Below the pieces are notes generated by a model that did not search any database, was not told the DNA's origin, and saw nothing but the letters and a program-made list of their open reading frames with translations. Positions 1 to 64,000 of a stretch of DNA of 64,000 nt are shown here, piece by piece. A program made the translations under genes and the position numbers. The DNA lies in contig NC_092576.1 of NCBI RefSeq assembly GCF_037975245.1, positions 19,740,111-19,804,110 on the forward strand, in the 5' to 3' direction. The stretch's first letter is position 1, and each line of letters begins with the position of its first letter. The DNA comes from Apostichopus japonicus (lineage: Eukaryota; Echinodermata; Holothuroidea; Aspidochirotida; Stichopodidae).

Positions 1-1221
1 AAAGTAGGGCCAGAAAAGGCCCCTATCATTTTCTGCCATGATTTTAATTACTTGTTACGAAAAATTGAGACCGATCCAGTGACCTTTCTCTGAACTTTAG
101 GGTTTATCATCTTAGTTAGGGCTACTATATCCAATTTGTAGTTCAAGCAAGTTTTTGAAAGAGATAAGTGTTAACTAGGAGCATCACTGACACACCCACA
201 CATATAGAGGACTTGAAGGAATAGATAGTCTTTCTATTGCTTTTGACTTCTGCAAGGATTCAAAAAGGAAAGCAGACATCAACTTTTAATTCTAAATTAG
301 TAAAATATTTTGACTCACTTAAGATGATTAAGATGAACTTCTTGCAATTGTCGGCATTCTTCATTTTTCTTTCCACTCCTCGTTCTTTCCGCTACCTCTT
401 TCAAGTACCACCCACAGTAAACTCAGTCGTCTAGAAAAATATAATGTTGAAATACTTTAATTAAGCATTTAAAGTATAAGTTTTACTTCACACAATGGTG
501 TAAAATTGAACTCCTTAACCTAATCAAGAAAAAGTTATGTAGTGATTAGTGATAGAGTTTTATTGTGTCAATTTGAACCATGTTGTTTTTATGAATACCC
601 ATAGAATAATGCAATGAGCATGTTGAAATTTTTTACTAATTATAACTGAAGTTAAGCATTCTTTTAGGTACTTTAGAGAATTCCTTTAAAGGAGTATAGG
701 GTGTTGAGAGTAGCTATTGAGAAAAGAACAAGTAAAGCTGTACAACATCTTCTCATGTTATTTATTAGACCAATTGATAGGGATGTTTGGAAATCAGACC
801 CTAATTATTTTCCCAGACAGTTGAGGTAAATGTCCTCAAAGGTGGAAATTAAAACAATTAAAGAAGTTTGACCAAAGGTAAGCATATTTTAATTTCTGGC
901 ATATTTGGGGGAACTTTCTGAAAATGTCACCCCGGCTAAAACCCACCAATTGTGATTGATCAGCAGACCATGTACAGTACTTGAAAGTTATCATTTGTAA
1001 TGTACACAGCTATTGTTTGTGTGAAATTGAATTCTGGCAAAACAGTCTTACAACAGCACTTTCGACCTCACAAGTTTCAGTATACTTTATCAATGTCTTC
1101 ATGCTAGTTAATCAATTTAAAGCTACTAGCTATGAGGAATTTGAATTTTATTCCCCTTTTCCCATGCAATGTATGCAACAATAACTGTCATAAATCCATG
1201 CACATTCACAACATAAAATAA
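1..1221. other. No gene recognised
   Basis: AT-rich sequence with only short random open frames. No repeat structure, splice-supported exon or RNA gene could be identified. Confidence 0.5.
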
Positions 1222-2690
1222 TTAGGAATCTTGAACTCTTCTAAAGATTTCCATAAAGTATTCCTTGGAAATGATGCTTTGTTCACCAATGCCAATTTCT
1301 ATCATTTCCTTCTTCATGCGTGCATGGAGAGAAGTCTTTGTGTATGACACTGGAAGGTGCACTTCTGTTTTGTGGGGCATGTAATCTCCAATATGTTCAA
1401 ATAAACACCTCATCCAAGCTAGTGCAAATGGAGTTTTTGTTCTCATCCTTTTCTTGCCTTTATTGCCATGAATTGCATTTTTCTTGCCAACTTGAAATTA
1501 TTTCAGACAATCTTTGAATAACTTGCTACTAATACCAAAGAACATACAAAATGCTTTCTCACATACAATCTTCCCACAAATTACATAAATAGAACAAGAT
1601 TTGTCTCAGGTGTAACATGATCTTTCCTGATGAATCCAAATCTTGTCCAGAGTGAATTGCTTTAGCTAAGTTTCCCTCTCTTTCACTAACCTCTAGAAAA
1701 GACTGTTCTAGGTCATCGTAAGAAAGCGATTTGATACAGCTACCATCACAGCAATCAGATTGGAACATAGGCAGTGGATCTAATGCTTGATTGCGTCTCC
1801 TTCGTTTTTTCTCACTCCTGGTGAAAAAAAAAAGGTTTTGATCACATGAAGAAATTGATGCAGAAAATTCTCTGCCAATACCAAAGCTACTGCTACTACT
1901 TCCATTTGAACTTATGTCAAGGTACAACCGCAGCGAATCATTTGTTGTATCTGGAGAAATAGTACTGATGTTGTGACTCACAGTGACTGCCCCATTCAAA
2001 CGACAGTGAAAGTTTTGTTTTAGTATGATTATTTAAAGTTGGTCCCTCTTTCAAATTTTCCATTTCATTATCCATGCTCACGTTCCTTTTAAGTGTATTA
2101 GGTAGGGATGTATTTCCCTTGCTTTTGTGTGGAGATGAGAAAAGAGTTGGCTCAATGTCCAATTTGTCATCCTCTTTACATTCTGACAGAAAACTGGTAA
2201 TTTGTTAAAATTTGTAAGGTTTCCTTCACACATTTTGTTTCCCATGTAAGTGGAGCACAATGACAAATGAGCACAACTAAATCTTCATTTACTCAGCTGC
2301 ACACCACAATAATATGAGCCATGAATGTGAAACAGTATCCAAAGGCATGCATTGAAAGAGTAAGTCCTCAGAGCATGACCACTGCTCAACAGTTTTACTC
2401 CCTTTCTGTGGTTAACCCTGCTTTTGAAGACTGTATATATTCACTGTTGGTTGCTGCAGTATAGACTGCCTTACACTGTGATATGAACTGGCTAGGTGTC
2501 ATATGATCCTTTGTTGACACACTGTTTGACACAACCAAAGGGACAAAGTTTTCTGGTTTTATTTCCACAATGGAGTTGCAATCAGGCAAGACAATATTGT
2601 TGTGATTGATTGCTTCTGAGGTTAGTACTTTATGCAGACTGTGTAGCCCTGTTATGAAATCTTGCACATCTGTGAGGTACTGTATGTGGA
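1222..2690 (-). pseudogene. Decayed gene of an unnamed family with a CIHGNKGKKR motif
   Basis: Minus-strand segments read in order. 2690-2395 contains HIQYLTDVQDFITGLHSLH and HMTPSQFISQCKAVY. 1999-1559 contains a basic KKRRRRNQ patch. About 1560-1500 reads CEKAFCMFFGISSKLFKD. 1485-1222 contains CIHGNKGKKR, EHIGDYMPHKTEVHLPVSY and SIISKEYFMEIFRR. The last two segments match, from memory, a common but unnamed animal family in which a helical CxxxF...GIS..R segment, an HGNxG+ motif and a block resembling LPS..TK are followed by an aromatic-rich end. I associate that family with repeated genes but cannot name an enzyme. The reading frame is broken in several places, so it is called a pseudogene. 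A diverged intron structure is possible for part of it. Confidence 0.45.
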
Positions 2691-5044
2691 TGTATGGAGG
2701 GAGAGGACTTCTCCAATGTCAGTATCAATGCTGCAATGTTGAAAAGTAAATTTTTAGTTGACAATATTTTGTCGAAATGGTACTGTTCTACCAAACTTCA
2801 GTACAACTTGTAAAAAAGGACAAAACTCATTAACTTCAATAAACTAGCCTGACCTTCAATAATTTTCCTAGCCATTGGGACACAGTCCCTAGTTCCCACA
2901 ATCACACATAGTGAGAGCAACAAATGTGAGTAAAAATCTGCACACTGGACCATGCAGGGACATATATATGCCAAAACTGTTATTTATGTTTTGTTAGTTT
3001 TTCTTGGGGGGGGGGAGGGGGATGTTTGTAACTGGAAAAGCCTGAAATAAATTATAGCAATATGCACCATGTACAGTATGCAATAATGAAGTATGTGAGC
3101 ATATTTGCTGCTATAAAGATTAAATTTGAAAATTAGCACTTACCTAAGTTCTTAAATCTGTTCTTGGACTTGTGCTTTTATACAAGATCCAGATCAGATC
3201 CTCTGATTTTATCAGACGATCATCTCTCCACGGGGTAAACTGATGCATTGATCCAGTCGCATTTGCACTCGAGCCGTACTATGGATCTGATCCTTGCCCG
3301 GGCCGGTAAAAAATTCGGATTGGAAATGTGTCATTCGCAGCCGGAAATTGCGTACTAGTAGTACATTTGGTCCAAAACTTTCGTTTTCAAGGTTCATAGC
3401 CTAGAGTGACAATGCTACGTAAGATTCATAGGTCAGTTATGATTATTATATAGTATTGTATCGACGATGGTCAGGAATTCAGGATGCAAGCTTTTTACGA
3501 AAAACACCCGATTTCGAAGAAGAGTTGACGATAAAAATCGTGTCAGTATGGACGCTAGCAACAAGTGTAGAATTTAAAACGATAGGCTCAATATTCGGAG
3601 TTGCCCTGGGACAGGGAGTACAACGTATGTGTCATAACACACGATGTTTTTGTGCGATTACACTTACAGTATCTACTGTACTACCAGGGAGTTGTAATGG
3701 GTTGCGGCACAGCTGATCTGTCAATCACTTAAAACTAGTACGGGGTGGCCAAAGGTCATTTACGGTTAGCATAATAATAATCAGGGTTACCAGCGACAAG
3801 TAACAAAAAAACGTTAGATTTGCCAAAATAAAACCCCAGAAAACGCTAGATAATCAGTTTCACTCACTTGTTATGTGTTGTTTTCAATAATTCGTTGACT
3901 GTTCGTTGCACTGGTTCATATCATAGGTAGTCTTGTGATTATTTTAACAAGTTAAAACGGTTAATAACAATCAGGAAATAATACAAGAAAATTAACTGTG
4001 GATTTTACAAAAATACTGATTCAGTCCTAATGAAAAACCCAAGTATGAAAAACCCATTAATATTAAAACAGTTCACGCGGTATTATAGTGTAAAAGCCAC
4101 GGAAGCCTATAAATATATTTTATTGGGTTGCCAAGTGGTAATTTGGTCTCAAAGTTTCAGAAAACAAAGTAATTATTTTGTGAATTACCGATTTGGTGCG
4201 ATTTTTGATAAAACGTATGCTGGAATCCTAGAAAGGTGAAAAAATACGCTAGATCTATTGTGTGAAAAGGCTAACGCTGGTAACCTTTATAATAGTACTG
4301 TAGTAGACTTGTTTAGTTGTACTGTGTAAAAATATGCACTATGGGGAGTTCTCATCAGTATTACTTGTCAAACACACATGCATGCCTATAGTCTTATTTG
4401 TGTTAGGTTAGCCTTTCTGTAGAAGTATTCATTTGTGGTTTACATGGATACATTTGGAAAATGTCGCTTTCACTTGTTTGTAAACAGTAGCACGGTGGGA
4501 TATGGGGGCAGGGGCATGGAGATCTGCCCCACATCGATGCTAACCCCAGCTCCCAACGACTTTGCTGATCCTATATAAACAACGGTCGACCTGACCACCC
4601 CCCCCTCCCCACCCAAAAAAAAAATAGCTGCATGCTTGTAAGATTAATTATGGTATATTTTTTTCAACCAGCTTGTGATCATAACATTAAAATCACTTGC
4701 TATAAAGAATATCATTATATCCCCACCCCTCCCCCCGCCTCACCCATACACAAACACATACACATTTCTGTTCCGACAAGTCCATTACAATATAGTCCTA
4801 GCCTACGGCGCTCAACCCTCCGATTTTCTACAGCCATAGCTATTTTCACTTAATTAATCGCACTAACATTGATAATACATTTAAAGCCTCCTAATGATAA
4901 TTTTGGAAAACAGTGAAATGCTTGTGTCTAATTGATAGGGTTATTTTAATTTTGTTTGGAATATAATTATACAAATTTACCAATTTACTCTGTGCATTGT
5001 GATCAACTCCTAGCTGAATCATGTTACTATATAAAGGAAAATAC
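2691..5044. other. No gene recognised
   Basis: AT-rich non-coding sequence with G-, C- and A-homopolymer tracts near 3006-3022 and 4600-4625. The short open frames (for example 3456-3716 plus and 4030-4239 plus) have no recognisable domain and no supporting splice context. Confidence 0.45.
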
Positions 5045-6248
5045 TAGTGTTTACACGGGTCCAAAAATCGGGAACCGGGTACCCGAGGGCCGTTACCCGT
5101 CGGGTATCCGGGTACCCGGAAAAAATTGTTTACCCTCGTGTATCACGATTTTCAAGAAATTACATATTGGATGCTGTAATAAATGCATTATATTCTCTAC
5201 TGACAATGTTTTCATGTTCAAATACGTAGGTTTAAGATAAGGTATAAAACCTTCCTCAATAATTTTTATTTGCATTTGTTTCTTTCATTAACTTGTTAAT
5301 AAATTAATTATTTCATTATAATTAGCATTACTACTAACATCGCACTGCCGCCGCTGCTTATGCTTGCTCGTGCACGTCTATTGGATCAAACCATATAAAT
5401 ATTCAATTTAGCTCTTGAACAGTTGTTACTACTACTATCTATTATGCAGGCCCAGGGCTCGCATTAGCCTCGAGATTGCGCGATTCGCGCAATTTGATCG
5501 CATTTGGAAGAAACGATTAGTAAAAAGCCACTTGCGATTACTATTTTTTAGTTATCCCGTCTATAATCCATAAACATCTCGTAAAATTCCTTGTCAGCCT
5601 TTCCTTCTATGAAATAAACGAATGAATAAATAATACTGGGCCACATGGTAGCCTAACACCACACTAAGTCAATGAGAAATCTAGCTAAGCCTAACCATCT
5701 GTTTATTTGCTGCAGTTGTGACGCAGTTATAAGACATCCATGGAATACTTTCGTTATTGCTGTTACGTTCGACCACATGGTTGCCTAACACCACACTAAG
5801 TCAATGGGGGGAAATGTAGCCTAGCCATTTGTTTATTAGCTGAAATTGTGACGCAGTTATAAGATATCTATTATCTATGGAAAGCTTTCGTTATTGCTGT
5901 TATCTTCGAACACATGGTAGCCTAACAACACACTAAGTCAATGGGAAATCTGCCTAACCATCGGTTTGCAATTTTTTTTTTAAACAATCACACTTTGCGT
6001 AGGATTCGGGTATTAAATTAGGAACCGGGTAGTATTACGTCGGGCGGGTACTTTCGTTATTGCTGTTATCTTCGACCACATTGTAGCCTAACACCACAAA
6101 GTCAAAGGGAAATCTGCGTAACCGTCGGTTTGCCAATTTTTTTTTTTCTTAAATCACACTTATCGTAGGATTCGGGTAATAAATTAGGAACCGGGTAGGA
6201 TCGCGTCGGGCGGGTACCCGGGTACCCGGATAACCCGTGCAAACACTA
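5045..6248. mobile_element. Non-autonomous hAT-type element, 1.2 kb
   Basis: Starts TAGTGTTTACACGGGT and ends ACCCGTGCAAACACTA, a 16-bp inverted repeat with one mismatch. The 8-bp duplication GAAAATAC flanks it at 5037-5044 and 6249-6256. An 8-bp duplication with such short ends is typical of hAT transposons. The ends continue into CGGGTACCCG-rich sequence. No transposase is encoded. Related interior sequence occurs in the opposite orientation near 34420-34760. Confidence 0.88.
5638..6240 (+). repeat. Four-copy internal tandem repeat of the hAT-type element
   Basis: The core CACATGGTAGCCTAACACCACACTAAGTCAATG recurs from about 5642, 5773, 5910 and 6070 (units of roughly 130-160 bp), each near CTTTCGTTATTGCTGTTA. 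The last two units also contain GGAACCGGGTAG and CGTCGGGCGGGTA, copies of the right subterminal region, so the array grew by duplicating the element's own end. Confidence 0.8.
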
Positions 6249-8150
6249 GAAAATACCTAGTCTCCAACAAAAAAAAACACATTTTAGCAACAAGATGGAA
6301 TAGAGGGCGTACTTTTTTGCGACGTGGAAAACACACATATCTCTGGATCTAAAGGTGTTACAAAATCCTCCTTTACATATGTCATTGTCATTAACACAAT
6401 TAAAAAGATGGGTAAAATTCAAGGTCATATGTATCAATTTGAGAAAAATATCATGTATACATTTTACAACCAAAATTGTTTATTCGCCGACTCTAGGCAT
6501 ATACTCTCATTTAGGATTTGTTCACATTCAGCACTTCTTATTGATTAATATTTTCGGAAATAAGATTGGAAACTGATATGCAGAAGTTATACACAAAATC
6601 TATCACATTTAGGGTTGAGGATCTCGCCACCACTATAGTTAGTGATGTATTGAATTCGTATAGATTATGCCCGCACGTCATTGGGGTTTAAATGTTGTAA
6701 TTTTTGTGAAATAATATGTGATACGGAAAAATAGATGTACTTCGGGTTCTTCATCCATCATTACTGTCCTCTTTCATGTAGTACAGGGGGGGGGGGCACA
6801 TCACTTACTTATGGAGGCACAATGTGTATTGTTAAATGCCGTCCTGGGGGAGGGGTGATAGTGGAGAGTTCTCCCTTCCACTTTGTGAATTTTGGATCAA
6901 TTTTAAGGGTCCTCAGATGCAATCTGGTGCTATATTTAGCAACTTGAAGTAATTTTCGGGCTTGCATCTGTCCAATATTGATGTTTTTAATTTAGGCAAA
7001 TAAAGTTTTTTGTCTGAGTATTTTTTTCAACACTACAACCGCATCTGAAGGGGAAGGGCACCTGAGGGCACGATTTTTTTCAGGCCCCAGCCCCCCCCCC
7101 CCCTTTGGCGACGCCACTGATGGGTACGTCAATGGTACTTAATGGTAACGGGTTTCTTACTATCATAGGAGGCACCCCATACTATAGCCCATCTATCAAC
7201 ACGGGAAAAAGACATTACGATTAACATATATACATAGACAACATATGTACTGCACGCAGCCGCGTACACTACACATATACATATTGGTTAACATGCATGT
7301 GTGACAGTAACTTTATTGTGCCCACGCTTAGGCATTGTGCCCACGCTTGAGAAAGTATGACTGAAATATAGTAGTCTTCACAGAAACTGTTTGAAAATTA
7401 AGCGATTTAGAAGGCATTAAAACCCAATACAAACGAGTAGACCCTTTAGGAACTGCACTATTTAAGAAGCCTATATATTATAAACTTTCTTGAATCCTCT
7501 TTCCGACCCCCCCCCCCCCCCCCCCGCGCCTCTTTATTTTTCAAAGGTGTTGCATACTGTCGTGTAGTCAGGGGAATAAATAAGTATACCGAACACAGCA
7601 GTAACGTAAATCCAACTCTTTATTTCCACGTGCAACCTTTATATACGTGTTCAACATCAAACAGTTGCGTCATACATTATAACAATAAAACGGAAGTAAA
7701 GCACATTTGCATAAATGCCAACGGAAACAGGTGCAGGAAGTAGAAGTATAGTTAAGCCAATAATAATTAGATGTCACACATACGGGGAAGTTTTGGTCTC
7801 CAGTTACGTTCAAACCTTGTTATATGCAACTACAATAGGTTATTTCGAAGGCTTAACGTTATGATGTATTGGCCCCATATATGCTACATATTAAAATATG
7901 GTCACCTTTGGGTAAAATTCTTAAACCGTTTGATTACCATCTAGGAGGAATTTTACCTCACTGGGAAATTCAGTCATCTAGGTGCCTACGACATACCGAT
8001 CTTGAGAGACATTTACATATTGGTATACGTTGTCGTATGTATCCGTGTCGGTTTCTTGAAAAATATACGAACTCAGAAGTTCAATGGTAATGCAGGACAC
8101 TGCGAGTTTCGCCCGTGTATTATTCGACGTGCCGTGTGTATACGTACACT
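6249..8150. other. No gene recognised; contains an orphan hAT-type terminus
   Basis: Non-coding. C- and G-runs occur near 6784, 7091 and 7507. A hAT-like right end, TTTGGCGACGCCACTG, closes at 7119, and its family resemblance is to the element at 53060-54760. I could not find its left end; GTCCTGGGGGAGGGG near 6842 and CCTCAGATGCAAT near 6912 resemble interior parts of the element at 61259-62276. Confidence 0.45.
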
Positions 8151-9662
8151 CAGGGACGTCGCTAGAGGGGTGGAGGTGTCTCACACCCCACCCCCAATCT
8201 TTGTAAAACTGATGATAGTTGGAAAATTTGAGTGCGACAGTCCGAATTTCCGACTGTCTCACTCTAATTTTTCCGACTGTCGCACTCTAATTTCATATAT
8301 TCTTGTAATTTGTGAGTGACCTACAATTTTCGGTCAAAATTGACCTTTAATCAGTCATATTTACAACGTTTTCCTAGTCACATTTAGAAATTGTATCTCG
8401 CGATCTTTATACTCCACCATACAAAACTTCGTGTGATTTTGAATACTGTAAAAAAAAAGCCTAATAAAACTACTGTACAACGTATACGATAAAAACGCTC
8501 AATGCTTATCTACGGAAGCTTTAAAGTGCCATCAACATGAGAAAAACTTTGCCCCATAGGGTGAAATTTTTCAGTAAATTGTTTAGATAACAAGATAAAA
8601 TCTTATAAAAAAAATGTTGGATTGCTAAGTTGCTTTAACTGAGCAATTGAACAATTTTCTACAAAATGTTTAATTGACAACTTATCATATCTCGTGAATT
8701 GGACATTTTGCTGCAAAATGTTCAGTTGTTCACTTCATTCCATCTGAGCAATTGAAAAATTTTCTGCAAAATGTTTAATTGACAACATATCTTATCTCGT
8801 CAATTGGACATTTTTTGGCAAAATGTTCAATTGTTCACTTCATTCCAATGGAGCAATTGAACAATTTTCTACAAAATGTTTAATTGACAAATTATCATAT
8901 CTCGTGAATTGGACATTTTGCTGCAAAATGTTCAGTTGTTCACTTCATTCCATCTGAGCAATTGAAAAATTTTCTGCAAAATGTTTAATTGACAACATAT
9001 CTTATCTCGTCAATTGGACATTTTTTGGCAAAATGTTCAATTGTTCACTTCATTCCAATGGAGCAATTGAACAATTTCTGCAAAATGTTTAATTGATAAC
9101 TTATCGTATCAGTCGTCAACTCAACATTTTTCTGCAAAATGTTGAAGTGTTCATTTAATTCCAAATGCTCAGTTGGGATGATGTGAACAATTGAAATTGT
9201 TTTCATGCAAGTGATAAATAGCCCCCCCCCCCCCCAAGAAAATAATATTAAGCGCGCTAGGAAAAAGCACTGTATTTTGGGGTAATTCACTATGTCGTCG
9301 AATATAATTTGTTGAAAAAATGGTTTTCCCCTTTGTTACATTAACATAGCTTTTGTAGTTAGTAGTCTATGTAGCCTATCAAGCAGATAACTCAACTCAG
9401 TTGCTTACCCGCTTAACCAGAGTGATTAATAAGTTTGTGAAGTGAGGGCCAGTGCTACAAAAAATTCGGAACAAAATTGCAGTCGCGAAAGATGGGATGT
9501 CTGAATAACACTAACCGTATCGTTCACGAGTAGTGCGGGTGGGGGGGGGGGGGGGTACAAGGCAGCAGTCGGAATTTTCTGGCTCCAAAACCCATCCAGT
9601 TGGAATTTCAGCCACTGCATCCCCCCCCCCCCCCCCAACTTCAGGCCTTAGCTACGTCCCTG
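8151..9662. mobile_element. Non-autonomous hAT-type element, 1.5 kb
   Basis: Begins CAGGGACGTCGCTAG and ends TTAGCTACGTCCCTG, with a perfect 8-bp duplication CGTACACT on both sides (8143-8150 and 9663-9670). The interior is occupied by a tandem repeat and by G and C homopolymers that face each other near 9540-9636. No transposase frame is present. Confidence 0.9.
8637..9175 (+). repeat. About 105-bp tandem repeat, five copies in alternating pairs
   Basis: The unit carries GAGCAATTGAACAATTTTCT, CAAAATGTTTAATTGACAA, TATCTCGT and TTCACTTCATTCCA. Two unit types alternate, distinguished by TTGCTGCAAAATG and TTTTGGCAAAATG, giving a higher-order period near 212 bp. The array lies wholly inside the 8151-9662 element. 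Confidence 0.9.
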
Positions 9663-10116
9663 CGTACACTCACTTTAAAATTGCAAGGGACAACCTAAAT
9701 ACTATACAACCCTGTTGAATACTAAAAATATCCTAGTGGGAATGTGTGATAGTGAGTAATGATGTAAAATTTGTTGTACACATATATAGGTTAACGTTTC
9801 ATTTATATGTTCTTCAGGAATCACACAATAACAGAAATTCAATGATATTTAATGGTAACGGGTCTAAGACTATAGTCAACTATCCCCATTCCCTCTTTTG
9901 TGGTATGTTATTTACATTTTCTATTGTGTACTTTGCAAAGAGGGCAATTATGTAGGTGAACAGGCTCCCGGTTCCGCTTACGTTTTAGTAATCACAAATA
10001 GTATATTTCGTGATAATTTGATCAGATTCCCAGTTTCCGAACATTTCAATCTTCATAGACATTCTCTCAAAAACTGAAAATGTATTTTAATTGCCTCGAA
10101 CTTCAAATTCGCTACT
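9663..10116. other. No gene recognised
   Basis: Non-coding spacer between two hAT-type elements. TTAATGGTAACGGGT near 9849 also occurs near 7140, hinting at a dispersed repeat. Confidence 0.4.
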
Positions 10117-10958
10117 CATGGGCGGCGATCCGTACTTCCGAGTGGGGGGGATATGACCTTGTTGACTATCTAAGCGTAGCGCCACCATGAGTTGGCGCGA
10201 AGCGTACAAGAAAATTTTGGGATTAACAAACCCTCTAGATGGCCGGAAACGGCACTTCCCGAGGTTTCCAAGCGGCATATACCCAACTTTAAAATAGGGA
10301 TATCATGTCCGAAATATCTCATAATCAGGATCCAAAATACTTTTTTTTTTTTAAATTTCGGGTGTTACTTTGGGAAAATTGCCCCTGTCAATCTTGTTTC
10401 AGGCGCTACGTTAGATGTTCGAGAGCTCTTTTATATTATTCGATGAAGAAAATGGCCTCATGCAGGCTATTATAGGCCTATACACATGCAATACACAATT
10501 ACACATAGTTACATTCGTAGGTACCGATTGCTAGGGCATCCAGGTGAAACGTGTATTAAGCATTACCCTGGTAACATGAGATTCTCAGCTGTTCGAGAGA
10601 ACATGTACGTGTGTAGGCCTACTACAGGGCCTATATGAATACTATGAGGGTGCATATATGTACTATATCCATACCGTGGGCGCAATAATACATTTTGTTG
10701 TTATAGGGCCAATGAAGCCTACAGTCAACTATTCTTGCTTTATAAAGACGGTTTATTTGAAAAGATCGCACTGCGTTTATGGTAGGCGAGAAATGAAGCT
10801 AAAAAAGGAGCCGTACAATCACGACGATGCATAAATGTAGGCATGAAAATATTCTTATCCCTGGCATTTGGTGGGGGGGGGGATATGGTGTATTACATCC
10901 CCTCCACCCATTTTCATGGGGGGATATATCCCCCTTCCCCCCAGGATCGCCGCCCATG
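10117..10958. mobile_element. Non-autonomous hAT-type element, family A copy 1
   Basis: Ends are CATGGGCGGCGATC and its exact complement GATCGCCGCCCATG. The perfect 8-bp duplication TCGCTACT flanks it (10109-10116 and 10959-10966). A sister copy lies at 48043-49264. The subterminal sequence AGCGCCACCATGAGTTGGCG forms a degenerate hairpin shared with the other GC-ended elements in the window. No transposase is present. Confidence 0.93.
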
Positions 10959-11343
10959 TCGCTACTGAACGTAAACGTAAAGAAATCGATTGGATCTTTC
11001 GTATTAAGTCACCGGCCTCGACAAAGACTTGGGACCCCTTAGTGCCTTAGTGCCTTAACAACTATCAGTTCTACAAACATGTTATCCGTTCTTTGCTCAT
11101 TCATCCGCTTCCTGTAAAGTCATGGTTTATTTGGTTTTAATTCCATCAATGCAACTTACACTTATCTAGCGTCACACTTTCATTGTGTTAGTATATTTTG
11201 TACTTTTCATTCGACTGCCAAGTACTGCTAACGAAGGCCCCAAGGGGACCGAAATTCTAATATATTTTCTAAAACTTTACTCCTTATTTGTCAATTATGA
11301 GTCATATCTTATTTCTCTGGTTTTCTATAATAATAATAATAAT

Positions 11344-11382
<39 letters not shown>

Positions 11383-11420
11383 TATACATATATATATGTA
11401 TATATAAATATATATTTATG

Positions 11421-11471
<51 letters not shown>

Positions 11472-14335
11472 GCAGCCTTATTTTCAATGAAATGCAGCAT
11501 ATATTTGTTTAATGCAGCTTCTTTGTTATTCCCATCCATCCATACCTTTACACGTACATGCATTGCATACATACATACACTCACGCATGCACACATGCAT
11601 ACACCATGGAGGGAAAACTGGTTTTACCTCCATGGAGGTTAAACTGTTTTTACCTCCATTTTACCTGGGTTTTTTTACCTGCTTTTGACCTCCATGCATA
11701 CACATACTGGTAGGATCCTATTCGCCAAACACACTGTTTTCATTATTTACAACTATAGTTCTAATTAAAGGCTAAGGCCATGGCATGTCGTCAACTTAAA
11801 AAACGTTAACCTTCATTTCCTGTGTGAGAGAACGCAACGTGATAGGAATGATTACGTAATATCATCTTTCATCGGCCCTCTCGATGTTGACCGCAAACGT
11901 GGAGATGTTCAACCAGACTTTCTGTTGTCTTTTTTTCTACCACAAACATCCGCACTATTATTTGATATCGTAAATTTTCACTGTCGTAGTTCCATACACA
12001 TACGTATACGTTTGTTAGACCAGGGAGTTGTTCAGACCACCAACGTATTTAAACCCTGACAAGGTTAGACTGCTCATGCACGGATGCACCAAACGCAAAA
12101 TCGTACAGCCGAAGTTGCGAAAAAGTTCGAAACGCCTAAATAATAATTTTATAAAATGACGAGACCAAGAAATTGGTGTGTGGCAGAGGAAGACTCAAGA
12201 TTTTTCTTTTTTTCGGACTTGTCCGGACTCTACTTTTGGAACCAAAGAGCCCTTGTCACCAATTACATGAAGATTCGAAATATACCGCCGATCCCAAACA
12301 GCATTAAGGTGAGGAAAATGTTTGGACTTATTTCCGTATAATGAAATATATTTTGTGTTAAGAATAACCAAGTGGAGTTTTTGGTTTTTGCATGTATATG
12401 GGTATGCTTTTAAAATAAATTGAAAGTGCATAGCCAATCGCCCCAAATCATAGCACGCTAAAATTGCTAGGCGTTTTCAAAAAGTACTTTCCTGGAAGCA
12501 TTCTTTCTCCATTTGTTCTCAAATATTCTAAATGAACACCCAAAGCCATTCTTACCAAGGAAGTGATACTTCCCATGTTCGTACACTACTTGCAAGTACA
12601 ACTTTCTCAGACAAATTATTCCATAACCCTCTGAGAATAAAAAGGAGTTTTGACAAATATATGGTACTTATAACTTCTGGAGTTTAAGACATTGATCTCT
12701 GGTAATTCTGCTTGGCAAACCTGAAAAGGTCAGTGAAGGATAAAATGTCTAAACCATACCATTCTTGAAAACCCGAATCAAGTCACCGCGTAATTAACCG
12801 ACCTATAACCTCCATTGTGGTGGGTTAACTGTCAGAATGCACATTATCAGTGTTTTTTATCTTCATACAGAACTGACATCAACAGTGAATACTATTGTTC
12901 TCTGACTCGAGTCAAAGGACGCTTGAACCGCAGTGTGCTAATGTAACTGCCAAGCGTAACTTATTTGTGATTGCAGGTGTCCAACCGCAGTGTAGACAAG
13001 CGTTTAACGTTATACCTTGAATTCGAACTTCTTCATGATCTGTCGTCATATTTTGTGTATTACTATTTTTAAGTTGTTCATACAAGCACATAATGGACAC
13101 CCTATACATTGCTCTAGACTGACGTTGACGAAAAAACCGTCGGTGTCATGTAGTGTGGCTTGTCTACAACCCAAACTGATTAGAAAAGATATTTCAATCA
13201 ATTTTGACTTGATTGTGAGTGAAAAAAATGCTACTTGAAGCAGGTGCAATAACAAGCAAAGCTGACAGCCATTTAACAAGTCAACGAGTGACACTCCTGA
13301 CGGTTTCTACTACTGCAATCTGTTTCTGTGATATTTTCCGACGAACAAGAAAACGGCGACCACAGTCGCGTACTAACATACAAGTGCTACCTCCTTAAGC
13401 TTATATTATGTACGTACGTGAATTTGACATAAAACTTGAGGGTCAAAGGTGAAAAAGTGAAGTACACTACATGATGTGAGTTAGTATTAAACGTTAGGCC
13501 TACTTCAAGTTGATTCAATGACTAGGGTATACCAGCTTTTTAAATTTATTATTCCTCTCGACAATTTACGGTACAATTAAAGGCAGGAGCCCAGGAAGTT
13601 ATTGACCAAGCGATTTTGCCAATTTTTTGACAAGTTCGGTTCGTTGTAATACGCCTCAAATAAAACTTAGAAGAAAAGGGGCCTCTACGGGCTTTAACTT
13701 AAGCCCTAGGTAGCGTGCACACTATTTCTAGACTGAAGTCTGTGTAGGCTAGGTCACAACATCAAAGGTGAGTCCTAATTTCGTGCAGCTATTTGATTAA
13801 TTCGATTGATGCTTCACGTTCCTTAACCTTCAGCTTTCATTTAAAAAAAAAAAAACGTGTGTCTTTGTTGTTTGCACCTACATATCTGTTAAAATTTCGT
13901 AGAAAATAACATTGTCACGTCCAACTCCAACTTAGCAAGAGCTAGGCCCTAGCCTAAGCCTATTTAATCAGTGAAGCCAGGATAGTGTTAACATATCAAA
14001 ATTGTTAAAACGTGAAGTGCTCCTAAATCCTAATTTCGTTCCTGTTGTCGGCTACTCCAAAATCCTAAAATTTTATTGCAACTATATAATTAGTTTTGAA
14101 TCAATATAATATAGTAACAAGGAATATTATTGCTTCAGAGACTGACATGCACCAGTGCAGCAAAATGCTTACAGTCTTCAATTTCATGGGGGTGAAAGCC
14201 TCATGTGTACCCCTTCTCCCCTCTGGGTCTGACATTGGGCCAAGATTGGGGTTGAGATATTGGAGTCCAAGGAGTCAAAGGACACTAGCATATTATCATA
14301 TTCAGGTTTACTAACTGCTCTTTTCCACTTTAAAA
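10959..14335. other. No recognised gene; microsatellite and one weak exon candidate
   Basis: Apart from the TA-rich tract at 11326-11470, this is unstructured sequence. TACCTCCAT-type words repeat at 11605-11700. An open frame at 12156-12317 (starting MTRPRNWCVAEE) ends at a consensus donor AAG/GTGAGG and could be a first exon, but no domain or following exon was found. Confidence 0.35.
11326..11470. repeat. (TAA)n/(TA)n microsatellite
   Basis: About eight TAA units run directly into long TA runs with a few TATATGTA and TATAAATA interruptions. The Tyr/Ile open frames here are repeat artefacts. Confidence 0.95.
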
Positions 14336-16909
14336 CAGACCTTCAACATCAGGAAGTAAAGAGAAAAGAAAGGCTCAGCACAAGTTACCTGTGCTTCACA
14401 AAAAGAGGAAGAGTAATAAGGATCAGCCAGTTGTCAGCCCTTTAGAATTCATCAAGAAGGAAGTCAATGCAGCATTCTTAGGTGAGAACCCTTAGAAGCT
14501 GTCAGGTACGGTAGCAGTACAATATACTGCCTCAGGAATTGGAATTGTTGTGGTTTTAGAACAGGGGGCCCCTACTAGCCAGATTGAGCATGCCAGACAA
14601 TCTAATCTGGCCCACCAAAAGACAAAGGGAAAAAAAAACTTTTTGGTTCACCAATTTACTGGACAAAAAAAAAATGAAGAGAATTTGAATAAGGGTTAAT
14701 TTTCAACACGAAAAAACATTGATAAAAGTTTGTCATAGATGCTAAAACAATCATCTTCCATTTTCAGCAATCTATTTTTGGCCTTTTGTTAGTCAAACTT
14801 TCCTCCTGTGGCTACCATGGTGGGCCCGCATACTGTATGAGTAATATTCAGCAACCCACAACTAAAAGGACAGTAGGAAGCTGTTAAATTCATTTTACAT
14901 CAGTTTCTGTGCAGTGTCCTTCATACTGAGCCATCTGTATGCCTCCTACTACATGCCCATTAAGAACTGCCTCAACTGTTGACTTTTCACCAGAAATTTA
15001 CAACATCAATAGAAGTATCAGTTTTTATTTGAGTGTTATAGGGGAGGGGTCAGAACCCCATTAATAATGTGTTCATTAATTGAACATTGCTTTTCAACAT
15101 ACTTTAACAATCATTATAGTCACTGTGTACATTTGGTTTGAATAGTATTTTTAGCTTTACAAAGTTTACGGAAAACCTTTTGCATACCTACAGTATGGCA
15201 TTTCCCTGTCAGTTGATGTTAGCTTTGCAGAAATTTACTTACCATCATTTTTACTTCTCCACAGGTGTTGCAAATAGAAAATCTAGAAGTTGGTCGGAAG
15301 TTGAGAGAAGTGAATGTGTAATTTCTCACCAAACTAAAAGAGGCTATGTTAGATTTTAACAACCACAATATCAACCACTGACTGTTATAGCAACAACTTT
15401 GGAAAACTTGGAGAATTTTTCAGAACCCACAGTGAGTAATCAGCACTTGATTATAAAGTGATTTTTATAATGGAGTGCTTCATAATTGTTTATCAAAAAC
15501 CATGCAGCAGTGACTGCTTGTGTGTGCATATGTGAGAGAGAGATGCCTTAGCTCAAATTTTGAGAACTTTGATAATTCAACAAGTGCAATATGCATGAAG
15601 TTCATACTTGGTAGAAAGCTACCCCTTAGCAAATTCTCAGCTGCAATTGTTATTTAATTGACAGTGGTCAACCGTTAAAAACCCTATAAATGACCTTACT
15701 GAAGTAAAGGTTAAGTGAAATTAGTATGCTTATCCCTCAATCGAGTGCTTACCACTTGCTGTTACTTAGTACGTCAAAAACTGATTGAGGTCCACACCAC
15801 CTAAAAATCTGAAACTTTGTTAACAGGTTATCTCACCATGTACAGCTTACATATAGTTCACACTTTGAACAATTAGAAGAATGTATTCGGTAGATCTACC
15901 ACCTTAGTAAATTCTTCACTGTTATTGCTTTGGGAGGGGCCAAAGGTCATATGAGATAACCAATGGTCTAAACCTGAAAACTTTGTGAATGAGCTAACTC
16001 AAAGAATAAAGCTACATAGAATGTCAAATTTGTTCCTCTGATTGAATACTTGCCATCTATAATGTTAACTTTTTTTGAGGTCAAATGTCATTTGAGGTCA
16101 ATTTTAGTTAAATTCTGAAAACATATCTCACTAAGTACAGCTTGCATGAAGTTAATGCTCAGTATGAAGACACTCTTAGTAAATGCTCAGCTGATAGTGT
16201 GTTGGGAGAAGTCAAAGTCATTTGAGGTCACTAGTGGTCAACAACTGACAACTTTTCTAGCTGAAGAAGTGAAGTTTTGGTAAATTTCAAATTTGATAGG
16301 AATTAAGCATTTGTCTTCTATTTTTTGGGCTGTTTCGGTCAAGGTCACTCGAGGTCAGTTAATTTCAGTCTGAAAAACTTCTTAAACATGGTACCTCACC
16401 ATGCACATGGCAATATTAGCCCTAGACAAGAAGAACAACTTGAACAGATCTTTTACTTGACATGTGGATTCCTACATACATCATAATATTAAGAACCTTT
16501 GAAAACATGATAACTCAGGGTTGTCCACACCATATCTTTGAGTACACATTTAGTTCTCCTTTGCTAATAGTTGCAAGAGATTTTTTTTCCATTTCACTGT
16601 GGATCCCATGTACTCAGTAGAACTCTCCCCTCCAATGCCCTACAATAACAATAGGCAAAGGAATCACTAAGCCCTGTGGCTTTCTGTTTGCATGTCAATT
16701 ACACCTGATCTTTGAGGACAAAAGTCTGACATTACGCTACTTTGACTTAAGTTACTGATATATTCATGTTCACATTTTGTAACAAATTTTTCTTTCAGGC
16801 AAATGGATACCATTATGAAGTTATTGGTGGCATCCACAATCTGACAGCCTGTAAGGAGCTGAGGGAGAGAAATCCAGACAAGAATGTAAAGATACAAAAC
16901 TTTGGTTAG
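14336..16909 (+). pseudogene. Decayed multi-exon gene with a ParB/sulfiredoxin-like segment
   Basis: Three splice-flanked segments are visible. 14336-14481 is a Lys-rich exon (AQHKLPVLHKKRKSNKD) between TTTAAAACAG and GTGAGA. 15264-15430 follows TTCTCCACAG, encodes coiled-coil-like VLQIENLEVGRKL and later LTVIATTLENLENF, and ends at a GTGAGT donor. 16800-16909 follows TTTCTTTCAG and encodes YHYEVIGGIHNLTACKELR before a stop. The pattern Y-E-V-I-G-G-x-H-x-L-x-A-x-x-E-L is the signature of the ParB N-terminal/sulfiredoxin fold, where it forms a nucleotide-binding loop. The frame is not continuous within the second segment, and the last segment stops soon after the motif, so the gene looks broken. 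The family's role in animals is unknown to me. Confidence 0.45.
15590..16480. repeat. Diverged AGGTCA-rich repeat within the intron of the ParB-like gene
   Basis: Several loosely similar units of about 150-200 bp contain CTCAC...GTACAGCTT, TAGTAAAT(T/G)CTCA and (T/G)AGGTCA(A/C). The units are too diverged for a clean period. Similar words recur at 17100-17480 and 55390-55800. Confidence 0.5.
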
Positions 16910-19509
16910 CAAACAAGCACATCAAAATAGGGGAAACCAGGCATCAGATGAGCATTGAGGTAAAGGTGACTACTAGGAATGTTGTTTTTATTAGCTCATA
17001 CAAGCATGCTGGTGTGAGCTATTGTTACAGTGCAGCGTCTATCACTCTATCACTCTATCCATCAACAATTGGTAAAACCGCTCCCACTCGCACAGTGTTT
17101 GATGGAATTTCATGAAACTTGGACACAAGGACCATTGGGTATAGGGCCATCAGAGATGGTCCGAAATTTGGGGTCAAAGGTCACCTGTGGGCCGTAATGG
17201 GCCATTTTGTGGAAATACGCAAAATGCTTCTCCTACAGATTCCATGGTACAATGTTGAGGGTTTGTCACGATAGTACTATGGAAGTTTTACCTTCAGGGT
17301 GTTCATGAATTTGAGATCAAAGATCAACTAGGGGTCTTTTGTGGCCCGGGCCGCGGCCCTATATTTTCAAATTGCTCCTGTTCGTACAGTGTATGGCCAG
17401 TTATAATGAAACTTGGTCACAATGTTCCTCGGGATGAGAGTTACGAGGGGTGTTCAGAAAATTGAGGTCAAATGTCATTTAGGGGGTCATTCTTTGTAAT
17501 ATTTTCAAATATCTCAATCTCCTCAAGATTTTGATGGATCATATTCAAAGTTGAACTGATGATTGTTGGATTGTGTGAATAAGGTGATGCCTTATTATTT
17601 AAGTTTATTAATTACAATTAATCCCCATTGCTTAAAAAAATCTGAGCCTTCACCTTTTGCCAAAGCTCCTTTAATTTGTCTCCCAGTCTCTGCAGTGTTT
17701 GTTTACATTTGTGGTTAAGCTCTGCAGAGGCTGTTAGTGGAATTAAAGCAGGACTGGGAGTTGTTATTAATTGTTGAACTGTAAGCAGGAGAGCCCTATA
17801 GCCAATCAGCACTTGCCGATTCTTAGAAGTCTTTGAGCCTGAGGTATGTAGGCAGCCAGCCAAAATTTTGGCAAGGAGTGCTTCAGGTCTGCTCTGGTAG
17901 AGGGGAGAAAGTTTAATAGGGTAGGTCAGTGGTATTGTTTGAGAGAGTGGGTAAAATAGGATTTAAAGAGGGAAAATAGGAATTATAGCCAGTGGTGTGG
18001 CCAGGGTTCTGCTAACGGAGGGGGGAGGGGGGTTATCCCTCATGGGCCCAAAATTGGTGGAATCTGAAAAATGGCCTGAAATTTGGTAGGCCATAAAGTT
18101 TTGTGGGCCCTACATTTTTAAGCTCAAAAAGGTATCAGCTTCTGCACCATTGGTGCTCTAGTAGAAGAATTTCTGCCGAGCAGTTATTCATCTCATTCCT
18201 CCATATTGTATATTCAGGTTGCAATGACCTATGCATTAAGACATTGAAAGTGTGTATGGAAAGTCCTTGTCTACACATAACACATAACTTTGTGTTGTGC
18301 ACACAGAATCGCTCTCTTACAGTATGTGAATTTTCAAATAATTGTTATCTAATCACTCTCATAGGGAGGATTAGGTACAATATTGTAGTTCCTTTGCCAG
18401 TTGGACCATTAACAGTATTACGCAACAGTTGCCATGGTAGTGGTTAGTTTTCCCAATAGGGGTCATTCATTGTGGGGTATTGCATGGTCACCGGAAGTGT
18501 TTGACTGAGGGAGGGGTAAAAGTTGTCTGTGTGGGGTGTCCAATTTTATGTCAAACAGTCCTCTTAAATGGCTGGGTTGATTTTCTTAAAACTTGGTATG
18601 AAGGTGTTTTAGGGTTAAAGTCTATGTCTAGCAGACCCCCCAGAAACATAGGTCAAATGTCACATCAAATTCAATTCAATGTTTTAATTCAATATTACTC
18701 CAAGGGGACACATTACATTCAAATGGAATCTTCACTTGTATAATGGGAACAACATGTAGGCTACTAATACAGCCAGAAATGTGACCTCTGTCATAGTATT
18801 ACTCAGATTGTAGAGGACAGCAGAGTGATAGCACTGCAATCATATGACAGTATAGTCCTGCTAACTTATCATATCAAAAAACATTTGCAGTCTTTGTTCA
18901 TTTGTTTTTTTACTATCAATGCAACAGATAAAAAATAAATAAAATGGTTAGACTGTCAGTGTAGAATAAAGTTTTATTACTCTCTTGTTTTCTGAAGATG
19001 ACACAGAAATGCTCACACTGAGTCTGTTTGGTCTGGCCATTGTGTTCAAGAGGAAAACCATTGCAAGGAAACTTTGATGGGATGATGGCACAGAACTTAA
19101 TGTGCCTATTGTTGCTAGGGATGATCCTAGATCACAGAGGATGAAAATATTGTGTATAGCACTGATTAAAAGAAGCGTATTGACTTTGGTGAAGGTCAAA
19201 GGTCATTTGGGGACAACAGGGAGGTTAATTGTCTTGTAGGGTATATGTGTTCATGTTCAGGAAGTGGCAACAATGAAACAGCCACATGGTCTTCTACTCT
19301 GCAAATCCTAAAATGCTTGTTTTAAGTGTGTGTGAAATAAAAGGGGGGAGGGGGGGGGGGGGGTAAGGTTACAGTGACTTCTCTTATTATTGTATTTTTT
19401 TGGTGAAAAATTATTAGTAGGGGTATCAGTATGCCCATTAGAGCAATCTGAGGGTCTGAATACATCCTTCAGAACTGCATTGTAAGCCACTTATTGTTGT
19501 TATTAATGA
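16910..19509. other. No gene recognised; dispersed-repeat-like sequence
   Basis: From about 16990, TTAGCTCATACAAGCATGCTGGTGTGAGCTA leads into a stretch with ATGAAACTTGG, GGTCAAAGGTCA and ATGGGCCAT words (to about 17580), typical in style of old dispersed repeats of marine invertebrates. The open frames at 17618-17863 minus and 18103-18447 plus have no recognisable domain. A G/C homopolymer lies near 19343. Confidence 0.4.
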
Positions 19510-20525
19510 TGTAATTTCTTATTGCTAAATGACACTCCGAGCAGTAGGGGGTGTATCGGTACAGACTTCAGAACTGCATTCTTAGCCACCTAATGGTGTT
19601 ATTATGTTATTTCAGAACTAATGGTGTAACTTCTTGGTGCTAAATGACACTCCAACCATTAGCGGGGCGTTTTGGTACACCTCTCAGAACTGTTTTGCAA
19701 GCCACTAAATTTTGTTACTTCTTGGTGCTAAATGACACTCCAACCAGTAGCGGGGCGTATTGGTACGCCCCTTAGAACTGTATTGCAAGCCACTAAATTT
19801 TGTAACTTCTTGGTGCTAAATGACATTCCAACCAATAGTGGGGCGTATTGGTACGCCCCTCAGAACTGTATTGCAAGCCACTAAATGTTGTTACTTCTTG
19901 GTGCTAAATGACATTCCAACCAGTAGCGGGGCGTATTGGTACGCCCCTTAGAACTGTATTGCAAGCCACTAAATGTTGTTACTTCTTGGTGCTAAATGAC
20001 ACTCCAACCAGTAGCGGGGCGTATTGGTACGCCCCTTAATGGTGTCACTTCTTGGTGCTAAATGACACTCCAACCAGTAGCGGGGCGTATTGGTACGCCC
20101 CTTAGAACTGTATTGCAAGCCACTAAATTTTGTAACTTCTTGGTGCTAAATGACATTCCAACCAATAGTGGGGCGTATTGGTACGCCCCTCAGAACTGTA
20201 TTGCAAGCCACTAAATGTTGTTACTTCTTGGTGCTATATGACATTCCAACTAGTAGCGGGGCGTATTGGTACGCCCCTTAGAACTGTATTGTAAGCCACT
20301 AAATGTTGGTACTTCTTGGGGCTAAATGACACTCCAACCATTAGCGGGGCGTATTGGTACGCCCCTTAGAACTGTATTGCAAGCCACTAAATTTTGTTAC
20401 TTCTTGTTGCTAAATGACACTCCAACCAGTAGCGGGGCGTATTGGTACGCCCCTCAGAACTGTATTGTAAGCCATTAATGGTGTTTCTTCTTGGTGCTAA
20501 ATGACACTCTCTTGCAGTTGTGGGG
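19510..20525. repeat. 88-bp minisatellite, about 12 copies, each with a GGGGCGTA hairpin
   Basis: The unit begins TTGGTGCTAAATGACACTCC and contains GGGGCGTATTGGTACGCCCC, a perfect 8-bp stem with a TTGG loop. Copies start near 19638, 19724, 19812, 19900, 19987, 20054, 20143, 20230, 20317, 20404 and 20491, with a diverged copy near 19525. The copy at about 19987 is short. A two- to three-unit block near 19725-19925 recurs almost identically at 20055-20255, showing higher-order duplication. It stops about 235 bases before the left end of the large element. Confidence 0.92.
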
Positions 20526-20759
20526 TGTATTTGTTTCACTGATTCACTTTTGTACAGGGACAAGAGGTATTTTTCTTCCTTTTAATTCATGTAAGAAATT
20601 AACCTACTAAATTTCAGTTTATGGTCATGTAGATAAAATATAACATGAAATACATAAGTTGGTACAAACAAAGAATAATTTTCTCATTGTGTTATTTTTT
20701 GTCTCAAATTTATGTATCTGCAGTATGATTACAATGCATTTGCCTTTTTAACTCACATT

Positions 20760-20783
20760 CCCTGGTGGAAATTCCAGTTGAAC
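20760..20783 (+). repeat. Left terminal inverted repeat of the large element
   Basis: CCCTGGTGGAAATTCCAG plus TTGAAC matches the reverse complement of 32473-32496 at 21 of 24 positions. The end also contains its own hairpin: TTCCAGTTGAAC followed about 12 bases later by its exact complement GTTCAACTGGAA. Confidence 0.72.
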
Positions 20784-20799
20784 TTTTGAACTGGGTTCA

Positions 20800-21135
20800 A
20801 CTGGAATTTTCTATACGGAAATTGGCCCAAATTTGAACTAGGTTGAAATGGGTGAACTGGGGTTCCCAACTGTTTCAACTATGTTTAACTGGGTCCAACT
20901 GGTTCAATTATGTTTAACTGGGTCCAACTGGTTCAACTGTTTTACTGGGTCCAACTGGTTCAACTATGTTTAACTGGGTCCAACTGGGTCCAACTGGTTC
21001 AACTGTTTTACTGGGTCAACTATGTTTTACTGGGTCCAACTGGTTCAACTATGTTTTACTGGGTTCAACTGGGTCAACTATGTTTTACTACTAATATTTT
21101 TAAATAGGTTGAACTGGGATTCTCAACTGGTCCAA
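20800..21135 (+). repeat. Left subterminal tandem repeat (about 28-bp unit)
   Basis: Repeated blocks of AACTGGGTCCAACTGGTTCA with AACTATGTTT spacers, roughly 8-10 partial units. They start within 40 bases of the left inverted repeat and point inward. Clustered short motifs next to transposon ends are the usual binding sites of accessory transposition proteins in the CACTA family; that role here is inferred. Confidence 0.7.
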
Positions 21136-21179
21136 TACTCGACCCGGTTGGGATCCCCCTAAGGGTTTAAATTTAAAGG

Positions 21180-21780
21180 TTATTTGGTAAAAGAGCTCAG
21201 TATTACATATGACAATTGAATAGATAAGCTTAAATTCATGAATAGAAGGATGCCAACATATGTTGTTTGTAGAACTAAATATACTGTATTAAGAAAATGT
21301 GAAACCTACTACAATTTAAAAAAAAACATGACATTGACGAGTAAAATTTGCTGAAACCTATTTTAAAAATACAAATAACATAAAAGGCAAGGTGAAATAT
21401 ACTGGCAGGAATCTGAGGAAGTATAAGTTATGAAATACATAAGTGAGAAAGACATGACATTGTGAGAAAGTTGATAACTTATTTAAGATATACAAATAAA
21501 ATAAACGGCAAGGTGAAATAAAAATTTAAAAATAGGCAAGGTGAAACATACTGAAATATACTGGCAGGAATCTGAAGTATGAGTTATGAAATAAATAATC
21601 CTATAGTGTGAATTTGAAAAAAGGTACTTAAAGATTAAAAATATGAATCGATGGAGTGTAACAGTTTTTTACAAGATATTTAAGAATATACTCGGGTTCC
21701 AAAAGCAAATGTATATATAATTTAAGTTAAAGCACACCATCGTGGCAAGGTGAACATCTCAAAAGAAGATAAAACATCCA
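21180..21780. repeat. AT-rich left arm with a direct duplication
   Basis: Non-coding stretch between the left subterminal array and the end of the BEN gene. The motifs GGCAAGGTGAAATA and ACTGGCAGGAATCTGA recur at about 21390-21415 and 21525-21575, marking a diverged duplication of roughly 150 bp. Nothing else is recognised. Confidence 0.5.
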
Positions 21781-21832
21781 TCTCTCCCCTCCCCTCCCCT
21801 CCCTAGATATTGTAGCATGTCAGACTTTGTTT

Positions 21833-22057
21833 TTATTGGTCCTTTTTCCTTTGTGTCCTGTTCAAATCCATTATTTTTTCTGTTATAAATTTTTTAAACT
21901 TCTTTTGCTCGATGGCAAATTCCTCCTTAGAAAGGTTCTGCCTCTCCAACCGATCTTCATAGCATGCTACAAAAGGAAAGAAAAAACAGATTGATTAATC
22001 AAAAATGTCTACAGCTGTAAACATATGTATACGATAGAGAAATAAAAGCTTATGTTT

Positions 22058-22121
<64 letters not shown>

Positions 22122-22162
22122 CATATATATATACATATATATATACATATATATATATATAC

Positions 22163-22243
<81 letters not shown>

Positions 22244-25200
22244 ATACATACATCATAGCTCCCAAGTTTGGATTAGTGAGATGTGGGTCCCAGGGCTGCC
22301 AGAGTAGATCTTTACACTAAGCAGAGTGCCACTATGTTGGCAAGTAATGCATCTCAGTACATGTTAGACATGCATGTATCAACATTTTTATTGCTTGTTT
22401 AACTCATGGTTCAAAAACAGTGCAATATTATTATTAATTTTTCACTAAAGTTATCATTGCTTTATACATCAAAGAAATTATGTTAGTGCATAATGGATAA
22501 CATCCACCTTAACATTTATTATCATCAAGCTAGCATAACCACATGTTTGTTTATTTCTATAATATTATTTATGCACCAGATTTGAAATGGAATATTTGAG
22601 ATGTTGCACATATATATGTATATGTGTATGTATGGCAGGTTGCTGGTTGGCATTTTGACTCATGCCCACTTGCTCAAAATTGCATGTTAGTGTTTTGCCT
22701 AGCCAAAAATAAAGAGAGTGGGTATTTAAGTTCAAAACCTCTTATTTTATGATAAGTATTGGCAGGGTTGTAGCTAAACAATGTTCAGTGGGGGTGGACC
22801 GACACCAAAGTTTGGCACGTAGTGTACCACAACATTTATTTTCCAACAAATGACTCCCAGATTGCTTGAATATATAACTCCCATGTGACTAACCGTTTTC
22901 ACTTACCTTTCATAGTGTCCAACTTCACTGGGCTTAGAGGTGGCTTCGCAGCATTCCCTTTAAAGCGGTTGCAAGCTTTCCCATCGACGGACTTGTCTTT
23001 TAGTTTGTCAGACCCCCAAATTGCCACGGCCAGATTCTTGACAAAAACAGAATTTTTATTTTGCAGTTGAAGCATCTCCCATGTCTTCACTGGTAACCAA
23101 ACATTTTGTCCAATGTGAACCTGCAAAAAAAAATGAAACAAAATAGTCTTCACTCTTTAAAAAATACAGTAATTCACTTCATTTTCATTTCAGGATAAGC
23201 AGTTTTGTTCGGCTGAGCTTTGGAGAAAAAAAAACCTTGTGCATTGTCTGTGTTTGTACTCCCGTGACCTCTGAAATTATTACTGATAAACGTGTTGATA
23301 TTAGCTTTGAAATAGAATCACCCGAAATTACCTAAGAATTAGGTTTGTAAAATGCTAGATTGCATGAAGTGTGGGCCGACAATTAAACCACGCAACTAGT
23401 GCTATCTTACCACTGCATTTGTTCTACAAGGCGTATAGTACATGGGGCAACATAATGCAACTGGTTTTCTCGACTGGTTAACCAATGAACCGGAAATGCA
23501 CAGCACTAGTTTGATTGTGATTGTTTGGTGTAGTTATCTAACTCACTGACCATACTGACATGCACAAGCATGCTTTGTTTGTAAGCCTTTCAAACTCTCA
23601 CAATAGTTATACAGTACATGATCACTTTTTTCCAGAGGAAGAATAATTGCCTCAAGTGTTACATTCTGCCTTAATGTTGCTTAAACACTTTTGCATTACC
23701 TTATCACCAGTGGTTTTGTACTTAGAGGGGCCATCACTTCTTTCCATCCGACAAGGTTCCTCTTCAGGGACAATTTCGGGTGAAGATGGTGGAAAGGTGG
23801 TGTGCCTGGTTGGTACTTCTTTGGAATTTCTTGGATCCTTGACATCTGATGAGGGAAAATAATAAAAAAAATATTTGTATTTAATTGATATTTGAATAGA
23901 TTTATGGGTGCTGACCATGGTGTTATCTACACAATATAACAACACACTATAAAAAGTTTTTCATTTTGTTAACAGTAGATCTATAGTGTACAAATGAAGC
24001 CTTACTTGAAATTAGATCGATAGTTTAATGTTCATAATGTTCAGTGTAGGGCATCATCACATTTGTAGCATAAACGTGTATGCTGTATACTTCACTAATG
24101 ACTTTCGCAAAGTATATCATTATGCCAAAAGGACACTCCATGTTTGAACAACGGTCAAGGCAATTGGTAAATTTTGAAATATCTGTGAGCCTCTTTTGAT
24201 GGTGACATCTTAAATTGGAAACCTATGTCTAAATCAACTGGTTATTTGCACAGATATGGTATACATAGGCTATGTACATGTAACCTTGTTAGGTACAATT
24301 TCAAAATGCTTGTTAATAAGCGAGAACTTACAACTTAATAAAGCAATACTACCTTTCTTTTCACAATGTGGGCAGCTCAGTTTTTCCAACAGTGCTCTCT
24401 GCAGTCGGATGTTCAAATCCTGCACTTCTTTCATCTTTGCCCCCAGTTCCTTGTTTCTTGTCATCAGCTCTTGGTTTTTCATCTCCAGACCATGGCATTT
24501 CCTCTTCATTTCTGGTTCATCTCCAAAAACAGCACTCCTTTTTCGGCACTCAAGCCGTTCTGACAGCAATTTCTTAAGAGAGCTGCTCTTAGCTTTTTGT
24601 TGTTCTTTTTTTTTCTCTTTCTAAAAAAACATAATGGATTCCAAATTAGAATTTATTAGCTAAATCAACTTGATAATTTTGATAACAAGTGTTAATAGCA
24701 TATAATATTTCTACATGTGGATAATAATAATAATTTCAAATGTTCCCATCAAGTGCCATTGTTTTAAATAAAATATATTTTGATTGTGGGATAAATGTGG
24801 TAGACCAAAGACCAAAATATTGTAGGCCTTTTTTAATAGTACTTCGAACAGCACATTCACATATCTATCACTCTATATTAACACATACAATTTGTATTTT
24901 AGGCAGTGTTGTGAATATTAAAGACCATGAGAGTGTACATGTAAACTTTCGGTAAGCACACAGTGGGCCACCAATCTGCATTTAGTTATCAGACACTTCT
25001 TTCTATAAGTCTATATCTGTTATTTATTAACAAACATATAAAACAGATTAAAGTCCCATTTGAACTTCCATACAGGTACAGCTAGGGGTTGGGCAAAATA
25101 ATGTCCAAAGATAATGCATACAGTAGAAGAATTTTTTAACCAAGTTATGCAAAACATTCTGGCAAATCTCAGAATTTGATTGATTAAACTTGTACAGGGA

Positions 25201-26351
25201 ATGGAACTAAGTGGGTTACCTTACGTTGTGTGATTCCTGGGGATAATGAATCATTGGGCTTTAGCAGCTTACTAGTTGGTAAAACCTTCAAATATTAATT
25301 ATAGGCAAAACAATAAATGTTGAACTATGAAATCACTTCTAATCCCACCAACTCTAATAGCATTTGCAAATGTGGCCAAAGAGAATGTACTTATTGTAGC
25401 GTCTCATAAACAAGACATTGAACAATAAAATATTTACCCTTGCTTTCCCTGAATCTAACATTTCCTGTCGTAAAGATGACGAAGCACTTTCATCTTCAGA
25501 GGAGTCCTCCACTGATGTGTCAAAGACTTTGGACACTTTGACACGTGTGCCTTCTAACTTCTTCTCTAGCTCCTTTCTTGAAGCTGTAAACAAAAACAAA
25601 GAATGTGACTATTTAGTGGGTAAGATGGATCAAATGGTAAGCAGGGTTGCCATATCGGAGGGGGGGGGGGATGGAGGGAGGAAATTGGAAAAATAAAACC
25701 TAAATTTCCACCCAATAATTCTCTAGCCATTATTTACCCCCTGCTTTTAACACCCACACCCCTCCCCTCCACCTGCCTTCTCCAATTAAATTCCAAAATG
25801 TACTGGTTAAAGTACATTGTTCAAACATGCATAAGTTAAGCGACAAAATATTTATCCACAAACATATTCCCTGTGTGGTTTACCGTTTTAGTTAAAGCCT
25901 CTTTACTTGTCAACACTCTTTATATGTTAAGCTAATTATGCTGTGTTGACCGAGGCTGTTACCATCTGGTGTTCAGCTATGGTGATATGGATTAACTAGT
26001 GTAGGTGCACAAACAAAAGAGGCAAACTAACGACAGTTAATTATACTATGTAAATTGCATTGGACACAATAGCCTATATGCATATAGACTAGCCAACAGT
26101 TTGAACAAGTACAAATATAACTTACCTGCCAACAATAAAATTTGTGCCTTGTACCATGAGTCCGGGTCCTGTAAGTTGGAATCAATCTCTGTTTCATCGT
26201 CGCTGTCAATTGCCAGCCATTGTACCATATATGCTTTATTAGGTATAAAGTCTAGTTCATGCTCCGGGTGAAAGTTCTTAATGTGATTTACATTCACAAT
26301 TTCACGTTCCTGATCTTTAAGATACCTAATGTATGCATAAGAAATTGACAT
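21833..26351 (-). CDS. BEND5-like protein: coiled coil plus BEN DNA-binding domain, six exons, intact
   Basis: Exons in transcription order are 26351-26126, 25583-25438, 24620-24353, 23845-23700, 23120-22907 and 21966-21833. All have GT/AG borders and compatible phases. They sum to 1134 nt, an uninterrupted 377-residue protein. The N-terminus ([10 protein letters not shown]...[10 protein letters not shown]) resembles the start of vertebrate BEND5. The exon-3 coiled coil includes [17 protein letters not shown], close to BEND5 MKELRDLNRRLQDVLL. Exon 5 is the BEN domain ([32 protein letters not shown]), and the C-terminus includes [10 protein letters not shown]. The stop codon overlaps an AATAAA signal. 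Known: BEN domains bind DNA and mediate protein contacts in chromatin and transposon-related proteins. Inferred: as cargo of the surrounding transposon it may bind the subterminal repeats, like TnpA of En/Spm. It could also be a captured host gene. The reading frame is intact although the neighbouring transposase is not. Confidence 0.85.
22061..22240. repeat. (TA)n microsatellite with ATACAT interruptions
   Basis: About 180 bases of TATATA, with regularly spaced ATACATATATAT variants in the middle, inside the last intron of the BEN-domain gene. The long open frames of alternating Tyr and Ile on both strands here are artefacts of the repeat. Confidence 0.95.
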
Positions 26352-27431
26352 TATGCCTTATTCACTAAGCTAGGCTCCAATAAGCTAGGCAACTATAACG
26401 TTAGGTTATGTCTAACGTTAGTGAATGTAGTATTAGGAAACAGATTTGTTAGGACTAGCCTATACAATAGTCCTAGGCCACTATCAAGTTTCAGTTCAAT
26501 TCAAATATTTATGTTAAAAAGCACGTGTAAAATCAATTATAACGTTACAAGTATGTGTCAATAATATAAAGATCACAAAGAAGGGAACTCAGCCGCGGTA
26601 ATAATTTGAAATTGTTGATAAAATCTGTTACAAATTGCGATTCTGCGAGGCTTCTGTTAACGTGGGTTTGCGGTTTCGGAATTTATCAATTTAGCGCTAA
26701 CGCAAAACTAATGTCAAAGTGCAAATTCAGTCGGATCATACCATTCTGTACTAGGAAGGCATTTTGCCTACCAATTGTTCAAATCGCCGAAAAAAGTATA
26801 ACATAAATAATTTTTAAATTTGATGAACAGTAAACGTATTTTATTTTTATTTAATACGGTACAATAGTTTAATCGTTCAATCAAAACTGTGATAAATATG
26901 ACCAAGATTTATTTTACCCCCCTCATAAGTTGGCTAATTTAGCAGTTTCAATATATTACGATACGGTTACTGCTTACGAACTCTCATAATAACATTCCCG
27001 ATACAATTACGCCTAAAATAAAAGCAGTCTTGTGTATTTTTCATCTGAATTGCGATTCTTGCCTGGTCGGCTATAGGTTTATTATATTGCTAGTTTCTTC
27101 GAGAAGTTATCTCATCTACGTGCAGTTATGTAAATACAACATTTATCTATACTTTTATTGAAGTGTAATACGGTTTTGTTGCGTCGTATTGACATTGTTT
27201 GGACATTGGTACGATACTGTACATGTATTTACTGCGTGTAACCCTAGCCTAGCCGGTAGTACGGAAAGTATTTATACACCGTGCATATTTTTTACGTACA
27301 GGCGTCCATTAAATGTACCTAACGAACTTCGTTGGACTCATACTAGCCTAATTCTAGGCTAGGCTGGTCTCGGTATGCACAAGAAATATTGACAAGTTCG
27401 AATCTTGGATATCGCTGTAGGCCCTAGACAA
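26352..27431. promoter_or_regulatory. Divergent promoter region between the BEN-domain and transposase genes
   Basis: This 1.08 kb lies head-to-head between the two start codons, so it should hold both promoters and 5' leaders. Visible features are two TAACGTTAG copies within 25 bases near 26395-26425, further AACGTTA words, and AT-rich stretches. No clear TATA box can be assigned to either gene. The promoter role is inferred from geometry alone. Confidence 0.5.
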
Positions 27432-30400
27432 ATGGATCCAAATCGAGGAAGGAAAAGGAACAATGTTTCTGTTAGACCTAAGAAAAAATATAAAGGTTAC
27501 TTAGAACCTCAAAATTCTAGTGATGAAGAACCAACCATTCCTCGGAGGACCCTGAATCGTTATAAAAAAGGCAGTAAGACTCTCAAGAAGGGACAATTAG
27601 AAAACAATTGGTCCAGAGATTTCAACTGTTCCACATCCAGTGAAGATGGTAGACCTAACGATGATGTCCATAGCAGTTACGGTGAAATGGTAAGAAAACT
27701 TAATCAATAAGATATTGATACTGTAGGTCCGAATTCTCCAATATTTATAAGGTCCAGACCCAAGTGTTATGCTTAGGACCTGCCATGTAACTTATTTCAC
27801 ATGAAAAGGCTTTTAGACATTTATTTCCCCTTCAAATCAACCAAATTGCCTCACCAAACCAAAATTTAAAAAAAGGCATATTTTTATTTCCGGCCGTTAA
27901 AATGCCAAAATGATTTTTATTTCGGCCGTTAGAATGCCAAAATGATACCCTACTTTCGTGTAGGTGCAGCAAACATTGCCTGTGATGATCTTTACCTGTG
28001 AGGGAACTCTACCTGCAGCGAACTAATTTGCGGTGAACTTCATTATAAGTGACTTGTATTCGTAATTACCTGTAAATAGGCATACATATATCCTGTAGGC
28101 ATACAAACTAAGTGTCCCATGTCAAGGATCATTGGGTTTGGGTGCAGAAAAAAATTGTTCCTGATGCAGGATAATGAAAGTAAGATTGCTACCGTGGTGA
28201 TTTAAAAAAAAATGAAGCGGCTAATTTTAATTATTTTTGCAGTGTTGTACTCTGTGCCACATTCGCTTGGCCGTATATCAATTGCCATACTTGTATATTT
28301 TTCAGGTTTCTTCATCTGCTTCTGAAGGGAATTGTTCTGGAAACACTGCAGCAGCTGACTCAACAGTTGAAAGGGAGAGTGATGATTCAGGTCCACCATC
28401 TGAAGAACCCAGCAGCCCCTCATCCTCTTCAGAGACAGATAGTGATGTCCCAGCAGATGATGAAGCAGCATTCCAGGCAGATGAGACACTGAATGAACCA
28501 CTTTTCCAGGGATCACAAGTAACAAAGGCTGAGGTAATCCTGATGGTCATGACTTTTGTGATGCGGCATTGTCTGTCTACAGCTGCCATGGTGGATCTTC
28601 TGCATATTATTAATAGCATATTAGGAAGAGTTGTTATACCAGCATCAAAATATGTATTTGAGAAGTTATTTAAAAGCAATTTTTTGAATTTATCATTTCA
28701 TTTTTATTGCAGTTATTGTTTGAGCTTTGTTAGAACCTGGCAAGGCGTAAATGTAGGTGTTGTCTCTTGCCCACATTGTCAGAGAGATTGCAATGTTGGA
28801 AACATGCAAAATAGTAACTTTTTCATTACATCTAGTCTGAAGCATCAGATAAAGACTTTATTTGAAAGGGAGGACATAACAGTGAATCTGGCTTATAGGT
28901 ACAACAGACATAAGAAACAGGAAGGAAATTTGGAAGATATTTTTGATGGTGAAATTTACAAAAATCTTGAAGAAGTACATAATTTTCCAAATAACTTCAC
29001 ATACACTTTTAATACAGATGGAATGCCAGTGTTCAAGTCTGCAAGTTACTCCCTTTGGCCAATCTATATCATGATTAATGAGCTTTCACCAAGTTTAAGA
29101 ATGAAAAATTTACTGCTTGCTGGTGTATGGTTCGGCCAAAAAGGGCCTCGTATGAATATATTTTTAGAAAAGTTTGTAAGAGAAGCAAGAATTTTGGCTG
29201 ATGATGGTGTTGAGTGGGAAAATGACGGTGAAATAATTAGAAGCAAATTCTACGGAATTCGTTGTTGTGCTGATGCTCCTGCCAGGGCAGCTTTGCAAAA
29301 CCGCCTGCAGTTTAATGGATACATGGGCTGTGGTTTATGTTATCATCCAGGGCGAGCAGTAGAGAGGGTGGTCAAGTACCCTGTTGATGTTTGTGATCAT
29401 GCTGAGCGATGTGATGATGAAGTGCTGGAAGACATGGTCAAGGCTTTAGATGAAGGTCGCATCATACGTGGTGTCAAAGGTCCAACACCTGTAATAAATT
29501 TGCCAAAGTTTCCATTAGTCTGGGGTTTCCCTCCTGATTTCATGCACTGCCTTCTCCTTGGTGTAGCAAGACAACTTGCTGAACTTTGGTTTAGTAGCCC
29601 AGCAAACAGTGTCTATTATATTGGTCAACCAAATGTTTTGAATAGGCTTGATAAAATTTTCAAATCAATTAAGGTTCCATCATTTGTGTCTCGTATGCCA
29701 CGACCAATTACAGAAAGGAAACACTGGAAAGCCATTGAGTGGTACAACTGGTTATTTTATTTTTCCATCCCATGCTTGCATGGTGTTTTACCAGAGCAGT
29801 ATTTGAGACACTTCTACGCACTTGTTCAGGGTTGCTACATCTTACTTCAAAAGTCCCTTAGTCCAGAGGATGTCAATTCAGCTGATATTTTATTGTTTAA
29901 TTTTGTAGGTCATATGCAGTTGCTTTATGGGGAAAAAGCAATGACTTCCAATGTCCACTCATTAGTCCATCTGGCAAAAAGTGTCAAAATGTGGGGACCT
30001 CTTTGGACGCATTCATGTTTCCCCTTTGAAACAGCAAATGGAGAAATCAAGAATGTCTTAAAGGGCAATAGGGGTATAATGCTACAAGCCATGTACAAGT
30101 TTTTCCTTGTAAGGGCTCTGCCATTGTTTGGAGCAAATTATTGGTATCCGACAGAATCAAAGCCTTCTGTAAAGAAATGCTTTCTCCCCGAAAGCTCAAG
30201 CCAACAGAATTTATGGATTCAGTGGAATTATATGGCGCAGGCTCTGTTCAGCTATTAAGTAATGCTGAGCAAAATGCTTTACTTGTCAATGAACTTGAAG
30301 TAGTAAATGAAGCAGTGGTATATAAGCGTTTGGGGAAAGATGGTATCATATATCATTCACAGCAATACACCAAAGCTACACGGCGCAACTGCACAATGTT

Positions 30401-30671
30401 TTACTTGTCAAATGGACAGGTTGGAAGGATCCAAAAAGTGTTATGTATACAAAATGAATGCATTATTTTGTATAAAATGATGCACTTTGTCCCAGATAAT
30501 GGTTTTCAAGACCCACAAAACAATACTGATGTTTTCCACATAAAGTTGTGTGCACATCTTTCTGAAAATGTCTCAGCAATTGCAGCAACTGAACTGTGTG
30601 GAAGTTGTTTTTTAGTTGATGTTGGCGAGAGGAGTTTCATATGTTTCCCAGCCAGCTATGTGGCTTTATAG
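27432..30671 (+). CDS. TNP2/EnSpm-type transposase, two exons, one frameshift near the C-terminus
   Basis: Exon 1 is 27432-27689 (ATG at 27432, 86 codons, basic and rich in charged residues, donor GTAAGA). Exon 2 begins at 28306 after TTTTTCAG in the same phase. Residue numbers count from that ATG. The protein shows an acidic Ser/Glu/Asp-rich stretch (about 90-155), a helical region of the kind found at the N-terminus of animal TNP2-like proteins, and a C-x2-C plus CPHC zinc-binding segment. The DDE-type core follows: TDGMPVFKS with Asp near 324, CCADAPARAAL with Asp near 409, and PPDFMHCLLLGV with Asp near 497. The main frame stops at 30256-30258, but the family-typical C-terminus (YHSQQYTKATRRN) continues in another frame up to 30671. 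This implies a one-base-class frameshift near 30120-30165, or an assembly error. No plausible intron reconciles the frames. An AATAAA lies at 30822. Family assignment is strong; activity is doubtful. Confidence 0.88.
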
Positions 30672-31084
30672 TATTGCACATATTTACTTGAAAAAGATAG
30701 GTACACAGCACTAATTCATTTAATTATGTGAACTCAACAACATTGTTACTTATGATTAAGAACAGAGAGTTAGCAACCATTAATTATATCAATCATATAC
30801 AATACACATGCTAACACACACAATAAAATGGGGGCCTTGGCCTTCTTTTTTTATGTCTAATGAAACCCTGGGTAGAACAATCCATGAGCAGGCTTTTGTT
30901 CACATGTTCTACATGTTTTGGGCCAGAAAGAGTTACTGTACATATTTTACCTGTGGTCAGTGCAGTGCAATGACAGCTGTTCAGCTAGAAAGTTGCTATC
31001 TACAGGGTTTCACTCAACCATGAAAGTCATGGGGATGATTCATTTAGGGGTGCCTGATGCTGCAGCCTTTAATTGTTAAACCTT

Positions 31085-31850
31085 TGTGAATGCAACAATG
31101 CAATTTCTTTATACTTCATGCAATATATAGTTTGGACATGGAATATTACTTTTTCCATCTTACACTGTATTATGATATTACAATGTGCAAATATATAATA
31201 CATTATATCAATGATTATATATTATATAATATAGAATAAATCTATATTATAAGCTAATACACTGTGTGTTTTGTTTATATTATTTTTTATCATTTCATGG
31301 GGGAGGTAACTATCAGTACTTTATTACAAGTTCTTAGATTAGAACTAGGGCATTGGAATATGTCACTACATGTATAGACTGTATATATATATATATATAT
31401 ATATAAGTCGATCGGTGAATTAACTGGTTCCTCATCTTACCATTAAGCCAATCTATCCTACTTTTACTTCTATATCTTCCTCATCAAAAATTACCTTAAT
31501 ACTTCATGCGATACAGTTTGAACATGGAGTATTACTTTTTTCAACTTATTAAGATATTACAATGTGCAAATATATAAAACATCATATCAACGATTTTGCA
31601 TGATAAAGAATAAAACTATATTATAAATTGAATGCACTGTGTGTTTTGTTTATTTTTTATCCTTTTATGTGGGAGGTAAATAACTATCAGTATTTTATTG
31701 GTAATACATCATTACAAGTTCTTAGATGAGGACCAGGGCATTGGGAAATGTCACTAGCTTCCTGTATATACTGTCAATTAATTGGTTCCTGTTATTAACA
31801 TAAAGCCATTCTATCCTAGTTTTAGTTGTATATCTTCTTCATTAAAAACC
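31085..31850 (+). repeat. Two-copy direct duplication inside the right arm of the element
   Basis: The stretch from about 31105 (CTTCATGCAATATATAG, CTGTGTGTTTTGTTTAT, AAGCCAATCTATCCTA) recurs from about 31500 to 31850 with scattered differences, giving a unit near 370 bp. The first copy holds a (TA)n run at 31383-31405. No coding potential is seen. Confidence 0.65.
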
Positions 31851-32470
31851 TGTAAAAACCAACAGCCTACTTCAAACCTGTGCAAAACCAATGAACCCTT
31901 GTTCAACCCCAGCTAGGCAGGTTCACAAGTCAACAGTCTAAACCCAGTTGGGCCAGTGCAAAACCAGTGAAACCTAGTTCAACCCATCCGGGCAAGTTCA
32001 CCAGTCAACATAGTCCAAACCCAGTTGGGCCAATGTGAAACCTAGTTCAAACCCAACAGGGAAATTTCACCAGTCAACATAGTTCAAACCCAGTTGGGCC
32101 AGTGTGAAACCTAGTTCAATCACAACAGGGCAAGTTCACCAGTAAACACAGTTCAAACCCAGTTGGGCCTGTGCAAACCAGTGAAACCTAGTTAAACCCC
32201 AGCTGGGTCAGTTCACCAGCCAACATAGTTCAAACCCAGTTGGGCTAGTGCAAAAACCAGTGAAACCTAGTTGAAGCCCAGCTGGACCAGTTCAAACATA
32301 GTTCAAATTCAGTTGGGCCTGAACAAACCCAGTTGAACATTGTGTAAACCCAGTTGAACCTAGCTCATGTACAGCATAGCCCAGTTGGAACCCAGTAAGA
32401 CCCAGTTAAACACAGTTAAAAACCAGTTAAACATAGTAGGCCCTAGTAGAACCTAGTTGATTTTTTAACT
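31850..32470 (-). repeat. Right subterminal tandem repeat (about 80-bp unit)
   Basis: About six or seven diverged units with the blocks AACCCAGTTGGGCC, CCAGTGAAACCTAGTTC and CACCAGTCAACATAGTT. Their reverse complements share the CAACTGGG and AACTATGTT cores of the left repeat. Relative to the element both arrays point inward, so they are inverted copies of one motif set rather than chance minisatellites. Confidence 0.7.
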
Positions 32471-32472
32471 GG

Positions 32473-32496
32473 GTTCTACTGGAATTTCTACTAGGG
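32473..32496 (-). repeat. Right terminal inverted repeat of the large element
   Basis: Read on the minus strand it begins CCCTAGTAGAAATTCCAG and pairs with the left end at 20760. A second CCCTAGTAGAAC-like block lies about 55 bases further in, making a local inverted repeat at this end too. Confidence 0.72.
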
Positions 32497-33269
32497 TTTT
32501 GAAGGTTTAAAGACAATGACAGTCATAGCGTAGATTTTTCCCTTATATATACCATATTTTTATACCCGAGTGCAAACGTCATTAAAAGCAGTATAATTTC
32601 TGGTAAATTTATCAATGTTGAACAAAAAGTTTTTTTTTCCTAGGATAAAAGTCAGGTTTAAATAGTTCCTAGAAACCCTAAATGTTTCCTAGCCTCTTAC
32701 ATACATTTCCTATTCGTATTACATTTAAAGTGGTTTGGAGGGTATGAACACATCTTTGCCCAAAAAACTTTGCCTAAGCGACGTCCATGCCCCAATTGAA
32801 ATTTGCACGTGGATTCTCTCCTCACATAGTCCTTAGGTTGTTCTCGTCTGACATGTCTTCCAGTTCCAACACTTACTGTTGCATTTATTGGGATAAATAT
32901 AAATACTGCGGCATAAAAGCATCAGTCTTTCAAACTTTTTTTTACTTTAGTGACCTTGCCACACGCAAATTTCAATTGGGAACGAGATGGCTCTATGACC
33001 GATTATTCCGTAATTTACATTGGGGCAGTCGGCTTCGCTAAAACGACAAGAAAAAGCAGGAACAATAACACCTTATTAAAATTAGACCGTTAAATGTCTC
33101 ACGCAGTGTATCAAATCTCCTCTCTGGTTTGGGTTGTTTGTCGAGTCCAATATAGAGTAGGTTGCAACTAAACTTACACACTAAGTGCACACTGCTGAAG
33201 TACACTACGCCGAGCTCACTTTGTTATCATCATAATGACGTCACATGTCACTGTAGATCACGCGATCAT
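32497..33269. other. No gene recognised
   Basis: Non-coding flank to the right of the large element. It begins TTTTGAAGG directly after the inverted repeat; no duplication of the left flank beyond TT is seen. Confidence 0.4.
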
Positions 33270-34150
33270 CATATCGCTGTTCGCGAAAAGCCCAATTTTT
33301 GTTTACAAAATCAACGAGTTTAGGAATTCTTTTTAAACTTTTCCCAACATCGGATTGACTTGAATTTTCACATGTGTAAAATAGAAACCAACTAGAATAC
33401 TCTTGAATAAAATCGTATGTTTTCGTCGATGCTGAAAAATCGCTATCGTTCTTCTTTAAAAAACGAGTTTCGTTGCAAATATTTAGTACCAAGGTTTGTT
33501 GGTTGGAAATTGTAGAGGGATGTCCTAGGAACATTTTTCACGATGTTGGATGATTGGAGAGGTGTTATTTTCGAGTAAACAACAAATAAATGACGTCACT
33601 CTTATACGGTGTGCGACGATTACAACAAAGCAGTTCCTTGTCACAGCAACCCGAAAACGGCTTTTAAATGCATTTGAACTTATTAGAACCAAGATGTCTT
33701 TGTTGACAGGTATAGAGAGATGTCCTGAGATTATCTCAGGAGTTGTTGGATGATTGAAAAGATGTTATCTTGCGGGTAAACAACAAATTACCTCACTATG
33801 AAGTGTGGGCTAAATTAAACAATCAGCAACGACTATTCACAGCAACATGATAATAGTTTTTAAATGTTACTAAACCTATTTAGAACCAAGGTTTGTTGGT
33901 TGGATTATGTGAAGAAATGTCCGCAAAATACTTGAAGAGTTGTTGGATGCTAAAAGAGGTAATACTTTACGAGTAAACAATAAACATATGACGTCATAGT
34001 TCATCAGGGCAGGCTTCAAAAAGTGCTTAAAACGAGTTTCGTTGCACATATTTAGTGCCAAGGTTTGTTGGTTGGAAGTTGTAGAGGGATGTCATGGGAA
34101 CATTTTTCACGATGTTGGATGTTTGGAGAGGTGTTATTTTTCATAAACAT
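33270..34150 (+). repeat. Four-copy tandem repeat, about 190-bp unit
   Basis: AAGGTTTGTTGGTTGGA, GAGGGATGTCCT, GTTGGATGATTGGAGAGGTG and GAGTAAACAA(C/T)AAA recur starting near 33490, 33700, 33888 and 34060, with AAACGAGTTTCGTTGCA preceding the first and last. Divergence is moderate. No long open frame spans the units. Confidence 0.75.
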
Positions 34151-35389
34151 ACCTATTCGTTACCCATTGAACTCCATTCAGGTTCAATTAAAAAATGTAA
34201 GCTTAGGCCAAAAAAACTGAAAAGCAAATTGTACCATCGTAACTTGTTTAAAATTACTCTAAAATGTAATACCAGATTGATGCAAAGAAATAATAACAAC
34301 TAGAAACTACTCCAATATAAAATATAACATTCCCTCTATAAGACATATCTCTTACAGTACCTTCCAAACAAATGCCGATTTCTAGCAAATTGAAAGTTGT
34401 AAAGTAAGCTACGCATTTTTTTTTTTTTTTGCAAACCGATAGTTAGGCTACATTTCCCATTGACTTAGTGTGGTTGTTAGGCTAACATGTGGTAGAAGAT
34501 TGCAGTTTCCGTGGATATTTTTATTTTTTATTTGCGACACAACTAGAGCGAATAAACAGATGGCAAGGTTAGATTTCCATGCAGTTGACTTAGTGTGAAG
34601 TAAGGCTACCATGTGGTCGGAGATTTGTGGGGATTTTAGGTTATTTTCGCTGGTACTCAAATTGCTTCGTGCAGGCCGTAATTTGCCACGTGAACTTCCC
34701 GGTGATTGTGCGCGACTCTCTCGCACTGCTTCAAATTTGATGCGGGATGCGAAAACTGTTTGCGCGATTCGCGCTGCAACTGCAATTCCTAGCTAAAGCT
34801 AACGCATATCACAATTAATTTTACACAGACCTCTGATATAACGAGGGCGATTTTCTTATATTTCTTTTTTCGCACTCGTAATTGTTTTTTAGGAGGGCTT
34901 TTTAGCACTTGCGAGGGCGAATCACCCATCGCCCCGCTTATTTCCGACCCTGTCAAGCACATTCCTTAACTCACGAAATTGGTATTGCTGCTATGCTTAC
35001 TGTGCCAAGAAATTTGAAGTCACTAAACACGAGGGAAGCAAAATCGGCGACCCTGGCAGCGTAAATTGATGAAAGTATACACCCGGTAAAGGACGTATAG
35101 AGGGTGTCCTATTTTAATATTTCGTAGTAAAAGAACAAACCTAATAGTACATCAGTTGATGATTTCAACTTCCATATGTTTTTGAATAATGACATTTTCA
35201 CCTTCCATATGTTTTTGAATAATCGGTATGACATAACTGGTATTCCACGTAATTTTTACCGATTCCGATTATGTTCCGATTATGCAATATTCGTACCGAT
35301 TCCGATTCCGATTAGGTTAATCGTTTGAACACTACCAATACCCAAAGCCACTTGCTTAGGAAGAAGTAGTCTTATTCTGTTATGTGTAA
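34151..35389. other. No gene; remnant of a hAT-type element related to 5045-6248
   Basis: At 34420-34620 GTTAGGCTACATTTCCCATTGACTTAGTGTG and related words are the reverse complement of the repeat inside the element at 5045-6248. GCGCGATTCGCGC near 34758 matches 5497. A hAT-like right end, GTTTGAACACTA, closes near 35332 after CCGATT repeats; its matching left end was not found. Confidence 0.45.
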
Positions 35390-36777
35390 ACAGAATGTCT
35401 TGGGCAATAGCATTGTCATCCATTCATCACATCTCTGTTCAGCAGCTTCTTTGAGCCGTTTTTCAGCATCTCCTGTCAGACACTGAGACAGCTGTTCTGT
35501 CTGCCCCCTAACAGATCTTCTTCCTTTCGAAAACTTGAGTCCTGATTGTGCCAGAGAAATCTCTGTAGAGGAAGCACCGAAAATATCCTTGTCTTTGGCG
35601 CCGATGGGCCTGCACTTTCATCTGCAACAAATCAAAACCAAATTTGTTTGGTTGATACAGTATATTGAATTGTCGATCACTGTGGTTCACATTAATTGTC
35701 TACACTGGAACTCAACTGACTAATAAGCATTCTGATATTCCATTTATTTCAGTGTAAGTCTGGAGCCATGAGCTTGGTAGGGCATAGTTACAAACCCCAA
35801 CACTACAAAGGTTTGAGAACACATGCAACGCTAATTGACAGGATTTCCCATACTAAAAGAAAACCTCCCCATACATGCATCAAAGTAAAATAAACCAAGC
35901 AAGATGTTTGATATGAAATATTGTATTGCAATTTTTTAAAGAGCTGTAATTAGACTAAAGGTGCAACCAAATTGAGTGCCATGCTGATGCTAAATAGCTG
36001 GAAACTTACATATGCCAACTGGCTTCGTTAGGTGTACAAAATACAAGAAGGGATCTGAGACTAGGTAATACTGTAGCATTGCCTAGGCCTATATACTTAG
36101 TGGCCTGTATATAAGCTACATTACACGCTACATTTGTTTGTGTGTGTGTGCCAGTACTACCAGCAGCCATAGAGACATGCTCTTGGCTTAGTTAGGCCAT
36201 GTTTTGACAAATTAATCCAAGATTAGAGGCTATATGCCTAGGCTGATATTGAATATTGATAGGCCTAACGTTAGTCTGCCTATCGAACCTACACTGGTGT
36301 TGATTTCATTTCTTTGTTTCATGACAAATAAAACATGAAATAAATGGTAACATAAAATTACAGTATATAGTAGCTGTCGATCTATCCTTCATGGGTGCTA
36401 CGTTAATCAAGTTCTAGTCTAAGGCAAGCTAGTAGTAGTAGTATAGTATTGAAGTTATGTATACTTTCTTGTCACAGTAATGCTCCAACATGAGTATTAG
36501 TAACATGCATTGAATTACCTTCATCGTTCGTGTACTGAATCATCGAAGCACCTTCTAGGTATGAAAATTTGCCACCCTCAATACTGCTCCATATCTCGGC
36601 ACATTTGACGACGGTTTGCCAACTGTTGGCTGTAAATTTCGTTAGACTTTCAGCCCGTCGTTCTCTTGTTATGCAGTACGTTATGCAGACGAATTGTAAA
36701 CACGTACAAACGTTACATACACATAGTGTGTGCATATACATCACGCCGAGCCGATCAGTTTCTGTATCAGCTGACAT
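35390..36777 (-). pseudogene. Remnant of a two-exon gene, family not named
   Basis: A minus-strand segment at 36777-36518 encodes RRAESLTKFTANSWQTVVKC and EIWSSIEGGKFSYL, and ends at a good donor (GATGAAG/GTAATT). A candidate second exon begins at 35632 after GATTTGTTGCAG in a compatible phase (ESAGPSAPKTR). A Lys/Glu-rich stretch AEKRLKEAAEQRCDEW lies further on in another frame. The LTKFTxxSW pattern is familiar from large families of uncharacterised animal proteins, but I cannot assign a function. The frame is not continuous, so it is probably decayed. Confidence 0.35.
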
Positions 36778-38549
36778 ATCACATGCTATACATTAAGGAT
36801 TTTGATTGGCTCTAGACTGCAAAAATCGCTGCGTTCGGAGAAGTCCTAACAACGCAAAGCGGACTAAATGAGTCCCGTCTTAAACTGCTGTATACTCTTA
36901 AGATAACACTTCCCGAACCATCCAACATCGAGAATTGTAATTAGCATATGAAAACACAACATAATATGTGATCAAACCTTATCGAGCCTGCCCCGATTCA
37001 ACTCGTCAATTTGCAGATAATTGTCGTTTTGTCAAGTTGGTAACTCGTCAATGCAATGTCCCTTCTACGCTTCCGTACGTGTGTAAACTTATGGCTGAGG
37101 TGCCAAGGTGTTTGATCAGGGGTTGTAGAACCAGCTCCACCTCAGTGCACTGAAGTATTCATATCTTGCACGGGGTTGACGCTTATGTATTTTGGTTTTT
37201 TACTCCAGCTGAGGGTAGCCTGCGGCTCCGCCAATTTCTATATAGACCCCGCCTTTTCTCCAGCTGAGGGTAGCTTGAAATGTCGATCAAATCTCCTTGT
37301 TAATGTCCATTGGCTTAGATATAATAGTAACGCCTCAGTGATACATATTCATATTCCCTTCTATCAATCATGTGGCTCGCGCGTACAGCCGTCTGCTATA
37401 AAACAACATTCTTGCGCCGACTAACTTTCAATAATTTCGCTTTTATACTATGAAAACTGGACTGGGACAACCTGTATTCCTTTATGTAAAAACGTCTGAT
37501 ATCACTTATTGCAGGTAGGTGCTACAAGGCAAAACGTCGTTAAATTCAGTTATTTGCCATCAATGTAACGGTCTTTACTTTAGGCTTGTAAGCTAGGCTG
37601 TCACTGCGATTGAGATTGTACGTAGTTTACGTTTATATGAAATAGCAAACTATGAGTATTACTAGTAAAGGCCTAGTACAGTATCACTAGGTTATGTTGT
37701 ACTTGTAGTGGGTTATGATATGGTAAATAATTGTCGTATGATGACTGCGTAGGCCTATGCCCACAGCTGCAGTTTAACAAAGATGTTTAACGCACAGCAT
37801 CACATTTATCAATCAAATAATAATAAATACTCGTGACTTCACTGTAGGGTGCGTCGGTAAATCGATATATCCTATTAACCCTTTTTGTTTGATATCCACA
37901 CCGACGGTATTGAAATCTGCCATTAACGAAGATATTGAAATACCAAGTACATCCGAAATGAACCTTGAATACTAGTAAAAAATAATACTGAATTAAAGAT
38001 AATGACCCATTAGTACCCCTGAGTTCGAGTATGTTCCTGCTGCAACTGTTTATAGTGTATAACTTACCACCCCCGCAGTCAGGAAGTATTATAACATTCT
38101 TGCTGCACATTCTTCCTGCACCTGTTGTGTGTACTATACCGAACAAAAGTCAATGAAGGAGAACAATGATGTATTTCTTCCGTTTTCACCTTCAAAAATG
38201 GTTTAAGCCTACTCGGCCAATCACGATCACGAATGGGTTACATTTACACACGCTACTTATCATAATAATTTCATTCCCAAGTTACAAAGTTGTATACTAA
38301 TATCCACACTGTGCTATGACTAATTACTTTAGAACTTCATCATAGTAGTAACCGTACCGCAAGTACAGTTTCCCGCCAAATGGTTCTCCCGATAAAGTCT
38401 CTTTCATTTCTTTTCTAGCTTGGTAACTATTGTCACTTGCTCTCCCACACCGATTATATGCCACAGTCAACTACTACAATAACATACAGCTTGTGGTTGG
38501 ATTGGGCTGGCCTCACATTGGAGTGTACTGTAACTGTACATTTCCGTTG
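36778..38549. other. No gene recognised
   Basis: Non-coding. CTCCAGCTGAGGGTAGC occurs twice (37205 and 37259). ATGGCTGAGGTGCC at 37091 opens a 20-codon frame with a C-x4-C pattern and then a stop; it is too short to call. Confidence 0.4.
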
Positions 38550-38551
38550 TA

Positions 38552-39590
38552 TAGTCAAGTGGGGTAAAAAAAAAAACAATTTACCTAAAGTTTGCTCTAA
38601 AAATTGATGAGTACGAGGTATTGCTTCGGTTCCAATGTTCAAGTGTGTTGAGTGGGATTATTTTAAAGAGAATCTAACAAAAATAACTTTTTTGTAATTG
38701 GAAAGTGTAGTTTTTTGCGAAAAATGTTGGTTTTTTTACCCCCAAAATTTGCTTAATTTGGGGTAAAAGAACCAATGCTGGGGTAAAGAAAAACAATGCT
38801 AGAAAACGGCTATTTTCTTCATGAATGTATCTTAAAATCATGTTTGCATATAATTACATCTAAGTATGAGCTACTACCTTTACATGAAAAAGGGAAAAAT
38901 TGTGAAATTGTCTTAATTCGTAATTATGGATGGCTCGTGTCATATGTCATGCTCACCCATATTCATACTGTACAGTGTGTATATGATGCTACACAAACGT
39001 GGTGTAATATAGTAGAAACATTAGAGTTGAGCCAATTTCATTTACTTCTGCCCAATTATGTAACATTTTTGACACATTACAGACATGAAAACTATTTGCC
39101 TAACCTCTTAAATCAACATTATGGAAAAATGTATCCATTCGGGCAAAATAGGTCGTACATTGGAGCCGTTTTTTTTTTTACCCCATTCGCATCTTTTTTG
39201 GGGGGTAAAAGAAAAACAAGGCCCCCCCCTCGATGAAGCGTGAATGAAGTTGGAGTAATTCTACCATGGGGGAGTGTAATATCACTAACTGCTATGCTGT
39301 AACTGATGGAATAATCTCCACATCATATAAGCTGGGTATGCAGGAGAAAGTTTCGGATATGTGCTACAAACTTCAAATTTCGCTATTTTAGCATTAGCTT
39401 GATTCGATGAAGCGGTCATTGGCAGCGAAGTGACATAGAGTTCCAGAAATTGTATAATAATAAACTAGACATATAGGACTATCACCCAAAATAAATTGGA
39501 ACTTTGGCTAAATATTCCCCTTCTATAAAAGGGGTTGTTTTTTTTTACCCCTACTACCCCCTTGTTTTTGTTTTTTACCCCAACTGACTA
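38552..39590. mobile_element. Tc1/mariner-like non-autonomous element, about 1.0 kb
   Basis: Left end TAGTCAAGTGGGGTAAAAA; the reverse complement of the right end is TAGTCAGTTGGGGTAAAAA. A TA dinucleotide flanks both sides (38550-38551 and 39591-39592), as expected for Tc1/mariner/pogo insertion. GGGGTAAA and TTTACCCC words recur inside near 38700-38790 and 39180-39210. An open frame at 38796-39236 has no transposase signature, so the element looks non-autonomous. Confidence 0.78.
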
Positions 39591-39592
39591 TA

Positions 39593-40620
39593 TTGAAGGA
39601 GGTAAACAACACTGATTTTCGTACTTTCTATTCTTTTTGATCAAAGTTTTAGTAAATAAAATGCTGCAAAAGAAAGAGCATAGATGGGAAAATCGTCATT
39701 TAACTGCAAACACAATTGTAGGCTAGAATAGTCTCCATCGATGCATGCTTAGTGTTTGATAGTACAGTTGTGTATGTATCGGCAAATTTTTCTTCTGATT
39801 TTGGTCAGCTGTTTATCGGTATCTGTTATTGCTCACACCGACGCACCCTACTGCACTGACACTAAGTAAGTGATGGAGCTGAGGGTTCTTACTCTAGCCT
39901 CTAGGCCTTTATGATGTGTATTGTCAGGATCGATATGTCTGGGAGGAGTGGTGAGGTTTGTTTACACGTCATGATTTTAAGTGTTGTAAAGTAAAAGTAG
40001 TCAATTTGTCAATTCTGTATGGTATCAGTTCTCGATGATCAACTCCAGTAAGTCAAGTTCATGTAATTATCACTAGTGTTGATGTTGTGAACTACCTGTA
40101 GTCTCCAACAGTTGGGATGATGATATAGTTTGCTGTTTGTACTGTAGCAATCAGGAGTGAGCCTGCTAACGGTGATGTTGTTAAAACCGGTGACTTTAAT
40201 TATCTCACATCAATTTTGTACTGAAGGCTTCATTATTAAGCCTACTGTAGCAGCTGGGGCACACTATACAGGGCACACCATACAACTTTCAGCTAATTCT
40301 GAATCATCGCCACAATTTTGAGTCGCAAACAGATTGCCTTGAACACTATACGACTGGCTATGTGGTTTCCTAACTAAAAGACCAAATAATGTATTCAATT
40401 CATTTGTCTTTACTTTCTACCTGTGAAATTGTTTGGTCAATAGCCTTATTTGAACACTCCTAATTTGAAACACTTTGAGAAAGTAATATATTACACTAAG
40501 AAATTGCTGTATATCATTCCTCAGGACGTCTTTTACAATGGATTTGTTCCTCTGCATCTGTTTGCAGCTGCAATATATTTCCTTCAGTTTTATGTATTAG
40601 TGGCCCTAATTGTATTTCAG
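39593..40620. other. No gene recognised; possible upstream region of the C2H2 exon
   Basis: Non-coding. It ends in TTGTATTTCAG at 40620, a good splice acceptor for the exon that follows, so part of this stretch may be an intron or 5' leader. Confidence 0.35.
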
Positions 40621-40733
40621 AATGGCAGAAGACGTTTCCAAGTGTCATGTGTGCGGAGATGTGTATCCATCAGCAGCAGTGTTGTATTGGCATTATCGAT
40701 GCCATCATCTCCATCCTCCACCAGTCTACCAAG
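40621..40733 (+). CDS. Candidate first coding exon with one C2H2 zinc finger
   Basis: The exon lies between acceptor TTGTATTTCAG and donor CAAG/GTACTG. ATG at 40622 opens MAEDVSKCHVCGDVYPSAAV, and the frame continues with WHYRCHH. Cys-x2-Cys, 12 residues, His-x3-His fits a classical C2H2 finger, which usually binds DNA or RNA. No continuation exon was found downstream, so the gene is partial, broken, or its other exons are not recognisable. The start is chosen because it is the first ATG after the acceptor and lies just ahead of the finger. Confidence 0.42.
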
Positions 40734-41409
40734 GTACTGTACAGTGCTGTATAGTTGCATGCTACAATTTTCAATTGGTATAGCCACATTTTACTATTTG
40801 TGTTACTTTTGTTATGGACTGTTGTGTTGTGTTTAGTTATTTAACTGCTGCACTATTCTGTTTTACTATTACTGTGCTTTTTACCAGTTTTTTTCTTCTG
40901 ACATGAGAAAAAAGGATGCCAATCCTGGTCAAAAGCTGGTTACACTAGCAATAAAATACCTCCACAATGTGTTAATTGCCTTGAGCTTGCATCACCCATA
41001 ATTTACAACAATTTAATTTGATGCCACACTCACTCTGGTGTTGATATACTGCTTTCAATTGTCTGTAAGTCCAATTATGCATTTGAATATAAAAACAGAC
41101 TAGAAACCAAATCAACTCTCTCAGTGCTGAAAGACAGTCTACACTCACACTGTCCCAATAAATACATGTTTCCTTTCCCCAAATTTTGGCTATTTCACAA
41201 TGCATGAGCAAATTATGAACTTGGATCAAAGCATAAACAAGCATTCCTTCTGTTTACAAACATAATGCAGCAGAATATTTTTGTTCATGCCTGTAGGGAA
41301 TGTCTTTCAGAACTATCAACAAAACTTGATCTGAACATAAAAAGAGATACAGGCCACGAATGTTGTTTTATTCCTAGTTATGAGTCTTTGAAACATTGCC
41401 AAAAGGGCA

Positions 41410-41850
41410 ATTCCGTAAAGTCGGACGTACATTTCGGACAGTTTGTTGATCCATATCTCAATGGCTATATATAGGAGATAACTTTTCATTTGGGTTTTAT
41501 GGAACATCTACCTTGTACTATTCTTGTATGGAGTTTCATTCCTTGTCCATCTAAATAAACTACAAAAATACTCAGAAAACCTCCCTGTGACGGACGTACC
41601 CAGAGAAAGTGACTTTTTCAAATCGTAATTTTCTTTTGAAAATTTCTGTGAATTGGGATGGGATGCAATTTTAAACTACTATACATGTTATGAAGAAGAC
41701 TCTTAACTACACATATCAGTAAACAAGCAGTTGAAACCTATATCACTTCCCTCCAATATATTCAAAAATTCCTCTGTGTCGGACGTACAATTTTTTGTGA
41801 CGGACGTACACGTGTGAAATTATATAGTAAATGTACGTCCGTCACAAACA
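41410..41850. repeat. Cluster of GACGGACGTAC motifs in both orientations
   Basis: TCGGACGTAC at 41421, GACGGACGTAC at 41589, TCGGACGTAC at 41780, GACGGACGTAC near 41800 and the inverted GTACGTCCGTCAC near 41833. The spacing is irregular. The core CGGACGTAC is nearly palindromic. Confidence 0.5.
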
Positions 41851-42705
41851 AAAGTGCTACTTGGTATCCCTAAAATTTTAATTTGTGACAGAGCTTTACC
41901 CAGAGTTTCCATTGTTGACAATTGTACACAATAATGCAGCTCATTTACTTGTGGCTAATGGAACAACTTAGGTAAAAGTAATAGTGAAAAGAAGGTTTAC
42001 TCTCTCACAAAATTTCTATTCTATTGGAAATCTATATTTCACTTTAAGTTTTATGCAAATCATCAATGGTAAGCTCATTTAAAATTTTGTGTGCATCATT
42101 TCAAACAATACATATGTTAGACTCCTAGGGAGTTGAAGTTCTTTAGTGGGTCAGAATGATGGGTCTTTATTAATGGTAAGAGCACCAAACCATTTTTCTT
42201 TCACTTTTCTTCACACCCTGTTTATTTACTTGACAATTTGTTTTTTATATTAAAATACATACATGCTGCAAGCATCTGTATGGATGACTTAACAGCACAT
42301 TTCAGCAAACAAGAAATTCAGAACTTCAGATGTGTGATACATTGTGTTGTATTGCTTCAGGAGTTCTTAGGCTGTGTTCACATTGGATCCCTGTTCTTAG
42401 TCCTGTGTTGACAATTTAACCGCAAATATGTTTCCAAAATCTCCCATTTTAGTGTTCACACTTGAACTCATGCTCCAGCTCTGATTTCCCACTCTGAAGA
42501 AGTTTCAATATTTGTATAGTGACTCTCACAAAAGTGCAAATGCACAAAGTGTATGGCAAATTTCTAATAAAGATGAGTGTCACTAACTTCTGCATGCAGT
42601 GTATATTGATTCAATATTGAGGTGAAAGTGGGAGAAAGAAGTCAGTGTTATAACACTGTTATAACAAGTGAAGTCAGTGTTATAACCAGGGTGTGCATAC
42701 TACAA

Positions 42706-42737
42706 ATAGCTATTCAGCAGTACTGCTGAATAGCTAT
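42706..42737. repeat. Perfect 32-bp palindrome
   Basis: Two 16-base arms, ATAGCTATTCAGCAGT and its complement, meet with no spacer. It could extrude a cruciform. Just upstream, GTGTTATAACACTGTTATAACA words form further short inverted repeats. Confidence 0.9.
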
Positions 42738-43962
42738 GAGAGCATTAACTGGCAATAGTTCTTAAATATCTCATGTCAAGATACAGAAATACAGCGGCAC
42801 ACCCTTGGTTGTATAGCAACTATGCAACATGTATAAAGGTAATACACACAGACACTGTGGAGTTAAGGAAGAACTATCTGGTAACTCTGTCCACCAACAT
42901 AAAACTATGAGCACATGTGGTTCAAAATTAACTTTTCTTCCACATAATGATACCTGAAACCCAACACAAAAGGTAATGAACCTAAAGCAAATGTAGAACA
43001 AATTACATCAAAACAAAAACATGCATACTACAGCGGTAACAAAATACTAACATTTGCAACAACAGTTCTTGATGACTCTCAGACAATCTTCCTTCTAAAA
43101 CTGATTTATTATTTACTAAAACTAGTTGAACACAATGTAAAATATACAGTGTGTTGGATATTGAAAGGAAACGTTATGGTCAGAGGGAAGAATAAATGGC
43201 AGAACTACAACAAACAATGTTGTACACAAACAAATAGTTTGTAGCTAATAGATCCATATATGTCCATGGTTAGTTTGCTAAAAAGTGAGTTGAACAGACA
43301 TGGTGTTATGTAGTTTGTTTGCCTTGATCTCCGATCACTTTGGTCCCCGAGTCTTCACACTCTGGAACTGGAACTGATGTTTGGGAGAAAGTACAATTCT
43401 GTGAATAACATAACCTGTTTTAAGCCATTTCACGGAGTAAGGAGTCCTTTATCCAGCAAGACTAGTAATATCAACTTGCAGCAACCTTATCCAAAGTTGA
43501 AAACATGATATTAAGATTGAGGTATGCGATTTTACCCGACAATAACGAGTACTTGTATGTTTCTTACACGCAAGTGTCATTTTATCTGTCAGCGGAATAT
43601 CTCCTTACTCTCTACCTTTGATTTGCAATTATTTGCTTAAAAGCTGTGCGTTGAGTTTTACTCCGTCTTTGTTTCTTGTGAAGGAGATATTTTGTATTTA
43701 ACAATGTTGTGCCAACTAGGTAAAAGCAACCAGAAAGTAACGTTCGCATGTGAACTTTTATTTATAGCCCACGAAACTTGTAAAATCTTGTATTTTCCAA
43801 GGTTTTCCAAAACAATCGGAACGTTTTGCTGAAGACTTCAATTGTAATGAAATAGTATATCACGTCCTAAAGTATGTGGTATACTCCAGTGGGTAAGGAA
43901 ATGTCAACTGAAATGTTAAAATGCCTTGTGAATTATTTAATGTTATCAATTTATTGATGCAG

Positions 43963-46850
43963 ATCAAGTTTTTCGAAGGAAAGTCATCCATTGGGATGAG
44001 TTCGTCAAAAGGACCCTTGACCTGCCCGTAACGAAACACCTTGTAAAAGTTGAGGGAATTGGGATACTGAAAGGTAGGTACAGGACAATTATAAATCAAT
44101 TCTAACATTTTAAGGAGACACGACCATGTCATCATCATTAACGTAGTTGGTAGAGATAACTGTCATGAGCAACATCCCAAGGAAGCTAATAGAAATGTTA
44201 CTCCATGTGGGAGATATCACACCTAAATGTGTTTACAAACACAAGGCTGAAGACTTGATCAAGTATAAATATTACATTATCGAACCACATATTCATCTCC
44301 CCGCCGCCGTTGTTGAAATGGCTATTTGGTACAGTTGATGGTTTTTGCAAATGATAACACAAGAAAGCGCTTATTATGACCTAACGGTGGCATCGGTTTC
44401 GGTGTCTACACTCTCAGCTTTCAACCACATCTAAGCCAATTCTAAGATTAATTTCAGGTCCTATGCCTTTGCCAGTAAAAACACTGTAGTAAGAGAAACA
44501 GGTTACTGGCATGCTGAGGGGTTGCAATAGTAGTTCTGCTTTGTCTTTAGTTTAAAATTATTGCAGTTCACAAACTAAAATATGGCAACTTATACTATAA
44601 GTATAAGTAAAACTTATACTAATTGTTGCTGAAGCACAAATGACTTTGGCCAAACTTGAATTCAGTTAAGTCACCAATAATAATACACGTGTCCCAGTTG
44701 TTCCCGTGTTGAATTTGTTCTTGGTTTAAGTTTTCATATTAACTTTTTGTACACTGCTTGTTAAATAATTTGCAATGATAAAATAAGAAGGCGCGTATGA
44801 TGACCTTACGATGGCATATGTCTCGGTATCAACACTCTTAACTTTCAACCACATCTAAGGCAATTGTGCACATTTGATAAATGGAGGAGGATGAGAGAAG
44901 ATAACTTTATAATTTACCCAATTACAATACCTTTGTATCAAATATGTAATTATATTTCTCTTGTATATTTTTAGCTAAACTTCACTTAGTACAACACACT
45001 TTGCCTGCTTGTCTTTGATTATATCTCCAGATGCCATATTCGTTGCAACATTTCCCGCCAGAAGCTCTGCATTGCAATGAATATTGAACCTAGTGATGTC
45101 TGGGCTGCAGCTGGTGTCATTTGGGAAGTAATTACTGGTAAAGTGCTTGAAACGTATATTCTGAATCTCTGCTTTGTAAAAAAGAATCATATGAAAAAGA
45201 ATAAGTTATGATATCCATAATGAATGAAAAGATGCATATATATATATATATATATATATAATTTTTGTTTGGGGTATTTTGGAGATTTGTGTATATTCAG
45301 ATAACTTAAAAGAAAATAATAGAGAATTTAATGAAAAAGGCCGAATCAAATTGGTATCCCTTTAATGTTACTCGTTTTTGAAGAACCAAGTAGAGGGAAC
45401 GTACCTCGTCAAATTTACATTAGGTGTGTGTTCTATGAACTGTAAATACGAAAATGGAACGGATGACTTCGGGAAAAGTGATTTTGATCTAACTAATCGG
45501 TATAACACAAATTTTACGGAAAATAAAGTAATGTTAAAATGATTCATTATTGAGTTCAATCTATACAAGGAATTACCATTCATTAAAAATATCTTAAAAA
45601 ATGGAAAGAAGCTTTTCCGTACCAAGTTAAGATTAAATCTGGCTGTAATTTGATATTTTCTATCATTTCACAGGTAAGCTTCCATTTCCCTGTTCAGAAG
45701 ATGGCATTAACTTTGAAGAACAGTGTGGGGCACCCTCAGAATCACAGGTTACTTACTATGAAGAAGTAAGGTAAACATCAATGCCACGCCCAAACAAAAA
45801 TCAACTCCGAGAACTCTTGTTGTTTGCTATTGATTGTTTTCAATACCTACCATGGTTTTAATTATTTGTAAATCAAGAATCATCCCAGGCTTGATGTAGC
45901 GTCACGAACCACAATTGTATTAAAATATCTATTTGGGGAAGAAAACATATTAATGTTGTACATAATACAATTCAAGATTAACAGTCAGCCTTAATGAGGA
46001 TCTTTCGTAAAATTTTAAGAAAACAAAGTCACGAAATGAAGTTTATATTAGTATATTAAAGAAATATTTAAAATATAAAGAAATAAGGGTCAAGAAGCAA
46101 CCAACTGAAAACACGCAATGGCGGTATTATCTTAATCTTTATATATAAAACAGTTCACATACTTATTTAAATGATGGAATGAAATAATTTGAAAGACGTT
46201 GCAATAACAATATTACTTATTATGCTAGATCGCATAAATGTATATATTAAGTTGGTGAATTTGTTTTGTTTAATTCTAATAGAAATAAACAGTTATATCA
46301 GTGTTGGCAACAGGTCTGTCCTCAACGTCCGACTATTCGAGAGTTAAGGGAATCTTATCAAGAGGTAAACTAGTTGATGAATATTCTAATTTCGTTTTTG
46401 CAATTAATTTGTTCAAATTACTTTCTTCCCATAACGGTAAGAAAACGTTGTTTTATGCGATGCAATTGTTTTCTAACGCTTCAAGCAGGCAAGTAAGTAA
46501 CTACGCTTTACGTATTGGTATCTATTTTCTGCAACCTTTCGTCTCGATCTCTTTAATTTTATTACATTGATTAAGGATAATAGGAAGTTTATCTTCTTTC
46601 ACGCAGCTTTTTTCTTAACTTGTCTATAACCTTTCAGATATTTTCATAATGCAGTCGCATAATTGAATAGTTGTCTTTATTTTACTGTTTTTCGCTTCTT
46701 TTTTCCCTCTCATTATAGATCTTCGAAAAATTAGCTGATAATACTTACGAGATTCCACGAATGGACTTGTACACTTCTATGAAGAGTAGTACAATACATA
46801 ATAAAGATGGGGGAGAAGTGTACACTGATACTTATACTGCAGTACCATAA
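43963..46850 (+). CDS. Receptor tyrosine kinase (Tie-like?), 3' exons; kinase core incomplete
   Basis: Exons seen: 43963-44073 (alpha-C/beta-4 region: FRRKVIHWDEFVKRTL, LVKVEGIGIL), 45031-45137 (APE region HFPPEALHCNEY, then SDVWAAAGVIWEVIT), 45674-45770 (KLPFPCSEDG), 46283-46364 (LYQCWQQVCPQRPTIREL, the kinase subdomain XI Cys-Trp/Arg-Pro block) and 46719-46850 (cytoplasmic tail, stop TAA). All borders are GT/AG and phases agree between the last four exons. The tail has four tyrosines in NTYEIP, DLYTSM, EVYTDT and DTYTAV, plausible SH2 docking sites. Odd: APE and SDVW lie in different frames within one exon, a one-base shift near 45083. No exon with the HRDxxxxN catalytic loop or DFG was found between 44074 and 45030, nor a glycine loop upstream. 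It is therefore either a broken copy or has exons I missed. Confidence 0.62.
44345..44870 (+). repeat. Intronic direct duplication in the kinase gene
   Basis: A segment of about 90 bases around 44350-44440 (GATAACACAAGAAAGCGC to CAACCACATCTAAGCCAATT) recurs at about 44777-44865 with differences. It sits where the missing catalytic-loop exon would be expected and carries no exon. Confidence 0.7.
45235..45260. repeat. (TA)n microsatellite
   Basis: Short uninterrupted TA run in an intron of the kinase gene. Confidence 0.9.
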
Positions 46851-47178
46851 CGAATCATTTCTGCACTTCTTTGAACACTGTTAACACCGTGTGATAATGA
46901 CAAAGATAACGTGTCCATTGACACTTGTACTGCGGTATTACAAGGAATCATTTCTCCACTTTTTTTTTTAATACGAGGACAATGAACACTAAGGGCAAAG
47001 ATAAAGTGTACATTGATACTTGTACTGCGATATCATATGGATTTAGTTATGCACTGCTTTGAATACTATGACAATGAACAATTGGATGTAAAGATCAAGT
47101 GTACATTAATTCTTGTACTGCGATATCATAAGGATTGAGTTATGCACTTATTTGAATACTATGACAATGAACACTGCA
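46806..47178 (+). repeat. About 95-bp tandem repeat seeded from the last coding codons of the kinase gene
   Basis: The first unit starts in the coding tail (AAAGATGGGGGAGAAGTGTA, encoding KDGGEVYTDT) and runs through the stop codon. Three further units follow near 46901, 46998 and 47091, each beginning AAAGAT and carrying GTGT(A/C)CATT followed by CTTGTACTGCG and ACTATGACAATGAACA-type ends. Only the first is translated in the predicted frame. Confidence 0.8.
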
Positions 47179-48042
47179 GGTTATTACACAGTATATCATG
47201 ACATTAGGCTTTCGCTTTGATAATTAGTAACTTTTGTATACATATTATACAGTTGGGTAAAGCTAAGCAATTATGCACCCTATAGAGTAGAAGTACCATA
47301 GTTTTAATATGTACCCATAGTACGTAATCCTGTATTATGTATTCCCTGGCTCAACAAAGACAACTGATCCTCAGAAAAGAAAAAAAAAACGTTGCCTTTT
47401 CTTTGAAAACAAATCTATTATCCCCCGCAGGACCTCTTGCGAGGTCGTTCAGGCTGGGGTAAAATTTCGTCACTACTACCTGTATTATGTACTATGGTTA
47501 CATATTACAACTATGTAAGTGCATTGTACACACCGTAAATGCTGTCAAGTGCACATGTATCAATGTCACTCTCACAGTCCCTGCGTGTACACGAACACTA
47601 ATACTTGTATATATGTTGTTTTCTTAATATGTAAGCAGCTGAGCTTCAAGTCTAAAGTTTTACTGTTTGAGACATAGAAATGTAAAGGAGAGATATCTGA
47701 TGTAATTACTTCACAAATAGTATTAGAAGTGGAAAACTCAATGAGCAGGTGAATAATCTTGCAAGATTGTTTTTCTAATATAAAAAAAAACTCCCTGTTC
47801 TAATTTTTCTTAATATCCTAGGCAGTTTCTTATTTAATTTACAACAGAGAAAGTTCGTATGTTACAGTGACAAGAAGTTTAGGGAATTCCCGAATGATTT
47901 AATGATATACTAGTTTCAACTTGTAGTCTACTGCACGACAGCAGTATATAAGTATATATAACGTTGTACTGTAGTGAAAAACTGTTACAGACATATCAAA
48001 ATGACTGGCAGTCAAGTACACAATCGAAAGTCATAAAGGGAA
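47179..48042. other. No gene recognised
   Basis: AT-rich 3' flank of the kinase gene up to the next hAT-type element. Confidence 0.4.
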
Positions 48043-49264
48043 CATGGGCGGCGATCCGTACTTCCGAGTGGGGGGGATATGACCTTGTTGACTATCTAAG
48101 CGTAGCGCCACCATGAGTTGGCGCGAAGCGTACAAGAAAATTTTGGGATTTACAAACCCTCTAGATGGCCGGAAACGGCACTTGCCGAGGTTTCCAAGCG
48201 GCATATACCCAACTTTAAAATAGGGATTTCATGTCCGAAATATCTCATAATCAGGATCCAAAATACTTTTTTTTTAATTTCGGGTGTTATTTTGGGAAAA
48301 TTGCCCCTGTCAATCTTGTTTCAGGCGCTACGTTAGAATGTTCGAGAGCTCTTTATTTTATTCGATGAAGAAAATGGCCTCATGCAGGCTATTATAGGCC
48401 TATACACATGCAATACACAATTACACATAGTTACATTCCTAGGTACCGATTGCTATGGCATCCAGGTGAAACGTACGTGTATTAACAGGGGCGTCGGAAG
48501 CTATTTGGGATTGGTACGGAAGATCAGAGTGTGGCCATCTACCATAATTATCGGGGGGTGGGGGACGTTTGGAAGGTCAAACTACGCTACGCGCCACCAT
48601 TGGTTGGCGCGTAGCGTTATGGAGAAAATTTTGCAAAAATGCCTCCCAGATTGCAGGAAATGGCACTTCCCGAGCTTTTCTTCTGTGCATTCTCCCTTGT
48701 CTGTTTTTGTACCCGATTAATCTTCTGAAACACATTTTGAAGTATGTTTTCATTTTGGTTCTTTATTTTTTGCCTTTTTTTCTTCTTAGTGCTACTTTTT
48801 TCTCCTTTTTTTTTGCGCCGTGAATATTGGTCCGGCGAACCGCTCCGACGCCCCTAATTAAGCATTACCCTGGTAACATGAGAATTCTCAGCTGTTCGAG
48901 GGAACATGTACGTGTGTAGGCCTACTATAGGGCCTATATGAATACTATGAGGGTGCATATATGTACTATATCAATACCGTGGGCGCAATAATACATTTTG
49001 TTGTTATAGGGCCAATGAAGCCTACAGTCAACTATTCTTGCTTTATAAAGACGGTTTATTTCAAAAGATCGCACTGCGTTTATGGTATAGGGGAGAAATG
49101 AAGCTAAAAAGAGCCGTACATTCACGATGATGCATAAATGAAGGCATGAAAATATTCTTATTCCTGGCATTTGGTGGGGGGGGGGATATGGTGTATTACA
49201 TCCCCTCCACCCATTTTCATGGGGGGGATATATCCCCCCCATCCCCCCAAGATCGCCGCCCATG
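48043..49264. mobile_element. Non-autonomous hAT-type element, family A copy 2, with a nested insertion
   Basis: Same ends as the copy at 10117-10958 (CATGGGCGGCGATC and its complement), flanked by a different perfect 8-bp duplication, AAAGGGAA (48035-48042 and 49265-49272). Outside the nested element it is nearly identical to copy 1 by eye, with a few small indels, which implies recent mobility or recent duplication of the family. Confidence 0.93.
48486..48855. mobile_element. hAT-type MITE nested inside family A copy 2
   Basis: Ends are CAGGGGCGTCGGA and TCCGACGCCCCT. Copy 1 of family A lacks this block: its GTGTATTAAGCATT is interrupted here. The duplication is imperfect (TATTAA on the left, TAATTAA on the right). 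A perfect 13-bp-arm hairpin, ACGCTACGCGCCA with its complement, lies at 48584-48617; the host element has a degenerate form of it. About 370 bp, no coding sequence. Confidence 0.85.
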
Positions 49265-52044
49265 AAAGGGAATATTTGTAAAGCGCATTGAGGTTATTTC
49301 TGTGAAGCTAGTTAATAATGTGTTGTGCGATAGCCTCTTATGCTGTTACCATTTATTTCACTTTCATTTTGTGGCGACCTTATTGAGTGGTTAAAGTGAG
49401 GGACACACTTTAATGTTGCAATGGTGTATTGGATTATATGTTTATTTCGATATTACTCTCATTAAATGAGACCTTTTAAGTTTAGTTAGCAAGGAAAGCG
49501 TTAATTCTGATGTATCAGAGTGTCAATTCAAGCTCGCTGTTTTGAAGGGACTCATTTAGGCAAAGTTAATTAAAGTACTACACTTAACCGTATCATATTG
49601 TTATCAGTTCATTCTTTTATGAATTACAAGTTACTTTATTAGATGGTTGTATTTAAGGAAGATGTTTTATGCGCCTTCTGTATCCAACGTAGTATCTTAC
49701 ACACTGTCATTCATAATACACTATAAAATAACGTAAATTTCATGTAAAATGACTTTCTCTCTCCTCCTCCTTCTTCGTATGACTTCTATTCATTACTAAT
49801 GATATGTTGAAGGTACTGAGATTTACAATGTAGGTCATTAACTTGCTAACTCTTTGCATTACCGGGGGTATTCATTAATTTTGCAATTAATTTGTTAATA
49901 CTTTTAAACTCGTTAAGCTATATATTGCGTTGTACTTACCCTTAGAATGGGGTCCTAAACACCTACCTAAATGATCGTGAATAAAATGGGTTCGGTTTTA
50001 AATAAAATAGTCATAAATATGATATGAAATTGTTAATTAGTATTTATGATATTGTCTGTGTGTTTTTTTTATGTTTGAAAATCCATTTCGGATAATGTTT
50101 CATTTCAACAACAAACCCCTCTTCTAGAGATTACAAACTTCACGTGTCGAAATACCCCTAGAACGTTCATGCTTCAGTCAATTTTCAAAAAACTATCAAA
50201 GAAAGAGAAATATAAATAGTTTTCAATCGATATTTTCTTAAAGTATGAATAAATGAAAGTACTAAAAGTATTAAAATGGAAGAAACTATATAATCTTTTT
50301 ATTAGACTTATTTGTATGAAGATTTAATTGTACAAAGCACCAGTTACGCGAAAGAATAAGCGGGAAAAAATACCAATAACATATGGCATATCTTAAGTAG
50401 AATTCGAGATCATAAATATCATGGAACAGGATTTAAAAAAAATACAGATATTGCAAGACAGTCCTAGAAATTATGTAATCCTATCCTATAAATAGCAATA
50501 CGTAATTTATTCATGGTCATTAAAAAGAAGGAAATCTTGAAAAGGATCGAATTTTATCGAATACAGTATTTTGACGAGTATACCTAATAGTACCCTACTC
50601 TTCGTTAATGAACGACTCTTACTTCACTGTATACTTCTTACGTTATGTTCATACTAACATTTAAGAATGTAATGCAGTATGAGGCTAAAATAGATTGCGT
50701 AATTTCGATTTCGATTTATTTTAAACCAGTATAAATATAACATATTTATAAATAGGCGTACATCAAAAAGCAGTTCTTGTTAAGATTAAACAAATGATAT
50801 GGTAAATGGTAAGTGAAAGAAATAAGATTGTGAAATGGTTTAAACATAAAATGATGGAATAGTCATTACTGAAACTATAATAAAGGTTCTAAACTATCAA
50901 ATTGTATAAACATTGCTGCATGGTCTATGAACGAATTTCTATACAGTTGAATTCTATATTTGGGCAGGATATTTGCATTTTTGAGGTTTCCGGTTGACTT
51001 CACTAGATGACTCATGAGTGGGACATGCAGTGGGTGTTTTTCGTCATTTCTGATTTAATGCTACAGTAGTCGAATAGAACTTCCTTTATCATAACACAAT
51101 GAAAGTTTGATTGCTATTACGACATATCCTGAAGTTAATGGGAGGGATATATACGATATTACTGACAATTACACGACTGCATCATATTACTGGCAATTGC
51201 ACGCCTTCCTCATAATTCTCAGAACACTTATCGAAAGCGAAGAGTTGATATTAGATGTTGTTAATTTATGATCATCACCATGGATAGGGCTTCAAATTAG
51301 CTTCTTCTGACTGCCGTACCCTTATGATTCTTTGACCCATGCTTATTCTAACCAATGGTGCTGTGAACTCAGGAACTACCCGTAGCTGGCAGAACAGGCC
51401 CCCCTCTTACCCCCTACTTCACCACTACCATTACGTTCGTAGAAATCCTGAAAAAGTACCCCAGTAATAAATTAATAGTTTCTCTGTTTTGTTCACTGAA
51501 TGAAACAATGGACCATATTTCCATATTTGTAGAATTGACAAGTGGTATTTCCTGTAACACCAAAATTGATGAAAGTTTAACAGAGTACTACACTTACATG
51601 TACCGCTTCATGAACTCGTACATGCAGTATGATCATCATGAATATTATGTTTCTATCAGAATAAAAGTGATAGAAATGTTTATACTGCAAATACAAACGC
51701 TTTGAGGCATATTCTGGAAGGACAATATAAAGCTTTCATTTTCACCAAATGTGCGACAATATCGTTATCTAAATTCAATCTTACTGGTATATTCTCATTG
51801 AATTTAATATGAAATAAACTAGTTAAAACGTGAAAAATTTCTGACTCTCGGTTTTTATGTTTCATAAATCATACAAAAGAATAGCGAAAAAATAAATCAT
51901 TATAATTATTTTACTGTATTTTCGTTGATTACAGTATAATCGATGAACGAAATACTAACCAATTGTGTGTTAGGGTTTAATTTATTTCTATCTTTAAAAA
52001 AAGGAGATGAAATACTAAATAAAAACAAACTGCTAGCCATTCCC

Positions 52045-52079
<35 letters not shown>

Positions 52080-53059
52080 ATCTGCAATCGTCAGAGCAAG
52101 CATTAAGAGTGAAAACAAACAGATGGCGCTGTTGCGAAACAAGATCATATACTTATTAAAATATATGTATTCTATGAGCAATATGACGCTTTCAAGAACA
52201 ATAATTTATAATTTTCCAGGCTTTCTTTTGCTGAGTTACCACACATGATAAGAGAGATTGATTGGTTATTTCTCACGTGATAGATAGCCTTGCTCACAAC
52301 TTGCAGTATTCCACGTAGATCCATGTCAATAATGTATTACAAACTGGTCGTATATGTCTCAGTGATCACATCACGTGATGGTTCAGGCAGGTAGAGTTGC
52401 CGTGACCTCTAGTAACGTACTTACACCGACGTGGAACTTTCAATGTCAACATTGTTACAAGTTAATTCAGCTCAAGTGTTTCAGTCCAGTTCCTTGTACA
52501 CACAGCTCATCATTTCTCGCGCATCGGAATGCTAGAATTTTGTTCGGAGATGTTTGATTATTAATTGGTTTTAGATGTAAGAAGATACAAGTTCGGCTAA
52601 GCTGATAACGGTAAATAACTTATAAAACATTTAAAAAAGGGCAGCTTGCTTACATGCAAAATGGTGCAATATTTGTCACTTTTGAAAACTATTGAATAAT
52701 TTTCGACGGTGTATGGTGTACCGCGCGTACATGTTGCATGTTTATGTACTGTACTAAGGAGGGAGCTGTTTAACTTGTACTTCATTGGCGAGTTCCTAAT
52801 TGAAGGACAATATTTTTGTCTGGGTGTCAGGAACCGTGAGCCTTGCCATCTTTCTTCTTGCTTTCTCCGGAACTGCTTGTCATGGCAAGAGAACCGAGGT
52901 TTGGCATTAGGGGTGTAAGTAAAGGCATTTATTGTCTCTTTAATTCAATTAATACGTGATAAGGCGGAAAATAGAAAGTTAAGGAACGACGCCAAAAATA
53001 TTTCGGAGTGACAGTCTTCGCCTTTTTTTTTGTTTTTCTTCTATTTATAGGGTTGTTAG
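49265..53059. other. No gene recognised; very AT-rich
   Basis: Long AT-rich non-coding stretch. It holds a poly(T) tract at about 52049-52076 and only short random open frames. No transposon ends, tandem repeats or splice-supported exons were recognised. Confidence 0.4.
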
Positions 53060-54760
53060 CAGTGGCGTCGCCAAAAGGGGGGCAGGGGGAGGGGCACGTG
53101 CCCCCTGGAAAACCCAGTGCCCCCCCCCCCCCCGAGTGCCCCTCATCTGAGATTTGGGTTGGTAAAAAAATGTATATATTTTGTTATATTCAACTCCCAT
53201 CATCTGAGTTGGTTTTTCATAAGGACAAAGAAGCACAGTAATTCGTATTTTCTTCAAATGAGCTGCGAGAAAATGAAAAAAGTTTATCCTTGAACGTCGG
53301 GTATCGAAGTCGTGGCCTGCGCCATCACAACAGGTGTCGATATTTACATTGAATGTGTCAGTGCTCACGCCATACCAGCGGATATGCACGTCCGCTTCGG
53401 GAGCTACATGGCTGTGAGAAGGGAGGGTACTGCAACATGTTGCCTTGGTCTGAGGTTGACAGGTTAGGAGCTGACGAAATGCGAGAATGTGAGGGTCCGC
53501 AGGTACCATACTTGCCTATATTTGTGGACCCATATATTAACCCCGTTGTGTAGGGGGTGCAGAGGTCATTTGAGGTTAGATGCTTGTAGGAACAAATGGC
53601 GAATGTTCACACCTGCATACTGAGCCATACTCGATGTGTGATCAAACTTTGGATTGCATAGTGAGATCCCTGATAGGAGCCAATAACGATGCTGGAACCT
53701 GTTACATCTTAACAGATAATGGGCGAAAACGAGAAAGACAAGAAAGGGGTCGGGGGTCATGCACACATTAATTCAACAAATGTAGGTTCTATTGATATAG
53801 GGTAAGCCATAATATCGACCCCTTGTTAAAATCATTACCTCAAAAATAGCAATTTCTGGAGATATCTTCAGATCGAATTTAGCATCAAATGTGGCAGCAT
53901 TTTGCATCTAGCCCATCCTCCGTATGCGAAAATTTTCCAAAGGGGAGGGGGCAGTGGCGGCGGAACGGGGGGGGGGGGCTTGGGGGCTCAGCCCCAATGA
54001 AAACGTTGAGGGGGCAAATGCATGATTACCCCCCCCCCCCCCCCGAATATTTACCAAGGCTCCGAAACGTGCATCTGCCCATTTTTCAATGCATACTTGT
54101 CGATCTGTCCGATGCACACGTATACTGTATAGGTGTAATAATTTTAGTAAATGCTGGGGGACCCTCGGCCCGTCCCCTGGTTATAGACCACATTGTCACC
54201 CCAACTGCCTCTTCACGCCCCGTGAAAAGTGGAAGCAGTGAGTGTGAGTACCGGTAAGCGCAACACAACTTCGTCTTAGGCCAATGACTTGCTTCATTTC
54301 AGCCAGTTCTCCAACATCCCCTTACTACACTCAAAAACGTCTTTGCGAGTACACTACGAGTAATAGCTACTCTCTTAAAACATCATCGAATATACAAATT
54401 ACAATGTTTTTACAGACTTTTACGTGCAATCTGAGAAATTGCAGGCTTGAGACCCATATTTTAGGGCTAGGTATTCGCAGCATAAAACACTCGGGAAGTG
54501 CCGTTTCCGGCCATCTTGGAGTTTGAAAAACCCAACACTTTTGTGTACGCTCTGCACCAACCGATGGTGGAGCTCCGCTTAGATAGTCTCTACACATAAG
54601 CACCCCCCAATAATTTTCCCGTTCTGCCGCGCCTGGAGGGGCACCCCTCCCCTTAGACCCCTCCCCCAGGACGGCGATCCTTATCCACCTAAGTGCCCCC
54701 ATCAAATGCTGGTGCCCCCCCCTGTGTCCCCCGAGACTGAAAAGTCTGGTGACGCCACTG
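53060..54760. mobile_element. Non-autonomous hAT-type element, 1.7 kb
   Basis: Begins CAGTGGCGTCGCCA and ends TGGTGACGCCACTG, an inverted repeat with one mismatch. The flanks are GTTGTTAG (53052-53059) and GTTGTAAG (54761-54768), an 8-bp duplication with one difference. The right part (54490-54600) contains the reverse complement of the CGGCACTTCC and AGCG...CACCA...TGG hairpin region of family A. A further hAT-like left end, CAGTGGCGGCGGAACG, starts at 53952 inside it without a recognisable partner. No transposase frame is present. Confidence 0.88.
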
Positions 54761-57458
54761 GTTGTAAGTACGTGGATATCCTCTTTGTAGCCAGTTTACA
54801 TGGCGGTAGATGTTGTTCTGGTATTTCGGTTTGGTTGGGATTGGTGTAAAACTGGAGTCGATGGCAGCATTAGGTAAGGTCCCTCAATGACTCAGTGACA
54901 TACCTACAGTTGAGTTATATATCAAGGGCGAGGTAAAGGAACAATTGCTGATTACTTGGCAAGGTGATATGTCAAATACATTACCTCAAAAGGATCTATC
55001 AAATGCGGAACGCTACGTAACTGACATCTGTTTAACCACAAATATGACATTGAATAAAAGGTCACTTGAGCCTTTCCTCATAAAAACAGCACCACTAACA
55101 CCATTCTCCTTCAGAACTGGGCAATTGTACATAAACCCAAATACTCAGTCCGGTCACCAAGGGTATCAAACAGTCTTCACCCAAGACTCTTTTCTTGCAC
55201 TCGAGACCAACGCCAATTATCTATCGTAAAATATATTGTAAAAATAAAGAATACTTTTCCACACCTATTACAATTATTGTGACCGTATAGGTATAACTGT
55301 GTACACCAGTAATCCAACTGGTTTGATATTTCTTATTTGCCATAAAATGGCTTCAAACACCCAGTGAGAAGTTCATCATGTCAAGCTTTACTTTTTGAGC
55401 TTTTGACGACTTAGAAAGTTTTGAGACTTTCACCTCTGATGAACCGGAATGACCTTTCCACTTCCTAGAGAGCATTTCATTTTTGAACTTAACAAGTTTA
55501 ATTCAAAGTCAGTATGTAGCTCACAACTAAGCTTCCCTTCTGGAATTATCGTTTCTAGAACATTTTCAAGATATGACCTCGAAGTTGACCTCAAGTAGCT
55601 TAAGCTATATAATCATTCAAAAAGGGAATATATGGTATGTATGCTCTTGTGATCATTTAAGATGGATCCACATACCAAGTATTCAGCTCACCAATGATTT
55701 GCGTACGTACTTCAGCTTTGGGAATTACAAGATTTTTCAGCGTTTGCCTCATATTGACCTCAAATGACCTTTCACCTTCGCAGAAGCCGATATAGGTTTT
55801 GCATTCACAAAAATAATACGAAGGTCGTCTACTGTGCACCATGTGCATATCATATAGGCAAGCGTCGGTTATTACATTGCATGCCAATAACATACAATCA
55901 TTTGCCGTGTTATTACACTTCCATATTGGTTAGAATTACTGGGGAAGTCGTTACCATAATTTTGATGATAATAATATCAGTTTAATCATTGGAAAACACA
56001 TTGCAAATAATTTTTCGCTCAGTAGGTGCCCGATAAATTATCAGCATTTTGCCCGAGTTTTCACCCAAAAAAATTGGTTCGGGGGTGCAGACCCAGCCCC
56101 CCAGCCTCCTACGCCTATGAAGCCAACACCAATCACCCTTGTACCTTGCCAACAGTTGCTAACATCGTTGAACTTTCCTTAGTTCGTTTTACTAGAAACA
56201 ATGGTACAAACAAGTCAACAAGGAAGAGATTTAAGCTGATTGAGTTTGTAACTAACATATGACTAAAAAGTCAGTTAGTGGATATGAAGATTGTTTACAA
56301 CTGGGGACTTCTGCTCAAAGAAACTTTTGAATGATGTTTTTCACGTTTTATGACGAATACAGGCTGGCATTGCATGTAATTATATTGAGAAGGATGAAGA
56401 TTTGTTTTCTTGGTTTGAACCTATACGTGCAAAGTGACACATTTTTTTTTGTGTTTGACATGGGACTGAGGATATACATATATATCCACAATGTAATTGC
56501 GAGGAATAATATGACATATCCCAAGGTGACTTTATTTAGATTATTTATCTTTGATTGGGTGAGAATGTTCAATTCCACAAAACGAAAGTACCGTGTACCA
56601 GTGCAACATGGGAGTCTATCATTAAAGCATCTGTCAATCATCAAAGACAAAAATGTAACCACCACAATGCAAAAATGCATTGTGGATTCGATGATATAAC
56701 TGGAGCTTTTTTCTTCATAAATCTTACAAAATAACTGACAACAGTTAATTTGTATTACCAAATTGAACATCATAGCGTGATACCTTGGCTTTCCAAGGGA
56801 TCTACGCCAGTGGTACTGAACCTGGTATCTCGGACCTTTCTATAGAAAGTGCGATTCGTGAAAGCATGTGATTAATGAGGGCGTCAAATGGGGAATCTTA
56901 AAAGCTCTTTACTTTTTCTTCTATCTATTTAAAGATAAAATTTTCCTTCCAAGTTCATATGAGAAGGACAATTTATCTCCCATTATCTTACGAATGTGTT
57001 GATGGAATCTTGCTGACGAGATGTTGAGGTTAATGAATATTTGTAAAGTTCTAGGGGAGCCGTGGTAACACAAAAAGGGAAGCAATGGTGAACAGTGTTA
57101 TGTCCGTAGCTGGTAATGGTACAAACCATGTCATTTCTTTCCCTTGCTATAAATCTATTCCCTGTGTTTTCACTGAAACATCTGAGTGAGAAAAAAAGGG
57201 GCACACATCCACCTATTACCTCAGATATTAATGCGTTCACATTGAGTCAAGATATGCACGCAAACAAGAGTCTCATCTTGTCTGAGTGTGACCCACTTTA
57301 TTTTTACTTAAACAACAAAGTGAGCATATAACATAACAGCAACTTTCAGGAAGACAAATGCTTGAATTTATGTATAGCAAAAACATAGGGTGTAGAAAGA
57401 TGATTTCTATTTTGTCACATACTTTCACTTTGACTTCAGCAGCATATCACATGATATA
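54761..57458. other. No gene recognised; AGGTCA-type repeat words
   Basis: Non-coding. 55390-55800 contains several TGACCT(T/C) and TTGACCTCAA words in the opposite orientation to those near 15590-16480, probably the same class of old dispersed repeat. The open frames at 56331-56699 plus and 56348-56773 minus overlap each other and carry no domain. Confidence 0.4.
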
Positions 57459-58559
57459 TGTTACGATCAACTCGATCAAGGCCAGAATACACCTCCCTTT
57501 GGGTTCACAACTCAAATGACTAAACAATACACTGTAAAACTTAACTTTAAATATAACAATAAGTATTTATTTAATTGTGTGTTCAAGGTAATTAAAATCA
57601 AACAAAGATCATATATCAATATCTAAGCAGTTTACAGTAAAACAGATTTAATTAGTTACTCTGTAATTTACTCACGACCTGGTGTGCGCCGCGACACGAG
57701 CTGCAGCATAAGTCCAGTGACAAAACGTCCTGGCAATTATTCCAGCGTACAATTAATGGTGAAACTTGTCGGCGGACGAATGTCCAATATTGAAGAAATC
57801 CAGCTCCCAACTTGATGACTTCCACTTCGGAGGTTGACTATGAATAAATGTCCAAGTTGCGCAGCTTGTTTATCCTTGGATTCCTGTCCTTGGGTTACTC
57901 AGAGGCCACAATAAGTAGTGCTGATTGGCACAGAACCGAAGACGGCTACACAACGATGGACGACTTCGAAGCCGGTAAACTTGTGACAAATCCACTAATA
58001 TAAAGACAGCTATAACTTCACTGTCAAACTAAGTGAGTATTTACTCACACTTGAATTGTAGGATTCACTTGAGCGAGATCTTATTAAATTCCTGGAGCCA
58101 AGATGGTTACAACTTTTTGATCTCCAATTATCAGGTGCTTATATAGCATTTCCACAAGTCCAGAAAGATCTTGCAACGTCCATCCATTCTAGAAGCATCT
58201 TACAGTAGCTCCAGCTCAGTTCAACCAATCCAAAAGGTCACTTCACCTTTCCAGGAAATCCTCACCTAGTGTTCTAAAAATAGCACAGGGGATGTCCCCT
58301 TGGCAGCAGTCCAATGTTCTAGCATGTTCCAATGTGTACTGTGTTGAGATGATATAAATTGTTCTCAAATGTTCTAACTCTTCTAGAATATTCTCAACTT
58401 TTCCAAATAATCTACACACACCAGATATGCACACCTACCAAGCATTTCTATTCTAAGATTCTTAGATTAATTATAACATTCTATAATATTGACTAATAAT
58501 GCAACTATTTGTTGCAAAAAACATACAAATTATTGACATTACTTAGGGGCCCTGTAACA
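57459..58559. mobile_element. Possible solo LTR, Ty3/gypsy-like (fossil)
   Basis: The block begins TGTTACGATC and ends GGCCCTGTAACA, so it has the TG...CA ends and short inverted TGTTAC/GTAACA termini usual for LTRs of Ty3/gypsy elements. Its length, 1.1 kb, is at the upper end for such LTRs. No internal region or second LTR is present in the window, so it would be a solo LTR. A clear target-site duplication was not found (ATATA left, CATAT right), which keeps confidence low. Confidence 0.35.
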
Positions 58560-59570
58560 CATATCACCTGATGACAAAGTTGTTCTCTGTTGAGTTAACT
58601 CAATTTTATTGTCACCATTCAGTAACTTACCGAACATGGGTGTACTTTCATAAACTGCCAAAGCTTGGTGACAGACGTATTGAAAAAGAAACGAGCAGGA
58701 ACTGTCGGAATTCAAACAAAGGGCAAATGCCTTGGGTGACGATCCAATCGAATTTTAAGGTTGAAAGAAATGTTTTCAAGCATTCGTCTTGCTTCTTGTT
58801 AAAAACAGCGTTCTGCAAAACGGTTTTCTCTAAGCAGGTAGTTAGGGTTTATAGCTCTTTTAAGTAATGCACACGTTTCTCAAACAAGCTGTTCTTGCTC
58901 TCACACTGGTTTTGAAATTTAAAACGTAATATATAATCGCTTCTTGTTCGCTTGTGATGATTATTTAACAGAAAACAGCAATATTGAGGAAAGAAAATTG
59001 ATCTAGAAATACTATAGATGAAAGAAAGATTTATGTGATATTCATAACTTACACCAATTAGTCAATATAAAATCAGAAGTGACTTCTGTAAGTGCAGCTT
59101 TCACCTGTAATATATTTATCGACTGTACCAATTCACCTTTGGTGAAGGATGTTCGTTAAAACATCATTCAAAATCGGAGTTAAAGTAATGCATTTTAGAT
59201 AAAAGAAATTCTCCACAATATTTCAAATTAGTGAACAAAACTTAATTAATGAAAAAAAAATAGTGAAGTAAAACAAAATATATGGATATTCTCAGATACC
59301 TTATTTTAATTTAAATTAGCATGCCAATTGAATAATTCCTCAGGTTCACTCGAGCATTGATAATTTTGCATACTCTACCCAAAGTACTGCCATTGGGATT
59401 CATCCTTGAGCGCATCTAATTTTCAGCCTTCTATGGTTTGGCAGAGTGTGTAATTAGTTGACAATATGCGTTTGTATTCTGTGTTTTCTTAGAATAGAGA
59501 TGAAGTGAGGATGAACACTGTGAGTAAACATTCCAAATATATCAAATATATAGGATACACAATTACAAAC
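58560..59570. other. No gene recognised; downstream side of the Ig exons
   Basis: AT-rich. The phase-1 exon that should follow the second Ig exon, likely Cys-rich if the gene is Tie-like, was looked for on the minus strand here and not recognised. Confidence 0.4.
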
Positions 59571-61021
59571 CTCGTACTATCAACAGTTTTAGACCTTGTT
59601 TTGCAACACTCCTCTCATGGATGTTATGACACTCATAGACACCAGCATCATCTACCTCAACTTGTCCACTGATACTCCAAGTATCCTGTCCATTAATATC
59701 ATTGTTTCTTACATTATCCTTCGACCATCTGAAGTCTGCAACATTCTTTGATCCGGTGATGTTCATTCCAATGCTTACACGTGTATCACCAGCATTGACA
59801 GTTACTGAGACCAACTCATCACTGGGTGCAATATCAGCTGAAATTAAATATGTTGTAACAATCCATGATTTATATTGGCTAGTGTAAATTTATATTGTAT
59901 TAAATACTAGATCGAACATTTAACAAAATGTTGACGAGATTATCATTTAGAATAAGTTTAATTATCCGCACTTATTATATTACATTTCATCATTAATGAC
60001 TCAGTATAATAAATTCTACAGTAAAAATATCAGTAAAACTTTACAAGAACTTTTAATATTATGGTACATAATTAGCTGGATATGTATGCTTGCATCTGTC
60101 TCACCTTGATATTAACAAGTTGACTCCACAAAGAGATCTAATGTCAAGCATGGAATCTTATTCAAGAGTCCAACATAATGCTGATGTCATAGTCCTCCAA
60201 ATGTGTGCGTAGGAGCAGGAAGCTTTAAAAAATGTATTTTGATTTGTCCAGCAAACGTCGTATTCGTACATACTGAAGTTGACATTTACACATTATCCTC
60301 AGTCACATTACTGCATTGTAATTAAAGACATGTTGTAGGTACAGTGCCACAATCTTCCGGATTCTAATTAGCAGTACCAATGCCTGCCCTTAATTAGACT
60401 ATGTTAATACAATATTATTTTTATGTTATTGCTTCAACCACTTTTGCCTCCCAGCTAGAACATTGTTCGCCAATAAAATGATCTTTTCAGGAAATATATT
60501 TATAAATATGCATATGGAATATAACATGACACTTGTAAAAATTATAATCTCACAGTATGTAACCGGCCATTCTGAACACGCTGCTCCAGTAATCTTGTCC
60601 AAATATAATTATCATCCCACTTGTGATAATACAATGTTAGTATTATCTTATTATATTATGTATGACAAGCCTTTAACTTCAGCTGTGAGTAACTTACCAT
60701 CTGATCTCATAAATATCCCTGAGATCCATGTGTTGATCGTTCCATCCAACGCAGCTTCACATCCAAACACTCCAAAGACATCATTATTTCCATTATTGTC
60801 CAATGTTACTCTCCAATGTTTATAGTTACCACTAGTTTGCCAGACTGGAGCTGGTGGATCTACATTTTCATTAGCATCATTCCTTGTCCAAACAGTCCTG
60901 AAAGACTCTACTTGGGCAGTCACTGCAATATCATTGGCTTCGCTAAGGTGACACTGATAGTGTGTGTTACTACTTTCAGACTCAAATGGCTTTATACCCA
61001 TGAAAGTCATCTGTACTGGTT
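59571..61021 (-). CDS. Two Ig-like ectodomain exons of a receptor (Tie/RPTP-like), partial gene
   Basis: Exon a is 61021-60698 (acceptor TCTCAATAG, donor GATG/GTAAGT). Exon b is 59837-59571 (acceptor TTTAATTTCAG, donor CGAG/GTTTGT). Both have phase 1-1 borders, and together they read in frame without a stop. Exon a has THYQCHLSEAND and DVFGVFGCEAALDG with GIFMRSDG at its end. Exon b is a classic Ig fold: DFRWSKDN with its Trp, then VEVDDAGVYECHN, ending LKLLIVRG. This pairing recalls the ectodomain of echinoderm angiopoietin-receptor (Tie)-like kinases and some receptor phosphatases (from memory). It would act extracellularly in ligand binding. The signal peptide, downstream EGF-like exons and cytoplasmic part were not found, so the enzyme type is open. 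The antisense open frames in this stretch are shadows. Confidence 0.7.
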
Positions 61022-61258
61022 CTATTGAGAGATAACATGTAAACTGTCAATGAAATAAATCATGCATTAAGCTTCTTGAAAACAAAACAGATATAGGCTC
61101 TCTCTTATTACAGTGTATCATCTTCTCTAATACGTTAATACAAATGAATTACAACAGACGATCAAATGTACTAGAATATTTCTCAGCTGTGTTGGCAATT
61201 ATTGAAAATAACCGAGAAATATGTCAGGGACACAGAGAGAAAGACATATACCGGGAAA
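61022..61258. other. Intron or upstream sequence of the Ig-bearing gene
   Basis: No exon seen. A polypyrimidine tract followed by CAATAG at its lower end is the acceptor of the first Ig exon. Confidence 0.4.
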
Positions 61259-62276
61259 CACTGGCGGATCCAGGGCCTTTGTTTGGGAGGGGCCAAAGTG
61301 GCATTAGAGTGATATGGGGGAGGGGTCTAAGGAGAGGGGGTGTCCCCCTCCCCTTTGGAAAATTTTCTGTTGCTGAATGCCCTCAGATGCAATTTGGTGC
61401 GACAAAAGTTTACAATGGTGATGTTAATTTACTTCTAAAAAAATGTTTCCCAGGTGTAATTTTCTAAAATATTTATAAAACAAAGTTGGGATCATCTTTC
61501 TCAAGAAATGTTATTTCTCATAGGTTACAAATTCTTACAACCAGCCTGTTACTGCAAAATGGTGTTAAACTGTAAATCCTCACGCTCATACATTTACATA
61601 GCTTCCAACTCTTGAGAAGGCAAATGCTGGTCCATGCCACGAATAGCCGTCCTGGGGGAGGGGTATAAGGGGAGGGGGACACCCCTTTTGCTTTTTTTGG
61701 AATCCTGGTGATGCCTACATGTAAAATGGTGGCACTTAGAAAGGCTTTTGTCGCCCACAATTTTCTGAGAGATATGCATTTTTTGTGTGTAACATCAATA
61801 AATTGAATAGTAGGTGATAATTCATTCTTTCCCGTGGCATGAAAATGTTCGCTGCTTGCCCCAATGAAAAGAAATATAGGCTAATTTGAGGTTCAAATGA
61901 TGCTGTAAAGGAGGTTTTATACTCTATTATGCTAAATGCTAAAGAAATGATGGTTGCTAAGTCAATATTTGATGCAAATTTTTGTATGTATACTTGACAA
62001 TTACAATGCGGTTTTTCGGACGCTTGTGCGGGTCAGCGGGTTTGGGTGTTAGAATGCGGGTCTAATTCCCGCGATTTGCGGGTCAGTTGGGAGCTCTGCA
62101 TTTAATTTTAAACCAGAAAACGAAAAGGTTTAGACTAGTCTACCACTGCTATTCCTCTCGATTTTTTTAATTTCCAATCATATGATTTAGCGGATGTTCG
62201 GAAACACTTTTTGGCTCATCTCTGGGGGGGGGGGCATGGCCCCCCTTGCCCCCCCCCCCCCTTGGATCCGCCAGTG
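61259..62276. mobile_element. Non-autonomous hAT-type element, 1.0 kb
   Basis: Starts CACTGGCGGATCCAG and ends TTGGATCCGCCAGTG. The flanks are CCGGGAAA (61251-61258) and CCAGGAAA (62277-62284), an 8-bp duplication with one difference. The interior has facing GGGGGAGGGG and CCCCTCCC blocks. It sits between the PTP exon and the Ig exons. No transposase frame is present. Confidence 0.88.
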
Positions 62277-63717
62277 CCAGGAAATGTATTGGCATCAACA
62301 CAGCTTTGCTCTGAACCCAACCATAATAGAAAACAAGGGAACGAGAAGAAAAGATGGTTATCATATATTGCAATACCGCATCAGGAAACCAGCCTAACTT
62401 ACAAATCACAAAGCCAATCGGCATCATGATTCCTTGCCTCATTTTAGATTCGAGAACCTTTAACAGTAACCCTGCATGCAAGAGTTCAAAATGTTAAACA
62501 TTGCTCACATTAATTTATCTGCAAGGTCCAGATTGTAATAGTTAGACTTTCATACCAACTAACAAGTTCATTCATGCTGTACTTTAGACGTGTGTGTATT
62601 CCAAGGTTTTCAGACTTCTAATAATCACAAGTGACGTTTGACCCTCCAAGAAGCAAAAGTATTCTGGTACTCACTAATGTGGACGTAAATATCAAATATT
62701 AGAGTAATTCAATAGCTTCCATACTTTATCAATTTTAAAAGGTTTTACAGAGTTGAATCTCAGTTTACATCAAATGACCTTTGATATTCTATAGAGCTCA
62801 ACAAGTTCCTTGTACTAAACATGACATCGTAGTAATATTATAGATATTCTCAAGAAATTCCAAAGTCAATGTACAAAGAATATTAGGTTTTCTAAAATTT
62901 ATTTGAACAATTCCCTCCACATAAATCAATATAACTTTTAATATTATATTTAACAAACTATAACATAAACAGAATTCTTTTCATAAAAACACTGGTGTTA
63001 TTGTCATGTACCACAGTGCGATGGTGTATGTCTATGCCAGAGAGTAAACATATTGTAAAGGTGAATATATACACTAGATTAGCTGTAAAAAAAATGTACT
63101 CAAATATTTCTGTTCTAAGACATATTAAAATTTAAGTATGAGTAAAACCATCCTTTAATTATACCTACATGGCAGTAGCTAGCCTGTGCTTTTAACTTTG
63201 ACCAATGTTGTTATCTTGAAGTAACGTCCTTATCTTGGTTATTTGCATTCGCCTTCTAGCATCTCAACTGGCGCCTGGGTTTAATGTGGGCTCGGTATGT
63301 CCGGGCTTCCTTTGCCCAACTTAAATAGTGCAGATAACATTTGTTTAACCATATTGGTCAATACATAAAACAACTTTATTCAAAAATAAGGACACCTAAC
63401 TATTTAGACTGTGAACTGGTCATTTCTGTCCAAATTTATCGCTGGAAATTTCTTACATTTCAACATGTTCAGCCCGTATGTTTATTGTGTAAATATGAAT
63501 GAAAAGACGACTGAAGGGTAAAATCATGTATAACACCACAATGCCATTCGTTTCTTGTTTGATTTTTGCAAAGATTCCCTTTATTAACAGGTTGGGTAGA
63601 GGCGGGAGTTTACAAGGTGATGATAGTTTACTATAATTTTATACACAAGTACCAACAAAGCTACAGCTAATATTAACTGTATTATCATAATATTGTTGTA
63701 TTCATTGTACGACATAC
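62277..63717. other. No gene recognised; contains the 3' side of the PTP gene
   Basis: The final PTP exon, expected to encode an EQYxFCY-like segment, was searched for on the minus strand and not found. AT-rich, no other structure. Confidence 0.4.
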
Positions 63718-63853
63718 CTTTGTGATAATCGCATTGGGGTTACACACTTTAATATTTTTAACAGTGTCAAACACTTGTATCGTTTGTCGCTTCTTCATCC
63801 TGTTGATCTCAGAGCAAACAGTCACATAAATTCCACTTCTGGATGCGCCATTT
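63718..63853 (-). CDS. Receptor-type protein tyrosine phosphatase, PTP-loop exon (probably D2 domain), partial
   Basis: The exon lies between acceptor TTTTGTTTTGTAG and donor ACAAAG/GTATGT. It encodes NGASRSGIYVTVCSEINRMK followed by IQVFDTVKNIKVCNPNAIIT. The GxSRSG part is the phosphate-binding PTP loop, and VFDTVKxI...P is the helix after it. The form NGASRSG, rather than SAGVGRTG, points to the membrane-distal D2 domain of two-domain receptor phosphatases, which is often inactive. The catalytic-loop Cys would be in the preceding exon, beyond the window edge or unrecognised. The gene runs toward lower coordinates, so the Ig exons further down belong either to the next gene in tandem or to a rearranged copy. 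Confidence 0.72.
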
Positions 63854-64000
63854 CTACAAAACAAAATCCACCCAAAAAACAATTTAGATACTATCAATGA
63901 GAACAGTAGTTGATACTGGAAACATTGAAGATGTAACAATATTATATGACAGTTGATCTGAGACAAATTTTACTGATGTGATATTGCCTAGTAGAACAAT
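63854..64000. other. Intron of the phosphatase gene
   Basis: Short AT-rich stretch upstream (in minus-strand sense) of the PTP-loop exon. No further exon is visible before the window edge. Confidence 0.5.

Follow-up and report, generated by a model that had tools for sequence, protein, structure and literature searches.

The 64,000-nt stretch of Apostichopus japonicus DNA that was analysed (the window) contains a block, 20760-32496, in which a TNP2 transposase gene and a BEN-domain gene lie divergently. Two questions were asked of this locus: whether the two genes move together, and what a BEN protein would do beside a transposase. The block is a real multi-copy DNA transposon, and the TNP2 and BEN pair is mobile as one unit. 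The BEN protein is probably its end-binding factor. The features of the element are listed in Table 1.

Ends, copies and unoccupied sites

The initial annotation had placed terminal inverted repeats (TIRs) and inward-facing subterminal repeats around TNP2 and a divergent BEN gene. This arrangement was borne out, with both ends at the outermost positions of the block. The TIRs are 19 bp long and imperfect (17/19 identical), starting CCCTGGTGG... on the left and CCCTAGTAG... on the right; the starts are CCCTGG and CCCTAG, i.e. CCC and not CACTA. Among the 39 other left-end places that were scored, 36 start matching within window positions 20756-20761; for two the match starts at 20749 and for another at 20769. 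On the right, matching ceases at 32497-32499 in the end-to-end copies. The subterminal arrays are oppositely oriented, with AACTGG/CCAGTT counts of 15/1 on the left and 1/11 on the right, and the 10.7 kb interior of the element holds 4 AACTGG and 1 CCAGTT.

Table 1. Positions of the element and its parts in the window
Feature	Position	Strand	Basis or remark
Target-site duplication TT, 2 bp, left copy	20758..20759	.	
Whole transposon, 11,737 bp	20760..32496	+	Aligns over its full length with copy A (C17) and copy B (C12) and almost so with D (C17); copy A also has unoccupied sites
Left TIR CCCTGGTGGAAATTCCAGT	20760..20778	+	Sequence; kept in most other copies shown
Left subterminal array	20760..21160	+	AACTGG x15, CCAACTGG x6
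BEN exon 6, end of BEN domain and stop	21833..21966	-	
BEN exon 5, first part of BEN domain	22907..23120	-	Pfam BEN 2.5e-5, exon alone
BEN exon 4	23700..23845	-	
BEN exon 3, long helices	24353..24620	-	
BEN exon 2	25438..25583	-	
BEN exon 1, Tudor-like N-terminal domain (weak fold match)	26126..26351	-	
Region between the divergent genes	26364..27029	.	Matched in 10/10 two-ended derivatives, nearly whole length
TNP2 exon 1, 86 codons	27432..27689	+	
TNP2 exon 2, open until past the frameshift near 30.14 kb	28306..30258	+	Transposase_21 E=2.5e-8
TNP2 C-terminal part, other frame	30141..30671	+	Copy A and P0001 lack the frameshift
Right subterminal array, inward-facing	31850..32496	-	CCAGTT x11, CCAGTTGG x6
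Right TIR, inward reading CCCTAGTAGAAATTCCAGT	32478..32496	-	Sequence
Target-site duplication TT, 2 bp, right copy	32497..32498	.	

The ends do not occur only once, as 172 left-end candidates were found in the genome, of which 40 were scored. Searches with the proteins were also carried out, scoring 53 of 462 TNP2 candidates and 109 of 116 BEN candidates. At least five loci of the window family hold both TNP2 and BEN. All five close-TNP2 loci among the matches listed also have BEN exons, so that ends enclosing the transposase but never BEN are not what is seen. The window copy (W) could be aligned from end to end with copies A (C17:24.99 Mb) and B, all three having common ends, and substitutions between copy A and the window amount to 0.2-1.0%, depending on the region. 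Copy A was inserted in a repeat, and unoccupied paralogues of this target lack exactly the element (11.6 kb) together with one copy of the TA duplication; one paralogue is 98.8% identical over 600 bp and two further ones ~90%, with a single TA. Identical 2-bp flanks were present at 8/9 scored insertions of the window family. Given that the unoccupied sites lack exactly the element and one copy of the target-site duplication (TSD), both genes move as one unit. The initial annotation had proposed to look for several full-length copies with the same two genes and ends, and for empty sites without exactly this block; several long copies and such sites were both found.

Short derivatives of ~3 kb retain both ends as well as the intergenic region (in L025, 71% identity over 26364-26995), and no match to coding exons of TNP2 or BEN was found in those examined. 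Such exon-free derivatives are consistent with mobilisation in trans and are uninformative on BEN. BEN is intact in W, A and B, and TNP2 carries a lesion in each of the three. Of the four end-to-end copies examined, not one carries TNP2 and BEN both in plainly intact form, and present activity is therefore unproven. The pairs W-A, W-B and W-D showed coding divergence no higher than that of the introns, which lends weak support to selection; in the pair A-B, divergence of the BEN coding sequence (2.2%) was slightly above that of its introns (2.1%).

The two genes and the class of the element

The TNP2 product matched Transposase_21 (Pfam PF02992) with 33.8 bits against a cut-off of 28.6 (E=2.5e-8), and P0001 scored 37.5 bits. 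By family we take it to be a DDE-type enzyme. In an alignment of 14 of the 53 sequences found, the acidic residues D280, D283, D307, E328, D392, D480 and E547 of P0001 were invariant, and E644 nearly so. Because TNP2 exon 2 of the window is frameshifted near 30.14 kb, with copy A and P0001 as reference, BEN is the only intact gene of this element.

The claim of an intact BEN gene held. The model has six exons encoding 377 aa, with GT..AG at 5/5 introns, and matches the NCBI model P0054. Pfam BEN (PF10523) was found with E=2.2e-7 on P0054 and 2.5e-7 on a first model of 399 aa, scoring 31.2-31.4 bits against a cut-off of 23.2. A seventh exon, 25220-25285, was dropped, being 67-68 nt long in other copies and missing from P0054. 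A BEN profile also found PDB 4ix7 (Insv-BEN/DNA) with E=5.6e-5. Foldseek on the predicted model (mean pLDDT 70, pTM 0.35) placed 4x0g and 4ix7 best (E 2.3e-4 to 2.7e-4, TM by target 0.74-0.80); most blocks of the BEN region have pLDDT 81-91, with lower values at 311-320 and the extreme end. The Tudor-like domain gave a weak match (best E 0.095). P0054, P0055 and P0057 carry the NCBI label 'BEN domain-containing protein 5-like', and we take the domain layout, with this label, as only pointing toward BEND5. No single-copy host locus of the BEN gene was seen; it sits inside the element.

The element had been called EnSpm-like. TNP2 and the inward-facing subterminal repeats at either end, as in plant En-Spm, uphold this, and a second element-encoded gene is present (BEN, with a predicted binding role); the CACTA core and 3-bp TSD of plant CACTA elements are absent. 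Animal TRC elements are defined by TIRs starting CCC (PMC1636069). Its CCC termini and 2-bp TSDs (TA at copy A being confirmed by the unoccupied paralogues) assign the window element to the animal TRC branch of the CACTA/En-Spm superfamily, whose members end in CCC, and set it apart from the CACTA-ended plant elements. SmTRC1 and its animal relatives share the Transposase_21 gene, the CCC-starting TIRs and the 2-bp TSDs, and a Tribolium TRC TIR starts CCCTAGTAG, as does the right end here (PMC1636069). In the available passages of that source, TNP2-derived spliced products are described for them and no BEN gene; the window element, in contrast, is 11.7 kb long, with long subterminal arrays and BEN as a separate gene in divergent orientation. 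Maize En/Spm (TnpD and TnpA) and soybean Tgmt likewise encode a second protein beside the catalytic tnp2-type one, and they have numerous subterminal repeats and deletion derivatives mobilisable in trans (PMC2613891). They differ in that TnpA arises as an alternatively spliced product of the transcription unit shared with the catalytic protein and in that the ends are CACTA, and Tgmt has a 3-bp duplication instead of 2 bp (PMC2613891).

A candidate role for the BEN protein

The motif CCAACTGG is present 6+6 times at the element ends, 0 times in the interior and 2+2 times in the 52 kb of the window outside the element. It is one base off CCAATTGG, the Insv site (PMC6317261) and a reported BEND5 site (PMC5768337). 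When the 256 8-bp palindromes were ranked by one-mismatch neighbours in the window-family arrays, CCAATTGG came only third, with CCAGCTGG first. A BEN-only family (family 2) has ends, CCCAGG...AAAATTCC, similar to those of the window family and 2-bp TSDs in 2/2 scored insertions; in its arrays CCAATTGG ranked 12th, which, like its rank in the window family, counts against end binding. The BEN-solo proteins Insensitive, Bsg25A/Elba1 (PDB 4ix7, 4x0g) and BEND5 share the BEN fold, and the candidate site here is one base off CCAATTGG, but they are encoded by host genes acting in transcription or insulation, whereas the window BEN gene lies within a mobile element. From motif and predicted fold we infer a TnpA-like end binder. 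TNP2 would cut and join DNA at the CCC... termini, duplicating 2 bp of the target, and the product of the divergent gene, a BEN-solo protein with a Tudor-like N-terminus, long helices and a BEN domain, would most likely bind the inward-facing arrays as dimers or multimers. Thus bound, it may pair the two ends for TNP2 and/or control the region shared by both genes, and transposition may need it. The place of plant TnpA would in this way be taken by an unrelated protein. Plant TnpA is not known to be a BEN protein. We consider this reading of a two-gene animal TRC transposon probable.

The pair could be a unit by chance, i.e. two adjacent unrelated repeats, and one such case exists: a TNP2-BEN pair at C3:12.24 Mb was rejected, its BEN belonging to a BEN-only element of family 2 that lies within or abuts a different TNP2 gene (terminus at L031:5028, TNP2 match ending at 5031). 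For the window element this is hardly credible, as W, A and B show identity from end to end, with common ends and TSDs, and it is refuted by unoccupied sites from which all 11.6 kb of the copy A element are missing. The BEN gene could instead be a passenger, namely a BEND5-like host gene that was picked up by a TRC element and takes no part in transposition. Family 2 did multiply with a degenerate BEN gene that was not under selection, since 36/41 BEN matches of its divergence class list TAA in the matched frame. However, BEN is intact in 3/3 young end-to-end copies, the subterminal motif is close to a BEN site, and the crinoid relatives of BEN (P0057) and TNP2 (P0002) each lie on a contig of identical reported length, 978,448 bp. 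We therefore judge the passenger reading unlikely.

Slightly less probable again is a BEN protein that serves as self-regulator or chromatin shield, repressing its own divergent promoter or recruiting modifiers through the Tudor-like domain, and not as end-synapsis factor. BEND5 has been described as a sequence-specific repressor (PMC7764960, PMC5768337) and plant TnpA likewise regulates its promoter (PMC1636069); the weakly matched Tudor-like domain would also fit. On the other hand, the candidate motif lies in the two terminal arrays and is absent from the interior that holds the intergenic region. End binding by the BEN protein as partner of TNP2 is now testable, and with it animal CACTA relatives gain a plausible missing second factor.

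Other TNP2 families and the origin of the pairing

Three other TNP2 families were searched upstream. For L034, no BEN was found in 7.9 kb, which counts against the end-binder explanation. Upstream of L035 lies a divergent gene in which a pair of exons may encode a BEN domain, with weak sequence similarity (hhalign E=0.015, probability 3%). As high a score was reached by 5/1802 reported shuffles (2000 made) with the BEN-part profile and by 25/1625 with the full profile. In pairwise comparison, 0/500 shuffles reached the real score against P0054 and against P0060, and 77/500, 63/500 and 328/500 did so against P0055, P0058 and P0057. No Pfam match was found for this candidate gene (one query carried a wrong exon junction). 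Upstream of L036, only a possible Tudor-like exon was seen, judged by eye. The L035 and L036 exons are leads, not evidence. At C17:19.43 Mb, TNP2 and BEN lie ~8 kb apart on one strand; this locus is truncated, and no element ends were found there.

Because of the crinoid contigs of equal reported length and the BEN-only family with similar ends, TNP2 and BEN have probably not come together through one isolated capture. In the titles, abstract openings and passages of the literature covered, no BEN-domain protein was found described in a mobile-element setting, and such a setting is what these proteins now gain. As a tentative reading, which we favour less than its opposite, BEN proteins may be the ancient and permanent TnpA-equivalents of animal TRC transposons, each a Tudor-like reader with long helices and a BEN end-binder beside TNP2; host BEN-solo genes such as BEND5 would have been domesticated from them, with the end motif kept as a regulatory site. 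Descent of vertebrate BEN-solo repressors and CCAATTGG-like sites from a transposon system has thereby become testable. Ixodes scapularis also has both proteins (P0020, P0055), and the longest contigs reported for the two differ.

Structure and copies of the two-gene element

The transposon with a TNP2 transposase gene (Pfam Transposase_21) and a BEN gene, proposed in the initial annotation at 20760-32496, was borne out: copies and empty sites were found, and the block is a mobile two-gene unit. An 88-bp tandem array (window 20000-20566) lies directly left of it.

Features of the window element (family 1)
Feature	Size	Strand	Position in window	Basis
Inverted termini, imperfect	19 bp		bounds of 20760-32496	sequence
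Left array	units of about 29 bp		inside 20760-32496	
Right array	units of 69-79 bp		inside 20760-32496	
TNP2 gene		+	between termini at 20760 and 32496	
BEN gene, six exons		-	between termini at 20760 and 32496	

The genome (671.6 Mb, 35 contigs; window at C16:19740111-19804110) was searched with the left end, giving 172 candidates, 40 of them scored. The window's four best companions and 12 of the 35 remaining places of the scored list were fetched. Copies A (C17:24.99 Mb), B (C12:7.59 Mb) and D (C17:16.52 Mb) aligned with the window end to end or nearly so, with 0.2-1.0% (by region), 0.9-4.3% and 2.1-5.6% substitutions, respectively, gaps excluded. Copy D is decayed, with an additional insertion and a damaged left terminus, and large insertions break up copy C (C17:22.13 Mb), which was viewed up to a point short of its right end. 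Protein searches of the genome scored 109 of 116 BEN and 53 of 462 TNP2 candidates. Among the matches listed, BEN exons were present at all five loci with TNP2 of at least 86% identity, one stretch each being lower in the window copy (83%) and C (75%). BEN fragments of 68-80% identity with no listed TNP2 were found at C2:25.45, C2:25.56 and C16:29.85 Mb. At two places on C2 (25448057/25489753 and 25563484/25605099), a BEN fragment and a divergent family-1 left end lie 41.7 and 41.6 kb apart, a near-equal spacing, as if a single block had been duplicated.

The BEN reading frame is open with every splice signal present in the window copy, A and B (three of four end-to-end copies), and is broken in D; copy A encodes the A. 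japonicus protein P0054 (same letters, compared by eye). TNP2 exon 2 of copy A is open over 788 codons and 100% identical to the TNP2 protein P0001, with exon 1 shortened; frameshifts were found late in exon 2 of the window copy and in exon 2 of B, and TNP2 of D is broken. With these lesions, none of the copies examined can plainly be called fully intact.

Ten of the 12 shorter copies fetched are two-ended and most measure about 3 kb, L021 being larger at about 5 kb; for L023 and L028, the left end alone was seen. The two-ended copies contain the ends, one or two BEN-intron pieces and the intergenic region between BEN and TNP2, and no match of 60 bases or more to coding exons of either gene was found in the ten. 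CCAACTGG/CCAGTTGG were retained near both ends in the four checked. Such derivatives look like products mobilised in trans by an autonomous two-gene element.

Empty sites, target-site duplications and classification

The target of copy A is repeat sequence. Its 300-bp flanks were joined with one TA and compared with the fetched loci. Locus L032 matched the join uninterrupted at 98.8% over 600 bp, with 218 of 218 bases identical nearest the junction; L014 and L005 matched at about 90% over 600, and two partial matches (81-83%) also crossed the junction. The filled site reads ...CAGCTTA/CCCTGG...CTAGGG/TAGAGAG and the empty site ...CAGCTTAGAGAG. A paralogous empty site was found for one of 11 joins (nine family 1, two family 2), each compared with the window and the fetched loci.

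Identical 2-bp flanks (TT, TA, AT, AC, AT, GA, TT, TT) were observed in eight of nine scored family-1 insertions, L017 being the exception. Eight of the 17 copies were excluded: L018 (flanks same as L017), L021, L024 and L027 (ends mutated or within G runs), D (left end damaged), and C, L023 and L028 (right end not available). The 3-kb derivatives L017 and L018 (C7:0.89 and 0.86 Mb) share their flanks near the ends and probably stem from one insertion that was copied by a local duplication.

CCC termini and 2-bp duplications are shared with animal TRC elements, as described in the accessible text of PMC1636069. The core reading stands: an animal relative of CACTA elements that ends in CCC and carries two genes, one of them a BEN-solo gene of its own. 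No description of a BEN gene inside a CACTA-type element was found in the accessible parts of the open-access literature (Repbase and subscription papers being outside this scope).

The BEN protein and its possible role at the ends

The AlphaFold2 model of the BEN protein (six-sequence alignment; mean pLDDT 70, pTM 0.35) has confident N- and C-terminal domains with disordered stretches in between. By Foldseek, the C-terminal domain matched the BEN-DNA complexes of Bsg25A and Insv (4x0g, 4ix7), and the N-terminal domain weakly matched Tudor domains (E 0.095 and higher). The sequence profile matched 4ix7 at E=5.6e-5 and 4x0g at 0.38; P0054 as single query found no BEN structure.

In plant CACTA elements, subterminal repeats are recognised by a second protein, TnpA, which is needed alongside TnpD (PMC2613891, PMC1636069, accessible text). 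In the window element, TNP2 would cut at the CCC ends, and BEN is the candidate for a TnpA-like role at the subterminal repeats. CCAACTGG occurs in six inward-facing copies per end array and is absent from the element interior. According to the excerpts available, Insv BEN sits as a dimer on CCAATTGG and Insv forms multimers (PMC6317261), and the reported BEND5 sites are CCAATTGG or TCYAATHRGAA (PMC5768337, citing a 2013 Genes Dev paper). Neither occurs exactly in the window. In a control with all 256 8-bp palindromes, CCAATTGG ranked third by one-mismatch neighbours in family-1 arrays and 12th in family 2; the left arrays of family 2 hold one exact copy in L029 and two in L030. As a sequence sign of a BEN site, this ranking and these copies are suggestive, not decisive. 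Binding of BEN to the element ends is our best guess.

BEN and TNP2 in other families and species

Of the 75 BEN matches listed for the genome, 41 have 44-57% identity, among them the one at C17:19.43 Mb, which lies about 8 kb from TNP2 on one strand, the pair being truncated and with no ends found. Family-2 structure was examined in three of these 41, two of them (L029 and L030) chosen on purpose. L029:899-6532 (C1:16.91 Mb) and L030:1052-6863 (C9:27.10 Mb) measure 5.6-5.8 kb and are bounded by CCCAGGAGAAAATTCC.../CCCAGGTGAAAATTCC... ends. Both contain AACTGG/AACAGG arrays and a degenerate BEN gene, and both are flanked by 2-bp duplications (CC, next to a run of C, and TT). No TNP2 match was found in either, and they form a BEN-only non-autonomous TRC-type family; in the third case, L031, one such end was seen. 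Counting the window family, BEN genes are thus carried by at least two related families of transposons in this genome. DUF4806 is described as a BEN subtype in a 2024 zebrafish paper (PMC11075544) and stands in a Hydra genome table in a row of domains including several HTH and transposase-type ones (PMC7642931), in the portions of both papers available; these reports hint at a broader link with transposons.

The crinoid Anneissia protein P0057 matched the profile of sea-cucumber and tick BEN proteins with 40% identity over 98%. Its contig is 978,448 bp and that of crinoid TNP2 P0002 (56%) is reported with the same size, so both presumably lie on one contig. The search for TNP2 relatives found 53 proteins (7992 candidates scored). 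Crinoid, sea star, sea urchin and sturgeon (Huso) proteins are among those with 50-57% identity, and identities of 30-46% occur in ticks, insects and molluscs. The Huso huso protein P0016, a vertebrate TNP2 50% identical to the window element's transposase, is on a chromosome-size contig.

A further BEN domain is repeated in the genome (e.g. C16:21846274, C2:18945875, C13:7592900); a 119-aa open frame is common to 13 of 27 PF10523 matches, many with equal scores, and the repeated domain possibly represents another mobile family. At L035:1430-5623 (-; C16:1.364-1.372 Mb), a gene upstream of, and divergent from, another TNP2 family may contain a Tudor-like exon, along with a pair of exons that weakly resemble BEN and share the intron phase of the window BEN gene. 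By eye only, a possible Tudor-like exon was also seen at L036:2516-2845 (+; C1:18.50 Mb), divergent from a third TNP2 family.
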